Source: an uncultured Massilimicrobiota sp. (GTDB lineage Bacteria > Bacillota_I > Bacilli_A > Erysipelotrichales > Coprobacillaceae). Taken from it: a DNA stretch of 59,466 nucleotides. The notes below the pieces were generated by a model. That model saw only the letters and a program-made list of their open reading frames with translations, was not told the origin of the DNA and ran no database searches. This document shows, piece after piece, positions 1 through 59,466 of the stretch. Position numbers and translations under genes: made by a program. Each line of letters starts with the position of its first letter. The stretch's first letter is position 1. The stretch spans positions 1-59,466 of the forward strand of contig CALUZM010000007.1 in the NCBI GenBank assembly GCA_944325245.1, written 5' to 3'.

Positions 1-2
1 CA

Positions 3-52
3 AATAAAAATGATGCTAACTCGATAGCAATATCAAATTAGCACCATTTTTT
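3..52 (-). terminator. Rho-independent terminator after the antiterminator gene
   Basis: On the minus strand a 9-bp stem (TGGTGCTAA with TTAGCATCA, one G-U pair) is followed by TTTTTATTTG. The stem pairs better as minus-strand RNA than as plus-strand RNA, where the G-U becomes an A-C mismatch. It lies about 75 bases past the stop of the BglG-type gene; the bases between hold no gene I can see. Confidence 0.7.
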
Positions 53-125
53 TCTTTTTAACTGCCAAAGACAGGTACCATATTCTCAAACCCTTGTCAA
101 GAATTTGAATATTTTTATCAAAACA

Positions 126-956
126 CTACTGAACTGTACTTGATAAAATTCTTTCTAAATGCAATGCTAAATATCCAACTTCTGTTTCTGGCATCTCTTT
201 TTTGAGTATTTTTGATAATGAATGACACATATGTTGTGCCTGCTGATAGGCAAAAGGAAACTTGTCTTTCGTAAATTCACTAATATCCATTTGGAGTTTC
301 TCACCTGTATTAATACGCACAATCAAGAACTTGATATGATTCATCAATCTGGCATAAGAAATAGAATGAACATCTATGACAATATTTAAATCTTTTTGTA
401 ATTGTAAGATTTGTTCGTGAATAATACGTGTTGCTTCCATGGATTCAACAACTTTATTTGTTGATACCGCAGAATGCACATGTAATGTAATAAATCCTAC
501 TTCATCATCATTAATCATTTGAGATGTATATTGAAAAATAATGTCTCTTGCTTCTTGTGCAACTTCATATTCATCAGGGAATAACAACTGAATATCGTAA
601 TGAAATGGATTGGATGGTAAAATATTCTCTTTCATACGTTTCATTGTAAAAAAGATATGGTCTGCTAGTGGTAATAAAATATTGTAATCTATTTTTGCAA
701 ATCTGGCTTCAGCTTTTTTTAAAATTTCATCTGCTATTTCTAAATATATCGGATCAATATATTCAATAATATTTTGAAAATGATCTTTTGACTGATAAGT
801 TTTTTGCATCAGATATTTTTTAGCCTGTGGTGGTATTTCCAAACATTCACCAGCCTTTTTACCAAAACCAATTCCCTTAAACATGACAATGATTTCTTCA
901 TGATCATGCTTGGCTAAAACAGTGTTATTATTCAGCACTTTTATAATTGTATACAT
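126..956 (-). CDS. BglG/LicT-family transcriptional antiterminator (CAT-RBD + 2 PRD)
   Basis: This RNA-binding antiterminator should stabilise a RAT hairpin in the leader of a sugar operon when its PTS regulation domains are in the right phosphorylation state. Residues 1-55 look like the CAT RNA-binding domain (start MYTIIKVLNNN, later FKGIGFGKK). PRD1 spans about 65-170 with His100 and His159, and PRD2 about 172-276 with His207 (RLMNHIKF) and His266 (LALHLERI). The length (276 aa) is normal for the family. It follows ptsG by only 12 bases, so it is cotranscribed and is probably a GlcT/LicT-type regulator. The ptsG leader appears too short to hold a RAT and terminator, so its target may lie elsewhere. 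The family call is firm; the regulated operon is not known. Confidence 0.9.
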   Translation of the reverse strand: MYTIIKVLNNNTVLAKHDHEEIIVMFKGIGFGKKAGECLEIPPQAKKYLMQKTYQSKDHFQNIIEYIDPIYLEIADEILKKAEARFAKIDYNILLPLADHIFFTMKRMKENILPSNPFHYDIQLLFPDEYEVAQEARDIIFQYTSQMINDDEVGFITLHVHSAVSTNKVVESMEATRIIHEQILQLQKDLNIVIDVHSISYARLMNHIKFLIVRINTGEKLQMDISEFTKDKFPFAYQQAQHMCHSLSKILKKEMPETEVGYLALHLERILSSTVQ

Positions 957-968
957 CCTTCTCTTCCC

Positions 969-3059
969 CTAATCGTAAATCTCTAGAACTTTTGTTCCTT
1001 GTTGCATATACCCATAAGACTTTTTCAAAGTCGTTTCTTCAGGTGATTGGGTCACAACCAGCATAATATTGGCATCAGTCGCATGAGCTTGAATATATGC
1101 TAAATCTGCCTGCCACAAAACATCTCCTGTTTTGACTTTTTGATGCAGTTCGACCATCACTTGATATCCTTCACCTTTTAAGTTAACGGTATTCGTACCA
1201 AAATGCAATAAAATTTCAATATCATCATCTCTTTTTATGCCGATAGCATGCTTTGTTGGATAAATCATTGATATTTCACCATCACAAGGTGCCACAATTG
1301 TCCCATTATCTGGTTGAATCATAATGCCATCACCTAAAAGTTTATGTGAAAAAATATCATCAGCCGCCTCTTCTATTGGTAAGACTTCGCCGTCAACAAC
1401 ATTTTTTAATTCTATCTTATTTTGAGAATAAGAAATACTCTTTTCTTCATAATCATATTTTTCAGGGACATGTGCCAGATATTCATCAAGTTTGGTCTTG
1501 ATGGAAGAAGCCTTAGGTCCATAAATAATCTGAATACTATCTCCCTGTAACATCACAGCCGCTGCTCCTGCCTGTTTTAACAATGCTTCATTGACCTTAT
1601 CACGATCATAAATGGTTGCTCTTAAACGTGTAATACAACAATCCAAATCCTCAAAATTATGTCGACCACCTAATCCTTTAATGATTTGCTGACATTGTGA
1701 ATCAAGATATGATTTATCAAAAGAATAATCATATTGAGGCTTTTTGAAGATTGTTAATTTTTGATTATCTTCACGTCCAGGTGTTTTTAAATCAAATTTC
1801 AAAATACAAAAACGAAAACTCAAATAATACAATAAAAAATAAACCACACCAAAGACAATAACCAATATCCAATGTGTTTTATCATTACCCTGTAAAACAC
1901 CAAAAACAAGAAAATCAATGCTGCTGGCAGAAAAAGTAAATCCAATCGCAATCTTAAAAACATGCGCAACAACAAAGGTTGTGGCCGCTAAAAAGACATG
2001 TAATCCAAATAAGAGTGGTGCCGCAAAGACAAATGTGAATTCAATCGGTTCTGTAATTCCTGTCAAAAAACTTGTTAAAGCACCTGAAAGCAAAAGACTC
2101 CCAACAACCTTTTTAGATTCAGGCTTAGCACAATGATACATAGCTAAGGCAGCCCCAGGCAAACCAAACATCATCAAAATAAATTCACCAGAAAAATATC
2201 TTGTCGCTTCACTACTGAAATGTGTTAATGTTGGATCAGATAACTGGGCAAAGAAGATATTTTGTGCCCCTTCAACCAGCGTGCCATTGACCATCATGGA
2301 ACCACCAATAGCGGTCTGATAAAATGGCATATAAAAAACATGATGCAATCCAAATGGTACCAAAGCTCTTTTGAAAATACCATAAATAAAAGTCCCGAAA
2401 TATCCTGAATTTGCTATGAACTGTCCTAAACTAAATATACCTGATTGAATGATGGGCCAGATATAAAACATCATAACCCCAACAAGTAAATAGACAATAG
2501 CTGCAATAATAGGGACAAATCTTTCACCCTCAAAAAATGAAAAAATATCAGGTAATTGAATATTATAAAAACGATTATGCAAAAAACTTACTCCCAATCC
2601 AACAATAATGCCACCGAAGACTCCCATCTGTAAAGAAAGAATTCCACAAACATTGGCAATACTTCCAGTTAGAACATTTTGTACAATCTGATTATTTTCG
2701 ATAACACCTGTTAAAGTTAACATCCCATTAATACTGGCATGCATCACAAAGAAAGCGATAATAGATGATAAGGCAGCAACTTCTTTGGCCTTTTTCGCCA
2801 TTCCCAAAGCAACGGATGCTGCAAACAGTAATGGAATATTTTCAAATAAAACATTCCCTACACCTTTTAACAATAATAAGAAACCGTGAAGAAATGTGCC
2901 ATCACCTAAGATCCATTCTAAATGTAATGAAGCTATTGTTGTAGGATTGGTGAGTGAACTTCCTACTCCTAAAAACAATCCTGCGATCGGCAATACAGCA
3001 ATAGGTAACATCAAACAACGACCAATTCTTTGTAATAGACTAAAAATGCCTTTTTTCAT
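969..3059 (-). CDS. ptsG: PTS glucose-family EIICBA permease
   Basis: This is a membrane sugar permease that phosphorylates its substrate during uptake. Domain order is IIC (about 1-430, multi-pass, with the glucose-family signature GITEPIEF), IIB (about 450-540, active Cys in DCCITRLR) and IIA (about 565-690, His in PTKHAIGIK and in LLHFGTNTV). I start it at the ATG at 3059, preceded by AGGA/AAAGGG. An upstream in-frame GTG at 3080 has only a weak ribosome site. 696 aa is a normal length for a CBA fusion. Glucose is the likely substrate, but N-acetylglucosamine or maltose-type members look alike. It is transcribed from its own promoter and runs into the antiterminator gene. Confidence 0.88.
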   Translation of the reverse strand: MKKGIFSLLQRIGRCLMLPIAVLPIAGLFLGVGSSLTNPTTIASLHLEWILGDGTFLHGFLLLLKGVGNVLFENIPLLFAASVALGMAKKAKEVAALSSIIAFFVMHASINGMLTLTGVIENNQIVQNVLTGSIANVCGILSLQMGVFGGIIVGLGVSFLHNRFYNIQLPDIFSFFEGERFVPIIAAIVYLLVGVMMFYIWPIIQSGIFSLGQFIANSGYFGTFIYGIFKRALVPFGLHHVFYMPFYQTAIGGSMMVNGTLVEGAQNIFFAQLSDPTLTHFSSEATRYFSGEFILMMFGLPGAALAMYHCAKPESKKVVGSLLLSGALTSFLTGITEPIEFTFVFAAPLLFGLHVFLAATTFVVAHVFKIAIGFTFSASSIDFLVFGVLQGNDKTHWILVIVFGVVYFLLYYLSFRFCILKFDLKTPGREDNQKLTIFKKPQYDYSFDKSYLDSQCQQIIKGLGGRHNFEDLDCCITRLRATIYDRDKVNEALLKQAGAAAVMLQGDSIQIIYGPKASSIKTKLDEYLAHVPEKYDYEEKSISYSQNKIELKNVVDGEVLPIEEAADDIFSHKLLGDGIMIQPDNGTIVAPCDGEISMIYPTKHAIGIKRDDDIEILLHFGTNTVNLKGEGYQVMVELHQKVKTGDVLWQADLAYIQAHATDANIMLVVTQSPEETTLKKSYGYMQQGTKVLEIYD

Positions 3060-3094
3060 ATTTCCTAACCCTTTCTTCACTATTCTCTTTTGAT

Positions 3095-3123
3095 ATTGTA
3101 AAGAATATACAAAGAAATGTCTA
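3095..3123 (-). promoter_or_regulatory. ptsG promoter
   Basis: Minus strand: -35 TAGACA (3118-3123), 17-base spacer, -10 TACAAT (3095-3100). Each box matches consensus at five of six positions. The predicted leader is only about 30 bases long, leaving no room for an antitermination hairpin. Confidence 0.65.
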
Positions 3124-3133
3124 TAAAACTTTC

Positions 3134-3166
3134 AAAAAAAGGAAAGACTTATATATCAGCCTTTCC
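3134..3166 (-). terminator. Terminator after enolase
   Basis: Stem GGAAAG (minus) pairs with CTTTCC and is followed by seven T. It lies just past the eno stop and just upstream of the ptsG promoter, so eno and ptsG are separate units unless there is read-through. Confidence 0.8.
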
Positions 3167-3179
3167 ACTTCATTTGTTA

Positions 3180-4534
<1,355 letters not shown>

Positions 4535-4541
4535 CATTAAT

Positions 4542-4570
4542 AGAATAACATATTTTTGATTTCTATTCAA
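4542..4570 (-). promoter_or_regulatory. Probable eno promoter
   Basis: -35 TTGAAT (4565-4570), 17-base spacer, -10 TATTCT (4542-4547) on the minus strand, about 70 bases before the eno start. Each box matches at four of six positions, so the call is moderate. Confidence 0.45.
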
Positions 4571-4640
4571 CTTTAATAAATCAAAAATTTACAATTCATC
4601 ATTAGTATAACTCTTCTTATCATTTCTATACATTCCAAAG

Positions 4641-4667
4641 AAAAAATGACAACATTTTTGTTGCCAT
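4641..4667 (-). terminator. Terminator after pckA
   Basis: Stem ATGGCAACA with TGTTGTCAT (one G-U) followed by six T on the minus strand. The stem begins at the pckA stop codon. Confidence 0.8.
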
Positions 4668-6256
4668 TAAAACGTATTATTAATTTTTCCTCCAGGTCCT
4701 GCATGAATGATGTTTTCCGGGAAATTTGTATATTGTTTAAAATTTTCCTGAAACATTTCTACAAGCTTTTGCGCAGTCACATCATAAGCATCTTTACTCA
4801 CCCACGTTGTTCGAGGATTTAATAGTTCTTGAGGAACACCTGGACAAAAGAGTGGAATGTTCAAATTGAAGAATGGATCAACTTCATAGCTGACATAATC
4901 CAATTCTCCATTAATCGCTGCATCAATCATCGCTCTGGTATATTTTAAAGGAATACGGCGTCCTACTCCATAAGATCCACCAACCCATCCAGTATTAATT
5001 AAGAAAACATTAGAACCTGCTTTTGTCATACGCTTTTGAAATTGTTTCGCATAAAGTAAGGGATCCATTGGTAAAAATGGTTCTCCAAAACATGTTGAAA
5101 AAGTGGCCTGTGGTTCCGTAATGCCATTTTCTGTACCCGCCAGTTTACTTGTATAACCTGATACAAAGTGATAAACAGCTGAATTTTGATCCAGTTTAGA
5201 AATAGGTGGTAAAACACCAAAGGCATCAGCTGCTAAAAAGAAGATTGTCTTAGGAATGGGTCCCATCCCACTTGGTTCAATATTCTTAATAAATTCAAGT
5301 GGATAACCGACACGTGTATTTTCAGTAATAGAATCATCATCAAAATCAATGATTCTCGTATCTTCAAATAAACAGACATTTTCTGCCATAGCTCCAAATC
5401 TAACAGCATCCCATATATCAGGTTCATTTTTTTGTGAAAGATTAATACATTTTGCATAACATCCACCTTCAAAATTAAAGACTGATGTACGTGACCAGCC
5501 ATGTTCATCATCACCTATTAATTTTCTATTTGGATCAGTTGATAACGTTGTTTTTCCTGTCCCTGATAAACCAAAAAACAAAGCTGTATTTCCATCTTCT
5601 CCAATATTTGCTGAACAGTGCATTGTAAAGACATTGCGTTGTGGCAACATGTAATTCATGACACAGAAAATACTCTTTTTGATTTCTCCAGAATATCCTG
5701 TCCCTGCAATCAATACAATTTGCTTTTCATAGTCAATCATAACTGCGACATCACTATTTAAACCGACTGTTGCAGCAATATGACAATCTGGCGCAACCAA
5801 CACCAGATAATCTTCCTGAAAATGCTGTAATTCTCGAGGTGTTGGTTTAATTAATAAATTAGAAATAAATAAGTTCTGACTGGCTTTTTCATTAATAATT
5901 CTAAAACCATAAGAATATTTAGGATTAGCCCCAGCATAACCATCAAAAATATATAAGTCTTTATCTTGAAAATGTTCAATAATCGCTTGATAAACCTTAT
6001 CAAACTGTTCTCTCGTAGCTGGTTGATTCACTTTACCCCAGGCAATTTTATTATGAACAGCAGGTGTATCAACAACATATTTATCCTGAGGCGAACGTCC
6101 TGTTCTTTCTCCTGTTTCCACACATAGACATCCTGCTCGACTTAGACGTCCTTCTTTTTTAATCAACGCTTTTTCTATAAGTGAGCCAGCAGGAATATTT
6201 CTAAACACTTGCCCATTTGTATGGATACCATATTTTTCAATACCATAGCTTTCCAT
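4667..6256 (-). CDS. pckA: Phosphoenolpyruvate carboxykinase (ATP)
   Basis: Converts oxaloacetate and ATP to PEP, CO2 and ADP; in fermentative anaerobes it often runs the other way. ATP-type hallmarks: GERTGRSPQDK (oxaloacetate-binding Arg), the P-loop GLSGTGKTT (about 229-237) and the second kinase motif LIGDDEHGW (about 247-254). I start it at the ATG at 6256, seven bases after AAGGAGAG; an upstream TTG at 6277 would sit on its own ribosome site. 529 aa is typical. It is a single-gene unit with its own terminator. An inverted repeat upstream (6320-6335) could be an operator. Confidence 0.96.
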   Translation of the reverse strand: MESYGIEKYGIHTNGQVFRNIPAGSLIEKALIKKEGRLSRAGCLCVETGERTGRSPQDKYVVDTPAVHNKIAWGKVNQPATREQFDKVYQAIIEHFQDKDLYIFDGYAGANPKYSYGFRIINEKASQNLFISNLLIKPTPRELQHFQEDYLVLVAPDCHIAATVGLNSDVAVMIDYEKQIVLIAGTGYSGEIKKSIFCVMNYMLPQRNVFTMHCSANIGEDGNTALFFGLSGTGKTTLSTDPNRKLIGDDEHGWSRTSVFNFEGGCYAKCINLSQKNEPDIWDAVRFGAMAENVCLFEDTRIIDFDDDSITENTRVGYPLEFIKNIEPSGMGPIPKTIFFLAADAFGVLPPISKLDQNSAVYHFVSGYTSKLAGTENGITEPQATFSTCFGEPFLPMDPLLYAKQFQKRMTKAGSNVFLINTGWVGGSYGVGRRIPLKYTRAMIDAAINGELDYVSYEVDPFFNLNIPLFCPGVPQELLNPRTTWVSKDAYDVTAQKLVEMFQENFKQYTNFPENIIHAGPGGKINNTF

Positions 6257-6337
6257 ATAATCTCTCCTTTCCTTCAAGTCTCCTTTCTTTTATTTTATAA
6301 AAAATAATGAACTACCACAAGAAAACTCGTTTCTCCA

Positions 6338-6364
6338 ACAAAAAAAGGATTCCTGAGAATCCTT
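6338..6364 (-). terminator. Terminator after the TIM-barrel-like gene
   Basis: Perfect 8-bp stem AAGGATTC/GAATCCTT with a CTGA-type loop, then seven T on the minus strand. The stem overlaps the stop codon. Confidence 0.85.
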
Positions 6365-7256
6365 ATCTATTCACTGAAGATGCAATTTTATGATATGTCC
6401 AACGTTTACCTCTAATCGCAACAGATAATGCCATAATATTTTCAGGTAAAGCAATACCACACCAACCAGCATCACCAATATGTTGAATATCAATACCACA
6501 ACGTTTATTAACCAAAGCAATTTGTCTAATTGTTCCTTCATCACTACCTTCTTGAGAAGTTCCAATAGAACTTAATGATAAAGCACCTTTCGATTTAATT
6601 AATTTACAAGCAGCAGTGACTTCTTCTTCTGATAAACCAGGTACCGTATAAACAGCAGGCATTAAAATAATATCAGCACCTGCATCAATAAATCTTTCAA
6701 TGCTATCTAAATCAACTAAAGCCTCATCAATTCCTGAAGAATGCATCTTACCAGCAATAATCATTCCACCAAAGTATTCTTTCGCAAGTTTAATAGCATT
6801 TTCAATAGATGCATTACTTACACCAGTTCCTGGATTTCCAGTTAAACAAATAAAATCAAAACCTAATTCCTTAGCTTTTATGAACGTTTCTTTTGTTGCA
6901 TGACGTCCACTAGAAATTTCTAATCTGTTTTCCATCATTTTTGCATTTTCATCAATTGGTTCAAGATTACATCCCACTGGTCTACCAATTAATTTCTTTA
7001 ATAATTTCACAGGTTCATCTGTTTCAGGTAAACCATTGATATGAGGATGATTACAATCAAAAACATTTAACAAAACCATATCACTTCCAAAAGAAACTGC
7101 CAATTCAGCATTTGTTAAATCACCAAGTAAAGGTGGACAAGCAACAACAGTTTCTGTCATAATTGTTCTTCCTTCACTCGCTAAAATAGATTGTTTCAAT
7201 TCATCTTTATTCATTGATAACATTTCACTTGTTGTACAATTTAATAATCTTTTCAT
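6363..7256 (-). CDS. TIM-barrel-like protein of unknown function (DUF7916-like)
   Basis: A 297-aa soluble protein I cannot assign to a reaction. Alternating strand-helix segments and the phrases ICLTGNPGTGV, GMIIAGKMH, AGADIILMPAVYTVPG and IQHIGDAGW look like a TIM barrel with phosphate-binding loops, as in PEP-mutase or aldolase relatives. I recall similar proteins near PTS genes, now called DUF7916, but this is from memory. The ribosome site is AGGAGG, nine bases before the ATG. It has a near-consensus promoter overlapped by a cre-like sequence and sits next to pckA, so a role in carbon metabolism under catabolite control is plausible. No frameshift is seen. Confidence 0.6.
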   Translation of the reverse strand: MKRLLNCTTSEMLSMNKDELKQSILASEGRTIMTETVVACPPLLGDLTNAELAVSFGSDMVLLNVFDCNHPHINGLPETDEPVKLLKKLIGRPVGCNLEPIDENAKMMENRLEISSGRHATKETFIKAKELGFDFICLTGNPGTGVSNASIENAIKLAKEYFGGMIIAGKMHSSGIDEALVDLDSIERFIDAGADIILMPAVYTVPGLSEEEVTAACKLIKSKGALSLSSIGTSQEGSDEGTIRQIALVNKRCGIDIQHIGDAGWCGIALPENIMALSVAIRGKRWTYHKIASSVNR

Positions 7257-7278
7257 TTCCCGTATCCTCCTGTGAAAT

Positions 7279-7307
7279 ATTATATCGCTATATTATAACG
7301 CTTTCAA
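7279..7307 (-). promoter_or_regulatory. Strong sigma-A promoter of the TIM-barrel-like gene
   Basis: -35 TTGAAA (7302-7307), 17-base spacer, -10 TATAAT (7279-7284) on the minus strand. It fits in the 55-base gap after the second ABC gene, so the TIM-barrel-like gene is an independent unit. Confidence 0.8.
7292..7307. promoter_or_regulatory. cre-like site (CcpA) across the -35/spacer
   Basis: Minus-strand TTGAAAGCGTTATAAT matches the cre consensus WTGNNARCGNWWWCAW except one position (A for C). It covers the -35 box and part of the spacer, a position where CcpA binding would repress. Confidence 0.55.
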
Positions 7308-7311
7308 CATA

Positions 7312-9126
7312 TTAATTCCTAAAGATTTTTTCAGGATTTAAATTCTTCACTATAACACAGGATAGAAGACAAGAACTTAATAAAGATAATCCATAAATGA
7401 AACATAAAATCCTAATCATCTCTAACGATTGTATGTTAAGAATCCAAGATAGTAGCAATACCAATATCAAAGATAAAACCATCTTCAACAATTGATCGAT
7501 ATTTAAAATATATATAAATTCATTAAACATAACCCCATTTGCTTTAAGAATAGTTAATTCCTTTTCACGTCTTTTCAATGACCAATAACACATATAAGCA
7601 AAAATCAAAGCAAACAATATAATGGTAATGTATTTTTCCATTGTGTACATACGAATTGTGTCACTTTTCGTATTCATTAATAAATTAACATCTTGAAATG
7701 CATCATTAATATTCACATTTTCACTATAATTCTTGATATACTCTTCAACTGAAACAAGCGAGTCGATATTCTCACAAAATATCACATAGGCACTTTTTAC
7801 TGGTTGTACTCCTCCCTGTGTTGCCAAAATTTCCATATCCTCATAATTCATCAACATATAATCCAATGAACGATCGTAGGCTACATTCATTCCTATTGAT
7901 AGAATTCCACTAACTGGAATTTGTTGAATAACCTTTGTTTCATTATTAAAAATAAATTCTGATAAATGATAATCATTTTTATCATTAAGTAATTGATAAA
8001 TACTGTGATAAGAAGGATAAAGGTGTCTATCTTCCTGAATTGTTTGAAATAATTTCCCATTTAACTGATTTTCAGGATATAGAGGATAAACAGGAATTTG
8101 ACGACTATCTACTTGAACTGATAAATCATAGAAAGGATAAACCCTTTTCACTCCTAAGTGATTTTGAATACCTTCTATGAAATCTTGTGATAAAGGGGAC
8201 GCTTTATTATAAACTCCTAATTTCTGTGCTACATCATTACTTTCAATCATGATTTGAAAATCTGATAAACGACTCATCTGATAATCAATTCCAACCTGTG
8301 CCTGATCTATAGATTTTTGAATAATGAATGTCCCTAAACTTCCTAAAGTCAAAACAATAATCATAAAAATATTTATCAATCTTTCATTTTGAAAACAATG
8401 TTTTAAATAATACAAAAGAAAACGTACTTGCTGATGTTTTGACTTTTGTATGAACATTATCGGGTCATCTTGACATTCTTTTTTTAATACTATTCCTTGC
8501 TCATTCATTTCATAAATACAATCGGCGTATTCTTTAGCTATATAGCTATGACTTGCTACAATAATCGTACAATTTTCTGTTTTTAATAAGTCTTTTAATA
8601 ACTGAAAAATTTCTCTTTCATTTATTTCATCTAAAGCACTTGTCGGTTCGTCTAAAATCAAAATTTCTGGTTTTTTCAGCAAAGCACAGGCAATCGCTAA
8701 TCTTTGTTTTTCACCTCCTGATAAAGTCATAACCTTTTGATTAAAATCATGATAAAGATGCACCTTATCTAACAACGGCCTCATTGCAGCTTGCTCAAAA
8801 GGTTCACCACTTAAATAACTATAATATTTTAAACATTCAGTTACAGTCATGTTTTCAAGCAATCCATAATCCTGAAAAACATATCCAATAGAATATCTTC
8901 TTAATTTTGTCTGTTGACGACGACTAAGAGTTATGAAATCCTGTTTATGATACATATAATGATAATCTTGGTCATATGAAATCAAGCCTAATTTATATAA
9001 TAAAGTTGTTTTCCCACTTCCACTTAAACCTTGAATAAAGGTTAAATGATGTTCAGGAATCAATAAACTTTGTTTTTTTACTTTCTTTGATGTATAACGT
9101 GTCGACACATGCGTTAGTTCAATCAT
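7312..9126 (-). CDS. ABC transporter, ATPase fused to FtsX-like permease (second of pair)
   Basis: N-terminal ATPase: Walker A GLSGSGKTT (33-41), signature LSGGEKQ (135-141), Walker B ILILDE (155-160), H-loop His193. A first membrane helix near 255-275 is followed by a large extracytoplasmic region of about 240 residues and three C-terminal helices, the MacB/FtsX layout. Such proteins usually drive peptide or antibiotic efflux or envelope mechanotransmission rather than uptake. I start it at the ATG at 9126 (604 aa), with GGGAGGG upstream and ATGA overlap with the preceding ABC gene, so the two are translationally coupled and probably form a heterodimer. No terminator follows before the next promoter. 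The substrate is unknown; self-immunity or export for the small secreted protein upstream is an inference. Confidence 0.85.
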   Translation of the reverse strand: MIELTHVSTRYTSKKVKKQSLLIPEHHLTFIQGLSGSGKTTLLYKLGLISYDQDYHYMYHKQDFITLSRRQQTKLRRYSIGYVFQDYGLLENMTVTECLKYYSYLSGEPFEQAAMRPLLDKVHLYHDFNQKVMTLSGGEKQRLAIACALLKKPEILILDEPTSALDEINEREIFQLLKDLLKTENCTIIVASHSYIAKEYADCIYEMNEQGIVLKKECQDDPIMFIQKSKHQQVRFLLYYLKHCFQNERLINIFMIIVLTLGSLGTFIIQKSIDQAQVGIDYQMSRLSDFQIMIESNDVAQKLGVYNKASPLSQDFIEGIQNHLGVKRVYPFYDLSVQVDSRQIPVYPLYPENQLNGKLFQTIQEDRHLYPSYHSIYQLLNDKNDYHLSEFIFNNETKVIQQIPVSGILSIGMNVAYDRSLDYMLMNYEDMEILATQGGVQPVKSAYVIFCENIDSLVSVEEYIKNYSENVNINDAFQDVNLLMNTKSDTIRMYTMEKYITIILFALIFAYMCYWSLKRREKELTILKANGVMFNEFIYILNIDQLLKMVLSLILVLLLSWILNIQSLEMIRILCFIYGLSLLSSCLLSCVIVKNLNPEKIFRN

Positions 9127-11117
9127 CTTTTTACCCTCCCTAACACAATCATTGGTATACCTACTTCTATACATAAACTGAGTACAATACAAAAGACAAA
9201 GAATGATGGTCGAATAATAAAGACTTCATTATACATCAAAGCAAAAAATACATATGCAATAACAAACATAAAAACAATAGATAAAACCATACATATGAAA
9301 CTTTCATATAAAAAATAAATACCTAGTATTTTTTTTGCAAAAGAAACTGTAAAACCACATCTTGTAAAAAAATGAATAAAATCAACATCATCTTGTCTTT
9401 GATTATACTTAACTCCAAAAAACAACATTAACACAACAAACATAATCAAACCTGAAATCATAAAAATACTTTCATTTAATTGTTTCACAACATCTACTTT
9501 TGTATAAATATCATAATAGTCAGATGATACTTTAAATCCTTGGGCTTCAATATCTTCTTTTGCCTCATTAAAATCATATCCATCTTCAACAACAAACTGA
9601 TAGTAATTAGGATAATAAGGTTGAGCATCTTCGGGAATAGAATGCATGAGTGTCGTTTGATATTTTTCTATAACACCTAATGGACAAAATAGGTCCACAT
9701 TCATATTATTGATTGGTGCCATTTTCAAAGGATATGTAGAATCTACAATTCCTTTAATTTTCATTTTTAAAATAATTGTCTGATAATGAATTTCTTCCAT
9801 TTCATTTTCTATTGTACGATACACTGGTATCGTCACTGGAAATTCTATTTCTGTATTTTCATTGACCTCTTGGCAAATATTTTTTAAAGTTTCCTCACCT
9901 ATAAGAGTACGATCTTCAAATAAATTTCCAGTTTTTAAGTAATATAAAAGTGGTAACGAAATATAAATTCCCTCTTCATTATCTATGGTTTTCTCAACAT
10001 AATCCATTTTATATTGAAAGTTTTCATTATATGTTGCCCATCCAAATGTTCCTAGTGTCATTTCTCGACGATCTTCTATTTGACCATCTTGATATAACTT
10101 TAAATTTAAATCATCCAAATTCTCATCTAGATGTTCTGTCAAATATTCATCTAGAATAAATGGCCATGTTTTGACATGAGATAGCTTCTTAACACTTTTA
10201 ATTTCTTCACCAATAGAAGGTGGAATTGGAGTTAATTGAATATATTCACGATAGAACACTCCACCCTTATCTAATAATGCTAATTGATCTATATATTTTT
10301 GAATAACTGATTGTCCATATAAAACAGAAAAACTACATAAACCAATAGATAACGAAGTCAAACAAACCATGATGATTTTTAACAATTTTCTATGCTCAAA
10401 CATTTTATATAAATATTGAGTATAGTGTTTTGGAGAAGCTATTGATGATATTCCTTTCTTTTCTATAATTTGTGGAGAATTTATCACATATTGTGTTAAC
10501 TTCTGATTCTCAATCTGATAAACAATATCAGCTTCTTTTTTAATTAAAGCATCATGAGTAAAAATAATGACTGTATGGCCCTGATGAGCATAATCCTTTA
10601 ATAATTCTACAATTAACTGTGTATGATGTTTATCTAATGATGCCGTTGGTTCATCAAAAACAAGTATTTCAGGTTGATGAATTAAGGCTAATAAAATACT
10701 CACCCTGATTTTCTCTCCACCCGACAGCTGTTGAGGATAAAGTGAATAAGTATGCTTTATTTCTAACTGCTCTGCTATTTCATCAATATCATATCCATGA
10801 GATAACGATTGACATAATCCTATATGATCCTTTATTTTTAAATCATTAATAAATGCAGGAATCTGATCCACAATTCCCATATGTGTTAGAATAAATTCCT
10901 GTTGTTGATTCATATTTAAATCAGTTATATTTTCATTATTATAATAATATTCATAGGTTCCTGTTCTTTGAAAAGTCAACAACTCATGCAGCGTGGATTT
11001 TCCACTACCACTCTTACCTATAACTACTGTTAATTCATGATCTTGAGCACAAAAATATGCATGATTATAAACAACATGTTCATTATAATAAACACAAATA
11101 TTCTTCATTTCTAACAT
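9123..11117 (-). CDS. ABC transporter, ATPase fused to FtsX-like permease (first of pair)
   Basis: N-terminal ATPase: Walker A GKSGSGKST (34-42), Q-loop Gln85, signature LSGGEKI (131-137), Walker B ILVFDE (151-156). One membrane helix near 245-267, an extracytoplasmic domain of about 270 residues, then three helices at the C-terminus (about 540, 590 and 640). The ATG at 11117 has AGGTGAG at good spacing; a GTG at 11126 overlaps that site and is less likely. It is 664 aa. It shares architecture with the next gene but the two are clearly diverged in sequence, as expected for the two halves of a heterodimer. A hairpin with a T-run separates it from the secreted-protein gene, so its level is probably set by read-through. 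Confidence 0.85.
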   Translation of the reverse strand: MLEMKNICVYYNEHVVYNHAYFCAQDHELTVVIGKSGSGKSTLHELLTFQRTGTYEYYYNNENITDLNMNQQQEFILTHMGIVDQIPAFINDLKIKDHIGLCQSLSHGYDIDEIAEQLEIKHTYSLYPQQLSGGEKIRVSILLALIHQPEILVFDEPTASLDKHHTQLIVELLKDYAHQGHTVIIFTHDALIKKEADIVYQIENQKLTQYVINSPQIIEKKGISSIASPKHYTQYLYKMFEHRKLLKIIMVCLTSLSIGLCSFSVLYGQSVIQKYIDQLALLDKGGVFYREYIQLTPIPPSIGEEIKSVKKLSHVKTWPFILDEYLTEHLDENLDDLNLKLYQDGQIEDRREMTLGTFGWATYNENFQYKMDYVEKTIDNEEGIYISLPLLYYLKTGNLFEDRTLIGEETLKNICQEVNENTEIEFPVTIPVYRTIENEMEEIHYQTIILKMKIKGIVDSTYPLKMAPINNMNVDLFCPLGVIEKYQTTLMHSIPEDAQPYYPNYYQFVVEDGYDFNEAKEDIEAQGFKVSSDYYDIYTKVDVVKQLNESIFMISGLIMFVVLMLFFGVKYNQRQDDVDFIHFFTRCGFTVSFAKKILGIYFLYESFICMVLSIVFMFVIAYVFFALMYNEVFIIRPSFFVFCIVLSLCIEVGIPMIVLGRVKR

Positions 11118-11163
11118 TAATCTCACCTACTACCCCTAAAAATATCACGTCTAATAAATATGG

Positions 11164-11191
11164 AAAAAAGATGAATAAAATTCATCTTTTT
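11164..11191 (-). terminator. Terminator between secreted-protein gene and ABC pair
   Basis: Minus strand: AAAAAGATGAA pairs with TTCATCTTTTT around a 5-base loop and runs into T's. It starts 4 bases past the stop of the small secreted protein. Likely an attenuating terminator that lets the small protein be made in excess over the transporter. Confidence 0.7.
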
Positions 11192-11194
11192 AGG

Positions 11195-11605
11195 TTAATT
11201 GAAATCATACATCACTAAAGAAGTAGTGTATACAATTTGAGGTGGGATAGTAGCAAATTGGGCTTTTGCTTTCCAATTCACAGAAATCACCAAACCACTA
11301 GAAGCTTTGTTTACCACTGTTGCACTCACTTTTGTTGTACCAATGGACTTACTTGTAGCAGTCAATTTGTATGAATCAATGGTATATTTTCCATTAACAT
11401 ATCTAAGAGTAGCTGTACATTTCGTATTTAGAGTTCCAATTTGTTTCCCTGATGCATTTTTTACAGGAATAGCTTTAGTTATTTCCTCTTCAAAAATCTG
11501 TGCTCTTGGTTCTACAATATTTTCTGTCGATAAAGCATGAGCATTTGCACAAACACCTCCCAAAACTAACACTGCCGTCAAAAAACTAGTTAATAATTTT
11601 TTCAT
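11195..11605 (-). CDS. Small secreted protein, bacteriocin-like candidate
   Basis: 136 aa with a clear Sec signal peptide: MKKLL, a hydrophobic core to about residue 19, and A-H-A at 22-24 as the cleavage site. That leaves a mature protein of about 112 residues, rich in Thr, Ser, Val and Lys and probably all-beta, with one Cys and one Trp (VNWKAKA). I do not recognise the family. The stretch SATVVN, the later Trp and the aromatic C-terminus recall lactococcin 972-type bacteriocins, but the resemblance is short and may be chance. The ATG at 11605 has AAGGAGAA upstream; an alternative start six codons earlier lacks a site. It sits between a LytTR two-component system and a MacB-like ABC pair, the place of a regulated exported effector. 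Confidence 0.6.
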   Translation of the reverse strand: MKKLLTSFLTAVLVLGGVCANAHALSTENIVEPRAQIFEEEITKAIPVKNASGKQIGTLNTKCTATLRYVNGKYTIDSYKLTATSKSIGTTKVSATVVNKASSGLVISVNWKAKAQFATIPPQIVYTTSLVMYDFN

Positions 11606-11697
11606 AATGTTCTCCTTTCCCAAATTATTTTAATGATGTACATAGACAAAATTTAGCAAATATCGAATATTTATAATACTTAAACTTTTAGTAATTA

Positions 11698-11726
11698 AAT
11701 ATATAATTTATTCTAACAACTGTCTA
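11698..11726 (-). promoter_or_regulatory. Probable promoter of the secreted-protein gene
   Basis: -35 TAGACA (11721-11726), 17-base spacer, -10 TATATT (11698-11703) on the minus strand, about 90 bases before the start codon. ACAGTTG overlaps the -35 box and resembles half of a LytTR/AgrA binding repeat; the second half is not clear. This is the longest non-coding stretch in the module (11606-11821). Confidence 0.5.
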
Positions 11727-11821
11727 TATAATGTCTTTTTCATCTTGTGGTAATTATATAATAAAGGAGACAATTTTTATATCAATTAAGGACAAAGCGT
11801 TTATTTCAAGGATAAATCGCA

Positions 11822-13030
11822 TCACTCCCCTAATAAAGAAGTTTTGATAATAAAAGTTTTATCATCATAATCAATATCTAAAGTTCCATGATATTGATTA
11901 ACAATTCTACGAATACTTTTGAGTCCATACCCATGGTATTTTTTATCTTTTTTGGTTTTTAAAGTTTGATCAAATGATTGGTCTATATCATTTTCCACTT
12001 GAACATGTAATATTTGTTGTTCATAAACGATATTCACTTTTATCAATCCGTTTTGGGGACAATTTTCTATCGCATTATCTAGTATATTAGATAACAAATC
12101 ATTTAAAACATAATCTTGAATAGATAATTGTTGAGGAACATTAATCAAACACTCCACTCTTATATGTTTCATATCAGCATTAATGATTTTATTATTGATA
12201 ATGGTATTAATCAGTTGATTTCTTGTTTTAACTAATACAGGTATTGATGAAATAAGATTATTATGATTATTGATTAATTCTTTAATTTTCGGATAATCTT
12301 TCTGATTCAAATAATAATTAATTAATTGATAGTCATGTTTCAAATCATGTTTTGTCATCTTTAATTGTTCATATATATGAAGCAAAGCCTGTTCATTCTT
12401 TTGTTCTTGTTTTAATTTTTCATATTTTTCTTTTTTATTGTTTAAATCAAAAAGATAAAACAGGAGTATAAATACACCAAATAAACAAAATAACAGTATT
12501 CCAAACATTTTCATCAATTCAGGAGTATGAGATTTAAAAACAAGATACTCCTGTGTAAATTGTAATGACACACAATATAAACCTAATAAAACAACAGTCA
12601 AAATATAATAATTCATTTGTTGAAAAGAAAGACGGATTGTTTTTAATTTTTTCAAAAATAATAAACCAAATAATAAATAGAAAATCTTTGTATAATAGTC
12701 ATTTAATTCTACTAAAAATAATTCATCAATAAACAACAACAGTATATTCATTGTTAAGCTATAAACACTTTCCAAAATCACAACAAATAATATTTCACTT
12801 TTTCTATTATGAGTAAAGATGCATCCTAACACAAAGTTTAGAAAAATAAATATGTACGACAATGAAATACCAGAAAAATCAATGAATCCATATATTGTAA
12901 CAATACCAACATTAATCATGACCATTAAAATTCTATAAAGCCAACACATATTTTTCCTAATATCTAACAAATAAGTAATAAACCATGTCTGTAATAATGA
13001 ACTTATAATATTTAACCCTAACCATGCCAT
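11822..13030 (-). CDS. AgrC-like sensor histidine kinase
   Basis: 402 aa. Five to six hydrophobic segments fill residues 1-195, followed by a coiled linker and a phosphoacceptor region KHDLKHDYQLI (His228 or His232, the HDxxxH style of peptide-sensing GHKL kinases). The ATPase core has the N box NLLSNILDNAIEN (about 310-325) and the glycine motif GYGLKSIRRIV (about 370). It overlaps the end of the response regulator gene by 13 bases and has AGGAGT upstream, so it is translationally coupled. AgrC relatives sense secreted peptides, but no agrB/agrD-like gene is visible here, so the ligand may be another peptide or an envelope signal. The family call is firm; the signal is unknown. Confidence 0.88.
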   Translation of the reverse strand: MAWLGLNIISSLLQTWFITYLLDIRKNMCWLYRILMVMINVGIVTIYGFIDFSGISLSYIFIFLNFVLGCIFTHNRKSEILFVVILESVYSLTMNILLLFIDELFLVELNDYYTKIFYLLFGLLFLKKLKTIRLSFQQMNYYILTVVLLGLYCVSLQFTQEYLVFKSHTPELMKMFGILLFCLFGVFILLFYLFDLNNKKEKYEKLKQEQKNEQALLHIYEQLKMTKHDLKHDYQLINYYLNQKDYPKIKELINNHNNLISSIPVLVKTRNQLINTIINNKIINADMKHIRVECLINVPQQLSIQDYVLNDLLSNILDNAIENCPQNGLIKVNIVYEQQILHVQVENDIDQSFDQTLKTKKDKKYHGYGLKSIRRIVNQYHGTLDIDYDDKTFIIKTSLLGE

Positions 13031-13713
13031 ATATATTGACTCCTATGTTGCATATATCTTTGCATAAATGGTTTCTTGCTGCCACGTGTAAACGGAATGA
13101 TTATATTATACGAGAGCATTATATCCTTCTTTTCCACTTTTACTACAGAATCCAAATTAATGATTATGTGACTATTTAATTTATAGAATCTACAATGATT
13201 AAGTTGTTGATAGGTTTGTTTGAGTGTTTGATATGTTGTATAACTTTTTGTTGGAGTCAATATGCGAATTTGATTACGTGATGATTCAATATAAATAATA
13301 TCTTTCTGCTTGATAGAAACACTCATTCCATTCACAACTACAGAAATATGTTCTCCGTCTTGAAGTATTATCTTTTTATATTTATTCACAAAATGATCAT
13401 AATCTTCATCAAAATGTGATTTTCTGATAAAGAAGAATGTATTTTGTTGAAAACTTTCATAAACAAAGTGATCAACACTAGATATATAAACAATGATTGC
13501 ATGGGGATATAACTTTGATATATTCATTCCATATTCAAAGCTCTCTCCTTCCTTCAACATAACGTCAAGAAATATACATTGATATTCTTTAGTGTAAATA
13601 TCATCACAAAAAGAATCATACATATCAATTTGTATATCTTGAAATGTATGATTTAAATGTGCTTTTAATTGTTCTATAAATATATGATCATCATCTACAA
13701 TAACACACTTCAT
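13018..13713 (-). CDS. LytTR-family response regulator (AgrA-like)
   Basis: 231 aa. Receiver domain at 1-120 with acidic pocket Asp7-Asp9, phosphoacceptor Asp50 (CIFLDVML) and Lys98. LytTR DNA-binding domain at about 130-231 (KDIIYIESSRNQIRI, FYKLNSHIIINL). I start it at the ATG at 13713, preceded by AGGAGGA; the reading frame extends 16 codons upstream without a ribosome site. First gene of the unit with the kinase. A weak promoter, TATGAT with a poor -35, can be drawn near 13745. By family it should bind paired direct repeats upstream of its targets, the obvious one being the secreted-protein gene. Confidence 0.9.
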   Translation of the reverse strand: MKCVIVDDDHIFIEQLKAHLNHTFQDIQIDMYDSFCDDIYTKEYQCIFLDVMLKEGESFEYGMNISKLYPHAIIVYISSVDHFVYESFQQNTFFFIRKSHFDEDYDHFVNKYKKIILQDGEHISVVVNGMSVSIKQKDIIYIESSRNQIRILTPTKSYTTYQTLKQTYQQLNHCRFYKLNSHIIINLDSVVKVEKKDIMLSYNIIIPFTRGSKKPFMQRYMQHRSQYIWHG

Positions 13714-13779
13714 AAACAATCCTCCTAATATTCTTATTGTATCATAGTTTCCCATTATCAAAAAACAATAATTTTCATA

Positions 13780-13803
13780 GAAAAACTAGGCATAAAGCCT
13801 AGT
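13780..13803 (-). terminator. Terminator after the P-type ATPase
   Basis: Perfect 7-bp stem ACTAGGC/GCCTAGT with a 5-base loop and five T on the minus strand, overlapping the end of the ATPase gene. Confidence 0.8.
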
Positions 13804-16120
13804 CTTGAGGATGTGTATCTAAATAATGTATCACAATCTTTGAGAGACATGTTGAAACAATCAGTCCAAAGATAAGTGACATAATAATATATTGGAATAG
13901 CATTGTTGTGACTGGAGCTAATTGTAATAAGTCATATGTGATATAAGAAACCAATACAAAGGCTGCAATATCAACAATTAAGACAACGCTACGATAAAGA
14001 TTAATTGGACTATAGATACGATAGATCATATGGATTGAAAGAATTGCAGTTGTATAATAAAGAATTGTAAACATTTGATTTAATGAAAGTGACAAACTTG
14101 GAGTTAAGAGTCTTAATGTGATGACACATAGGACAATCGCTATAGCATTAGGAAATGAATAACGAAGTGTATAGCGACCAATTGTTTCTTTTTGTTTAGA
14201 AATATTCTTTTCAAATAAAATCATAAATGATGGAAAACCTTCAACGAAGTTATCTAGCAATGTCATTTGAAAAGGAATAAATGGATAAGGCATGTTTAAA
14301 AGAATACATATGATAGATATCAGAATCGTATAAATTGTTTTTAAATAGTACATCGAAGCAGAACGCGTCACATTATTAATATCTAAACGTCCTTCTTTTA
14401 CAACATCTACCATTGTAGATAATTCACCATTGATAACAACAAATTGAGAAATTTGTTTAGCTGCATCTGACCCTGATCCCATGGCAATAGACACATCTGC
14501 ATCTTTCAAAGCTAAAACGTCATTTACACCATCACCTGTCATTGCTACTTTCTGTTTATGTTTTTGTAAACACAGTATCATTTCATGTTTTTGTGAAGGT
14601 GAAGCTCGACCAATAACATGATAATTTAAAATTGCATTCTCTATTTCTTCAGGTGTAGAGATTGTCGATGCATCAATATAATGATCAGCATTTTCGATAC
14701 CTGCCTGCATAGCCAGTGCACTCACTGTAATAGGATTATCACCAGATATAACTTTGACATCAACATCATTATCTTTAAAGAATTGAATGGTTTCTCTAGC
14801 ATCCACTCTTAATGGATCTAAAATCACAATAACCGCTAAAGCAACAGATTGATTAAGAGTTTGTTGAAAAGTCTCAAAATCATCATGTCTAGCAACCATA
14901 AGAACTCTTGCACCATGATGTTTTGCTTCTTCTACAGCTTCCGGTAAAACGAAGTCAGGTAAAATCACTTCAGGTGCACCAACAATAATGGTTCCTACAT
15001 TTTCTAATTCTAAAGCACTCCATTTTCTAGCCGAAGAAAAAGAAACTCTTCTTAATGTTGAATAAGGTGCATCACCTTGAAAATAATCATTTAAAGTTAA
15101 AAATGTCGCATTGTTGTCTAGACTTCCTTTCACAAAAGAATTCATAATCCAAGAAAACTGTTCGTTCCATGGATTATCAAAAGTATAAACATCTTGAACC
15201 TGCATTTTTCCTTGCGTTAATGTTCCTGTTTTATCCAGACATAAGACATCAACACGAGATAGCGTTTCAATACTATACATTTCCTGTACAAGAACTTTAC
15301 GTTTTCCTAACCTAACAACACTAGTTGCAAGAGAAACACTTGTTAGTAAAACAAGTCCTACTGGCAACATTCCTAGCAATGCTGTTGAAGTGTTCACAAC
15401 AGTTGTTTTTAATGATTCATCTCTTATACCCATAGCCTGATAAAGCATACAAATACTAATCGGTATTACAAGCATACTCGTAAAACGTGTGACTTTTTTA
15501 AAGACTTTCACCAGTTCAGAAGTAACAGGTTTTCTGTTTCTCGCTTCATTGGCAATTTTAGTTGCATAATTATCTATTCCGACATGTTCAACACAGGCAT
15601 GACAAGCCCCTGAGACAATAAAACTTCCTGATAGTAAATAATCACCTACATCTTTTAAAACAGGATCAGCTTCCCCTGTTAGCAATGATTCATCCACTTC
15701 TACTTGAGTATCTAAAACAATACAATCCGATGAAATCTGCTGCCCTGTTTCTAAAAAGACAACATCATTTAAAACAATATCCTCGTTTTCAATTTCCTGA
15801 ATCTGTCCATCACGTAAAACCTTTGTTTTTGGCGAAATAATCAAATTCAAACGTGCAACCATATTACGTGAACGTATATCCTGATAAATATGAATGACTA
15901 TATTCATAGTGACTATCAGCACAAAAAATAAGCTTGACCATGCCTGAACATAGATCAAAGCACATGCAATCACAAAATTATATGCATTAAAAAGTGTGAA
16001 CACATGTTCACAAAAAATCTGAAAATTTGTTTTCACCAATGGTTTTGGTGATATATTGACATGTCCTAATCGGACTTGTTCTTTCACTTGTTGACTCGTT
16101 AATCCCTTCACTTCGTTCAT
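13799..16120 (-). CDS. Cation-transporting P-type ATPase (CtpE/Exp7-like)
   Basis: An ion pump of the plasma membrane. Actuator motif LTGEADP (about 149-155), phosphorylation motif DKTGTLT (about 299), MTGDGVNDVLALKDADV hinge motif (about 530), and ten hydrophobic segments (four before the catalytic loop half, six at the C-terminus). The membrane-4 motif reads LPVGL where Ca-type pumps have PEGL and heavy-metal pumps have CPC; there are no N-terminal metal-binding domains. This fits the poorly characterised CtpE/Exp7 group, for which calcium has been proposed. The ATG at 16120 with GGGTGAT is preferred over one four codons earlier. 773 aa. Confidence 0.85.
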   Translation of the reverse strand: MNEVKGLTSQQVKEQVRLGHVNISPKPLVKTNFQIFCEHVFTLFNAYNFVIACALIYVQAWSSLFFVLIVTMNIVIHIYQDIRSRNMVARLNLIISPKTKVLRDGQIQEIENEDIVLNDVVFLETGQQISSDCIVLDTQVEVDESLLTGEADPVLKDVGDYLLSGSFIVSGACHACVEHVGIDNYATKIANEARNRKPVTSELVKVFKKVTRFTSMLVIPISICMLYQAMGIRDESLKTTVVNTSTALLGMLPVGLVLLTSVSLATSVVRLGKRKVLVQEMYSIETLSRVDVLCLDKTGTLTQGKMQVQDVYTFDNPWNEQFSWIMNSFVKGSLDNNATFLTLNDYFQGDAPYSTLRRVSFSSARKWSALELENVGTIIVGAPEVILPDFVLPEAVEEAKHHGARVLMVARHDDFETFQQTLNQSVALAVIVILDPLRVDARETIQFFKDNDVDVKVISGDNPITVSALAMQAGIENADHYIDASTISTPEEIENAILNYHVIGRASPSQKHEMILCLQKHKQKVAMTGDGVNDVLALKDADVSIAMGSGSDAAKQISQFVVINGELSTMVDVVKEGRLDINNVTRSASMYYLKTIYTILISIICILLNMPYPFIPFQMTLLDNFVEGFPSFMILFEKNISKQKETIGRYTLRYSFPNAIAIVLCVITLRLLTPSLSLSLNQMFTILYYTTAILSIHMIYRIYSPINLYRSVVLIVDIAAFVLVSYITYDLLQLAPVTTMLFQYIIMSLIFGLIVSTCLSKIVIHYLDTHPQD

Positions 16121-16154
16121 TTCATCACCCATTATTCATATATAGCTATTTTTA

Positions 16155-16163
16155 ATTCTATCA
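16155..16163 (-). promoter_or_regulatory. Extended -10 promoter of the P-type ATPase gene
   Basis: Minus-strand TGATAGAAT (TGn plus -10 TAGAAT) about 35 bases before the ATPase start, with no good -35 box. Confidence 0.45.
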
Positions 16164-16205
16164 TATTTATATGGAAAAACCATGAATTTTTTCTAAAGTT
16201 TTTCT

Positions 16206-16237
16206 AAAAAAAGGAATAGAGTTCTTTCTCTATTCCT
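16206..16237 (-). terminator. Terminator of the ilv-leu operon
   Basis: Stem AGGAATAGAG/CTCTATTCCT (10 bp) with a 6-base loop, then seven T on the minus strand, at the ilvB stop codon. Confidence 0.88.
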
Positions 16238-17906
16238 GAATATCATTTTGATCAAAAACATCATCAATTGGTGCTCCTGGAGCAACCATTGGGAAGACTT
16301 TATCATCTTCTTCAATCATACACTCAATCACTACTGGTCCTTGACTATCCATAGCTTCCAAAATAGCAGGAGCAACTTCTTCCTTCTTCGTAACTTTGAT
16401 AGCTTTACATCCAAGTCCCTCAGCAGTTTTACAGAAATCAACTTTATCATCCAACACTGTTGCTGAATAACGTTTTCCATAAAATAATGTCTGCCATTGA
16501 CGTACCATTCCTAAAACATGATTATTTAAAATGACTTCAATAATAGGGACATTATAACGTGATGCTGTAGCTAATTCATTCATATTCATTCTAAAGCATC
16601 CATCTCCAGCTATATTAAAAACATATTGATCAGGTTTTCCATATTTTGCGCCAATTGAAGCACCTAAGCCATAACCCATTGTTCCAAGTCCACCACTTGT
16701 AATCAGTTGACGTGGTCTTTTAAAGTGATAGTATTGGGCTGCCCACATCTGATTTTGTCCAACTTCTGTGCAGATAATAGCATTATTATCCGTTAAGGCT
16801 TCAATTTGTTCTATAACATATGGCCCTGTTAATTTATCAGTATCATAAGATAATGGATATTGTTCTTTTAAAGCTCTGATTTCTTTGAGCCATTGTGCAT
16901 GGTTTTGTTGTTTTAACAAAAGATTCAATGCATTTAAGACACTCTTTGCATCTCCAACAATACCTAAATCCACATTCACATTTTTATTGATTTCTGCTTC
17001 ATCAACATCAATATGAATAATTTGAGCATGTCTAGCAAATTGTGCAGCATTTCCAATGACACGATCACTAAATCTCGCTCCAATTGCAATCAACAAATCA
17101 CATTGGGAAACTCCTAGATTACTTGTCTTTGTTCCATGCATACCTAACATTCCTGTATAACGTGGATTCGTTCCATCAAAAGCTCCTTTTCCCATTAATG
17201 AATCAGTGACAGGAGCATCAATTTTTTCTACAAATTCACGTAACTCGTCAGTCGCATTTGAACGCACAACTCCTCCACCAACAAAAACGAATGGTTTTTG
17301 ACTTTTTTCAATCATTTCAATGGCCTGTTTTAATGTTGAAGTTGGATAAGTATAACTGCGTCTTTCAATTTTTTCTGGTTTCTGACGATGATACTCACAT
17401 TTATTGGCTGTCACATCTTTCGTAATATCAACTAAAACTGGTCCAGGTCTTCCTTCCTGTGCAATTTGAAAAGCTTTGCGAATGGTTGGTGCCAAATCTT
17501 CCACGTTTTTGACAATATAATTATGTTTTGTAATGGGCATTGTCACACCTGCAATATCAACTTCCTGGAAACTATCCTTTCCTAGTAATGGCACAGCAAC
17601 ATTAGCAGTAATAGCCACAAGAGGAACAGAATCCATATGTGCTGTCGCAATTCCTGTCACAAGATTTGTTGCACCAGGTCCACTTGTTGCCATACAGACA
17701 CCTACTTTACCAGTCGCTCTGGCATAGCCATCTGCTGCATGTGAGGCACCCTGTTCATGGGATGTCAGAACATGGTTAATCTTATCACGATAATTATATA
17801 AACTATCATAGACATTCAATATTGTTCCTCCTGGATAACCAAAGACTGTATCAACACCCTGTTCCAGTAAACATTCAATAACAATATCGGCTCCTGTTAA
17901 TAACAT
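16230..17906 (-). CDS. ilvB: Acetolactate synthase large subunit
   Basis: ThDP- and FAD-dependent enzyme making 2-acetolactate or 2-aceto-2-hydroxybutyrate for valine, leucine and isoleucine. 558 aa. The thiamine-activating Glu is in TSHEQGASHAADG (about residue 50), and the ThDP/Mg motif is GDGCFRMNMNEL (about 440). Starts MLLTGADIVIE with an AGGAGGA ribosome site. It is the last gene of the operon and is separated by six genes from the small subunit ilvN, an unusual split for two subunits of one enzyme. Ten bases after ilvD. Confidence 0.96.
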   Translation of the reverse strand: MLLTGADIVIECLLEQGVDTVFGYPGGTILNVYDSLYNYRDKINHVLTSHEQGASHAADGYARATGKVGVCMATSGPGATNLVTGIATAHMDSVPLVAITANVAVPLLGKDSFQEVDIAGVTMPITKHNYIVKNVEDLAPTIRKAFQIAQEGRPGPVLVDITKDVTANKCEYHRQKPEKIERRSYTYPTSTLKQAIEMIEKSQKPFVFVGGGVVRSNATDELREFVEKIDAPVTDSLMGKGAFDGTNPRYTGMLGMHGTKTSNLGVSQCDLLIAIGARFSDRVIGNAAQFARHAQIIHIDVDEAEINKNVNVDLGIVGDAKSVLNALNLLLKQQNHAQWLKEIRALKEQYPLSYDTDKLTGPYVIEQIEALTDNNAIICTEVGQNQMWAAQYYHFKRPRQLITSGGLGTMGYGLGASIGAKYGKPDQYVFNIAGDGCFRMNMNELATASRYNVPIIEVILNNHVLGMVRQWQTLFYGKRYSATVLDDKVDFCKTAEGLGCKAIKVTKKEEVAPAILEAMDSQGPVVIECMIEEDDKVFPMVAPGAPIDDVFDQNDIQE

Positions 17907-17916
17907 ATGATTCCTC

Positions 17917-19584
17917 CTATTCTTTGACTTTTAAAACAGCTCCAGTATTGGCAGATGTCACCATAGAAGCATATTTTTTCAAATATCCTTTCACAACTGG
18001 TAATTTTGGTTTAAAATTCTTTCTTCTTTCTGCTAACTCTTCATCACTAACTAACAATTCAATACGATGATTGATAATATCAATATCAATCATATCTCCT
18101 TCTTCTACAAGACCAATTGGTCCTCCTACTGCTGCTTCTGGTGAAACATGTCCAATAGAAGCTCCACGTGTTGCGCCAGAGAAACGACCATCCGTAATTA
18201 AAGCCACATCCTTATCTAATCCCATACCTGCGATTTCAGATGTTGGTGATAACATTTCTCTCATACCTGGTCCACCTTTTGGTCCTTCATAACGAATGAC
18301 AACAACATCTCCTGCCACAATCTTACCAGCACGAATAGCAGCTATTGCATCTTCTTCACAATCAAAGACTCTAGCTGGTCCTTTGTGTTGTAACATTTCT
18401 GGTGCCACTGCACTTTGTTTAACAACACAGCTATCAGGTGCTAAATTTCCTTTCAATACAGCAATACCACCTGTTTTCATATATGGATTTTCGACAGGAC
18501 GGATAATATTTGGATCTAAATTGACACATCCTTCAATATTTTCTTTTAATGTTTTTGTTGTATAAGTCAAAACATCAGTGTGTAAAATACCTAATTTATC
18601 TAATTCATTCATCACCGCATACACGCCACCAGCTTCATTTAAATCTTCCATAAAAGTATCTCCAGCTGGAGCTAAATGACATAAGTTTGGTGTATGTTGA
18701 CTGATTTCATTAGCAATCTCTAAATTTAACTCAACGCCTGCTTCATAAGCTATCGCTGGTAAATGCAACATAGAGTTTGTTGAACATCCTAAAGCCATAT
18801 CAACAGTTAAGGCATTTAAGAAAGCTTCTTTTGTCATAATATCTCTTGGTTTGATATCCTTTTTGACTAATTCCATAATTTGCATACCTGCATGTTTAGC
18901 CAATCTAATTCTTTCACTATAAACAGCTGGAATTGTTCCATTACCTTTTAACCCCATTCCTAAAACTTCAGTTAAACAGTTCATTGAATTTGCTGTATAC
19001 ATACCAGAACATGATCCACATGTTGGACATGCTTTTTCTTCAAATTCTTTGAGTTTTTCAGCTGTAATTTTTCCTGCATTAAATTGCCCAACAGCTTCAA
19101 ATAATGATGATAAACATGTTTGTTTACCATCCAATCTTCTTCCTGCCAGCATTGGTCCCCCACTGACAAAAATGGTTGGGATGTTAATTCTTGCTGCTGC
19201 CATCAACAAACCAGGAACATTTTTATCACAGTTTGGAATCATAACCAAACCATCAAATTGATGAGCATTAGCTAAGCATTCTGTGCTATCGCAAATCAAT
19301 TCTCTTGTCACTAAAGAATATTTCATTCCTGTATGATTCATCGCAATACCATCACAAACTGCAATGGCAGGAATTTCAACAGGTGTTCCTCCTGCTAAAT
19401 AAATTCCTTTTTTCACTGCCTCCGCAATTTTATCTAGATTCATATGACCTGGAACAATTTCATTATAAGAATTCACCACCCCAATAAGTGGTCTATCTAA
19501 TTCCTCTTCAGTCATACCTAACGCATTAAATAATGAACGATGTGGAGCTCTTTCCACACCTTTTTTGACTTGATCACTTTTCAT
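17917..19584 (-). CDS. ilvD: Dihydroxy-acid dehydratase
   Basis: Fe-S dehydratase of the branched-chain pathway (dihydroxyisovalerate to ketoisovalerate). 555 aa with cluster Cys residues in PNCDKNVPG and [12 protein letters not shown] start it at the ATG at 19584, seven bases after GGAGG; the ATG two codons earlier is too close to that site. Fifteen bases after leuB. Confidence 0.96.
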
Positions 19585-19599
19585 GTTCATACCTCCCCA

Positions 19600-20682
19600 T
19601 TACAAGTTTTCTACAATATATTGTCCCATCTCTTCACAAGAGACTTGTGTTTTTCCTTGAGACATAATATCAACTGTTCGATAACCTTTTTCCAAGACTT
19701 TTTCAACAGCTTTTTCAATCATATCTGCTTCTGCATCCATATCAAATGAATAACGAAGCATCATGGCTGCAGAAAGAATCGTTGCGATTGGATTGGCTAA
19801 ATTCTTTCCTGCAATATCCGGTGCACTTCCATGACTTGGTTCATACATACCCAGTTTATCTTCTCTTAGTGATGCACTAGATAACATACCAATAGATCCT
19901 GTAATCATGCTGGCTTCGTCACTTAAAATATCTCCAAACATATTTTCTGTTAGAATAACATCAAACTGACATGGATCTTTGACTAACTGCATCGCACAGT
20001 TATCCACAAGCATATGTTCTAATTCAACATCTGGATAATCTTTGGCGACTTCATTGACAACTTTTCGCCATAAACGTGATGTATCCAAAACATTGGCCTT
20101 ATCGACACTTGTCACTTTATGACGACGTTTCATGGCAATGTCAAAAGCTCGTTTGGCAATACGGCGAATTTCTGCTTCACTATAAATTAAATTATCATGA
20201 GCTACTATTTGACCATCAATCTCTTTGGTTTCTCTTTCACCAAAATAAAGTCCACCTGTTAATTCACGAACAATGATCATATCAAAGCCTTGTTGGCTTA
20301 ATTCTTCTTTTAAAGGACAGGTCCCTTTTAATTCTTTATACAGATAAGCAGGTCTTAAATTTGCAAATAAGCCTAGAGCTTTACGCATTTTTAATAAACC
20401 AGCTTCTGGTCTTAGTGATGGTTCTAACTGATACCATGGTGAAGTATTCGTATCTCCACCGATAGACCCTAACAAAACAGCATCACTGTTTTGAGCAACT
20501 TGAATAGCTTCATCTGTCAATGGAACACCATATGCATCGATAGAAGCTCCACCCATTAAAATATATTGATAATGAAAAGTATGATGGCATTTTTCTGCTA
20601 TAGCATTCAAGACATGCAACGAAGCATCCACAATTTCTGGGCCAATCCCATCACCTTTAATGACTGCTATTGTTTTTTCCAT
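19600..20682 (-). CDS. leuB: 3-isopropylmalate dehydrogenase
   Basis: NAD-dependent oxidative decarboxylation in leucine synthesis. 360 aa, begins [17 protein letters not shown], with the substrate loop [21 protein letters not shown]-type region (about 92-112) and the metal-binding [13 protein letters not shown] (about 250). Ribosome site AGAGGGGAT; three bases after leuD, so tightly coupled. Confidence 0.96.
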
Positions 20683-20685
20683 GAC

Positions 20686-21180
20686 TTATCCCCTCTTCTT
20701 TTCATTCACATAATTCACTAATCCATTGGCCTGAATCATTTTTTGTAAAAATTCAGGGAATGGTTGTGCCTGATACTCTCTATTTTTTGTAAGATTCTTA
20801 ATAATTCCTGTATCAAAATCAACTTCCACCTGATCTCCTTCATCAATATCTTGAGCAGCTTCAGGACATTCTAAGATGGCAAAGCCAATATTAATAGAAT
20901 TACGATAAAAAATACGAGCAAAAGACTGGGCAATCACGCAGCTGACTCCAGCTGTTTTTAAAGCTAATGGCGCATGTTCACGTGAAGAACCACATCCAAA
21001 GTTCTTTCCTGCTACCATAATATCTCCCGGATTTAATCTTTCCACAAATGTTGGATCAATATCCACCATCGCATGACTGGCTAATTCCTGTGCATCAAAT
21101 GAATTTAAATAACGTGCTGGGATAATAACATCAGTATCCACATTATCCCCATATTTTAAAACTTTTCCTTTGGCTTTCAT
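20686..21180 (-). CDS. leuD: 3-isopropylmalate dehydratase small subunit
   Basis: Swivelling small subunit of isopropylmalate isomerase. 164 aa, the short form typical of Bacillota/archaeal LeuCD, with [16 protein letters not shown] at the start and [11 protein letters not shown]. One base separates it from leuC, consistent with 1:1 synthesis. Confidence 0.95.
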
Positions 21181-21181
21181 G

Positions 21182-22453
21182 TTATTCTCCCACCTTTCTT
21201 GGATCAGCTATATATCCGGCAATTGCACTCGCTGCCGCAACTTCAGGAGACGCTAAATAAATTAAAGATTCTGTATCTCCCATTCTTCCTACAAAGTTAC
21301 GATTTGTTGTGGAAACACATTTTTCACCTTTAGCCATGACTCCCATATGACCACCCATACATGGACCACAGCTTGGTGTATTGAATGCACATCCTGCTTC
21401 AACAAAGATTTCAGCCAAACCTTCACGAATACATTCCACAAAGATTTTCTGTGTTGCAGGAATGACCATGACTCTGAGCGTATCAGCAACTTTCTTTCCT
21501 TTTAAGATAGCAGCTGCTTTACGCAAATCACTTAAGCGACCATTCGTACATGAACCAATCACAACCTGATCGATATAAATCTTTTCACTTTCATTGATTT
21601 CTTCCATTGTATGTGCATTTCCTGGTAAATGAGGGAAAGCAACAGTTGGTGTAATCTTTGACAAATCAACTTCAATGACTTCATCATATTCAGCATCTTC
21701 ATCTGCCTGGTATTCTTTATAGCTTTTCTTTGAATGTTTTTTCATATATTCTCTAGTCTTGTCATCTACTGGGAAAATACCATTTTTCGCTCCAGCTTCA
21801 ATGGCCATATTACAAATGGTAAAACGATCATCCATCGTTAAAGAAGCGACACCATCGCCAGTAAATTCCATTGATTTATATAAAGCCCCATCAACACCAA
21901 TACGACCAATAATATGTAAAATCACATCCTTACCACTAACATAAGGCTGTAGTTTTCCTTTTAATACAAACTTGATAGCACTAGGTACCTTGAACCATAG
22001 TTCTCCTGTCGCCATACCTGTCGCAATATCTGTTGTTCCAACACCTGTTGAAAATGCCCCTAACGCTCCATAAGTACAAGTATGAGAATCAGCTCCAATG
22101 ATACACTCTCCAGCCACAACAATTCCCTGTTCTGGTAAAATCGCATGTTCAACACCACATTTTCCCTGTTCCATATGATGTGTTAAACATTGTTCTCTAG
22201 AAAATTCTCTAATAGCCTTAGAATTTTCTGCTGATTTCATATCTTTATTAGGCGTAAAATGATCAGGAACCAAAACAACCTTATCCTTATCAAAAACATG
22301 GTCAGCCATTTGCTTAAAGATTGGCAAAGCCATTGGTCCTGTAATATCATTCGCCATTACAACATCTAATTTTGCTTCAATTAACTGCCCAGCTGTGACT
22401 TCTTTTAATCCAGCATGATCAGCTAATATTTTTTGTGTCATCGTCATTGACAT
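21182..22453 (-). CDS. leuC: 3-isopropylmalate dehydratase large subunit
   Basis: [4Fe-4S] aconitase-family subunit. 423 aa. Cluster Cys are in [12 protein letters not shown] (about 300) and in [13 protein letters not shown] (about 360). I start it at the ATG at 22453 ([10 protein letters not shown]) behind AAGGGGG; the frame is open 12 codons further but has no ribosome site. Length fits the short LeuC class that partners with a short LeuD. The 84-base gap to ilvC holds two hairpins. Confidence 0.95.
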
Positions 22454-22484
22454 GTTTTTAATCCCCCTTATCACTTTGTATGTC

Positions 22485-22534
22485 CTCACTAAAGAGCTTT
22501 CTCACTCTTTACTGAGCACACACAAAGTGTGTGT
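22485..22534 (-). other. Two consecutive hairpins between ilvC and leuC
   Basis: Minus strand: first a 7-bp GTGTGTG-type stem with a 3-base loop (22517-22533), then a 12-base stem with one mismatch, CTCAGTAAAGAG with CTCTTTAGTGAG (22485-22516). Neither is followed by a T-run, so they are not ordinary terminators. They may be an mRNA-processing or stabilising element. Confidence 0.65.
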
Positions 22535-22537
22535 GTC

Positions 22538-24074
<1,537 letters not shown>

Positions 24075-24077
24075 AAT

Positions 24078-25763
24078 CTATCCTTCCTTTTTAATATTTT
24101 TATATATACGATTCATGGCTGAAATCATAGCTTTAATTGTTGCCGTTGTGATATTCAAATGAACACCCACACCATATTCACATTCTTCAACACCTAATGG
24201 GCGTAGCTGAACATAAGCAGCAGCCTTAGAATTAGAACCTGATGTCAAAGCATGTTCACTATAATTAACCAATTCTGTATATAAGAAATCATCTGTTGAG
24301 TTAAATGCATTCTTTACAGCATCGATTGGTCCATTACCATATCCAATTAAAGTTTTTAATTCTCCATGATCTTCGATTGTCACTTCAGCACGTCTTTCAT
24401 ATTCATTATCTTCATCACTAATATCAATCAGTCTTTGTTTAATAAATTTGTATGGATATTCAATATCAATATATTCTTTCTTAAATGTATCATAGATACG
24501 TTCTGGAGATACTTCTCCCTCTAATTCACTGATATTTTGAATAGATTTCGCAAAATCTGCCTGCAATGCTTTTGGTAAATGATAACCAAAAACAGTTTCC
24601 ATAACAAAGGCAACGCCACCTTTTCCAGACTGTGAATTAATACGTACAATTGGTTCATACTGACGATTTAAATCAGCTGGATCAATTGGCAAATATGGCA
24701 CTTCCCAAATACCATCACCACGTTGATGATAAGCATACATACCTTTATTGATAGCATCCTGATGGCTGCCAGAGAAAGCTGTAAAGACAAGTTCTCCAGC
24801 GTATGGTTGTCTAGGTGGAACTTCCATTTTGGTACATTTTTCATAAACATTCTTAATTTGATTCATTTGTCCAAGTTCCAATTTTGGATCAATACCATGT
24901 GTAAACATATTTAAAGCCAATGTGATAATATCAACATTTCCTGTTCTTTCTCCATTCCCAAAGAGAGTTCCTTCAACACGATCAGCACCAGCTAATAAAG
25001 CCAGTTCAGTCGCTGCAACGCCACATCCTCTATCATTATGTGGATGTACACTGACAATAACTCTTTCACGATCTTTGAAATGACGACACATCCACTCAAT
25101 CTGATCTGCATAGACATTTGGCGTATCCATTTCCACTGTAGATGGCAAATTGATAATCACTTTACGCTCTTTTGAAGCTCCCCATGTATCCAAAACAGCT
25201 TCACAGACTTCCATAGCATAATCAACTTCTGTTCCAGTAAAGCTTTCTGGTGAATATTCCAAAATGACTTCACCATCAAAATCCTGTGATAAATCTTTGA
25301 CTAATTTTGTCCCATCAACAGCAATCTGTTTAATTTCTTCCTTACTTTTATGAAAGACAACATCCCTTTGTAAAATAGATGTTGAATTATAAATATGCAC
25401 AACAGCTTTTTTTAATCCCTTTAATGATTCAAAAGTTCTTTTAATTAAATGTTCTCTAGCCTGTGTTAAGACTTGAACAGTAACATCATCAGGTATTAAA
25501 TTCTTTTCTATTAATAATCTTAAAAAATCATACTCAATCTGTGATGATGATGGAAAACCAACTTCAATTTCTTTAAATCCCAAACGAACAAGGAGCTGAA
25601 ACATTTCTACTTTTTCATCAATACTCATTGGTGTAATCAATGCCTGATTTCCATCACGTAAATCAACTGAACACCAGATAGGTGCATGTTCAATTTCATG
25701 ATCTGGCCATGTACGATCTGTTAATTTGATTGTTTCAAACTTTTTATATTTTTTATAATTCAT
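24078..25763 (-). CDS. leuA: 2-isopropylmalate synthase (long, type 2)
   Basis: Condenses acetyl-CoA with 2-ketoisovalerate, the first leucine-specific step. 561 aa. N-terminal TIM barrel with WCSVDLRDGNQAL (about 38-50) and the metal HxH motif VSVHPHNDRGCG (about 237). C-terminal leucine-feedback domain (EDHGELKTLIGYGNGPIDA). The sequence RTWPDHEIEHAP marks the LeuA2/actinobacterial-style group rather than the Bacillus type. The ATG at 25763 has GGGGAGGA; the open frame upstream runs into the T-box terminator. First gene of the operon. Confidence 0.95.
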   Translation of the reverse strand: MNYKKYKKFETIKLTDRTWPDHEIEHAPIWCSVDLRDGNQALITPMSIDEKVEMFQLLVRLGFKEIEVGFPSSSQIEYDFLRLLIEKNLIPDDVTVQVLTQAREHLIKRTFESLKGLKKAVVHIYNSTSILQRDVVFHKSKEEIKQIAVDGTKLVKDLSQDFDGEVILEYSPESFTGTEVDYAMEVCEAVLDTWGASKERKVIINLPSTVEMDTPNVYADQIEWMCRHFKDRERVIVSVHPHNDRGCGVAATELALLAGADRVEGTLFGNGERTGNVDIITLALNMFTHGIDPKLELGQMNQIKNVYEKCTKMEVPPRQPYAGELVFTAFSGSHQDAINKGMYAYHQRGDGIWEVPYLPIDPADLNRQYEPIVRINSQSGKGGVAFVMETVFGYHLPKALQADFAKSIQNISELEGEVSPERIYDTFKKEYIDIEYPYKFIKQRLIDISDEDNEYERRAEVTIEDHGELKTLIGYGNGPIDAVKNAFNSTDDFLYTELVNYSEHALTSGSNSKAAAYVQLRPLGVEECEYGVGVHLNITTATIKAMISAMNRIYKNIKKEG

Positions 25764-25787
25764 CTTCTTCCTCCCCTTTCCTATAAT

Positions 25788-25834
25788 AAAAAATCTCGTT
25801 CTCATTATGAAAAAATTCATAATAGAGGACGAGA
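25788..25834 (-). terminator. T-box terminator hairpin
   Basis: Long stem TCTCGT..ATTATGAA with TTCATAAT..ACGAGA and six T on the minus strand, just before the leuA ribosome site. It is the off-state structure of the T-box. Confidence 0.9.
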
Positions 25835-26086
25835 GTTCATGACTTCGTGGTTCCACCTCATATTCATTATTGCCTCACGACAATAACCTTATCAAGTACG
25901 CTTATCTTATAAGTTCATACTCTAGCGTGATAACGGTCGCATTCCGTAGCAGCTTACTATACTTTCAGTGCTCTACTCAAGGACGAGTTCAATAATATTC
26001 TCACAATTCTTTTCACCAGCCAGAATTTCTCTACGCTTCCCCTATTATTTACTATTTCCTATCACTGTATTTATTATAGAGTTGTT
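25788..26086 (-). promoter_or_regulatory. Leucine T-box leader of the leu-ilv operon
   Basis: A tRNA-sensing leader of about 300 nt. Stem I: base CAGTG/CACTG, AGGA/TCCT helix, specifier loop with AGTA on the 5' side and GAACTCG on the 3' side, then the AATAATA/TATTATT helix and an apical CTGGTGAAAA loop. The specifier is CTC (Leu) at 25985-25987. The conserved T-box (minus GAGGTGGAACCACG, 25845-25858) precedes the terminator. Uncharged tRNA-Leu should switch on the operon. The base in the UGGN bulge is A, which would pair with a U discriminator, not the usual A73 of tRNA-Leu. Confidence 0.92.
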
Positions 26087-26092
26087 GGATAT

Positions 26093-26121
26093 ATCATATA
26101 CCTTTTCTCAAACATAGTCAA
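26093..26121 (-). promoter_or_regulatory. Promoter of the leu-ilv operon
   Basis: -35 TTGACT (26116-26121), 17-base spacer, -10 TATGAT (26093-26098), just upstream of the T-box. The stretch from 26122 to 26261 is AT-rich and shows nothing else I can name. Confidence 0.75.
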
Positions 26122-26261
26122 CCATAATTTCTTTTTTTCAGTTCTCTTTTTTTCACTTTTATGAAAATAAATATATTATTTTTAGTGTTTTTCAAAAAAT
26201 AAAGTGCATTTTACAAACTATATCTACATCGCTTTAAAAGCATTTTTTTCGCTTTATATGC

Positions 26262-26291
26262 AAAAAAAGAATAACTACTAAGAGTTATTCT
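26262..26291 (-). terminator. Terminator after ddl
   Basis: Stem GAATAACT/AGTTATTC (8 bp) with a 6-base loop and seven T on the minus strand, overlapping the ddl stop. Confidence 0.85.
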
Positions 26292-27327
26292 ATCGTTCAA
26301 ATGCTAATTCAATTAATCGATCAATAAGATCACTATAAGAAAGACCATAATCAGCCATTAATTGTGGATACATCGAAATTTTTGTAAAACCAGGCATTGT
26401 GTTAATTTCATTCAAATAAACCTGATTTGTTTTCTTATCCAAAAAGAAATCAACACGTGAAAGACCATGTCCATCAATAGCTTTAAACACCTTCAATGCA
26501 TATTCTCTAATCTTTTCCTGAATATCAGCATCAACCAAAGCTGGAATACATGTCTTACTTTCTTCATCTTCATATTTTGATTCAAATGTATAAAATTCAC
26601 CATGAGGCATAATTTGTCCTACACGTGAAACAACTGGATCATCATTACCTAAGACTGCCGTTTCTAATTCAATACAGTCAATATATTCCTCTACAACAAT
26701 ATGACTATCATATTGTCCTGTCTGTTCAAGAATATCTAAAAAGTCCTCTTCTCTATCTACACGGAAGCATCCTACACTTGATCCAGAACGACTTGCTTTC
26801 ACAAAGCATGGAAAACCTAGTGTTTCTTTCACTGTTTTTAAAACGTCTTCTGTTTCTTCAAACTGTTGATTGACAACAACATATTTTCCATCATATCTTT
26901 TCTTCACATAGAGAGATTTGACTTGTGGAATCCCTACTGTCTGTAAGATTTTTTTCGTATATATTTTATCCATCGCAACACTTGAAGCTAAAGTATGGCA
27001 ACCAACATAAGGCACCTGAGCCAATTCAAATAAACCTTGGATGGTTCCATCTTCACCATATTTACCATGTAAAACTGGGAAAATAACATCTTGTTGTTGA
27101 ATAAGCTGATAGACATCTTTAACAGGTGTTGCCAAATCAAGCCAACCTTTTGTCGCAAGATCATCTTGCGTATCATCTAAAAGATACCATTGACCATCCT
27201 GATCAATACCAACCAAAGTTAAATCATAATAGTCTCTATGAAGATTTTTTAATACAGATGTACAAGACATTCTTGATACCAGATTTTCTGTAGATTGTCC
27301 TCCACATATAATCATTAATTTTTTCAT
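26290..27327 (-). CDS. ddl: D-alanine--D-alanine ligase
   Basis: ATP-grasp enzyme making D-Ala-D-Ala for peptidoglycan. 345 aa. N-terminal GGQSTENLVS, ATP-grasp core with CFVKASRSGSSVG (about 170), and C-terminal metal and substrate motif LNEINTMPGFTKISMYPQL. It overlaps the murF stop by four bases (ATGA), so the D-Ala-D-Ala maker and user are translationally coupled. The substrate-specificity loop is not clear enough by eye to rule out a D-Ala-D-Lac variant. Confidence 0.94.
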   Translation of the reverse strand: MKKLMIICGGQSTENLVSRMSCTSVLKNLHRDYYDLTLVGIDQDGQWYLLDDTQDDLATKGWLDLATPVKDVYQLIQQQDVIFPVLHGKYGEDGTIQGLFELAQVPYVGCHTLASSVAMDKIYTKKILQTVGIPQVKSLYVKKRYDGKYVVVNQQFEETEDVLKTVKETLGFPCFVKASRSGSSVGCFRVDREEDFLDILEQTGQYDSHIVVEEYIDCIELETAVLGNDDPVVSRVGQIMPHGEFYTFESKYEDEESKTCIPALVDADIQEKIREYALKVFKAIDGHGLSRVDFFLDKKTNQVYLNEINTMPGFTKISMYPQLMADYGLSYSDLIDRLIELAFER

Positions 27328-28676
27328 TTTTTATATGTCTCCTTTAAATACTCTACAATTTCTTGAAGATGCATACCATTTGATCCTTTTAAAAGAATCA
27401 CATCATGATCTTGAAGATGATTTTTTAATGCATCTATTAACTGTTGATTATTTTCAAAATGATATGTCTCTACGCCATGTTCTTGAGCCTTTAAAGCCAT
27501 CCACTGACTGGCCTGTCCAACACACCATAATTGATCAATATGTTTTTTAGCCACATACTCTCCAACTTCTTCATGAAAGGCTTGAGTATATTCTCCCAGT
27601 TCCAGCATATCAGCTAAAATCGCTATTTTTCTTTGAGGATATTGTGCCAAAACATCAAGACTTGATTTCATCGAATCTAAATTTGCATTGTATGTGCCAT
27701 CAATAACTTTTATATCCTGCGCAAGTTCAATCACATCCATACGCTTTTGTGTCAGTTCAAACTGTTCAATACCCGCAATACATTTTTTAATATCTATCTT
27801 TAAACTTAAGCCCACTGCAATCGCCAGCAAAGCATTCGTCACAAAGTGTTCTCCAGAAACAGGGACATGAACATGATATGTCTGATTCTGATAATCCAAA
27901 TCAAAATAAGATTCTTCCAAAAGTAATTGAATATGGTGGGCTCTTAACTGACAGTCTTCATTTTTACCAACGCGTATCATACGATAACCATTTTCTTCTA
28001 CACCATGTAAAAGATCATTGTCATCATTGATAATCAATACACCTTGAGAAGACAACCCTTCAACAATTTCCATCTTGGCCTTTAAGATATTCTCACGCGA
28101 TCCCAATTCACCAATATGCGCTGTTCCTACATTGGTGATCACAGCAACATCGGGCTTTGCGATTTTTGTCAAATGACGAATCTCTCCAAGATGATTCATC
28201 CCCATTTCCAAAACCATAACTTCTTCATCACGATGTCTCAAAATCGTAAGTGGCAATCCAATATGATTATTATAATTTCCTAAAGTCTTTAAAGCATGAT
28301 ACTGTGTTGAGACCACAGCATAAATCATATCTTTCGTACTAGTCTTGCCAACACTGCCAGTAATACCAACAACCTTAACATGACGATGCTCTCTTAAATA
28401 AGCAGCCATATCTGTCAACGCCTGCAAAGTATCTGGAACCAAAATCACATTTTTCTTAGGATAATCTATCACCTGTGATGTTATGACTGCCCCAGCACCT
28501 TTTTCAAAAGCCTGTTCAATAAACTGATGCCCATCGTTGTTTTCACCAATCAGAGGAATATACATATCTCCTTGCTGAATCTGTCTCGTATCTTGTGTAA
28601 AACCATGGATATCATCATTGATATTCCCACTTAATAACATTCCACCAGTGGCTTCTATAATCTCTTTTATTAACAT
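27324..28676 (-). CDS. murF: UDP-MurNAc-tripeptide--D-Ala-D-Ala ligase
   Basis: Adds D-Ala-D-Ala to UDP-MurNAc-tripeptide in the cytosol. 450 aa. N-terminal FTQDTRQIQQGDMYIPLIG, P-loop GSVGKTSTKD (about 107), central EMGMNHLGEI, and C-terminal DGTYNANLDSM. Start ATG with GAGGT upstream. First gene of a two-gene unit with ddl. Confidence 0.95.
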   Translation of the reverse strand: MLIKEIIEATGGMLLSGNINDDIHGFTQDTRQIQQGDMYIPLIGENNDGHQFIEQAFEKGAGAVITSQVIDYPKKNVILVPDTLQALTDMAAYLREHRHVKVVGITGSVGKTSTKDMIYAVVSTQYHALKTLGNYNNHIGLPLTILRHRDEEVMVLEMGMNHLGEIRHLTKIAKPDVAVITNVGTAHIGELGSRENILKAKMEIVEGLSSQGVLIINDDNDLLHGVEENGYRMIRVGKNEDCQLRAHHIQLLLEESYFDLDYQNQTYHVHVPVSGEHFVTNALLAIAVGLSLKIDIKKCIAGIEQFELTQKRMDVIELAQDIKVIDGTYNANLDSMKSSLDVLAQYPQRKIAILADMLELGEYTQAFHEEVGEYVAKKHIDQLWCVGQASQWMALKAQEHGVETYHFENNQQLIDALKNHLQDHDVILLKGSNGMHLQEIVEYLKETYKK

Positions 28677-28705
28677 ATTTTTACCTCATTTTTAATATAT
28701 GCACT

Positions 28706-28714
28706 ATTATAGCA
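28706..28714 (-). promoter_or_regulatory. Extended -10 promoter of murF-ddl
   Basis: Minus-strand TGCTATAAT about 30 bases before the murF start; no good -35. Confidence 0.55.
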
Positions 28715-28757
28715 CCAGTTGACTTGGAATGCTATGAAATTTTCTTGATTGCACATA

Positions 28758-28787
28758 ATAAAAAATAGCTGTTGAAAACAACTATTT
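28758..28787 (-). terminator. Terminator of the rapZ-whiA unit
   Basis: Stem AAATA..GTTG/CAAC..TATTT with a 3-base bulge, then TTTTTT on the minus strand, after the last gene of the unit. Confidence 0.65.
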
Positions 28788-29117
28788 CTTACAATATTCA
28801 GATTCTAAAATATCTCTATTTGAAGATTGATAATATGACATAGATAATTTTGTTTCATCAGATAAATAATCATGATAATCAATCATGCCCTGAAAAATGC
28901 CATAAAACTGATAGACATACATAATGCCACCACAATCTCGAATACGTTTTTTAAAACTCTGCACCACTTGATGATAATCGAAAGATGTTTCGACATATAA
29001 GAATATCTTTGGACCTTTTTGTTTAATTATTGTGATGGATTGAATACCTTGAATAGGTGCCTGCTTTAACCATTCTAATATTTTTTGATATCTGGCTGCA
29101 ACCAATACAACAACCAT
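28782..29117 (-). CDS. Small protein of unknown function (111 aa)
   Basis: I do not recognise this protein. It is a soluble-looking alpha/beta mix with no signal peptide and is rich in Tyr and Gln toward the C-terminus (YYQSSNRD). The start ATG shares one base with the stop of the preceding gene (TAATG) and has AGGAGAT upstream, so it is translationally coupled to the zinc-ribbon membrane protein. That tight coupling, and the terminator right after it, support a real gene. A functional link to the neighbour is inferred only from the coupling. Confidence 0.7.
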   Translation of the reverse strand: MVVVLVAARYQKILEWLKQAPIQGIQSITIIKQKGPKIFLYVETSFDYHQVVQSFKKRIRDCGGIMYVYQFYGIFQGMIDYHDYLSDETKLSMSYYQSSNRDILESEYCKK

Positions 29118-30370
29118 TATATATAATCTCCTGATCCATCAAAAAACAATCTTTGTTGCTGTGCACCATCAAAATCCATTATCACAAAATAACTATCCTG
29201 TTGATATGTAGAAGTATATGTCTTCAAAATCAATTTATCACCAACTATAAACCCTGATTCAACAAGTCCATTATAAACAGTTTTCTCCTGTTTTGTTGAT
29301 AATTCGTATCTCACAACACTACCATCCATAGACTGATAGAAAAGATACTGATCATTGATATTAAGGAATTGGACTGCTCTTTCTTTAAGAATATCTGTTT
29401 GAAGATTTTCAACATCTAAACAAGAAATTGTTCCCTCATCATCCATATAATAAAGCCATCCATTTTGATAAATCAGATTATGATAAGAACCACTTAAGAC
29501 TTTCTCATCGTTTTTTCCATCTGTCTGTACACGATATATACCATCTGTACTTGTATAATAAATAACTTGATCAACAACATTCAGACGATAAGACTTTCTA
29601 TCATTGAGTTTGGTTTCCTGTTTGGTTTGTAAATCATAGACATAGATAGATTCATTATCATCATCTCGTTGATAATAAATATGGTCATTGACAATATAAA
29701 CATAATAAACAGCTTGAGAGATAAGTGTCTGCTGATCTTCACCATTTAAAGAAGCCTGACAGAGATAATGATTTTTGTCAGTATAATAAAGATGATTATC
29801 ATAAACCTGAATATACTCACTAACCTGTGTCATTAATGTTTGACGATTATCCAGATTTTTATCCATGGATACCAGATAACCCTGATCATTACTCATATAA
29901 AGGTTTTCACCATCAAAATAAGCCAAACCATTCTGATTGATATTTCCTATTTGACTTGATGTATTTGTTTCTTGTGATATAACCATATCCGCCTGTGGTA
30001 AATCAGTCTGATAATTGGTAGCATTCAAAGATGGTCCATGATAAATATATTCATAAGATATAGCTGTTAATATAGCCAACACAACAGCACAAATTAAAAC
30101 AAAAATCTTATTCACTTTTTTATTGACTGGTATATCTTTAAATGAAGATGTAGGTTTTTCATCTTGAATCGGATCCTCATCATAAAAAAGTGGCTGATAA
30201 TATCCACCTATCTGTTCATTTGGATGAAGCAAATGTCCACAAGTTGAACAATACTGTTCTCCTTCTTTAATGATACTATGACAATGTGGGCATCTTTTGA
30301 TCTGATATCCACAATGAGGACAATAATTCATATCCTCGTTTATTTCGTTTTGACAATTTGGACAAAACAA
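29117..30370 (-). CDS. Double zinc-ribbon membrane protein with extracytoplasmic propeller-like domain
   Basis: 417 aa if it starts at the TTG at 30370 (MFCPNCQNE), preceded by GAGGGGG. Upstream in-frame codons overlap the previous gene. Two zinc ribbons (CPNC..CPHC and CPHC..CSTC, residues 3-48), a linker, one membrane helix near 87-105, then about 300 residues of short repeats such as LYYTDKNHYLCQ, IYYQRDDDN, IYYTSTDGIYR and LYYMDDEGTIS. These resemble DUF5050/beta-propeller repeats outside the cell. No enzymatic residues are apparent. It is a sensor- or scaffold-like protein of unknown role and is coupled to the next gene. Confidence 0.75.
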   Translation of the reverse strand: MFCPNCQNEINEDMNYCPHCGYQIKRCPHCHSIIKEGEQYCSTCGHLLHPNEQIGGYYQPLFYDEDPIQDEKPTSSFKDIPVNKKVNKIFVLICAVVLAILTAISYEYIYHGPSLNATNYQTDLPQADMVISQETNTSSQIGNINQNGLAYFDGENLYMSNDQGYLVSMDKNLDNRQTLMTQVSEYIQVYDNHLYYTDKNHYLCQASLNGEDQQTLISQAVYYVYIVNDHIYYQRDDDNESIYVYDLQTKQETKLNDRKSYRLNVVDQVIYYTSTDGIYRVQTDGKNDEKVLSGSYHNLIYQNGWLYYMDDEGTISCLDVENLQTDILKERAVQFLNINDQYLFYQSMDGSVVRYELSTKQEKTVYNGLVESGFIVGDKLILKTYTSTYQQDSYFVIMDFDGAQQQRLFFDGSGDYI

Positions 30371-30395
30371 TGTCTCAACCCCCTCAATGATTGAA

Positions 30396-30668
30396 TTAAC
30401 GAGGATTTTCTTCCTCATCAACAACTTTATAATCAACATCTATAACATCACTATCCTGATTTTGAGTTTCCTGATAGTATGATTCATAATAACGACGATC
30501 TTCATCATCATTGACCTGTGTTTGTTTATGGCGTGAAGAAAAAAGTTTTCTTATACCCCAAATCACTATAATAACACCAATGAGGACAACAAGAATTGGT
30601 AAAAACAATCTTAATGCCAACATAATCAATACTAATACACATAATAAATAGATAAAATGATATCCCAT
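30396..30668 (-). CDS. Small two-helix membrane protein
   Basis: 90 aa from the ATG at 30668, with AAAGGAGA upstream; the longer frame has no ribosome site. Residues 3-40 form two hydrophobic helices or one long hairpin (IYLLCVLVLIMLALRLFL, ILVVLIGVIIVIWGI). The C-terminal half is very acidic and rich in Tyr and Gln (DDEDRRYYESYYQE). No known family. It lies 25 bases before the zinc-ribbon/propeller gene and 43 after the XRE regulator. Confidence 0.7.
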   Translation of the reverse strand: MGYHFIYLLCVLVLIMLALRLFLPILVVLIGVIIVIWGIRKLFSSRHKQTQVNDDEDRRYYESYYQETQNQDSDVIDVDYKVVDEEENPR

Positions 30669-30711
30669 AACACGTCTCCTTTTGCCATTTAGTCTATATG
30701 ATAAATATAAA

Positions 30712-30948
30712 CTATAAATGAACTGACTGATCTTCTTCGTGCCAGACAAACAAATAATAAACAGGGACTTTCAAACCCAAAGCAAATTTCTCAATAACTT
30801 TTAAAGATACATTACGACGTCCTCTTTCCACATCTGAAACATAGTTTTTAGATAACTGACAACGAAATCCCAGTTCTTCCTGTGAAACATTTTGCATTAA
30901 ACGCAATTCTTTGATTCTTCTGCCAAATTTGACATTGATATTTTCCAT
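30712..30948 (-). CDS. XRE-family DNA-binding regulator (Cro/CI-type)
   Basis: 78 aa, almost entirely one helix-turn-helix domain (GRRIKELRLMQNVSQEELG, LSKNYVSDVERGRRN). It starts two bases after whiA with GGAGAAGG. The short solo-HTH form suggests a chromosomal regulator of its own operon or of the membrane genes that follow. There is no phage gene nearby. Confidence 0.85.
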   Translation of the reverse strand: MENINVKFGRRIKELRLMQNVSQEELGFRCQLSKNYVSDVERGRRNVSLKVIEKFALGLKVPVYYLFVWHEEDQSVHL

Positions 30949-30950
30949 GA

Positions 30951-31898
30951 CTAATCCTTCTCCATTTGACGTATCTTTTGAGCCTCTTCTTTGATTTTCT
31001 TAAAACGATGATGTAACCCTGACTTACTGATTGTCTGTCCTGTCTGTTCGACATAGGCATTTGCTAATTCATTTAAAGTTAACTCTGGATTTTCTAGGCG
31101 CAATAAAGCAACAGTACGTGTTTTATCATCTAATATTTCAATACCGGCTTTATCAATAATATAGGCGATATCTTCAATCTGTGCTGATGAAGCACTCAAT
31201 GCCTTGACTTCATTGGCGATATCACAGTTATTCCATCTGTTGACAGTATTTGCCATAGAACGATCAATACGTGTCATTTCAAAATTCATAACTGACTGTG
31301 ATGCGCCAATCGCACGTAAGAAATCACCAATTTTTTCTGCTGATTTTAAATAAACAACATATTTATTACGACGTTTAATCATCTTGGCATTTAGCTCATA
31401 ACGATTCATCAACTCCATAATAAACATCGCATAATCCTGTTCATTCACACTCATTTCCAGATGATAGTTTGAGGTATCTGGATTATTAACACTTCCACAA
31501 GATAAAAATACTCCTGCCAGATAAGCCCTCTTTTGGGCATCTGTTTCAAGAATTCTATCATCTGGGAAACTTTGAATGCCTATTCCTTCCATCAAATGCA
31601 AATCTTCTAAAATTTCTCTTGCTTTTGATACCATTAAAGTATAAATATTATTCTTCTTGAGTTTCATCTTTCGTGAAACACGAAACTCTATATGTGGTTG
31701 ATATAAATCCTTTAAAAACTTGTGTAATTTAGATGCAATTTTTGCATTTTCTGTTCTTAATGTTAAAGTTAAACCTGACTGATTTAATGATAAAGTTCCA
31801 ATAATTTTAATCATAGCACAGAGGATCGCTTTCTCACATGGTTGATCAAAATCATTAAAAACAATTTCCTCCTTGACGATTCTTGAAAAAGAAATCAT
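30951..31898 (-). CDS. whiA: DNA-binding protein WhiA
   Basis: 315 aa. An N-terminal LAGLIDADG-like homing-endonuclease fold without catalytic use (RAYLAGVFLSCGSVNNP) and a C-terminal helix-turn-helix (NELANAYVEQTGQTISKSGLHHR). In Bacillota, WhiA influences cell division and chromosome segregation. Two starts are adjacent (GTG at 31901, ATG at 31898); the ATG is seven bases from GGAGG. It follows rapZ by 12 bases. Confidence 0.95.
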   Translation of the reverse strand: MISFSRIVKEEIVFNDFDQPCEKAILCAMIKIIGTLSLNQSGLTLTLRTENAKIASKLHKFLKDLYQPHIEFRVSRKMKLKKNNIYTLMVSKAREILEDLHLMEGIGIQSFPDDRILETDAQKRAYLAGVFLSCGSVNNPDTSNYHLEMSVNEQDYAMFIMELMNRYELNAKMIKRRNKYVVYLKSAEKIGDFLRAIGASQSVMNFEMTRIDRSMANTVNRWNNCDIANEVKALSASSAQIEDIAYIIDKAGIEILDDKTRTVALLRLENPELTLNELANAYVEQTGQTISKSGLHHRFKKIKEEAQKIRQMEKD

Positions 31899-31910
31899 CA
31901 CACACCCTCC

Positions 31911-32759
31911 TTAATGATCGGCATCACGATGCCATTTATAAACCTGATAATATTTTGAATAATAATCTGCAAAATAATTCGTTAATGTCACAGAACGATG
32001 TTGACCTCCGGTACATCCAATTCCAATAATCATTTGCATTTTTCCTTCTTCTTCATATTTCTTCAACAAATAATCATAGTATTCAATCGTTCTTTTCACA
32101 AATTCCTGTGTCTCACTTTGTGACATCACATAATCATAAACCTCTTTATCATTACCTGTCAATTTTCTTAAGCTTTCAATATAGAAAGGATTAGGTAAAA
32201 AACGCACATCCAATAATAAATCCGCATCACGAGGAATGCCATGTTTATAACCAAAAGAAATAAATGAGACTCTAAAAGTATCTCGGTTTCCTTTATGGAA
32301 GTAACTTTCAAGTTTATCCTGCAGCTTAGATGGTTTTAAAAGTGTCGTATCAATAACAATATTAGCCAGCTGACTGATTGGATCAGCCATTTCTCTTTCA
32401 AATTCTATAGCTTCAACCAATGATGATGCGACATTACTAATCATTAATGGATGAGAACGTCTTGTTTGTTTATAACGTGAAAGTAAAACTTTATCTTCAC
32501 AATCTAAAAAGATAACTGTCAGATCCACCCAATCCATATTAGATAAAATTCTCACTGCCAAAATCGCATCTCCCAAAGATATAGCCATAGCCACTTTCGA
32601 ATACTTTGTAGAAGTACGCATCAAATCCCCAAATTCTTTCAACAAAGGTATCGGATAATTATCAATACAGCTATATTCCATGTTCTCAAAAATAGCCATT
32701 GCCTGTGTCTTTCCGGCCCCAGACATTCCTGTTACAACAACCACTTCAATTTTATTCAT
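31911..32759 (-). CDS. rapZ: RapZ/YvcJ nucleotide-binding protein
   Basis: 282 aa. P-loop GMSGAGKTQA (about 11-20), then NMEYSCIDNYPIPLL, and C-terminal GIGCTGGQHRSV with YKWHRDADH at the end. In Bacillota it is known as YvcJ, an ATP/GTP-binding protein; the RNase adaptor role is from E. coli. Followed directly by whiA: the yvcK gene that normally sits between them is absent. Confidence 0.94.
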   Translation of the reverse strand: MNKIEVVVVTGMSGAGKTQAMAIFENMEYSCIDNYPIPLLKEFGDLMRTSTKYSKVAMAISLGDAILAVRILSNMDWVDLTVIFLDCEDKVLLSRYKQTRRSHPLMISNVASSLVEAIEFEREMADPISQLANIVIDTTLLKPSKLQDKLESYFHKGNRDTFRVSFISFGYKHGIPRDADLLLDVRFLPNPFYIESLRKLTGNDKEVYDYVMSQSETQEFVKRTIEYYDYLLKKYEEEGKMQMIIGIGCTGGQHRSVTLTNYFADYYSKYYQVYKWHRDADH

Positions 32760-32830
32760 AAACTCACCCTCTTCTTTATACTATATCAAAAATCACATTA
32801 TAAGTGTACTCTTTTTCTCATGACTTTATA

Positions 32831-32857
32831 GAAAAAGAGAAAAGTTTTCCTTTTCCC
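32831..32857 (-). terminator. Terminator after trxB
   Basis: Stem GGGAAAAG/CTTTTCTC (8 bp, one G-U) then five T on the minus strand. Confidence 0.65.
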
Positions 32858-32859
32858 TT

Positions 32860-33762
32860 CTATTTCAATAATGATGCAATATACTGTCCAGCAACTGCTC
32901 CATCATTTGCTGCTGTGACAACCTGTCGTAAATGTTTTTCAGTTACATCTCCCCCAGCAAAAATACCTGCAACTGCTGTTTGTTGATTTTCATCAACTTC
33001 TATATATCCTTTTTCATTAACAATACCCAAATCTTTCACAAATTCTGTAATTGGATCCAACCCAATAAATGGGAAGATTCCCTGTGCCTGAATGGTTGAA
33101 AGTTCTCCTGTTTGAGAATCCTCAACAATCAAACCACTGACTTTCTGATCCGTCACTTCAATCGCATGAGGTTTCTTTAAATAATGCATTACGACATTTT
33201 CTTTTTGTTGGAGTTTATCAGCCAAATATTGATCAGCACGCAAAACATCACGTCTCACAACAACATGAACATGACTGACAATATCACTTAAATAAATCGC
33301 TTCTTCAATGGCACTGTTTCCACCACCAACAACACAAACATCTTTGTTTTTAAAGAAAGGTCCATCGCAAACTGCACAATAAGAGACACCTCTTCCACTC
33401 ATTTCTTCTTCATGAGGAATACCCATGTGACGTTCTTTTGTCCCTGTCGCAATAAACACATAGCGTGCTTCATATGTTTTGTCTCCCACATGCACAACCT
33501 GATGGTCATCAAAGTGTTCAATGCGTTCAACTTCACCAAATTCATATTGAGCCCCAAAAGACAAGCATTGTTCATACATTGCATAAGCCAATTCCGGTCC
33601 TTTTGTAATTAAACCTGGGTAGTTTTCAATCTCAGCCGTTAAGTTCATTTTTCCGCCTGGTGCTCCTCCATCTAAAACATGAACACTGGCTCCTGCTCGA
33701 CTTGCATATAAAGCAGCAGTTAATCCAGCTGGACCTGCTCCAATCACAATCAAATCAATCAT
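32860..33762 (-). CDS. trxB: Thioredoxin reductase
   Basis: FAD/NAD(P)H-dependent disulfide reductase, 300 aa. FAD motif VIGAGPAGLTAALYASRAG (7-25), redox pair CAVCDG (about 130), second nucleotide motif VVGGGNSAIEEA, and C-terminal GIFAGGDVT. It overlaps the upstream ppaX-like gene by four bases (ATGA). trxB near rapZ/whiA is a conserved Bacillota arrangement. Confidence 0.94.
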   Translation of the reverse strand: MIDLIVIGAGPAGLTAALYASRAGASVHVLDGGAPGGKMNLTAEIENYPGLITKGPELAYAMYEQCLSFGAQYEFGEVERIEHFDDHQVVHVGDKTYEARYVFIATGTKERHMGIPHEEEMSGRGVSYCAVCDGPFFKNKDVCVVGGGNSAIEEAIYLSDIVSHVHVVVRRDVLRADQYLADKLQQKENVVMHYLKKPHAIEVTDQKVSGLIVEDSQTGELSTIQAQGIFPFIGLDPITEFVKDLGIVNEKGYIEVDENQQTAVAGIFAGGDVTEKHLRQVVTAANDGAVAGQYIASLLK

Positions 33763-34412
33763 TTTTCTTCCATCCTTTCTATAAATGGTATAATCTGTGA
33801 CATATCATCAATCATTATATCTGGATGAAGACTTTCCATCTTCTGATATCCTTTCGGTGTCCATTTGACTCCCGCTGTATATATACCGGCATTTTGTCCG
33901 GCCTGAATATCTGTCACATTATCACCTATATATAATCCTTTTGAACAATGATACGTTTCCATCACACGAAGAATTCCTTCCGGTGAAGGTTTGACCTCTT
34001 TCACATCGTCCATTCCTAAAACCATATCAAAATAAGGTGTTATCTTAAATAAATCCAAACCAATATATGCTGCATGACGATATTTTGTTGTGACAACAGC
34101 CATTGGATAATTCTGAGCATGTAAATATGCTAATGTTTCCTGTACATGAGGATAAATTGTTACATAATCCTGATGATGAGAATGATTATATTCTCGATAA
34201 TAATCAATCAGTTCATCAATCATATATTCTGGAAAATATCTAGAAAAAGTATATTTTAATGTTGGTCCTAAAAATGAAAGATGTTCCTCATCACTGATTT
34301 GATAATCTGGCTTATAGCGTTTAAAAACATGTTCAAACGACTTCCTAATCAACAAATCAGTATTTAATAATGTACCATCTAAATCAAAAATAACTGCAAA
34401 ATCTTTTTTCAT
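33759..34412 (-). CDS. ppaX: HAD hydrolase, PpaX-like pyrophosphatase
   Basis: 217 aa. Motif I FDLDGTLLNTD (Asp10, Asp12), motif II VVTTK, Lys in KPSPEGI, motif III GDNVTDIQAGQNAG. Size and cap resemble PpaX, which hydrolyses pyrophosphate from HPr(Ser) dephosphorylation in Bacillus; phosphoglycolate phosphatases look similar. First of two genes with trxB. Confidence 0.75.
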   Translation of the reverse strand: MKKDFAVIFDLDGTLLNTDLLIRKSFEHVFKRYKPDYQISDEEHLSFLGPTLKYTFSRYFPEYMIDELIDYYREYNHSHHQDYVTIYPHVQETLAYLHAQNYPMAVVTTKYRHAAYIGLDLFKITPYFDMVLGMDDVKEVKPSPEGILRVMETYHCSKGLYIGDNVTDIQAGQNAGIYTAGVKWTPKGYQKMESLHPDIMIDDMSQIIPFIERMEEK

Positions 34413-34449
34413 AAATCTCCTATTTCATATTATTATTTTAGACGCTTGT

Positions 34450-34458
34450 ATTATAACA
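34450..34458 (-). promoter_or_regulatory. Extended -10 promoter of ppaX-trxB
   Basis: Minus-strand TGTTATAAT about 40 bases before the ppaX start; T-rich upstream, no clear -35. Confidence 0.55.
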
Positions 34459-34503
34459 TAAACATAGTTCAAAAAAAAGCAATGTGCAATTTTCTCATCC
34501 CAC

Positions 34504-34538
34504 AAAAAAAGCCAAAAAAACACAATGATTCTTTTGAC
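34504..34538 (-). terminator. Terminator after the PTS EIIC gene
   Basis: Stem GTCAAAA/TTTTGGC (one G-U) with a long loop, followed by seven T on the minus strand. Confidence 0.65.
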
Positions 34539-34548
34539 TTATTCAACA

Positions 34549-35862
34549 TTATATATTTTCCTGACTTTGAATTCTTTCTACTTCAGATTTTTCATAGGCC
34601 TTCCAAAATGGATAAAAAATCACAATCCCAATCATAAAATTCACAAAGACTATGACTACTGCCATAATGGATCCCCCTGTTGCCAAATAACCTAATATCG
34701 GTGATGGTGTCGCCCATGGTAAATTGAGATACATTTTTCCAATGATTCCCATATCTGTTAAAGCATAGGTTAAAACACCAGTAATCGTATGTGATAAAAC
34801 AAATGGGATAACGAGAAATGAGTTTAAAACAATGGGCAAACCATACATGACGGGCTCTACGATACAAAAAATAGAAGAAGGCAAACAGACAGTTGCGAGT
34901 GTTTTTAAATGTGGTAATTGATTTTGAGATTTATACATATAAAACAATACAGGCCAGCAGGTAGATACCCAGAAAAATAAACGATTAAAGCTAGGAACCC
35001 ATACATGAGGAATAGCTTGTCCACTAAGAAAAGCTTCATTATTTTCAATAATCCAGGAAGTTGTAAATGGTGTAATCACAGCATTCACAATATTATCTCC
35101 ATTTAATCCAGCCGCCCAAAAAAGCGTTGCCAAAAAATGGGCGAAACTAAACACAAAGATATTATCAGCTCCTGATAAGACTGGCAATAACATCTCTCCA
35201 ACAAGTTCAGGAAGATTCATATTCATGATTGTCCTGACTCCCCAACAGATCAATGTGATAAAAAGGTAAGGGATAATAGCTGAGAAACTATCTGCAATTG
35301 CTGGCGGAACAGAATCAGGCAAAGCAATACGAATATGATAATGATAGCACAGCTGTATCACTTGGATAGAAATTGCACAAGCAACCAGTGCTGTAATCAC
35401 CCCAGCACCGCCCCAATAATTAATGGGCACAGCACTTGGTAAAGCCGTTGCTTCCACTCTCTCTACAAACAGCTGTCCAATAGATGCATAGTTTAACAAT
35501 ATAAATGCAAAGAATGAGCCAACAGCTCCTGTCGTTTTATTTATCCCTTTGATTTCAGCATATTCACTACCAATGGAAATGACCATATAAACAGCCATAA
35601 TATTCATAGATAAGCTATTGACAAGGGATATCTCATCCGCAAAAGGTTTCAAAAAAGGAAGTAATGCTGTTTCTGTCAGATTTCCATCAGAACACAAAAG
35701 ATAAAAAATCAAAAAAATGGACCCAATCATCGTCACACCAATAGCTGCGACCATACCATTGGTGATTGCTTTGATAAAGGGTATTTTAGAAAAACGATTC
35801 ATTGGTTGCGCAATTTTATCAACTTTTTCCATGATATGATTCATAAACATCGCATTTTTCAT
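34549..35862 (-). CDS. PTS EIIC, lactose/cellobiose family (orphan)
   Basis: 437-aa permease subunit with about ten membrane segments. Family clues: an N-terminal amphipathic stretch (MEKVDKIAQPMNRFSKIPF), AGLNGDNIVNAVITPF and EPVMYGLPIVLN, as in CelB/ChbC. The ATG at 35862 has GAGGAGG; the open frame upstream lacks a site. No EIIA or EIIB is adjacent, so it must borrow them from elsewhere. The substrate may be a beta-glucoside or chitobiose-type disaccharide. Confidence 0.85.
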   Translation of the reverse strand: MKNAMFMNHIMEKVDKIAQPMNRFSKIPFIKAITNGMVAAIGVTMIGSIFLIFYLLCSDGNLTETALLPFLKPFADEISLVNSLSMNIMAVYMVISIGSEYAEIKGINKTTGAVGSFFAFILLNYASIGQLFVERVEATALPSAVPINYWGGAGVITALVACAISIQVIQLCYHYHIRIALPDSVPPAIADSFSAIIPYLFITLICWGVRTIMNMNLPELVGEMLLPVLSGADNIFVFSFAHFLATLFWAAGLNGDNIVNAVITPFTTSWIIENNEAFLSGQAIPHVWVPSFNRLFFWVSTCWPVLFYMYKSQNQLPHLKTLATVCLPSSIFCIVEPVMYGLPIVLNSFLVIPFVLSHTITGVLTYALTDMGIIGKMYLNLPWATPSPILGYLATGGSIMAVVIVFVNFMIGIVIFYPFWKAYEKSEVERIQSQENI

Positions 35863-35954
35863 AATTTCCCTCCTCATCTTATCTTTATTATATATTTGAA
35901 AAAAGTCCCTTTCCATCGAGATATTTGACATAATATAAGACATTCTCTTTGGGT

Positions 35955-35987
35955 AAAAAAAAGAAGAAATTCTTTAAATCTCTTCTT
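35955..35987 (-). terminator. Terminator after hisC
   Basis: Stem AAGAAGA/TCTTCTT with a large partly paired loop and eight T on the minus strand. Confidence 0.65.
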
Positions 35988-37035
35988 CAAGTATTTTTTT
36001 CATTTCTTCAATAAAGATTTCCATCTGTTGTTGGGTTCCAATCGTCACTCTTAGATACTGTTCAATTCTTGGCTGATGAAAATAGCGAACAAGAATGCCT
36101 CTTTCTCTTAACTTTTCAAAAAGTGTTTGAGCATCATAATGAGGATGCTTAATAAAAAGAAAGTTAGCTTTTGAATCAGGCATTTCAAATCCTAATTTTT
36201 TTAATTGCTTTTTTGTATATTCTCTGGTTGCTATAATCTTTTGAGCATTGTCCTGAATATAATCACTATCCTGCATACTTGCTAGCCCAATAACTTGCGC
36301 AAGACTATCAATAGGATAAGAATTAAAAGAATTTTTCACATCATATAATCTAGCAATCACTTCCTGACTACCAATGGCCACTCCTAAACGAATCCCTGCC
36401 AATGATCTGAATTTAGAAAATGTCTGAGTAATCAAAAGATTAGGATACTGCTCAATTAATGAAACTGCACTCTCTCCTCCAAAATCAACATAAGCCTCAT
36501 CAATCACCACAATACTTTCCTGATTATGTTTTAAGATATCTTCAATCATATGCAATGAAACACACAATCCTGTAGGTGCATTAGGATTAGGGAAGATAAT
36601 TCCTGAATTTTCCTGATAGTAATCTTCTTTGACAATTTCAAATTGTTCATTTAATGGTATTTTTTGATAAGGAATTTGATATAAATCACAATAAACAGGA
36701 TAAAAGGAATAACTGATATCTGGAAATAAGACAGGTGCTTCACCATTAAAACATGTTAAAAAAAGGAGTGCCAGTACTTCATCGGAACCATTTCCAATGA
36801 ATATCTGTTGCTCAGAAACATGATGATAATCCGCTAAGGCCTGTCTTAATTCATCAGCATCTGGACGTGGATATAATGAGAGTTTTGAAGCATCAAAACG
36901 TTGAATGGCTTCTTTGACTTTTATTCCTGGATGATAAGGATTTTCATTTGTATTTAATTTAATCAGATTTTGAATACGTGGTTGTTCTCCTGCAATATAA
37001 GGTTGAACTTGTCTTAATTTATCTTGCCAGCTCAT
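35974..37035 (-). CDS. hisC: Histidinol-phosphate aminotransferase-like (HisC)
   Basis: 353-aa fold-type I PLP enzyme. NENPYHPG at the N-terminus, IFPNPNAPTG, VIDEAYVDFGG and the PLP Lys in TFSKFRSLAGIR. By sequence it is HisC, but no other his gene is present. In such a setting it may serve aromatic or other amino acid transamination. It overlaps the upstream Cof-type gene by 17 bases and has AGGAGGA. Confidence 0.85.
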   Translation of the reverse strand: MSWQDKLRQVQPYIAGEQPRIQNLIKLNTNENPYHPGIKVKEAIQRFDASKLSLYPRPDADELRQALADYHHVSEQQIFIGNGSDEVLALLFLTCFNGEAPVLFPDISYSFYPVYCDLYQIPYQKIPLNEQFEIVKEDYYQENSGIIFPNPNAPTGLCVSLHMIEDILKHNQESIVVIDEAYVDFGGESAVSLIEQYPNLLITQTFSKFRSLAGIRLGVAIGSQEVIARLYDVKNSFNSYPIDSLAQVIGLASMQDSDYIQDNAQKIIATREYTKKQLKKLGFEMPDSKANFLFIKHPHYDAQTLFEKLRERGILVRYFHQPRIEQYLRVTIGTQQQMEIFIEEMKKILEEEI

Positions 37036-37822
37036 TTGTTTCTCCTCCTAACATTTCTTCAATCACTTCATAAACATAGCGAACATGACGTGGTATCATC
37101 TTTCGAATCTCATCTTGAGCATATACAAAAGTATAACTATTCTGCACTTCTTGCAACATGGATAAATCATTATATGAATCACCAATGGCATAAATATGGT
37201 GACGTGGAATTTTCAGCATTTCACAAAGCGTATTCAATCCTTGACCCTTGGAGCAGCCTTTAGCGACGACATCCACATAATGAAGATTATAATAAGCCTC
37301 AACCTCTTGATGAAAATGCTTCTGAATATACTCATAACACATTTTTGTGATATCCATATTTTGATCATCCTGATGAAAAGAAATAATTTCAAACTGTTGG
37401 GCACTTTGATAACAGTCTTGAAAAGAACCACTTACTACCTTTTCCTGTTGGCTCATATGTTCAACACATTGTCCATTTTTGTAACCATAGCTCAACTTCC
37501 CATCACTATAATAAGACCATAACCCAGAAAACTTAGTCGTATAATCTAAAATAGCTTGTCCAACATCTCTAGAAATTACACAATCATATATTTTTTGATA
37601 ATGCTTATCTAGAATCTGAGCACCATTGTTAAGTATCAGATAATCAAAAGGAAAATGATATTGATCAAGTACCCATTTGATTTCAAAAAACTGTCTACCT
37701 GTACATAATGCAATTAAATGCCCTTGAGCCTGTAATTCTTTCATTTTCACAATATTGTATACACTGATATTGTCACCATCATGAATCAATGTTCCATCTA
37801 CATCACTGATAAGTATTTTCAT
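37019..37822 (-). CDS. Cof-type HAD-IIB phosphatase
   Basis: 267 aa. Motif I ISDVDGTLIHDG (Asp7, Asp9), CTGRQFFE, C-terminal GDSYNDLSMLQEV. The IIB cap class usually acts on sugar phosphates or flavin/PLP-type phosphates; the substrate is unknown. The ATG at 37822 has AAGGAG; the longer frame runs into the upstream terminator. Cotranscribed with hisC. Confidence 0.88.
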   Translation of the reverse strand: MKILISDVDGTLIHDGDNISVYNIVKMKELQAQGHLIALCTGRQFFEIKWVLDQYHFPFDYLILNNGAQILDKHYQKIYDCVISRDVGQAILDYTTKFSGLWSYYSDGKLSYGYKNGQCVEHMSQQEKVVSGSFQDCYQSAQQFEIISFHQDDQNMDITKMCYEYIQKHFHQEVEAYYNLHYVDVVAKGCSKGQGLNTLCEMLKIPRHHIYAIGDSYNDLSMLQEVQNSYTFVYAQDEIRKMIPRHVRYVYEVIEEMLGGETNELAR

Positions 37823-37871
37823 ATTTGAACTCCTTTGTCCTATTATATCTAATCTCTTCTCAAAAGCAAAG

Positions 37872-37894
37872 AAAAAAAGAGGCACTTGCCTCTT
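37872..37894 (-). terminator. Terminator after the zinc-ribbon membrane gene
   Basis: Stem AAGAGGC/GCCTCTT with a 4-base loop, then seven T on the minus strand. Confidence 0.85.
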
Positions 37895-38696
37895 AGCTAA
37901 TATAATCTTGTGGGGTATGCGTATAAGTCAGTTTGGAATAATAAGTCTGATCTTGACGATACACAACAAATGAAGACTGACCATCATAATTTCCCATACC
38001 ATAATGACCTAAAGTTTTTTTCTTTTGTTCAAACTCATCTTTTCTTTCTTTAAAATCATTCATCAGCTGAGTTGTTGTTGTCTGATTTCCTGTATATGTT
38101 TGAATAATCTGTTGTTGTTCTTCTGTGAAAAACAGTTCATCAAACGTTGTTGCATGATTTTTAACAAATACAACTGTTTCATCATTATAAGTATGAGCAC
38201 GATCATAAGAGCGTTGAATTTCTACACTGAAATCATCATTGATTGCTAAACGATAAGTCAAATCATAATAAATATTATAATTATCAGCAATTTGAATCTG
38301 ATATTCTTTTTCCCATGTACCATTTTTTTGGGATAATGTCTTTTCATAATTTTCAATATCTTCAACAATATCATCTACATTTGTAAATTGATTCTGAAAA
38401 TCAGCTAAAGTCTCATAACTATCAATCAAAGCTGTTGCTTCACTATCCACAACATCTGGAAGTTCTATTTTTGTCTCCTGTTGCACAGGTTCACGATTAA
38501 CCATTTGATTTAAAACACGACTATATAATAATGGTATCGTAATAAAGGAAAAAAAGATAATCACATATAATAAATATGTCATTGCCTTATTATTAGGCTT
38601 CTTATTTGAATAACCCTGCCTTAAATCCAATCCACAATGAGAACAAAAATTCTCATTCTCCTTTAACTCATGTCCACATCTTGGGCATTTTCTCAT
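37893..38696 (-). CDS. Zinc-ribbon membrane protein, unknown function
   Basis: 267 aa. An N-terminal single zinc ribbon (CPRC..CSHC, residues 4-21), a membrane helix near 38-60, then about 200 extracytoplasmic residues with a short coiled, acidic segment (DDIVEDIENYEKTL) and a Tyr-rich end. Same plan as the protein at 29.1-30.4 kb but with a different outer domain. The ATG has GGAG upstream; three bases after the lipoprotein gene, so cotranscribed. No family recognised. Confidence 0.72.
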   Translation of the reverse strand: MRKCPRCGHELKENENFCSHCGLDLRQGYSNKKPNNKAMTYLLYVIIFFSFITIPLLYSRVLNQMVNREPVQQETKIELPDVVDSEATALIDSYETLADFQNQFTNVDDIVEDIENYEKTLSQKNGTWEKEYQIQIADNYNIYYDLTYRLAINDDFSVEIQRSYDRAHTYNDETVVFVKNHATTFDELFFTEEQQQIIQTYTGNQTTTTQLMNDFKERKDEFEQKKKTLGHYGMGNYDGQSSFVVYRQDQTYYSKLTYTHTPQDYIS

Positions 38697-38699
38697 ATA

Positions 38700-39209
38700 T
38701 TACTCCTCCTCAAAATAATCATCCATGAACTGTTCAAATTCATCTAAAAATTCTTGCTTTCTTTCTAATTGTTTCTCTCTATCTTCTATTTCAAAATAAG
38801 CCTCATCAAGATACTGATAAGTTTTGACCATATCGCCATTTCTCACAACATGAATGGTAGGTGTCCAATCAAACTCCAATCGCTGATAAAGATTTTCATA
38901 AAAATCCTTCTCTTCCTGTGAGGCATCCTCATCACGTGCACGATCCCTATATTCCTTAATATTCAGATAATAAATACCTGTTCCCTCATGTTGATTGATA
39001 TATTCCTCTAAAATAGGATAAAACTCCTGACAATCTCCACAGTCAGGTCTACCAATATACAATAAAAATGTAACATCTGAATTTAAATTCTGTGTTAACT
39101 CTTCATATGCAATAGGCTGAATTCCTTCAATTTTCAATTTTTCTGTCTTTGTATTTTGACATCCTACTAATAAAAAGCATGTCATCAAAAAACAAATCCA
39201 TTTTTTCAT
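38700..39209 (-). CDS. Thioredoxin-fold lipoprotein
   Basis: 169 aa from the ATG at 39209 (GGTGAT upstream). Lipoprotein signal with lipobox LLVGC (Cys17), then a thioredoxin-like fold with RPDCGDCQEF (CxxC) and the cis-Pro segment WTPTIHVV. Acidic C-terminal tail. It resembles PedC/BrcD-type bacteriocin-associated thioredoxins and general surface disulfide enzymes. It may act on Cys in envelope proteins; the partner is not identified. Confidence 0.8.
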   Translation of the reverse strand: MKKWICFLMTCFLLVGCQNTKTEKLKIEGIQPIAYEELTQNLNSDVTFLLYIGRPDCGDCQEFYPILEEYINQHEGTGIYYLNIKEYRDRARDEDASQEEKDFYENLYQRLEFDWTPTIHVVRNGDMVKTYQYLDEAYFEIEDREKQLERKQEFLDEFEQFMDDYFEEE

Positions 39210-39297
39210 TATCATCACCACTTTCGTTTAATATAACATAAAGCTCATCAAATGAAAAGAAACAATGCTTGTCTCACATAAAGAACCTATTTTCTCA

Positions 39298-39321
39298 TCA
39301 AAAAAACGCACCTGAGTGCGT
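39298..39321 (-). terminator. Terminator after the VWA gene
   Basis: Stem ACGCAC/GTGCGT with a 4-base loop and a T-run on the minus strand. Confidence 0.85.
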
Positions 39322-39330
39322 AAAAAGCTT

Positions 39331-41040
39331 TTATAAAGTTTTTTTCTTTTTGAACATAATTCCTAAAGTCAATAAAGCAAATAGAGAAAGAACCAGATAT
39401 GGCCACATCACTGTCAAATCATCTGTTTGAACAGGTTGTGATTGTACAGATGAAGTAGGAGGTGTCTGTTGTGATTCCTGATTATTTTCTGGTGTCTGAT
39501 CATCTGTTGACTGATGAGGAGGTGTTATTTCTACCTCTTCTTTGACTTCATAAGACACAATAGGTTTAGGAAATTCCATTTCTCCCTGGGTACCATCACT
39601 TGACTCATAAGCCAAGGTTGCTTTTTCATTGGTATATGTTTCATATATGCCTGCATTCGTTTCTTTGTGAGTCAAAGATAAAACATATGACAATTCAAGA
39701 GCCTGCCCTTTTTGAAGAGGTGTTTGAATATCTAAAACAAGTTGTTCCTGATCATGACTTTGATAGTGAATCTGATATTGGTCTTCAAAAGATATTGTAT
39801 TTCCCTGAATTGTTCCTTTTAATACTTTTTCGCCAACGCTTAATGTCACTGTACTTAAATTCTTTAAATCAAAATCATCACCAATGATGTCTGTGATACT
39901 ACCAGCTTTCATAGCATATAAAATATCACTTTTCACATTATCAAACATACCTGATACATCTGTTGGAATAACTTCTGACTGTCCTCCAATCTGACTCAAG
40001 TTTTCTACATATCGGCACCATGCGTAACTATCATAATATCTTGTATTGGCATAGGCATACCCATGATATTTTGTTGTAATATCACGCCATGCTGTGACAG
40101 CCTGATAAACGGCTGCATCATTTGCAGAAGCATGTTGATTTAAATCTTCAACTGCGACATACTCTCCTTCTTCAAAGCCCGCTTCTTGATAAGTGCTGTT
40201 AGTATATACCGTTCCTGCATCCGATGTATATGCCCCTAACTGATAGACATGCTGATACTGCTTTATATCTGATGTGATGCTTTCACCATATGTCTGATAC
40301 CACGTTGCAATGTTCTGAAATTCTTCATAATATGTCTGAGCTGCTTCTTTTCGTTGCGCTTCTGTCATATTCATATAATCACGACCTGCATGATGTGCTG
40401 ACATCATATCATTACCAGCAAGAATCTGGCCCTGTGTATTGACACCATTGCCCGGAAAAGCACTTTCACTATAGATAGACATAATATCATTTTCATTTTG
40501 CCCATCACCCCACAGATAAGTCACACCATCCGTCACCAAAACAAGATGTTTATTGTTGGAAGAAGTCTGTGTATCTGCATCCAGCATTGCTTCACCTTTT
40601 TTAAGCCCAGCATAAATATTTGTCCCACTTTCCAGTTTCTGGTCAATTGCTTTTTTCATGCGATCAATATTGTCTGCTGTCAATTTTGTTAAAGCAAGAC
40701 TCGTACTATCAGTCGCATTCTTATTAAAAAGAACAACACCTACTTGAATGATATTGCCTTTATTGGCCTGCACTAATAATTCATCAAGCATCTTTTTAGC
40801 TTCGTTTCTTACATCAACACTTGTTGATTTATCTAATACAAAGACAACATCTGAATAAGTCTTTTCTTCATTTCCACTCATCCTCAATTGAACAGTTGTT
40901 TCATCATCTTCATTGAGTTGTGTCGCTGTTTTATCAAGTTTAATATCTTGGATAGAATTTGCAGCATAAACATTCATCAATGATGAACATATCAACATCA
41001 ATGACATAGCAGCTGTTATCATTTTCCTTGTATATTTCAT
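39331..41040 (-). CDS. VWA-domain surface protein
   Basis: 569 aa. Signal peptide (MKYTRKMITAAMSL to AYA), VWA domain with MIDAS motif DKSTS (about 73), then a beta-rich region and a Pro/Gln/Thr-rich spacer. The C-terminus has a hydrophobic helix (LVLSLFALLTLGIMF) and KKKK, like a sortase anchor, but the expected LPxTG or xxTGD motif reads VQTDD. It may be a plain membrane anchor or a degenerate sorting signal. Probably adhesion-like. Own ribosome site AAGGAGA. Confidence 0.85.
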   Translation of the reverse strand: MKYTRKMITAAMSLMLICSSLMNVYAANSIQDIKLDKTATQLNEDDETTVQLRMSGNEEKTYSDVVFVLDKSTSVDVRNEAKKMLDELLVQANKGNIIQVGVVLFNKNATDSTSLALTKLTADNIDRMKKAIDQKLESGTNIYAGLKKGEAMLDADTQTSSNNKHLVLVTDGVTYLWGDGQNENDIMSIYSESAFPGNGVNTQGQILAGNDMMSAHHAGRDYMNMTEAQRKEAAQTYYEEFQNIATWYQTYGESITSDIKQYQHVYQLGAYTSDAGTVYTNSTYQEAGFEEGEYVAVEDLNQHASANDAAVYQAVTAWRDITTKYHGYAYANTRYYDSYAWCRYVENLSQIGGQSEVIPTDVSGMFDNVKSDILYAMKAGSITDIIGDDFDLKNLSTVTLSVGEKVLKGTIQGNTISFEDQYQIHYQSHDQEQLVLDIQTPLQKGQALELSYVLSLTHKETNAGIYETYTNEKATLAYESSDGTQGEMEFPKPIVSYEVKEEVEITPPHQSTDDQTPENNQESQQTPPTSSVQSQPVQTDDLTVMWPYLVLSLFALLTLGIMFKKKKTL

Positions 41041-41117
41041 TTCTTTTCTCCTTTCCTATATACAAGTCTTTCCACTTTTCTATAAATCAAACATCATTCA
41101 ACTGCTATTTTTACAAA

Positions 41118-41141
41118 CAAAAAAACGTACCTAAATACGTT
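41118..41141 (-). terminator. Terminator upstream of the VWA gene
   Basis: Stem AACGTA/TACGTT with a 6-base loop and seven T on the minus strand. It lies about 80 bases past another hairpin, so it is the second of two. Confidence 0.65.
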
Positions 41142-41222
41142 AAATTCAAAGATGCTATACCAAGATATCAATAATAAACCATATAATTGATTCTTCAATT
41201 TTCAATAGACTCTTTCCAAAAC

Positions 41223-41250
41223 AGAGGAAGTCACATCAGTTACTTCCTCT
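41223..41250 (-). terminator. Hairpin after the 464-aa membrane protein
   Basis: Stem AGAGGAAGT/ACTTCCTCT (9 bp, 10-base loop), with only GTTTTGG after it on the minus strand: a weak terminator backed up by the one at 41118-41141. Confidence 0.55.
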
Positions 41251-41275
41251 ATAATGAAAGAAAATGTTGAATTTC

Positions 41276-42670
41276 TTATGATACTGATATATTTACTTCT
41301 TCTATAGTAGCTTGACCATAATCAGCTATTGATGAATTTTGAAGTGTAGATTGAACATCATCTGCATTTTCTACATATTCAAAAGAGTCAGTATATAAAC
41401 GTGATTGTCCCATATAATCACTATCGGGATCATAACTTGAATCAAAGTTTGTATAATAATACATATATCTTGTACTGTCTACATATTGATGAGATGAAAA
41501 ATCATAATCCTGATAAGTTTCCTGGAAAACAAAGACAAGATAATTTCTTTGATAAGTGATCTGTTCACTATTCTCCTTAATATAATAGGCTTTATAGAAT
41601 TGACGTTGTGTCTGGTCACTGTTATAAGTATTCGTCGCCTCTGAGATAGCTTCATCATAGGCTTTCTTATAAATATCCTGATCTATTTCAGAAGCACTTT
41701 GATATTTCACTGTTAATCCTGAAACATCAAATTCCTTTGTTTCTTCCTTCAAAACAACTTTTAACTGTTTTGCTGTTTCTTGAGAATAATTGGCTCTCAC
41801 AGTGACTTTATCTCCATTAGAAAGCTGACCATTATTTTCGATATCAAAAGAGATTGTATTTACAAAACTTGCTAGATTTTCATTTGTCATATCATAATCA
41901 ATATTATATTCTTCAATATAAGCTTCTCCTGCTCCATTATAGCCATCATAAGATAAAACCATATTTTGAAAAGCATCTATTTCTATCTTATTAAAAAAAG
42001 TATCCCAGATTTTGTAACCTGCAAAAATGACAATAATCGCAGCGATAACACCAAATACAATTTTACCATTTTTAGTTTTGAAAAAGGCCACTGTCTTTTC
42101 TTTTGTTATTACAGGTTCAGTAGGTGTCTGTGAAGTTTTTGCCTCATCATTCGTTGTTGTCTCACTCACATTATCTTGTGTTTGATGAAGTGTTTCGTTT
42201 TGGAAAACTTCCCCATTTCCAGCAGGCAAATAGGCATCTAACGTCGTCACTTTCACAAGACCATCTAAACGCAACATGACAAAGACATGAAGTAGTGCAG
42301 AAGCAAAAACAATAATTCCCATGATAGTGACGATAACATCACTGCCAGTCAAATTCTGTAATGAGTCTCCCAACCCCACTAATTGAACAACAAAATAAAC
42401 AGAGATAACCGTATGCAAAATAGCATCCCATAAAAGACTTTGAACTTTTTCCTTTTTCAAATAGTAAAGATATAAAAGCACTGTCACAATAATAGTTCCT
42501 AAAATTCCTACCATAAAGAAAATGATTGTATTGAAAAGACCAGAAAGAGAACTCATTAAACTGAAAATATCAGATGACATAGAGAGGATTCTCCATAAAC
42601 TGATTGATAAAATGAAGTCAAAGATCACTACCAATAAACATAAAGGTTTAAATGCATATGTTTTTTTCAT
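41276..42670 (-). CDS. Multi-pass membrane protein with extracytoplasmic domains
   Basis: 464 aa. Four N-terminal helices (about 10-130), a cytosolic acidic Thr/Gln/Glu-rich linker (NETLHQTQDN..), a fifth helix (IVFGVIAAIIVIFAGYKIW, about 203-221) and then about 240 outer residues. These include the repeat-like stretch SYDGYNGAGEAYI..GQLSNGDKVTVRANYS, seen by me in other Bacillota envelope proteins. Tyr-rich at the C-terminus. It overlaps the preceding membrane gene by four bases. Function unknown. Confidence 0.72.
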   Translation of the reverse strand: MKKTYAFKPLCLLVVIFDFILSISLWRILSMSSDIFSLMSSLSGLFNTIIFFMVGILGTIIVTVLLYLYYLKKEKVQSLLWDAILHTVISVYFVVQLVGLGDSLQNLTGSDVIVTIMGIIVFASALLHVFVMLRLDGLVKVTTLDAYLPAGNGEVFQNETLHQTQDNVSETTTNDEAKTSQTPTEPVITKEKTVAFFKTKNGKIVFGVIAAIIVIFAGYKIWDTFFNKIEIDAFQNMVLSYDGYNGAGEAYIEEYNIDYDMTNENLASFVNTISFDIENNGQLSNGDKVTVRANYSQETAKQLKVVLKEETKEFDVSGLTVKYQSASEIDQDIYKKAYDEAISEATNTYNSDQTQRQFYKAYYIKENSEQITYQRNYLVFVFQETYQDYDFSSHQYVDSTRYMYYYTNFDSSYDPDSDYMGQSRLYTDSFEYVENADDVQSTLQNSSIADYGQATIEEVNISVS

Positions 42671-43278
42671 GATGATTCTCCTCCTTCTTCATGATTGTCA
42701 GATGATGAATTTGTTTCTTTTGGCGTTTCAGTAACCTTTCCATAAGACATATCTGGCATATAAGGCTGTAAAAAAGAAAGATGAAGCACATGATACATCT
42801 GTAAAAGAATCAAGGCATTAAAGATAACACCAATAATTGCAACAAGTAAAACAAGCTGTAAACTTCCCATAATAGAACCAGTGATATCTCCCACTTCACT
42901 CGTTCCTAAAAATAAAGAACTCATTCCACTCATCAACGTAGATACAATGGTGTCAAAAAATCTTAAAAACAAGATAAATTCTATAACCGCTAAAATACAA
43001 CTGATGATAATCGCCAGTTTTCTTTCTTCATAAATAAAATAAACAACTAAGAAAATAGCAATAACATCTGTTGCCACAATACCCAGACAAAAGATAAGTG
43101 AGATTGTTGACATAGACTCTGTTGTTAAGCCTGTTAAAGCAGAAGTATCATATGAACCTGATCCTCCAGCCAAACGACTTAATGGTGAATAAATCATATA
43201 TGTTCCAATAAGCGATATGATACTGACAATCAAGGTAGCAATCGCTAAAGGCGCATATTTCATTTTTGATTTCATCAT
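42667..43278 (-). CDS. Four/five-helix membrane protein
   Basis: 203 aa with helices near 10-30, 60-80, 88-108 and 140-165, then a hydrophilic tail (ETPKETNSSSDNHEEGGESS). First gene of a two-gene unit; its stop overlaps the start of the next gene (ATGA). The same general layout as the N-terminal part of its partner suggests the two arose by duplication or form a complex; this is an inference. Ribosome site GGGAGGG. Confidence 0.72.
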   Translation of the reverse strand: MMKSKMKYAPLAIATLIVSIISLIGTYMIYSPLSRLAGGSGSYDTSALTGLTTESMSTISLIFCLGIVATDVIAIFLVVYFIYEERKLAIIISCILAVIEFILFLRFFDTIVSTLMSGMSSLFLGTSEVGDITGSIMGSLQLVLLVAIIGVIFNALILLQMYHVLHLSFLQPYMPDMSYGKVTETPKETNSSSDNHEEGGESS

Positions 43279-43299
43279 AAATCCCTCCCTTTTTTACTT

Positions 43300-43308
43300 A
43301 TTATATCA
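43300..43308 (-). promoter_or_regulatory. Extended -10 promoter of the membrane-protein pair
   Basis: Minus-strand TGATATAAT about 25 bases before the start at 43278. Confidence 0.6.
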
Positions 43309-43340
43309 TATTTATTAAAAAAAGACTCACATTGACATAA

Positions 43341-43370
43341 AAGAAAAGAAAGCAACAAAATGTTACTTTC
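43341..43370 (-). terminator. Terminator after gpmI
   Basis: Stem GAAAGTAACA/TGTTGCTTTC (one G-U) with a 3-base loop, then TTTTCTTTT on the minus strand. Confidence 0.75.
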
Positions 43371-43382
43371 TTCATATAATTA

Positions 43383-44900
43383 TTATTTTAAAAGACTTTC
43401 TCCTGTCATTTCTTTAGGAATTGGTAATCCTAATAATTGTAAGATTGTTGGAGCTAAATCTCCTAATTTTCCACCTTCTTTTAATTCTAAATGTGTATTT
43501 GTAAGAATTAAAGGTACAGGATTTGTTGTATGTGCTGTAAATGGATTTCCATCTTCATCCAATAATTTTTCACTGTTTCCATGGTCAGCAGTGATTAACA
43601 TTGTCCCACCAAGTTCAAGAACTTTTTCATAAACTTCACCAACACATTCATCAACAACACTGACTGCTTTGATAGCTGCTGGAATAATTCCAGTATGTCC
43701 AACCATATCACAGTTTGCAAAGTTGACAATTACAACATCATAAATATCTTTATCTAATTCAGCAATCAATGCATCTTTCACTTCATATGCACTCATTTCT
43801 GGTTGTAAATCGTAAGTTGCAACTTTTGGTGAATTAATTAAAACACGAGTTGCTCCTTCAATTTCTTTATCGACACCACCATCCATAAAGAATGTAACGT
43901 GAGCATATTTTTCAGTTTCAGCAATTCTTAATTGTTTTAATCCTTGAGCTGATAAATAATCACCTAAAGTATTAGATAAATCTAATGAATGGAATGCGAT
44001 ATCTCCATTAACAGTATCAGCATATCTCATCATACAAACAAAGTGAATATTTTTTGGTTTATCAGCTGGTTTGAAATCATCATAAACATCAGCAGTGAAA
44101 ACATTAGACATTTGAATTGCTCTATCTGGTCTAAAGTTTGCAAAGATAATCGCATCATTATCTTCGATTGCTCCATTTGTATCTGGATTATATCCAGGAA
44201 TGACGAATTCATCATATACTTCTTTCGCATATGAATCTTTGACATATCGAACTGGATCACTATATGTTTCACCAGATTTTCCAATTAATGCATTATAAGC
44301 CAACTCAATACGATCCATTCTCTTATCTCTGTCCATAGCATAATATCTACCAGAAATAGAAGCAATCTGTCCAACACCGATTTCATTCATCTGATCTTGT
44401 AATTCTTTTACAAAATCTGCTCCACTATCAGGTGCCACATCTCTACCATCTAAGAAAGCATGAACGTAAACTTTTTCTAATCCCTGATCTTTAGCAAGTT
44501 TTAATAATGCGTAAATATGTTCATTTGAAGAGTGTACCCCACCATTTGATAACAATCCCCAAATATGTAATTTTGAATTATGATCTTTAGCATGTTGAAT
44601 AGCTTTTAAGAAAGCTTCATTGGTAAAGAAAGTTCCATCTTCAACAGCTTTATTAATTAATGTTAATGATTGATAAACAATTCTTCCAGCACCAATATTT
44701 AAATGTCCAACTTCACTATTTCCCATTTGTCCTTCAGGTAATCCAACAGCATTTCCACAAGCTTTTAAAGTTGTTGTTGGATACATAGCCATCAAATCAT
44801 CTAAATTAGGTGTATTTGCTAATTTAACAGCATTTCCATCAACACGATCTGTTAAACCATACCCATCTAAAATACATAAAACTATAGGTCTCTTTTTCAT
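43383..44900 (-). CDS. gpmI: 2,3-bisphosphoglycerate-independent phosphoglycerate mutase
   Basis: Mn-dependent alkaline-phosphatase-fold mutase, 505 aa. ILDGYG near the N-terminus (metal Asp), nucleophile Ser in QMGNSEVGH (about 62), HAFLDGRDVAPDS, and the late metal motifs NFANCDMVGHTG and ITADHGNSE. The ATG at 44900 with GGAGG is chosen over one nine codons earlier that lacks a site. A TATAAT (44926-44931) lies just upstream. It supplies enolase substrate. Confidence 0.96.
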   Translation of the reverse strand: MKKRPIVLCILDGYGLTDRVDGNAVKLANTPNLDDLMAMYPTTTLKACGNAVGLPEGQMGNSEVGHLNIGAGRIVYQSLTLINKAVEDGTFFTNEAFLKAIQHAKDHNSKLHIWGLLSNGGVHSSNEHIYALLKLAKDQGLEKVYVHAFLDGRDVAPDSGADFVKELQDQMNEIGVGQIASISGRYYAMDRDKRMDRIELAYNALIGKSGETYSDPVRYVKDSYAKEVYDEFVIPGYNPDTNGAIEDNDAIIFANFRPDRAIQMSNVFTADVYDDFKPADKPKNIHFVCMMRYADTVNGDIAFHSLDLSNTLGDYLSAQGLKQLRIAETEKYAHVTFFMDGGVDKEIEGATRVLINSPKVATYDLQPEMSAYEVKDALIAELDKDIYDVVIVNFANCDMVGHTGIIPAAIKAVSVVDECVGEVYEKVLELGGTMLITADHGNSEKLLDEDGNPFTAHTTNPVPLILTNTHLELKEGGKLGDLAPTILQLLGLPIPKEMTGESLLK

Positions 44901-44981
44901 TTTCTCTATACCTCCATACGCGTTCATTATACAAAATTTATCATAAAAAATAAAGTTATAAATACATTTTATAAGCTATTT

Positions 44982-45164
44982 CTACTTTCTTTTTCTTGGC
45001 ATTGAAATCAGATAAATCCCGACAAAGCTAATGATTAATGGCCAGTAGGCTCTGATGCTTGTTTCAATCTGTTTTAAAAACTCATTTTGCTGTCCATTTT
45101 GATTAATTGTCAACAAGACTCCCAACATCATCAGAATAATGCCTATATTCCTTTTTATATCCAT
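44982..45164 (-). CDS. Small membrane protein (60 aa)
   Basis: Two hydrophobic segments (IGIILMMLGVLLTI and YWPLIISFVGIYLI) and a basic C-terminus (MPRKRK). The second segment resembles the LiaF/DUF5668-type WPL motif, loosely. The ATG at 45164 has GGTGAT; an alternative start lies four codons earlier. Small size makes the call moderate. Confidence 0.6.
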   Translation of the reverse strand: MDIKRNIGIILMMLGVLLTINQNGQQNEFLKQIETSIRAYWPLIISFVGIYLISMPRKRK

Positions 45165-45193
45165 GTTTATCACCATGAATATTCTAACATCCC

Positions 45194-45595
45194 CTATTTA
45201 CGAACTTTGTCACTATCAAGAATAGAATGACAAAAACGCAATAAGCCTTTTAAATCAATAGGTTCTCTTCCTTTTTGTGAATAAACAATGACTTCAAAAC
45301 GATTAAATTCAAAACGATTAGAATGAATAATGCTATTCATATCTTTACGTAGCTCTGAGGGTGTCACAATCATTAAATTCTCAGACATCTTCCTTAATAA
45401 TATACATAATGTCGCCAATGACAATTCTAAATCCAAGGTTGCTTTCGTGCGATCATGTGTCAGAATATAAGAATCAAAGACTCCTTTTTGATTCTCAATT
45501 TGATTAAAACGATTTAAAATCATTTCAACTCCAACAACATTATCCTCCAATGCTTCTAAATAACATAAACGCTTTAAATCTCTCTTGCTTCCCAT
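45194..45595 (-). CDS. Protein of unknown function (133 aa)
   Basis: Not recognised. A soluble, mostly helical protein with a Leu-rich middle (LDLELSLATLCILLRKM). Strong ribosome site AAGGTGAG, start MGSKRDLKR. It sits 29 bases before the small membrane protein, so probably one unit. No signal peptide, no catalytic motif. Confidence 0.7.
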   Translation of the reverse strand: MGSKRDLKRLCYLEALEDNVVGVEMILNRFNQIENQKGVFDSYILTHDRTKATLDLELSLATLCILLRKMSENLMIVTPSELRKDMNSIIHSNRFEFNRFEVIVYSQKGREPIDLKGLLRFCHSILDSDKVRK

Positions 45596-45642
45596 AATAT
45601 CTCACCTTAATTTCATTATACATGAAATCCATATCTTTGTAC

Positions 45643-45666
45643 AAAAAAAGTCAGCTTACACTGACT
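45643..45666 (-). terminator. Terminator after pgsA
   Basis: Stem AGTCAG/CTGACT with a 6-base loop and seven T on the minus strand. Confidence 0.8.
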
Positions 45667-46225
45667 CATCTTCATGATATAAACAATATAATCCTCGACC
45701 ATAATAAATCATCGCAATAATCATTAAAACCAAAGTTGAATAAATGAAAATTGATGAAATCATTGTATGAGGAATATAGAAAGCCACCAGCAAAATAGAA
45801 ACGACAAAAAATACTGCTGTCGCAATCTTACCAGGCATTTCAGCCTGAGCTAAATGTTTCCCTGTTTTATGATAAACATAATATCCACCAAACAACAGCA
45901 TACCATCTTTTAATAAAATGATAATGACCAGCCAAATATATGGTCGATAAGTATACATCAATGTACAGGCCACCACAAATTGTGTTAACTTATCAGCCAC
46001 AGGATCAATCAGTTTTCCAAGTTCGGTAATCATATGACATTTTCTGGCAATCAATCCATCAAAGAAATCACTTAAACTGGAAAGAATCAATATCCCTGCT
46101 GCTGCCATATGACCCTGTTGTGTCTCTGCGTTAAAATATGTATATAAAAATACTGGTACTAATATTATTCGAAAATAACATAATATATTTGGAATGCTAA
46201 AAATTTCTTTTTTTGTAAACATCAT
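45656..46225 (-). CDS. pgsA: CDP-alcohol phosphatidyltransferase (PgsA-like)
   Basis: 189-aa membrane enzyme of phospholipid synthesis. It has the full CDP-alcohol signature from SDFFDGLIAR to GKLIDPVADK (four Asp in the right spacing), an N-terminal IPNILCYFR, and several helices. Most likely makes phosphatidylglycerol phosphate; a second PgsA-like or other head-group enzyme cannot be excluded. Two adjacent ATG codons (46225, 46222) share one ribosome site. Confidence 0.85.
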   Translation of the reverse strand: MMFTKKEIFSIPNILCYFRIILVPVFLYTYFNAETQQGHMAAAGILILSSLSDFFDGLIARKCHMITELGKLIDPVADKLTQFVVACTLMYTYRPYIWLVIIILLKDGMLLFGGYYVYHKTGKHLAQAEMPGKIATAVFFVVSILLVAFYIPHTMISSIFIYSTLVLMIIAMIYYGRGLYCLYHEDESV

Positions 46226-46287
46226 ATGTCCCTGCCTTTTTTATAATCCTTATTATAAGGAAAATAAATAATGAAGTCAAACGTATG

Positions 46288-46791
46288 TTATGATTGAATA
46301 TATTGAATAATCTCCTGAATAATTTCTTTTTGACTTTTATGAGAAATATCAATGTGATGTGTCATCAGCTGATGATAATGTTGCATACGTTCCATACTTC
46401 TTTCTATAACACTTTCATCTCTCAACCCTAAAGCAATATCTTTTTCCAAATGCTCTTTCAACGTTTTCTCATCACAAATCAGAGAAATGGGATATACCTG
46501 ACAATCCTGAAGGTCTAAGCGAGAACAGATTTCATCAATAATGGACTGTTCATGCATCACCCAGCAGAAAATCACATTTTGAATCACTGAACAATTCAAA
46601 AAAGATTGCAGCTGATAAACAATATGATTCATCACCATTGTTTTTGTTTCCTCATTAACAACAAATGGATGCATATCCCAACACCAGTCTCCATCCAGCA
46701 TCACACTTTCATTCAATTCTTTTTTAAGAAGGGAACTCATAGTTGTTTTCCCAACGCCCATCGTTCCACCAATCATGATAAGTTTCTTCAT
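46288..46791 (-). CDS. P-loop kinase-like protein
   Basis: 167 aa. P-loop GGTMGVGKTT (about 8-17), Asp in VMLDGDWCW, and a lid-like region LGLRDESVIERSMERM. It resembles small AAA_33/shikimate- or gluconate-kinase relatives; the substrate is unknown. The ATG at 46791 has GGAGGG, and that site lies directly against the T-run of the ftsX terminator. Confidence 0.78.
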   Translation of the reverse strand: MKKLIMIGGTMGVGKTTMSSLLKKELNESVMLDGDWCWDMHPFVVNEETKTMVMNHIVYQLQSFLNCSVIQNVIFCWVMHEQSIIDEICSRLDLQDCQVYPISLICDEKTLKEHLEKDIALGLRDESVIERSMERMQHYHQLMTHHIDISHKSQKEIIQEIIQYIQS

Positions 46792-46800
46792 TTGACCCTC

Positions 46801-46831
46801 CAAAAAAAGCCTTAGGAAAAATCCCAAAGCT
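46801..46831 (-). terminator. Terminator after ftsEX
   Basis: 10-bp stem AGCTTTGGGA/TCCTAAGGCT with two G-U pairs and seven T on the minus strand. The T-run touches the ribosome site of the next gene. Confidence 0.8.
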
Positions 46832-46832
46832 C

Positions 46833-47738
46833 TTAAAATTTCAAAAATTTTCTAACTGAAACAAAACTTCCAATCAATCCAACACCACATCCTAAGGCAA
46901 CCATAATTCCTGAACATTGCCAAATAAATGGGAATGGTTCACGTAATGATAACATAGCAGGCAATAAATCTACTGCTCCACTATAAAGCCAAGTATATCC
47001 AAAGTAGATAACCAAAATAGGAATAAGAGATCCTAAAAGTCCAATGAAAATACCTTCTAACATATATGGTAAACGGATATACCAGTTACTAGCTCCAACC
47101 ATACGCATAATACCGATTTCTGTTTGACGAGAAGTAATTGTCATTTTAATAGTATTCGCAATCATAAATAAAGCAATAATCGTTAATCCAACAACAAATA
47201 TAGCACCGCCATTTCGAATCGTTTCTAAACTATTCACCAAGGCATGTGTAGATTCTCCACCAGATGTTGCCTGATTGACATGATCTAGTGTACTGATTTG
47301 TTCAGTAACAGCATCAATCTGTTGTGCATCGTTCACTTCTACAACATAAGCAGCACCTAAAGGATTGTTTTCACGATAACTTTCAAATAAAGCTTTACCA
47401 TCTTCATCCTGCATTTCAATCAGTTTATCTAATTCTTCTTCTTTTGATGAAAAAGTCGCTGTCTTGACACCATCAATCGCTTCAATTTCAGGCAAGAGTT
47501 TTTGAGCTTCTTCATCACTGATTTCACGATCCATTTGAACATAAATTGTCAAACTATCTTCAATACTATATGTCATATCCTGAATATTAATTGCAATAAC
47601 TCCAATCACTGAAATCAACAATAAAGTAATCGTTACAGCAAAAATAGAAGAAACGGACATAACCCCATTTCGCCAGATATTCTGAAAAGCTGTTTTACAA
47701 TGTTTCGGTAAGTTTCTTATACAACTAATGAATTCCAT
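46833..47738 (-). CDS. ftsX: Cell-division protein FtsX
   Basis: 301-aa membrane partner of FtsE. Cytosolic N-terminus, first helix (about 30-50), an extracytoplasmic loop of about 120 residues (SLTIYVQMD..), then three helices, the canonical layout. It transmits FtsE ATP cycles to peptidoglycan hydrolases at the septum. The ATG at 47738 (MEFISC) is eight bases from AGGAGG; the ATG two codons earlier is too close. Overlaps the end of ftsE. Confidence 0.93.
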   Translation of the reverse strand: MEFISCIRNLPKHCKTAFQNIWRNGVMSVSSIFAVTITLLLISVIGVIAINIQDMTYSIEDSLTIYVQMDREISDEEAQKLLPEIEAIDGVKTATFSSKEEELDKLIEMQDEDGKALFESYRENNPLGAAYVVEVNDAQQIDAVTEQISTLDHVNQATSGGESTHALVNSLETIRNGGAIFVVGLTIIALFMIANTIKMTITSRQTEIGIMRMVGASNWYIRLPYMLEGIFIGLLGSLIPILVIYFGYTWLYSGAVDLLPAMLSLREPFPFIWQCSGIMVALGCGVGLIGSFVSVRKFLKF

Positions 47739-48417
47739 CAACATAACCTCCTACACTTGTGTCCGTTTTGATACAACCATCTTCAATCAAGATTGTTCTT
47801 TTCTTATGTTTCTGTACAATTTCTTTATCATGAGTAACAACCAGAATCGTTGTATGATTGACTTCATTGATTCTTTCTAGTAAAGCAATGATTTCATTAG
47901 AAGTATCAGGATCAAGATTTCCTGTTGGTTCATCTGCAATCAAAACTTTAGGACTATTGACAATGGCTCTGGCAATCGCAACACGCTGCTGTTGACCACC
48001 TGACAATTCATGTGGGAAAGCATTGGCTTTATCTTCCAGACCAACAAGTTCCAGAGTTCTTCTAACTTTTTTACGAATCTGTACTTTCGGTGTATCAGTA
48101 ACTTCTAATGTAAAAGCGACATTTTCAAAAACTGTTTTCTTTGGTAACAATCTAAAGTTTTGGAAAACAACACCAATATTTCTTCTAAAATAGGGAACTT
48201 TTCTGTTTTTGATTTTTGAAACATCCTGTCCTGCCACAATCACTTTTCCAGAGCTTGCTTTTTCTTCACGGTATAACAACTTAATAAAAGTTGATTTCCC
48301 TGCGCCTGTAGGTCCTATGACATAAACAAATTCTCCTTCTCCAATATCTATATTCATATTATTAACAGCTCTTACGCCGGTTTTATAAACTTTGGTTACA
48401 TTTTCAAGTTTTATCAT
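47725..48417 (-). CDS. ftsE: Cell-division ATP-binding protein FtsE
   Basis: 230-aa ABC ATPase. Walker A GPTGAGKST (about 35-43), Q-loop VVFQNF, signature LSGGQQQRVAIARA (about 139), Walker B LIADEPTGNL, His switch VTHDKE. The tail past the ATPase core is short. Start MIKLENVTKVY with GAGGAG. First gene of ftsEX. Confidence 0.95.
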   Translation of the reverse strand: MIKLENVTKVYKTGVRAVNNMNIDIGEGEFVYVIGPTGAGKSTFIKLLYREEKASSGKVIVAGQDVSKIKNRKVPYFRRNIGVVFQNFRLLPKKTVFENVAFTLEVTDTPKVQIRKKVRRTLELVGLEDKANAFPHELSGGQQQRVAIARAIVNSPKVLIADEPTGNLDPDTSNEIIALLERINEVNHTTILVVTHDKEIVQKHKKRTILIEDGCIKTDTSVGGYVDGIH

Positions 48418-48437
48418 CTTATCACGCTCCTCGACAT

Positions 48438-48446
48438 ATTATAACA
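48438..48446 (-). promoter_or_regulatory. Extended -10 promoter of ftsEX
   Basis: Minus-strand TGTTATAAT about 20 bases before the ftsE start, implying a very short leader. Confidence 0.55.
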
Positions 48447-48529
48447 TATATTTTACTGAAAAAAATGGGAAATAATGGTTTTCTTATAAAATCGTTTTTT
48501 AAAAACTTTTTATTCTCTTCGTTTTCTCT

Positions 48530-48557
48530 TTGTTTTCCATTTAAAATTCGCTATAAT
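48530..48557 (+). promoter_or_regulatory. Promoter of the small zinc-ribbon gene
   Basis: -35 TTGTTT (48530-48535), 16-base spacer, -10 TATAAT (48552-48557), 20 bases before the ATG. The -35 is poor, the -10 perfect. Confidence 0.55.
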
Positions 48558-48576
48558 AAAGAGAGAGGTGGTATAC

Positions 48577-48768
48577 ATGAGAAAATGTCCAAGATGTCAT
48601 AGTGAAATGAAAGAAGATTGCTATATCAAGGATACAGCACAACCAATCAGTGATTTTGTGATTATTGAAAAGAATGAAAATTTAAAAAAGAAAGAACATT
48701 CATTAAAAGCTGCATTATGTAAGTCATGTGGCTATGTGGAATTATATGTAGATATCAAAGAGGATTAA
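48577..48768 (+). CDS. Small zinc-ribbon protein
   Basis: 63 aa, start ATG at 48577 with GAGGTGG. One zinc ribbon formed by CPRC (4-7) and CKSC near residue 48. The segment between is long and charged. It resembles the small nucleic-acid-binding zinc-ribbon proteins of Bacillota. It has its own promoter and terminator, a one-gene unit. Confidence 0.75.
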   Translation: MRKCPRCHSEMKEDCYIKDTAQPISDFVIIEKNENLKKKEHSLKAALCKSCGYVELYVDIKED

Positions 48769-48779
48769 CTCCTCTTTTT
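48757..48779 (+). terminator. Terminator after the small zinc-ribbon gene
   Basis: Perfect 8-bp stem AAAGAGGA/TCCTCTTT with a 5-base loop and T-run on the plus strand. Confidence 0.85.
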
Positions 48780-48812
48780 CTATACTTTTTTATTTTTTTA
48801 TGATAAAAAGCA

Positions 48813-48821
48813 TGATATAAT
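48813..48821 (+). promoter_or_regulatory. Extended -10 promoter of asnB
   Basis: TGATATAAT on the plus strand, 25 bases before the asnB ATG; only T-rich sequence at -35. Confidence 0.6.
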
Positions 48822-48845
48822 GCATTCACGAAGGAAGTGATTAAA

Positions 48846-50678
48846 ATGTGTGGAATTGTTGGATTCGCACCAACTCATAAAAATGCTAGTGAAATATTAA
48901 AAAAGATGATGGATCGTATTGCTCATAGAGGTCCTGATGGTGAAGGTCAGTTCATTGATGAATATGTAGCTTTAGGTCATCGTCGTTTATCTATTATAGA
49001 TTTAGCTGGTGGTCAGCAACCAATGCAATCTGATCATCTGGTGATTGTTTTTAATGGTGAAATATATAATTATTTGGAATTAAAAAAAGATTTAGAAGCA
49101 AAAGGACATGTTTTTCAAACACATAGTGATACTGAAGTCATCTTACATGGTTTTCAGGAATATCATTATGATGTTGTCAATTACTTAAGAGGAATGTTTG
49201 CTTTTGCTTTATATGATACAAAAACACATGAATTATTCTGTGCTAGAGATCATTATGGTATTAAACCTTTTTATTACTATAATAATCCTGAACACTTCTT
49301 ATTTGCCAGTGAAATCAAAGGTTTTCTTGATCATCCCGATTTTCAAAAGGAATTAAACACTGATGTTTTAGATATTTATTTAAAGATGAATTATGTCGCT
49401 GGAGAAGATACATTCTTTAAAAATGTCAAACAATTATTACCTGGTCATTATTTAATCTATAAAGATCAGAAAATCCAAATCCAACGTTATTACAACATTG
49501 AATTCAAGGATCAATATAAAACTGATCAGGAAATGATTCAAGCCATTGATCAGATTATGAAAGATTCTATTCAACACCATTTGATTGCTGATGTAGAAGT
49601 TGGATCATTCTTAAGTAGTGGTATTGATTCTTCATATCTTGTTTCTCTTGCCAGACCACAACATACATATACGGTTGGATATAATGATGAAAGATATAAT
49701 GAAATCAATTATGCTAAAGACTTAACACAACAATTAGGTATTGAAAACAAAAGTAAGATTATTACCAAAGAAGAATATTTAGAAGTTTTACCAAAGATTA
49801 TGTATCATTTGGATGAACCAACTGCTGATCCAGCAGCTGTCGCTTTATATTTTGTCAGTCAGCTTGCCAGTCAGGATGTGAAAGTTGTGTTATCAGGTGA
49901 AGGTGCTGATGAATTCTTTGGTGGTTATAATACTTATCGTGGTGATATCGATAGTGGTTTCTATGGAAAACTGCCATTTGCCCTAAGACACTTGATTGCC
50001 TCTATCTGTAAACACCTTCCTACTTTTAAAGGTGTTCCATTCCTGATTAGAAATGGTGAACGTATTGAAGATTATTATGTTGGGGTGAACCCTGTCTTCT
50101 CTGATAATGACTGTAAACATTTATTAAAAGATACAAGTCATTTACATAGTCATAAAGATATTGTTGGAAATGTCTTTGATCATGTGAAGAATGCAACAAA
50201 CATTCAAAAACGTCAAGCTTTTGATTTACAGACATGGTTTATCAAAGATATCCTTCAAAAAGGTGATAAGATGACAATGGCTCACTCTATCGAAAGCCGT
50301 GTTCCTTTTACTGATAAAGAAGTTTTTAAAGTTGCCAGTCAATTAAAAGATAACCAAAAAGTCACAAAAGAAAATACAAAAGTCTTATTAAGACAGGCTG
50401 CTAAAAAAGTCATTCCTAATGAAGCGTATAAGAAAAAGAAACTAGGTTTCCCAGTTCCTTTACGTGAATGGATGCGTGAAGATGATCTTTATCAAAAAGT
50501 ATCTGAAGGATTACAGACACCTATTATCAAACAATTATTTGATCACCAAAAATTATTAGAAATGTTAGAAGACCATAAAAATCATAAACATGACTATTAT
50601 AAAAAAATATGGACTGTTTATTGTTTCTCTTTATGGCACCAAGTTTTCTTTGCGGAAGAATATGAAAATCAAGCCTAG
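48846..50678 (+). CDS. asnB: Asparagine synthetase (glutamine-hydrolysing)
   Basis: 610 aa. The N-terminal Ntn glutaminase starts MCGIVGF, so Cys2 is the nucleophile after Met removal, which fixes the start at 48846. HRGPDGEG and NGEIYNY follow. The synthetase half has the pyrophosphatase loop SSGIDSSY (about 258) and LSGEGADEFFGGY (about 345). Own promoter; its stop codon overlaps that of the convergent lipid-kinase gene. Confidence 0.95.
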   Translation: MCGIVGFAPTHKNASEILKKMMDRIAHRGPDGEGQFIDEYVALGHRRLSIIDLAGGQQPMQSDHLVIVFNGEIYNYLELKKDLEAKGHVFQTHSDTEVILHGFQEYHYDVVNYLRGMFAFALYDTKTHELFCARDHYGIKPFYYYNNPEHFLFASEIKGFLDHPDFQKELNTDVLDIYLKMNYVAGEDTFFKNVKQLLPGHYLIYKDQKIQIQRYYNIEFKDQYKTDQEMIQAIDQIMKDSIQHHLIADVEVGSFLSSGIDSSYLVSLARPQHTYTVGYNDERYNEINYAKDLTQQLGIENKSKIITKEEYLEVLPKIMYHLDEPTADPAAVALYFVSQLASQDVKVVLSGEGADEFFGGYNTYRGDIDSGFYGKLPFALRHLIASICKHLPTFKGVPFLIRNGERIEDYYVGVNPVFSDNDCKHLLKDTSHLHSHKDIVGNVFDHVKNATNIQKRQAFDLQTWFIKDILQKGDKMTMAHSIESRVPFTDKEVFKVASQLKDNQKVTKENTKVLLRQAAKKVIPNEAYKKKKLGFPVPLREWMREDDLYQKVSEGLQTPIIKQLFDHQKLLEMLEDHKNHKHDYYKKIWTVYCFSLWHQVFFAEEYENQA

Positions 50679-50691
50679 GCTTGATTTTTTT
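50666..50691. terminator. Bidirectional terminator shared by asnB and the lipid kinase
   Basis: A perfect 22-base palindrome (AAATCAAGCC and its complement, CTAG at the centre is part of it) with six T on the plus side and a short T-run (TTTTC) on the minus side. Both stop codons (TAG on each strand) lie at the centre. Confidence 0.8.
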
Positions 50692-51544
50692 CATAGATGA
50701 TTAAGTTTAATGATTGAGGCACAACTTGAAAATGATATTCTTCTGCCTTCATCTCTTCGCCATCCATATTACAGCTTTGTTGACAATAAACTGTCGCTTC
50801 TTTGACTTTATAATAATGAACTTCATGACGTTTGTGCAATTGATGTGATAAAAGATAAGTCACTAAATAAGGAATTTTGATTTTAGATACAGGATCTACA
50901 ATACAGATATCTAAATATCCATCTTGAATATTGGCCTGTGGAACAATCTGGAATCCCCCACCATAATATTGGGCATTATTGAATGTACATAATGTGACCT
51001 TTCCTTGATAAAGGCATTGCCCTTGAGACATCACTTTCACAACATGTTGATGATAACGAAAAACCTGCTGTAAAACAGAAATTAGATAACTTTGTGATTC
51101 AGGAATAAAAGGAATATCTGGTGTATCATGAACTTTATTAGCAATGACGCTATCCAAACCAAAACATGCTGCATTCAAATAATAATATTCATTCAATTGA
51201 ATCGTATCTACTTTTTGACTGTGTTGATTTAATGATTGGATAAGCAATTTGCGAAGGTCTTTTTCTTTTGTCATGCTTCTACAAAAATCATTGCCTGTTC
51301 CATAAGGTAAAATAACCAACTCATGATCACTATGTACCAATGCCTGCAACAAACCATTGATCGTTCCATCTCCTCCAACTGCATAAAAACGAGATGGTTT
51401 GAAACATTGACGAATATATTTTTGACTATCAAGCATAGATGTTGTATAGATGATTTCATATTGATAATCTTTCATGACTTCATGAATCATCTCTTCTAAG
51501 TCATGATGTTTTTTTGTATCATGCATCATAAAAATATGTTTCAT
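50675..51544 (-). CDS. Diacylglycerol kinase family lipid kinase (DgkB/YegS-like)
   Basis: 289 aa. Nucleotide motif VGGDGTINGLL (about 58) and LPYGTGNDFCR (about 83), with the DagK catalytic fold and C-terminal beta domain. It likely recycles diacylglycerol from lipoteichoic acid synthesis. The ATG at 51544 is chosen (AGGAGTG) over an upstream start inside the previous gene. It overlaps that gene by four bases (ATGA). Confidence 0.88.
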   Translation of the reverse strand: MKHIFMMHDTKKHHDLEEMIHEVMKDYQYEIIYTTSMLDSQKYIRQCFKPSRFYAVGGDGTINGLLQALVHSDHELVILPYGTGNDFCRSMTKEKDLRKLLIQSLNQHSQKVDTIQLNEYYYLNAACFGLDSVIANKVHDTPDIPFIPESQSYLISVLQQVFRYHQHVVKVMSQGQCLYQGKVTLCTFNNAQYYGGGFQIVPQANIQDGYLDICIVDPVSKIKIPYLVTYLLSHQLHKRHEVHYYKVKEATVYCQQSCNMDGEEMKAEEYHFQVVPQSLNLIIYEKNQA

Positions 51545-52479
51545 TTTTCCCACTCCTGTACACAATGTGTGATATATCTTTGAAAACTTCCTTTTTGAAT
51601 CATTGCCTGATCTTTGATTTGATATTCTAATGTTTTCAGTTCTTTATCCATTAAACGATGTGACACCAGCACCAGTTCACTAGCAAGTTCTCTTGTTTTT
51701 TCCAGCAGTTCCACTTGTTGCTGATGTGTGAAAGGACTATAAACACCATAAGGAATATCTAAAATACAAACATCATAGCTTTCTTCAATTGTTTTCATAT
51801 CTTTCTTTTGAATCAATAGTGGATCATAGCCATAATGCTCAAGATTTAAGCGAGCCTGATAGGCCACATAACGATTCATATCATAACCAACAATATTGGC
51901 TCCCATGCCCAGTCCTTCTAAAACAACTGTACCAATCCCACAGCAGGGATCAACAATACGTTTAGATAAACCTAAACCTAATGCAATATTAACCACCGCT
52001 CTAGCATCTCTTAAAGCTAAGGAATGTGAGTAGGAATATGGTTTATCAAAATGCTTATTCCAGCACATATCATTTTCATAAATCCCAAAGTACCATATAT
52101 CCTTTAACTTTGTAATTGCAAAAACCGTCTTTGGATGATGCATATTAACAGAACCAGCAATTGGTAAAGCAATCTGTTTACATTTATCAATTGATTCCCG
52201 GTAAGGAACATGAGTGATTTCATTTTTTAAATAAATCACCTTAAAATCATAGTAGCAATAATCTTGCTGTCTTACAAAATCAACAAGTTCTAAAAAAGAA
52301 GAACTTTGATAAAATATTGTTAACTTTCCACGTATATAAGCACTTCTGGTGTAATCAAAATCTTGTGTTGTCAAATAATACTTATCAGTCATTTCTTGAT
52401 GAAAGATATGTCGAAATTCCATTTCACATAAGTCTTTTTCGTGGGGTGAATAATTATAAATATATAAATAATTGTACAT
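51541..52479 (-). CDS. RNA methyltransferase-like (UPF0020/Trm11 type)
   Basis: 312 aa. A SAM-binding motif VDPCCGIGTVVLEGL (about 196) and a catalytic-type tetrapeptide in ILDIPYGVY (about 260), as in N2-guanosine tRNA methylases. The N-terminal 150 residues are poorly conserved by eye but may be a THUMP-like domain. The ATG at 52479 has GAGGAAA. Substrate RNA unknown. Confidence 0.75.
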   Translation of the reverse strand: MYNYLYIYNYSPHEKDLCEMEFRHIFHQEMTDKYYLTTQDFDYTRSAYIRGKLTIFYQSSSFLELVDFVRQQDYCYYDFKVIYLKNEITHVPYRESIDKCKQIALPIAGSVNMHHPKTVFAITKLKDIWYFGIYENDMCWNKHFDKPYSYSHSLALRDARAVVNIALGLGLSKRIVDPCCGIGTVVLEGLGMGANIVGYDMNRYVAYQARLNLEHYGYDPLLIQKKDMKTIEESYDVCILDIPYGVYSPFTHQQQVELLEKTRELASELVLVSHRLMDKELKTLEYQIKDQAMIQKGSFQRYITHCVQEWEK

Positions 52480-52578
52480 GGTTTCCTCATTTCTTACATT
52501 TTTGTTATCTTGATTATTTATAGTATACATAAATTTAGAAATGTTGTAAAATAGAGATACGTTTGGGAGGTGTTTTTT

Positions 52579-53787
52579 ATTTTTGGGATTCAGTATTTAA
52601 AAACACATTTTACACATCATCAAAGGTATATCATTGTAGCTGTCTTTTCAATGTTTTTGCCTTTTTATATGTGTGGAGGAATTTTAATTTTTTTAACACT
52701 TCGTTTATTATGGAAAGGTGAAATTCAAGAAGCTTATAAACAAATTCCTCAAAGTCGTTTTATTATTTATTTTTGTTTATTAAGCGCTATTGTTTCCTTG
52801 TTTTATCAAAACTATTATGGTTTTGTTTGTAGTATTGGGATTTTGGTGATCTTATCTTTTGTCTTGTATTATCGTATTCATATTGATTCACGATTATTTG
52901 AATACATCTCAAATTGTATTATTGTTTTAAGTATTTTTGCAGCTTTATATGCTTTGATTGAATATATTGGTGTTTTGAATTCCTATGATATTGATCAGTT
53001 TGAAATCCTTATTTTCAATCGCCCTCAAGATCGTATTAATTCTGTTTTTTTCAATGCCAATTATTATGCAATGATGATTGAATTCTTTGTCTGTATGACT
53101 TTTTATAAAATATTAAAAATTCAAAATATAAAATTAGAATGGAAAAAATTTTTATATTATATTGCAGTTATTGGATTAAATTTATTTGTCTTATTGTTAA
53201 CAGGATGTCGTACAGCATGGCCTGCTTTAGCGGGTGGTATATTAATTATGCTGATTGTTGATAAACATTATAAAACATGTGGAACTATTTTAGCATTAGT
53301 CATTTGTATATGTATTTATTTCTTGTTTAACCCTTCAAAGTTCCCACGTGTTGATAATATTATTGATTATTTTATGACCCGTGCTAATATCTGGGATGTT
53401 GCTATTCAAAATATTATTACACATCCTTTATTTGGAGAAGGGCCTATGACATATATGCATATTTATCCATTATATCATGGACATCCAACTGAACATGCTC
53501 ATAGCATTTATTTGGATCCACTGCTATGCTTTGGAATCATTGGTATTTTAACAATTCTACCTTATATTTATTCTAATATTAAACAGCTTTATCATTTATG
53601 GAAACTTAAAATTGATAAAACTTTAGTCGCTTTAATCGTTTCCTTTACAGTTATGATTTTCATACATGGCTTTTTGGATTATACAATTTTTTTTGTTCAA
53701 ACAGGTTTTCTATATCTATTAATAGCAAGTTCTTTTGATGTTCATAAAAAAGAGCTTTCTCAATATAAAAACGCTATAGCGAAATAA
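52579..53787 (+). CDS. O-antigen ligase / polymerase-like membrane protein
   Basis: About 402 aa with ten or more helices and a long outer loop containing FNANYYAM, TGCRTAW, and HPLFGEGPMTY with EHAHSIYLD, the features of the Wzy/WaaL O-antigen ligase family. It should act on surface glycans at the outer face of the membrane. The start is unusual. GTG at 52570 lies inside GGGAGGTG, while an in-frame ATT at 52579 is eight bases from GGGAGG and fits better. The next ATG (52651) would cut the first helix. No neighbouring glycan genes. Confidence 0.8.
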   Translation: MFGIQYLKTHFTHHQRYIIVAVFSMFLPFYMCGGILIFLTLRLLWKGEIQEAYKQIPQSRFIIYFCLLSAIVSLFYQNYYGFVCSIGILVILSFVLYYRIHIDSRLFEYISNCIIVLSIFAALYALIEYIGVLNSYDIDQFEILIFNRPQDRINSVFFNANYYAMMIEFFVCMTFYKILKIQNIKLEWKKFLYYIAVIGLNLFVLLLTGCRTAWPALAGGILIMLIVDKHYKTCGTILALVICICIYFLFNPSKFPRVDNIIDYFMTRANIWDVAIQNIITHPLFGEGPMTYMHIYPLYHGHPTEHAHSIYLDPLLCFGIIGILTILPYIYSNIKQLYHLWKLKIDKTLVALIVSFTVMIFIHGFLDYTIFFVQTGFLYLLIASSFDVHKKELSQYKNAIAK

Positions 53788-53805
53788 TTCGTTATAGCAT
53801 TTTTA
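53766..53805. terminator. Bidirectional terminator
   Basis: Stem GCTATAGCGAA/TTCGTTATAGC (one G-U) with a 4-base loop, T-runs on both sides. It serves the O-antigen-ligase-like gene and the convergent Cof gene. Confidence 0.8.
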
Positions 53806-54660
53806 TTGCTTGATTTCAGGACAAAGTCCTAAACGGTTTAATTCATGATAGATACCATCATTCTGTACACTTTCACAGATAACATCAGCATGATCTTTCA
53901 ATTCCTGAGAAGCATTGCCCATAGCCACACCAATCTCACAAGTTTTGATCATTTCATAATCATTCATGCTATCACCAAAGCCAATTGTTTGGGATAAAGG
54001 CATATCGAGATATTCACATACTTTTTCAACAGCTGTTCCTTTATCTGTTCCTTTGATAATGATTTCTCCATTGATAACATCCTTTGAAAAGATTTCATGA
54101 ATGATAAAATGGAATTTATCTTGTAAAACCTTTTTAGGTTCTTCAAGATTTTTTTCATCTTCTGTCACAAAACATATTTTTTGTACAGGTATAGGATGTT
54201 CATCATATTCTTTTAATGGATGGATATTAAAATGTTCTTTCTGCTCATTTAATAGTCTCTGTAACTCAGAGTTGAAATTCTCTCCATCCTTAACACGATG
54301 TCTGACAAATTCATAATTCATCTTTTCATCCTGAAAAGTCATATAATTTGTTTCCAAATTATAAAGCACATGATTTCTATCAAAAACATCTCTCGCAAGT
54401 TGAATATCCTCTTCATCAAGGCTTGATTCAAAAATCTTTTGGCCTTGAACTTCAATATATCCTCCTGCACTACAAATCAATCCATCAAATCCGATTGAAA
54501 ATAACGGTCTTGCACCTGCATAACTTCGACCCGTACATAGAAAAACAAGATGTCCCTGTTTTCTCACCAATTGAATAGCCTTTTCAACTCTTGGCGAAAC
54601 GTCTCCACTAGGTAATGTCAACGTTCCATCTACATCTAAAAAAATAATCTTCTTTTCCAT
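53803..54660 (-). CDS. Cof-type HAD-IIB phosphatase
   Basis: 285 aa. Motif I FLDVDGTLTLPSG (Asp8, Asp10), CTGRSYAGARP, and C-terminal GFGDSMNDYEMIK. An IIB cap in the middle. Substrate unknown; likely a sugar phosphate or cofactor phosphate. Ribosome site GGGGTGA. It follows the YitT-family gene by 24 bases with no terminator, so probably cotranscribed. Confidence 0.88.
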   Translation of the reverse strand: MEKKIIFLDVDGTLTLPSGDVSPRVEKAIQLVRKQGHLVFLCTGRSYAGARPLFSIGFDGLICSAGGYIEVQGQKIFESSLDEEDIQLARDVFDRNHVLYNLETNYMTFQDEKMNYEFVRHRVKDGENFNSELQRLLNEQKEHFNIHPLKEYDEHPIPVQKICFVTEDEKNLEEPKKVLQDKFHFIIHEIFSKDVINGEIIIKGTDKGTAVEKVCEYLDMPLSQTIGFGDSMNDYEMIKTCEIGVAMGNASQELKDHADVICESVQNDGIYHELNRLGLCPEIKQ

Positions 54661-54684
54661 ACTGTCACCCCTTTAAAAAACTGT

Positions 54685-55554
54685 TTATAAACGTTTCTCA
54701 AAATGTCCATCCACCGACATACCTTCAAAAAAGATTGTAAAAGCTTGTGGATCGACACTCTTAATAATGTGTTTAAGCTGATTAATTTCATATTTACTAA
54801 TAACACTGACCATCACATATGTATCCTCTTTTGTATAGGCACCTTTTCCCTGCCAGAACGTCATACCTCTACCCATTTCAGATAAAACCTTATTTTGAAT
54901 ATCTAAGTGTTTTGTAAAAATAATACATGTCACATTAATATTCTGATAATGTGTCTTATCAAGAACCAGAGTAAAACATGCTGTATAAATAGCAGAATAA
55001 ATCGCTATTTCTAAACGAAATAAAATTGCACAAATGACATAAATACATAAGTTAATCAACAAAGATAGCTTCCCAACTGAGAAATGAGGAAGTTTTTTAG
55101 TGAAATAAACACCTAATATATCCAAACCTCCACCACTGCCAGAACAACGTAAAGTCAATCCCATACCAAAACCAGTCATCATACCACCAATAATACAATT
55201 CGTTAAAATATCATCAATAATAGGTGATACTGGAATCATGATGAAAGTTAGAAAGACTGTCTGTGATAAAACTGACAACAACGTTCTCACAAAAAACTTC
55301 TTTGAGATTGTACGATAAGCCAACATAAACAAAGGAATATTAATAAGAAAATTAATAACCCCTGAAATATCTAAATATTGAGATAAATAGCCTCCTGATA
55401 ACTGATCAAGCAATGTTCTTAAAATCTGTGCAATCCCCAAAACACCATTACTATATAGATTCACTGGCACAACAAACAAATTCACACCTAACGCAAACAA
55501 AAACGCGCCGAGTATAATCAAACCATATCGCTTTGCTTCTTCCCTAACTATCAT
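54685..55554 (-). CDS. YitT-family membrane protein (DUF161 + DUF2179)
   Basis: 289 aa. Five or six helices in the first 175 residues with the typical GVNLFVVPVNLYSNGVLG and GSGGGLDILGVY, then a soluble DUF2179 domain. Family members are common in Bacillota; the function is unknown. The ATG at 55554 has GGGGAG; five codons upstream a second ATG is less likely. Confidence 0.88.
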   Translation of the reverse strand: MIVREEAKRYGLIILGAFLFALGVNLFVVPVNLYSNGVLGIAQILRTLLDQLSGGYLSQYLDISGVINFLINIPLFMLAYRTISKKFFVRTLLSVLSQTVFLTFIMIPVSPIIDDILTNCIIGGMMTGFGMGLTLRCSGSGGGLDILGVYFTKKLPHFSVGKLSLLINLCIYVICAILFRLEIAIYSAIYTACFTLVLDKTHYQNINVTCIIFTKHLDIQNKVLSEMGRGMTFWQGKGAYTKEDTYVMVSVISKYEINQLKHIIKSVDPQAFTIFFEGMSVDGHFEKRL

Positions 55555-55627
55555 ATTTTCACTCCCCATCTTTTCCTATTATACATTTATTAAATCATCT
55601 TGAAAATATCTATTTTATTGATCAAAA

Positions 55628-55649
55628 AGAAAAAACGCCTCAAGGCGTT
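55628..55649 (-). terminator. Terminator after tRNA-Thr
   Basis: Stem AACGCC/GGCGTT with a 4-base loop, then T-run on the minus strand. Confidence 0.75.
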
Positions 55650-55658
55650 CTATTCAAA

Positions 55659-55735
55659 TGGTGCCGACAACAGGACTTGAACCTGCAACCTGACCATTAC
55701 GAGTGGCCTGCTCTACCGATTAGAGCTATGTCGGC
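55659..55735 (-). tRNA. tRNA-Thr (CGT)
   Basis: 77 nt with CCA encoded. Acceptor GCCGACA/TGTCGGC, D-stem GCTC/GAGC, anticodon arm GGCCA-CTCGTAA-TGGTC with anticodon CGT (55699-55701), T-arm GCAGG-TTCAAGT-CCTGT, discriminator A. G1-C72 and C2-G71 fit threonine identity. Single tRNA, read between the pdxU-like gene and the YitT gene. Confidence 0.92.
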
Positions 55736-55746
55736 ATCATGTTATT

Positions 55747-55775
55747 ATTATAATACAAAAAGGAATAGATTTCTA
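55747..55775 (-). promoter_or_regulatory. Promoter of tRNA-Thr
   Basis: -35 TAGAAA (55770-55775), 17-base spacer, -10 TATAAT (55747-55752), 12 bases before the tRNA. The -35 lies in the loop of the preceding terminator. Confidence 0.5.
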
Positions 55776-55784
55776 CTATTCCTT
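55756..55784 (-). terminator. Terminator after the ECF S-component gene
   Basis: Stem AAGGAATAG/CTATTCCTT (9 bp, 7-base loop), five T on the minus strand. Confidence 0.8.
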
Positions 55785-56363
55785 TGGAGCAATTTTCTTT
55801 AAAACACCATTATTCTGTAGTCTTGGCGCAATACTCATATAAATAGCTGAAGCAATGATAATGGCTAAAATAGCATTGACACAAGTTGTTATGGCATTCC
55901 ATGAAGCCAATGTCATAGCCGCATTTTCTGGAGCACCTAAAATAAATGCTGTATAAAAATATGAAAAGATAGGTTCACCGACAACATTAAATAACATACC
56001 TGCCGTTGTTGAAAGAATCACAGCTTTCATTAAGTCTTTTCCTTTTAAATGTTGAATATGAAAAATACGATGAGCAACATATCCAGTTACAATCCCTATT
56101 CCTAACTTTAAAATCATTGTTTTAGGTGCAACGACAACATATGTAGGGTCCATCAAATCAGCTATCCCCATACCAATCGCACCCGCAGCACCTCCTGGTA
56201 ATCCACCTAATAATAAAGCTGCCAAAACACAAAAAGTATTTCCTAAATGAAATGATGTAAATCCTCCAGGTGTTGGTATTTTCACCTGTAAAAACACAAA
56301 TGATATATAACAAAGACCAGCCATCAACCCCACTATCACGATTTTTAAAATTTTCTTATTCAT
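55776..56363 (-). CDS. pdxU: ECF transporter S component (probably pyridoxine, PdxU-like)
   Basis: 195-aa integral membrane protein with about six helices and the GGFTSFHLGNTFCVLAALLL region of ECF S components. It binds a vitamin and works with shared ECF A/A'/T proteins encoded elsewhere. The substrate is inferred from its divergent neighbour, a PdxR-like regulator, which points to vitamin B6. Ribosome site AAGGAAGGG. Confidence 0.75.
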   Translation of the reverse strand: MNKKILKIVIVGLMAGLCYISFVFLQVKIPTPGGFTSFHLGNTFCVLAALLLGGLPGGAAGAIGMGIADLMDPTYVVVAPKTMILKLGIGIVTGYVAHRIFHIQHLKGKDLMKAVILSTTAGMLFNVVGEPIFSYFYTAFILGAPENAAMTLASWNAITTCVNAILAIIIASAIYMSIAPRLQNNGVLKKIAPKE

Positions 56364-56420
56364 ATAAATCCCTTCCTTATGATTTATAAGTATAAAATAC
56401 TATTGGTCATATGAAAATAT

Positions 56421-56460
56421 CCAGTTTTGTATTTTTTTATATAACCAGATTGAGTATAAT
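56421..56460. promoter_or_regulatory. Divergent control region of pdxU and pdxR
   Basis: Two CCAG direct repeats 24 bases apart (TATCCAGTT at 56419-56427, TAACCAGAT at 56442-56450) lie between the two starts and could bind a MocR-type regulator. pdxR has -10 TATAAT at 56455-56460; pdxU has a TATACT-type -10 near 56390 on the minus strand. Confidence 0.5.
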
Positions 56461-56480
56461 AATCTCAAGGAGTGAAAAAT

Positions 56481-57860
56481 ATGTTAACTTATACATTCAA
56501 AGATCAAAATATGCCCATGTACGAGTATTTATATCAATGCATTAAAAATGATATCATTCATCAAAAACTCAAACCACATGAAAAATTACCTTCCAAACGT
56601 GCCTTTGCAAAAAATCAGAATGTCAGTCTGATTACTATTGAAAATGCTTATCATCAGCTTTTGATTGAGGGATTTATCTATTCTCAGGAAAGAAAAGGAT
56701 ATTTTGTCAGTGATTTGCATTATCCGCATTATATCAAAAATCATCCTTCTCTTATAACAAAATCAAAACAACCACACTATCGTATAGACTTAAAATCAAA
56801 TTCTATATCTCCCACACATTTTCCATTTTCAACATGGTCTAAAATAGCCCGTCAGGTGCTGTCATCTCAATCACCAGAACTCCTTTCTCGTTCCCCAAAT
56901 CAAGGTTGTGAATCTTTAAGACGTGCTATCTGCTCACATCTCTATGCCTTTTGTGGAATGAATGTTTCTCCTGAACAAGTGATTATTGGTGCTGGGAGTG
57001 AATATCTTTACAATTTAGTTATACAGTTACTGGGAAGAGAACAGATTTATGGCTTAGAAAACCCTGGTCATCATAGCATTTCACAAGTCTATTATATCAA
57101 TCAGGTGAAATATCATTATATTCCATTAGACCAGCAAGGGATTGATATGTACGCTTTAAAAGAAAGTCAAGCACGCATTGTCCATATCTCTCCTGCACAC
57201 CATTTTCCAACTGGTATAACCATGCCTATTCAAAGACGCTTAGAATTACTTCAATGGGCCGAAGAGTCACATGGTTATATTATTGAAGATGATTATGATA
57301 GTGAATTTCGTATGCGAGGAAAACCACTTTCTCCACTTTTTCAAATTGATCAAAATGAGCATGTTATTTATATGAATACATTTTCTAAAACATTAGCACC
57401 ATCATTTCGTATCAGCTATATGATTTTACCACCTCACCTTGTTCATATCTTTCAACAGAAATTAGGTTTCTATACTTGCAGTGTCTCAAGTTTTGAACAA
57501 ATGATTCTTGCTGAATTCATTCAAAAACACCACTTTGAAAAACATATTAATCGTATGCGTAACAATTACAAATCAATCCGTGACGAATTTCTTCTACAAC
57601 TTTCACAAAGTCCTCTTTTTCCTCAAATTACAATAACTGAAGAAAATTCTGGTTTACATTTTCTGCTTCATTTTTCTTTGCCATATAGCGATGAATTGAT
57701 TTTAAAACGTGCTCAAGATTTAGGAATTAACATGAGCATGCTTTCACAATTTTATGATCATTCTTTTGATTCGCATACCATTGTGATTAACTATTCTGGT
57801 CTTTCCATTGAAGACATTCCTTTAGCTGTTCAATTGTTATGTCAATTATTGATCATATAA
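56481..57860 (+). CDS. pdxR: MocR/PdxR-like transcriptional regulator
   Basis: 459 aa. N-terminal GntR-type winged helix (about 10-75: KLPSKRAFAKNQNVSLITIENAYHQL spans 34-60) fused to an aminotransferase-like PLP domain with the PLP Lys in NTFSKTLAPSFR (about 300) and EDDYDSEFR. PdxR activates B6 synthesis or uptake genes and senses PLP. No pdxST genes here; the divergent ECF S component is the obvious target. The ATG at 56481 has AAGGAG. Confidence 0.85.
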   Translation: MLTYTFKDQNMPMYEYLYQCIKNDIIHQKLKPHEKLPSKRAFAKNQNVSLITIENAYHQLLIEGFIYSQERKGYFVSDLHYPHYIKNHPSLITKSKQPHYRIDLKSNSISPTHFPFSTWSKIARQVLSSQSPELLSRSPNQGCESLRRAICSHLYAFCGMNVSPEQVIIGAGSEYLYNLVIQLLGREQIYGLENPGHHSISQVYYINQVKYHYIPLDQQGIDMYALKESQARIVHISPAHHFPTGITMPIQRRLELLQWAEESHGYIIEDDYDSEFRMRGKPLSPLFQIDQNEHVIYMNTFSKTLAPSFRISYMILPPHLVHIFQQKLGFYTCSVSSFEQMILAEFIQKHHFEKHINRMRNNYKSIRDEFLLQLSQSPLFPQITITEENSGLHFLLHFSLPYSDELILKRAQDLGINMSMLSQFYDHSFDSHTIVINYSGLSIEDIPLAVQLLCQLLII

Positions 57861-57893
57861 AAAAGATGTTCTCCTATGATATAGAAAACATCT
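57857..57893 (-). terminator. Terminator for the CmpB-type gene
   Basis: Minus strand: stem AGATGTT/AACATCT with a 16-base loop and six T. About 80 bases past the stop at 57973. Confidence 0.6.
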
Positions 57894-57899
57894 CCATAT

Positions 57900-57927
57900 A
57901 TGATTTTCAAAAAATCATTTATTTTTA
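57900..57927 (+). terminator. Terminator after pdxR
   Basis: Plus strand: ATGATTTT/AAAATCAT with a 3-base loop, then TTATTTTTA. Confidence 0.6.
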
Positions 57928-57972
57928 TAGAAGGGAAAGTCAAGATATTTATTATCTATTGCTTTCACTTTT

Positions 57973-59301
57973 TTATTTTCTCTGTGGAAATTTAGCATTA
58001 GGATAAATGCGTTCCATTCTCTGGTTTGGATAATGCTGATCAATAAAAGCTTCAACAGAATTTTGTGCATTGACGAATCCTTTTTGTCTTTCTGAATATC
58101 TTTGAATAGCCAGCCCTGATAGAACAATATTCACTGACATAAAAACAACAAAACACCATGAAAGAATAGTCCCTGTTTTCTTTGGTATTTTCTCAATCAA
58201 ATCTGATAATTTTGGATAAATGACCTTAATCCAAATAACAGCTACAATGCCCCAGAAGAAACAGAATAATAAATTAATACGTCCTCCTAAATTAAAAGGA
58301 AGATGGCTATAATCCCAAAAAACTGTTCCAAAAAAGACTTCTGTAAAAACACTACATGCATATTCATAGGCTCCACCTACAACTGTTCCAAAAAGGAAAA
58401 TAAAGCGATCGCTTTTATGTCGGTATTGATATAATAGTAAGGTTAATAAAGCACATCCAATTCCCCAAACGATTGAAAAAGGCCCATAAATAACACTACT
58501 ACGACTCATCCATATACCTGTTGTATAACGACACCACAATGTTTCAACGATATCTCCTAAAAACGAACCAATCAAAAATAACCATAACAACTTATAAAAA
58601 GAACATCCCTCAGCAAAAACAGTTGATTTTTTAACTTTTTCTTCAGTAAGAATTTCTTTTTTATCAAGATGAGGAAATGCATTCACAAAATGTTTAAGCG
58701 TCCATTCAGATATCATCATACCTAAACGGTCAGCTGTTCTTTGCATATTTTCTGATACCCCTTTAATGACACCTCTTTTGACACGTGAACGTGTACTCAA
58801 AATACCTGTGACTGTTCCAACAAAATCCACTGCCATAATACCACTCATGATAATAAGAAGTATTTCTCCAATGGATGAAGGAATGAAATGAATGGCATTT
58901 AAAAGTGTTGGTTGAATAAATTCAACACAAATAATAGCCATCAACCCCCAAAGAATTGTATAAGGCATGTGTACATAACTACCAAACTGAAATCTTTTTC
59001 TTGAATAATCCCACCATTTATGGCGAAAGATTTTCTGTAAGAAAAAGCCTGTCATATATACAACAAAGGAAGAAATAATCGCTCCTCCTAAGAACATAAA
59101 AAACCACTGATCATGAAGTTCATATAACAAAATAAAAAATAAAACTCCACAAATCCCATAAGATGGACAATAAGGTCCATATAAAAAACCAACATCAATA
59201 AATTTTTTACGACGATATGCCGCAAGAATTGTTCCTATGACCCAACCGGCAAAAGAATAAACAAAAAATATCCATAATTGATCATAAATTAACTTTTCCA
59301 T
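57973..59301 (-). CDS. Membrane protein with two CmpB-type (ABC_trans_CmpB) domains
   Basis: 442 aa. Two homologous halves of about 180 residues each. Half one has YSFAGWVIGTI, DVGFLYGPYCP and WWDYSRKRFQFG; half two has LIGSFLGDIVE, SSVIYGPFSI and WDYSHLPFNLGG. This is an internal duplication of the putative ABC permease family. A long linker of about 70 residues lies between. The ATG at 59301 has GGAGGG. No ABC ATPase is nearby and no transport has been shown for the family as far as I know. Confidence 0.8.
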   Translation of the reverse strand: MEKLIYDQLWIFFVYSFAGWVIGTILAAYRRKKFIDVGFLYGPYCPSYGICGVLFFILLYELHDQWFFMFLGGAIISSFVVYMTGFFLQKIFRHKWWDYSRKRFQFGSYVHMPYTILWGLMAIICVEFIQPTLLNAIHFIPSSIGEILLIIMSGIMAVDFVGTVTGILSTRSRVKRGVIKGVSENMQRTADRLGMMISEWTLKHFVNAFPHLDKKEILTEEKVKKSTVFAEGCSFYKLLWLFLIGSFLGDIVETLWCRYTTGIWMSRSSVIYGPFSIVWGIGCALLTLLLYQYRHKSDRFIFLFGTVVGGAYEYACSVFTEVFFGTVFWDYSHLPFNLGGRINLLFCFFWGIVAVIWIKVIYPKLSDLIEKIPKKTGTILSWCFVVFMSVNIVLSGLAIQRYSERQKGFVNAQNSVEAFIDQHYPNQRMERIYPNAKFPQRK

Positions 59302-59366
59302 CATTTCCCTCCAACATAGTCTATATGATACTATCATAGATATATGAATAATACATGAAGAAAAAA

Positions 59367-59393
59367 GAAAAAAATCAGAAAGATTTCTGATTT
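59367..59393 (-). terminator. Terminator for a gene beyond the right edge
   Basis: Minus strand: ATCAGAA/TTCTGAT with six T. Just right of it a second hairpin GCTGTTGAC/GTCAACAGC (59398-59427) has a T-run only on the plus strand. No gene is visible from 59302 to the end. Confidence 0.5.
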
Positions 59394-59466
59394 CAGGCTG
59401 TTGACAAAGTAAAAAAGTCAACAGCTTTTTGTTTTCAAATAAAAGAGTATATGGTATTATATCTAT

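Follow-up and report, generated by a model that had tools for sequence, protein, structure and literature searches.

The window, a stretch of 59,466 nucleotides from an uncultured Massilimicrobiota sp., carries a cassette that is probably bacteriocin-like, with a Sec-exported putative antibacterial protein switched by a LytTR regulator and a paired ABC pump serving as immunity. Five genes on the minus strand make up the cassette, in the order LytTR response regulator, GHKL kinase, 136-aa secreted protein, ABC2 and ABC1 (Table 1). The same genes, on one strand and in this order, had been proposed in the initial annotation and were confirmed by the open reading frame coordinates and Pfam domains. 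There is an overlap of 13 bp between the regulator and kinase genes, and one of 4 bp between ABC2 and ABC1; the regulator was taken to start at the ATG at 13713, within a longest open reading frame that begins at 13761. The genes on either side of the cassette encode a DUF7916 protein and a P-type ATPase, and the G+C fraction is 0.256-0.288 at positions 8001-14000 vs 0.31-0.37 on both flanks. Elsewhere in the window, the surface-type protein encoded at 39331-41040 begins with a signal peptide, ends in a membrane anchor at its C terminus and contains a region that looks von Willebrand-like by eye.

Table 1. Genes and candidate signals of the cassette, with positions in the window
Feature	Position	Strand	Evidence
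LytTR response regulator, 231 aa	13018..13713	-	Pfam LytTR 3.2e-12; Response_reg 1.5e-5, under cut-off
AgrC-like GHKL histidine kinase, 402 aa, about 5 TM segments	11822..13030	-	PF14501 (HATPase_c_5) 1.4e-20; TM scan
Candidate LytTR direct repeat CGATTTATCCTT / CGCTTTGTCCTT	11788..11819	-	20-bp period; just after kinase stop
Candidate promoter TTGATA-16-TATTAT	11758..11785	-	10/12 consensus positions; just downstream of repeat
Small Sec-type secreted protein, 136 aa, candidate effector	11195..11605	-	ORF; predicted all-beta
Predicted signal peptide MKKLLTSFLTAVLVLGGVCANAHA	11534..11605	-	Hydrophobic segment 4-22; AHA site at residue 24 by eye
Hairpin between small gene and ABC2	11165..11191	-	12-bp AT-rich stem + T run; -15.0 kcal/mol, z -2.2
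ABC2, ATPase fused to MacB/FtsX-type permease, 664 aa	9123..11117	-	ABC_tran 3.8e-20; TM 248, 551, 607, 641; Foldseek MacB E 5e-11
ABC1, ATPase fused to MacB/FtsX-type permease, 604 aa	7312..9126	-	ABC_tran 5.5e-23; TM 251, 499, 547, 575

The secreted protein, the pump and their transcription signals

The 136-aa protein has a single N-terminal hydrophobic segment by TM scan and no visible anchor or sorting motif; its predicted mature form is of about 112 aa with a pI of 9.6. Searches with the window protein against Pfam (E up to 1), NCBIfam and PDB sequences gave no significant match, and those against viral contigs, genome contigs and plasmids gave no usable one; judged by sequence, the protein matches no known family. 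Matches in other genomes of the order at E-values of 4e-4 to 0.04 were partial, many falling within long frames or interrupted by stop codons, and they were disregarded. The sole match kept was a decayed gene of Longibaculum muris (E 9e-7), which was also the only small protein to which the window protein aligned with confidence. A single-sequence structure model was all-beta at low confidence (pLDDT 60); with this query the best fold match was listerial lmo2686 (4k15, Z 6.3), followed by a Bacteroides two-domain protein (Z 5.3), both scores being at background level, and no lactococcin 972 structure was among the matches of the same low-confidence model.

ABC1 and ABC2 are alike in layout: in each, the ATPase is N-terminal and the TM scan places a first TM segment after it, separated by some 230-280 residues from three further ones, which is the arrangement of MacB-type (type VII) proteins: ATPase, TM1, large extracellular domain, TM2-4. 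The FtsX type earlier assigned to both permeases is based on their four TM segments, the first of which is followed by a large loop, and on how the ABC2 model folds; the Pfam FtsX domain was not significant in ABC1 (E 0.83 and 0.26) and gave no match in ABC2. The best PDB matches of the ABC2 AlphaFold2 model, whose permease part was of medium confidence and whose ATPase part was poor, were MacB (E 5e-11), LolCDE and BceAB. The best NCBIfam match of both ATPases was TIGR03608 (lactococcin 972 export family), at 154.6 and 116.2 bits and so under the cut-off of 254.85, and the TIGR01654 permease model matched neither window permease region. A plasmid search with ABC2 returned nothing at E 1e-25. 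The substrates of MacB-type pumps are commonly located within the membrane or outside it, which would suit an immunity role. The initial annotation had left open whether the pump serves export or immunity of an exported effector; immunity to an exported effector remains the preferred interpretation, while pump-driven export appears unlikely and unnecessary because the small protein has its own Sec signal.

LytTR regulators have been reported to bind direct repeats 11-13 bp apart, located just upstream of the -35 element (PMC6193735). The direct repeat that follows the kinase stop codon was found with the same period and in the same place in Massilimicrobiota timonensis and on L. muris contig C18 (loci L059 and L061), and it is regarded as a candidate LytTR site only, because each repeat alone was reached by shuffled sequences. 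Promoter-like sites in the region around the adjacent candidate promoter were not above shuffle level. The hairpin between the small gene and ABC2 is likely a partial terminator. Hairpins with stems of at least 10 bp also follow the small gene at eight related loci (L058, L067, L116, L111, L109, L141, L117, and L152), and no clear hairpin was found at this position in L068, L108, L115, L139, and L142. A hairpin after the small gene fits a structural gene that would be expressed in excess over the pump.

Optional presence and recurrence of the cassette

The cassette is absent from three genomes of the same genus (G001, G003, and G004), in which only about 75 to 205 bp lie between the two flanking genes. 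One of these, G003, is the nearest genome by its neighbouring P-type ATPase (90% identity), yet it is without the cassette. A separate observation in G004, a single-contig genome, is a PEP carboxykinase gene split over several frames (L063, 5871-7470), perhaps by sequencing error. M. timonensis An13 (G002) carries regulator, kinase, ABC2, and ABC1 at the same site at 67-76% identity; only 74 bp separate its kinase from ABC2, and therefore it has no small gene there. The cassette is therefore optional and is gained or lost as a unit, and inside it the small gene is optional too. L. muris (G022) was found to carry (i) on contig C18, a four-gene cassette with no small gene; and (ii) on contig C34 (L058), ABC2-ABC1 immediately preceded by a small-gene remnant that is 45-48% identical over about residues 35-81 and broken in frame. 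The C34 pump is accompanied by an OmpR-type two-component system and by a 416-aa HTH-TPR regulator (7204-8454, RRNPP-like by eye) upstream of the decayed gene and pump; regulators are thus swapped between the loci of these pumps. The five genes had been expected to co-occur in related genomes. This held for four of them, found together in three genomes, and not for the small gene, which is absent or decayed in both of the genomes that, besides that of the window, have close versions. Its loss with retention of the pump is the pattern expected of a toxin-immunity pair, as in streptococcin B.

Related pumps were surveyed with a profile of the ABC2 permease region, which matched in 27 of 316 genomes of the order and in one genome only outside it, among 395 of the class. 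Pumps with at least 500 bp of upstream sequence were counted (n = 44), their loci having been selected by the pump and not by the small gene, and a small gene was scored as a Sec-type open reading frame of 65-200 aa on the same strand and no more than 300 bp upstream. By this measure 14 of the 44 pumps had a small Sec-type gene directly upstream, vs 9 of 259 other genes of at least 200 aa in the same stretches (odds ratio 13; Fisher p = 8e-8, an approximate value since the Sec test was a simple hydropathy rule of our own and the genes are not fully independent); no such gene was detected upstream of the other 30 pumps. This enrichment, together with the recurrence of the regulator-kinase-ABC2-ABC1 set in three genomes, bears out the earlier view of the five genes as one module. 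Five of the small proteins form an alignable core (L067, L116, L139, L141, and L142) and two others a second pair (L115 and L068). Membership of the window protein in the core group was considered and rejected as too weak (hhalign 15.2 vs a maximum of 14.8 in 40 shuffles). None of 15 small proteins, that of the window included, had a significant Pfam match, nor did the core group have one in NCBIfam; most of the mature proteins are basic (pI 8-10). A subset of the pumps (L105, L103, and L098, in G002 and G011) has PadR-like regulators (by eye) in place of LytTR systems, and at L105 a 149-aa secreted protein is encoded beyond the PadR-like regulator and pump.

Genes of agr type were found at several of these loci. 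An agrB gene (PF04647) lies within a few kb at L067, L116, L111, L136, and L141, each with a LytTR regulator and GHKL kinase, and agrD-like open reading frames were recognised by their tail motif in L116, L136, and L111 and by eye in L067 and L141. At L136 the small secreted gene comes after agrD and not before the pump. Three of these loci (L067, L116, and L136) are separate agr-type loci of one genome, G232, with related pumps and small secreted proteins, and L067 holds three ABC2-type genes in one cluster. The presence of agrB and agrD-like genes near the small secreted gene and pump at the five loci indicates that the pump family includes the quorum layout, and the earlier view that the module departs from quorum layouts in kind is not supported. 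The narrower statement that agrB and agrD are lacking at the module itself stands: the window module has the LytTR regulator and GHKL kinase of an agr system, neither agrB nor agrD adjoins it, and a single agrB was detected elsewhere in the genome, on a different contig and next to a LytTR regulator of its own. Furthermore, at L119 (G348, 220-3180) a PF09683 lactococcin 972-family gene and a TIGR01654-type permease (84.2 bits, under the cut-off, in a partial gene) directly follow an agrD-like open reading frame and agrB. The same plan thus exists with a known bacteriocin family and, as read from its genes, L119 is a link between agr signalling and the lactococcin 972 family.

Comparison with known systems and alternative readings

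The window module shares with lactococcin 972 (lcn972-orf2-orf3) and streptococcin B (scbABC) a leader peptide and a small unmodified product (PMC11796350, PMC4055356), as well as a downstream membrane ABC pair as putative immunity. Downstream of lcn972 lie two genes for a putative ABC-type immunity function (PMC4055356), and scbABC is controlled at its promoter by ComE, a LytTR regulator (PMC11796350); the window module would share such LytTR control. Retention of the pump where the toxin gene is lost is a further shared feature: for streptococcin B, 27.5% of 571 genomes keep only scbBC (PMC11796350). Unlike lactococcin 972, the window has two ATPase-permease fusions rather than a separate ATPase and TIGR01654 permease, its small protein matches neither PF09683 nor TIGR01653, and no PF09683 match was found in the genome. 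A further mark of the lactococcin 972 family is inhibition of septum formation through lipid II binding. With TIGR01654 also unmatched and TIGR03608 under its cut-off, assignment of the module to the lactococcin 972 family was rejected; on present evidence it would work like the lactococcin 972 and streptococcin B systems while falling outside their family models.

Other systems share parts of this plan. The LytTR regulator and AgrC-like GHKL kinase resemble those of agrBDCA, as do the related loci with agrB and agrD-like genes, but neither gene adjoins the window module. The permease is MacB-like with a large extracellular domain, as in MacB/LolCDE (type VII) and BceAB; unlike in these, two different ATPase-permease fusions lie side by side, with no adjoining MacA gene. 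BceB, with its ten TM segments, works with an ATPase encoded separately (BceA), and the window module differs from a BceAB module in its fusions, its four TM segments per protein and its LytTR/GHKL regulators. In class II bacteriocin regulons (blp, com, and pln) a LytTR/GHKL pair controls exported antimicrobials with their immunity, which the window would resemble with its putative antimicrobial; class II precursors, however, have double-glycine leaders and peptidase ABC exporters, and the window protein has a Sec signal with no peptidase ABC exporter. No modification enzyme, as a RiPP system would need, was found among the five module genes and the two immediate neighbours.

Three other readings of the cassette were weighed. 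An unlikely one is a detoxification module, in which the kinase would sense foreign antimicrobial peptides and the pump remove them in the manner of BceRS-BceAB, the secreted protein being a later, optional passenger or decoy. The two genomes in which regulator, kinase, and pump form a set that lacks the small gene speak for it, as do the match of the ABC2 permease model to BceAB among others and the OmpR-type system beside the C34 pump of L. muris; but small Sec-type genes are found ahead of such pumps much more often than ahead of other genes, the one at this position in L. muris has decayed, and the combination of LytTR/GHKL and agrB belongs to quorum systems rather than to the usual Bce layout. 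It is improbable that the protein belongs to the cell surface or matrix and is produced through LytTR regulation when density is high, with the pump for envelope maintenance. The all-beta model and its weak fold matches to lmo2686 and the Bacteroides protein point in this direction, yet those scores are at background level, the protein lacks a visible anchor or sorting motif, and the disappearance of the small gene from loci that retain the pump is more in keeping with an effector. Slightly more improbable still is that the protein is the signal itself, or an extracellular sensing partner of the kinase or pump; its gene does sit between those of kinase and pump with no adjoining agrBD, but kinase and pump persist without it, and related loci have an agrD-like gene in addition to a separate small protein.

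For the preferred reading, that of an exported effector with an immunity pump, we infer the following mechanism. The GHKL kinase would sense an extracellular signal and phosphorylate the LytTR regulator, which would activate the promoter lying in the gap between kinase and small gene. Export of the 136-aa precursor by the Sec pathway would be accompanied by cleavage, and the resulting basic, beta-rich product of about 12 kDa may act on the envelope of related bacteria. The hairpin after the small gene would let some transcripts reach ABC2-ABC1, leaving the effector in excess over the pump. ABC1 and ABC2 would form a heterodimeric MacB-type pump that strips the envelope of the producer of the effector, or releases the effector's target, and thereby confers self-immunity.

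A literature search returned no report of a bacteriocin from Massilimicrobiota and, to our knowledge, the bacteriocins of gut Erysipelotrichales are barely described. Beyond the window, it is plausible, though here we are more tentative, that in gut Erysipelotrichales a hitherto undescribed set of sequence-divergent, Sec-secreted, beta-rich bacteriocins is exchanged before a conserved heterodimeric MacB-type immunity pump, with control by LytTR or agr systems. Natural experiments are offered by the genomes that keep the pump but have lost the toxin gene and by those whose site is empty. If this is so, a single pump profile would reveal many unknown antibacterial proteins in gut genomes, and those proteins would be tied to agr-type signalling.

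Follow-up and report, generated by a model that had tools for sequence, protein, structure and literature searches.

Organization of the cassette

The window, a stretch of 59,466 nucleotides from the genome of an uncultured Massilimicrobiota sp. (G000), contains a cassette of five genes lying on the - strand in the order LytTR regulator, GHKL kinase, small gene, ABC1 and ABC2. These genes and one hairpin are listed here.

13018..13761, - strand: response regulator with a LytTR DNA-binding domain (PF04397, E 3e-12; PF00072, E 1.5e-5)
11822..13030, - strand: GHKL-type sensor histidine kinase, 402 aa (PF14501, E 1.4e-20)
11195..11605, - strand: small secreted protein gene (ORF, Shine-Dalgarno sequence GGAAAGGAG, decayed Longibaculum muris homologue at the same place)
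11165..11191, - strand: hairpin with a perfect 12-bp stem, separating the small gene from ABC1 (12-nt arms, 100% complementary)
9123..11126, - strand: ABC1, with an ATPase at the N-terminus joined to a 4-TM permease that bears a large extracellular domain (ABC_tran, E 3.8e-20)
7312..9192, - strand: ABC2, a second ATPase-permease fusion, homologous to ABC1 (ABC_tran, E 5.5e-23)

The ATG of the regulator ORF is probably internal, near 13716. ABC1 measures about 661 aa with its start at 11108, and ABC2 about 607 aa if its start lies near 9135.

The small gene runs from an ATG at 11605 to a stop at 11195 and encodes 136 aa. A TTG upstream would extend the product to 142 aa; the ATG, which the initial annotation had chosen, is favoured because GGAAAGGAG lies 6 bases 5' of it. 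When the 713 bp separating the kinase gene from ABC1 were simulated 2000 times with a first-order Markov model, an open run of at least 144 codons appeared once, and the small ORF is a real gene. The N-terminus of its product (MKKLLTSFLTAVLVLGGVCANAHA, with LS following the predicted cleavage) resembles a Sec signal peptide, by eye and by a hydropathy filter, spanning about residues 1-24. The small secreted protein of the initial annotation, with a mature part of about 112 residues, is thus borne out by the ORF, the Shine-Dalgarno sequence, the signal peptide and the simulations. Its description as rich in Thr and Ser holds mildly (S+T 22.3%); V, I, Y, F, W and T together make up 39.3%, and the pI is 9.6.

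That the protein is also rich in beta structure is likely but falls short of proof: the AF2 model of the mature protein contains three long, antiparallel-looking strands between mature residues 12 and 62, at a mean pLDDT of 59 and a pTM of 0.51, with the C-terminal third below 50 and the C-terminal half unreliable. MAFFT alignments of the small proteins were left out of structure prediction because their columns became inconsistent as the set of rows changed. A Foldseek search with this weak model returned 408 rows, none with E below 0.2 and hence 0 with E<=0.001. The top row of the second-look alignment is Zea (Lmo2686, PDB 4k15), a Listeria RNA-binding protein that is Sec-secreted, as is the small protein, with Z 6.0, rmsd 3.8 and 84 aligned residues. 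The two share 14% identity, and a Z of 6 for a model of pLDDT 59 stands at the level of unrelated folds according to the tool's own note. The likeness is probably due to chance, and we claim no kinship.

No convincing pair of LytTR binding repeats was found 5' of the small gene, and a scan for sigma-70 promoters was uninformative, since 26 were found and 29.4 are expected from shuffles. The hairpin at 11165..11191 folds at -10.3 kcal/mol (z -3.4) and was not called by the terminator scan owing to its A/T-rich stem; it is a possible attenuator or processing site, which would hold the transcript of the small gene above that of the transporter.

The permease profiles of ABC1 and ABC2 match each other (hhalign probability 99%, E 3.6e-18), so that homologous halves lie side by side. 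The AF2 model of the ABC1 permease part, built from 13 rows, has a pLDDT of 78 and a pTM of 0.62, with helices at 12-64, 316-355, 374-409 and 421-443. Foldseek matched it to LolE (E 4.9e-11) and, down to E 1e-6, to Streptococcus pneumoniae 5xu1, MacB, YtrF and BceB; all 36 rows with E<=0.001 belong to the LolE/MacB class. In the second-look alignment the Z scores fall from 14.8 to 11-12, with ties within about 1-2 and no single closest relative: LolE (Z 14.8, rmsd 7.9, 333 aligned), 5xu1 (Z 13.8, rmsd 9.9, 333 aligned), MacB (Z 13.1, rmsd 9.3, 347 aligned), YtrF (Z 12.7, rmsd 7.1, 353 aligned) and BceAB (Z 12.1, rmsd 4.9, 224 aligned). As modelled, ABC1 combines a four-TM permease, long TM1/TM2 stalks and an extracellular domain with an FtsE/LolD-like ATPase, the features that define MacB/LolCE-type (type VII) transporters.

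Several known systems resemble parts of this arrangement. MacB likewise carries its ATPase fused at the N-terminus, and LolC/LolE likewise form a pair of unequal halves. From the class of LolCDE, MacB, YtrEF and 5xu1 (type VII, mechanotransmission) the pair in the window differs in having a small secreted protein and GHKL/LytTR partners. BceRS-BceAB modules also unite a two-component system and an FtsX-like exporter in one cassette, but here the regulator is of the LytTR type, the kinase is of the GHKL type and a gene for a secreted protein is included.

Comparison with lactococcin 972

The initial annotation had suggested a relation to lactococcin 972-type bacteriocins from the short segment SATVVN, the Trp that follows it and the aromatic C-terminus. 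All three are present in the small protein, and the PDB entry of lactococcin 972 (2lgn_A) contains the identical hexapeptide SATVVN. An exact 6-mer shared with 2lgn_A was obtained in 85 of 200,000 shuffles of the small protein, and the best local alignment score between the two was equalled by 765 of 5000 shuffles. The Sec-type signal peptide found in the lactococcin 972 family is present as well, judged from the sequence and the hydropathy filter.

The relation itself did not hold up in the sequence tests. The profile search with PF09683 that had been proposed as a check gave no row at E<=10 for the small protein in Pfam, nor did TIGR01653 in NCBIfam. The PF09683 cut-off is exceeded in 6 genomes out of the 395 of the class, and the window's own genome has no match. 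Most lactococcin 972 family members of the class match one another at Z 2.8-18.7, against global shuffle Z scores of -0.8 to 1.2 for the small protein with seven clear members. L113 reaches Z 2.7 with the small protein and is an outlier that fails against several family members (Z -0.2 to 4.2). With an HMM built by us from eight family sequences and run with filters off, the small protein scores 0.3 bits, a value equalled by 76 of 200 shuffles; the family members score 55-104 bits, but the same sequences built the model. The consensus motifs of the family alignment, a GGxWxxG start and YxHxxKxH, are absent from the mature small protein, which lacks GG and His altogether and has a single Trp. 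The structural comparison speaks neither for nor against the lactococcin sandwich: 2lgn is not among the matches listed in Foldseek or in the second-look alignment, an absence that carries no weight with so weak a model. Membership in the lactococcin 972 family is not supported by sequence, SATVVN being the sole sequence evidence in its favour.

The initial annotation also pointed to the logic of the locus, as lactococcin 972 loci carry large membrane proteins and an ABC ATPase. Here the likeness in kind stands. In those loci (PF09683/TIGR01653 with a TIGR01654/DUF1430 permease and a TIGR03608 ATPase), the gene of a small Sec-secreted protein heads an operon that supplies the functions of an FtsX-like permease and an ABC ATPase, as in the window, and Lcn972 and the small protein have the hexapeptide in common; the mature part of Lcn972 is 66 aa, against about 112 aa. 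The construction of the transporter does not agree. Eight stretches around lactococcin 972 matches were read, and those of sufficient length encode, besides the bacteriocin, a permease and an ATPase as separate proteins of roughly 660-720 and 205-236 aa, respectively; L108 has a split permease ORF, and L111 a different gene order. The window, by contrast, has two LolE/MacB-type ATPase-permease fusions where those loci have a DUF1430-type permease with a separate ATPase. Two true family permeases of the class match TIGR01654 at 60 and 123 bits, below the cut-off of 189; the permease parts of ABC1 and ABC2 gave no match to it at E<=10. Profile comparison with the family permease gave 6% for ABC1 and 54% for ABC2, and distant kinship is possible.

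TIGR03608, the lactococcin 972 exporter ATPase, is the best NCBIfam row of both ATPases in the window, at 116 and 155 bits against a cut-off of 254.85, while two true family ATPases reach 260 and 264 bits. This match was rejected as a sign of a lactococcin exporter and carries little weight, since TIGR03608 is also the best row (131.7 bits) of a control, a member of an unrelated MacB-type pair.

Distribution and loss of the small gene

The ABC1 permease profile has matches in 16 of the 43 genomes of the family and in at least 8 of the 395 genomes of the class, the latter a lower bound because few candidates per genome were scored. Thirty pair loci were read; upstream sequence is lacking for L032 and limited to 321-556 bp for three more. 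Of the 29 with upstream sequence, 8 have a same-strand ORF of 117-151 aa that looks secreted, 12-267 bp ahead of the pair: the window, L031, L037, L040, L079, L080, L083 and L084. The remaining 21 pairs have no small secreted ORF within reach, which counts against reading these proteins as bacteriocins. With a limit of 300 bp, such ORFs precede 8 of 29 pairs and, among other large genes, 2 of 92 (p 1.5e-4 by Fisher's test); this count depends on one dropped match and two relabelled controls, and pair loci from the same genome are not independent. The mechanical version of the test, counting both ABC halves, gave 7/47 against 4/94 (p 0.042), where the filter had left two ABC1 genes among the four controls. 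The dropped match is a 113-aa ORF at 292 bp in L041 that passes the mechanical filter; it does not look secreted and is not conserved in the neighbour L033. Decayed or truncated candidates for the small gene are found in L030, L082 and L085.

In the list of eight small proteins, in which the window is counted once and L084 omitted, seven are basic, the exception being that of L083 (pI 4.4), and S+T ranges over 22-36%. The proteins of L031 and L037 are clearly related (Z 7.1, hhalign E 2e-5), and the others show no clear sequence relation. Shuffle Z scores against the small protein of the window reach 2.7 for L037, 2.1 for L040, 2.5 for L084 and 2.7 for L113 and are leads only, 16 partners having been tried. 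When 196 genomes of the order were searched with a profile of L031 and L037, no third protein rose above chance (the row at E 0.004 contains a stop). Judged by these comparisons, the position before the ABC pair is conserved and the sequence of the small protein mostly is not.

Among the 43 genomes of the family, the sole significant match of the small protein of the window is a fragment in Longibaculum muris, the 10 other rows having E 0.07-0.8. Searches for relatives gave 174 pattern matches in genome contigs and 29 in viral contigs, 0 of them confirmed in either set, one match at E 10 in plasmids that is due to chance, and two at E 0.2-0.3 in phages, none credited. PHROGs and PADLOC yielded nothing credible; PADLOC rows for a homing endonuclease and Csx19 (E 0.003-0.04) were taken as chance, as was PsbO at E 0.4 in a sequence search of the PDB.

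Two further arrangements were noted. In G017 (L084:1468-6382, - strand), a small secreted protein with an aromatic C-terminus is encoded between two near-identical ABC1-type genes. In G003 (L075:409-858, - strand), a secreted beta- and Thr-rich protein is encoded on the strand opposite to an ABC pair, beside PadR-type regulators.

Within the genus, the window was compared with four other Massilimicrobiota genomes (G001-G004), of which G003 is M. timonensis. The cassette is missing from the same chromosomal site in three of them (G001, G002 and G004), where the gene of a P-type ATPase directly adjoins that of a 297-aa protein. A close GHKL kinase occurs within the genus only where the ABC pair is present (G003, and not G001, G002 or G004), and from this and the empty sites the cassette is taken to be one unit. 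G002 retains a scar at L123:1479-1505 (- strand), an in-frame ...FLNPEKVLRN* directly before the 297-aa gene and the shared downstream sequence, which is identical in 24 of 27 bases to the end of ABC2 in the window (...NLNPEKIFRN*) and suggests loss of the cassette rather than late gain.

Where the cassette is kept, the small gene may be missing. M. timonensis has the regulator, kinase, ABC1 (71% identical to that of the window) and ABC2 (75%), but the 73 bp that separate its kinase from ABC1 leave no room for the small gene. In a second contrast within one genus, G032 (L040:1820-8432) and G033 (L039:1591-7675) both carry a kinase, a regulator and an ABC pair, and the small secreted gene is found at that place only in G032. 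Contig 34 of L. muris contains decayed fragments of the small gene with a broken frame (L030:6640-7100, - strand) immediately ahead of the ABC1 counterpart. The rest of the cassette can do without the small gene, given the absence of that gene from M. timonensis and G033 and its fragments in L. muris. The L. muris fragment is 45% identical to the small protein over 47 aa (E 9e-7), while the ABC1 proteins of the two are 38% identical; the small protein is therefore not the more divergent in this pair, the only one that allows the comparison, which counts against fast change.

Proposed function and alternatives

We propose that the small protein is an orphan, fast-changing, bacteriocin-like secreted protein accompanied by a LolCE/MacB-type exporter for self-protection, a prediction that could fairly go either way. 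The protein would leave the cell by the Sec pathway and fold outside as a small, basic, beta-rich protein, and would most likely attack the envelope of competing Gram-positive bacteria. ABC1 and ABC2 would form a heterodimer of the LolCE/MacB type that lifts the small protein, or its complex with the target, off the membrane of the producer and so protects it. The GHKL/LytTR system would sense the effect on the envelope and turn the cassette on. LolCE pulls substrates out of the outer leaflet, and BceAB protects against lipid-II-cycle antibiotics by freeing lipid-II-cycle targets; by analogy, the LolE/MacB/YtrF fold class, BceAB included, appears suited to either task. Behaviour as a bacteriocin with its immunity is suggested by the loss of the small gene while sensor and exporter stay, and by the turnover of sequence at a fixed place before the exporter; retention of the ABC pair without the secreted protein fits a function in immunity. 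Whatever its family, the small protein may work in the manner of lactococcin 972 loci.

The fixed place directly before ABC1 would also suit an extracellular partner of the transporter, an acceptor or adaptor in the manner of LolA with LolCE, rather than an effector. LolE and MacB, the nearest structural neighbours of ABC1, each work with a partner protein. We consider this unlikely, as transporter and kinase persist without the small gene in M. timonensis and G033, and mutually unrelated sequences at that place would be odd for a subunit that docks on a conserved transporter. The location of the gene between kinase and ABC1 might instead point to a secreted signal, a protein pheromone read by the GHKL/LytTR system that controls the exporter, and such systems often respond to secreted peptides. 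This reading seems just as improbable: M. timonensis keeps kinase and regulator in the absence of the small gene, several pairs that do have the small gene (L079 and L080, for example) lack GHKL/LytTR genes in the stretch read, and a folded protein of 112 residues would be unusual as a pheromone.

Very unlikely, in our estimate, is a strongly diverged but true member of the lactococcin 972 family, with its beta-sandwich and binding of lipid II. The SATVVN shared with 2lgn, the Trp and aromatic end that come after it, the Sec secretion and the adjacent ABC genes speak for it, as does the strong divergence of the family itself: mediterrocin is 18% identical to Lcn972 yet similar in predicted structure (PMC12345188). 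However, profiles and shuffles give no signal, the family motifs are missing, and no TIGR01654-type permease adjoins the small gene, whereas the readable loci of true members carry a permease and a separate ATPase.

If the small protein is indeed an effector with the ABC pair as its immunity, the locus may, more tentatively, represent an undescribed class in Erysipelotrichia of the Coprobacillaceae type (Massilimicrobiota, Longibaculum and their kin), in which a LolC/LolE-like pair of fusions serves as a constant immunity chassis for changing and mutually unrelated small antibacterial proteins, Sec-secreted, beta-rich and each easily lost. No paper on this cassette was found by title or abstract within a partial coverage of the literature. 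Such proteins would add to the secreted protein antibiotics of gut Firmicutes a family that is unmodified and escapes profile searches, since its effectors diverge too far to be recognized and the exporter alone stays constant; the exporter would in turn offer a possible handle for finding them. The class would also bear on the role of the permease and ATPase in lactococcin 972 loci, described as experimentally unverified in the 2024 streptococcin B paper (PMC11796350).

A locus of the lactococcin 972 type occurs in the same family as well. In G010 (L106:1879-8291, - strand), a lactococcin-972-like gene that scores below the TIGR01653 cut-off is accompanied by a TIGR01654-like permease and a TIGR03608 ATPase. 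An IS element lies between this gene and a two-component system, and its regulation may resemble that of the cassette in the window.
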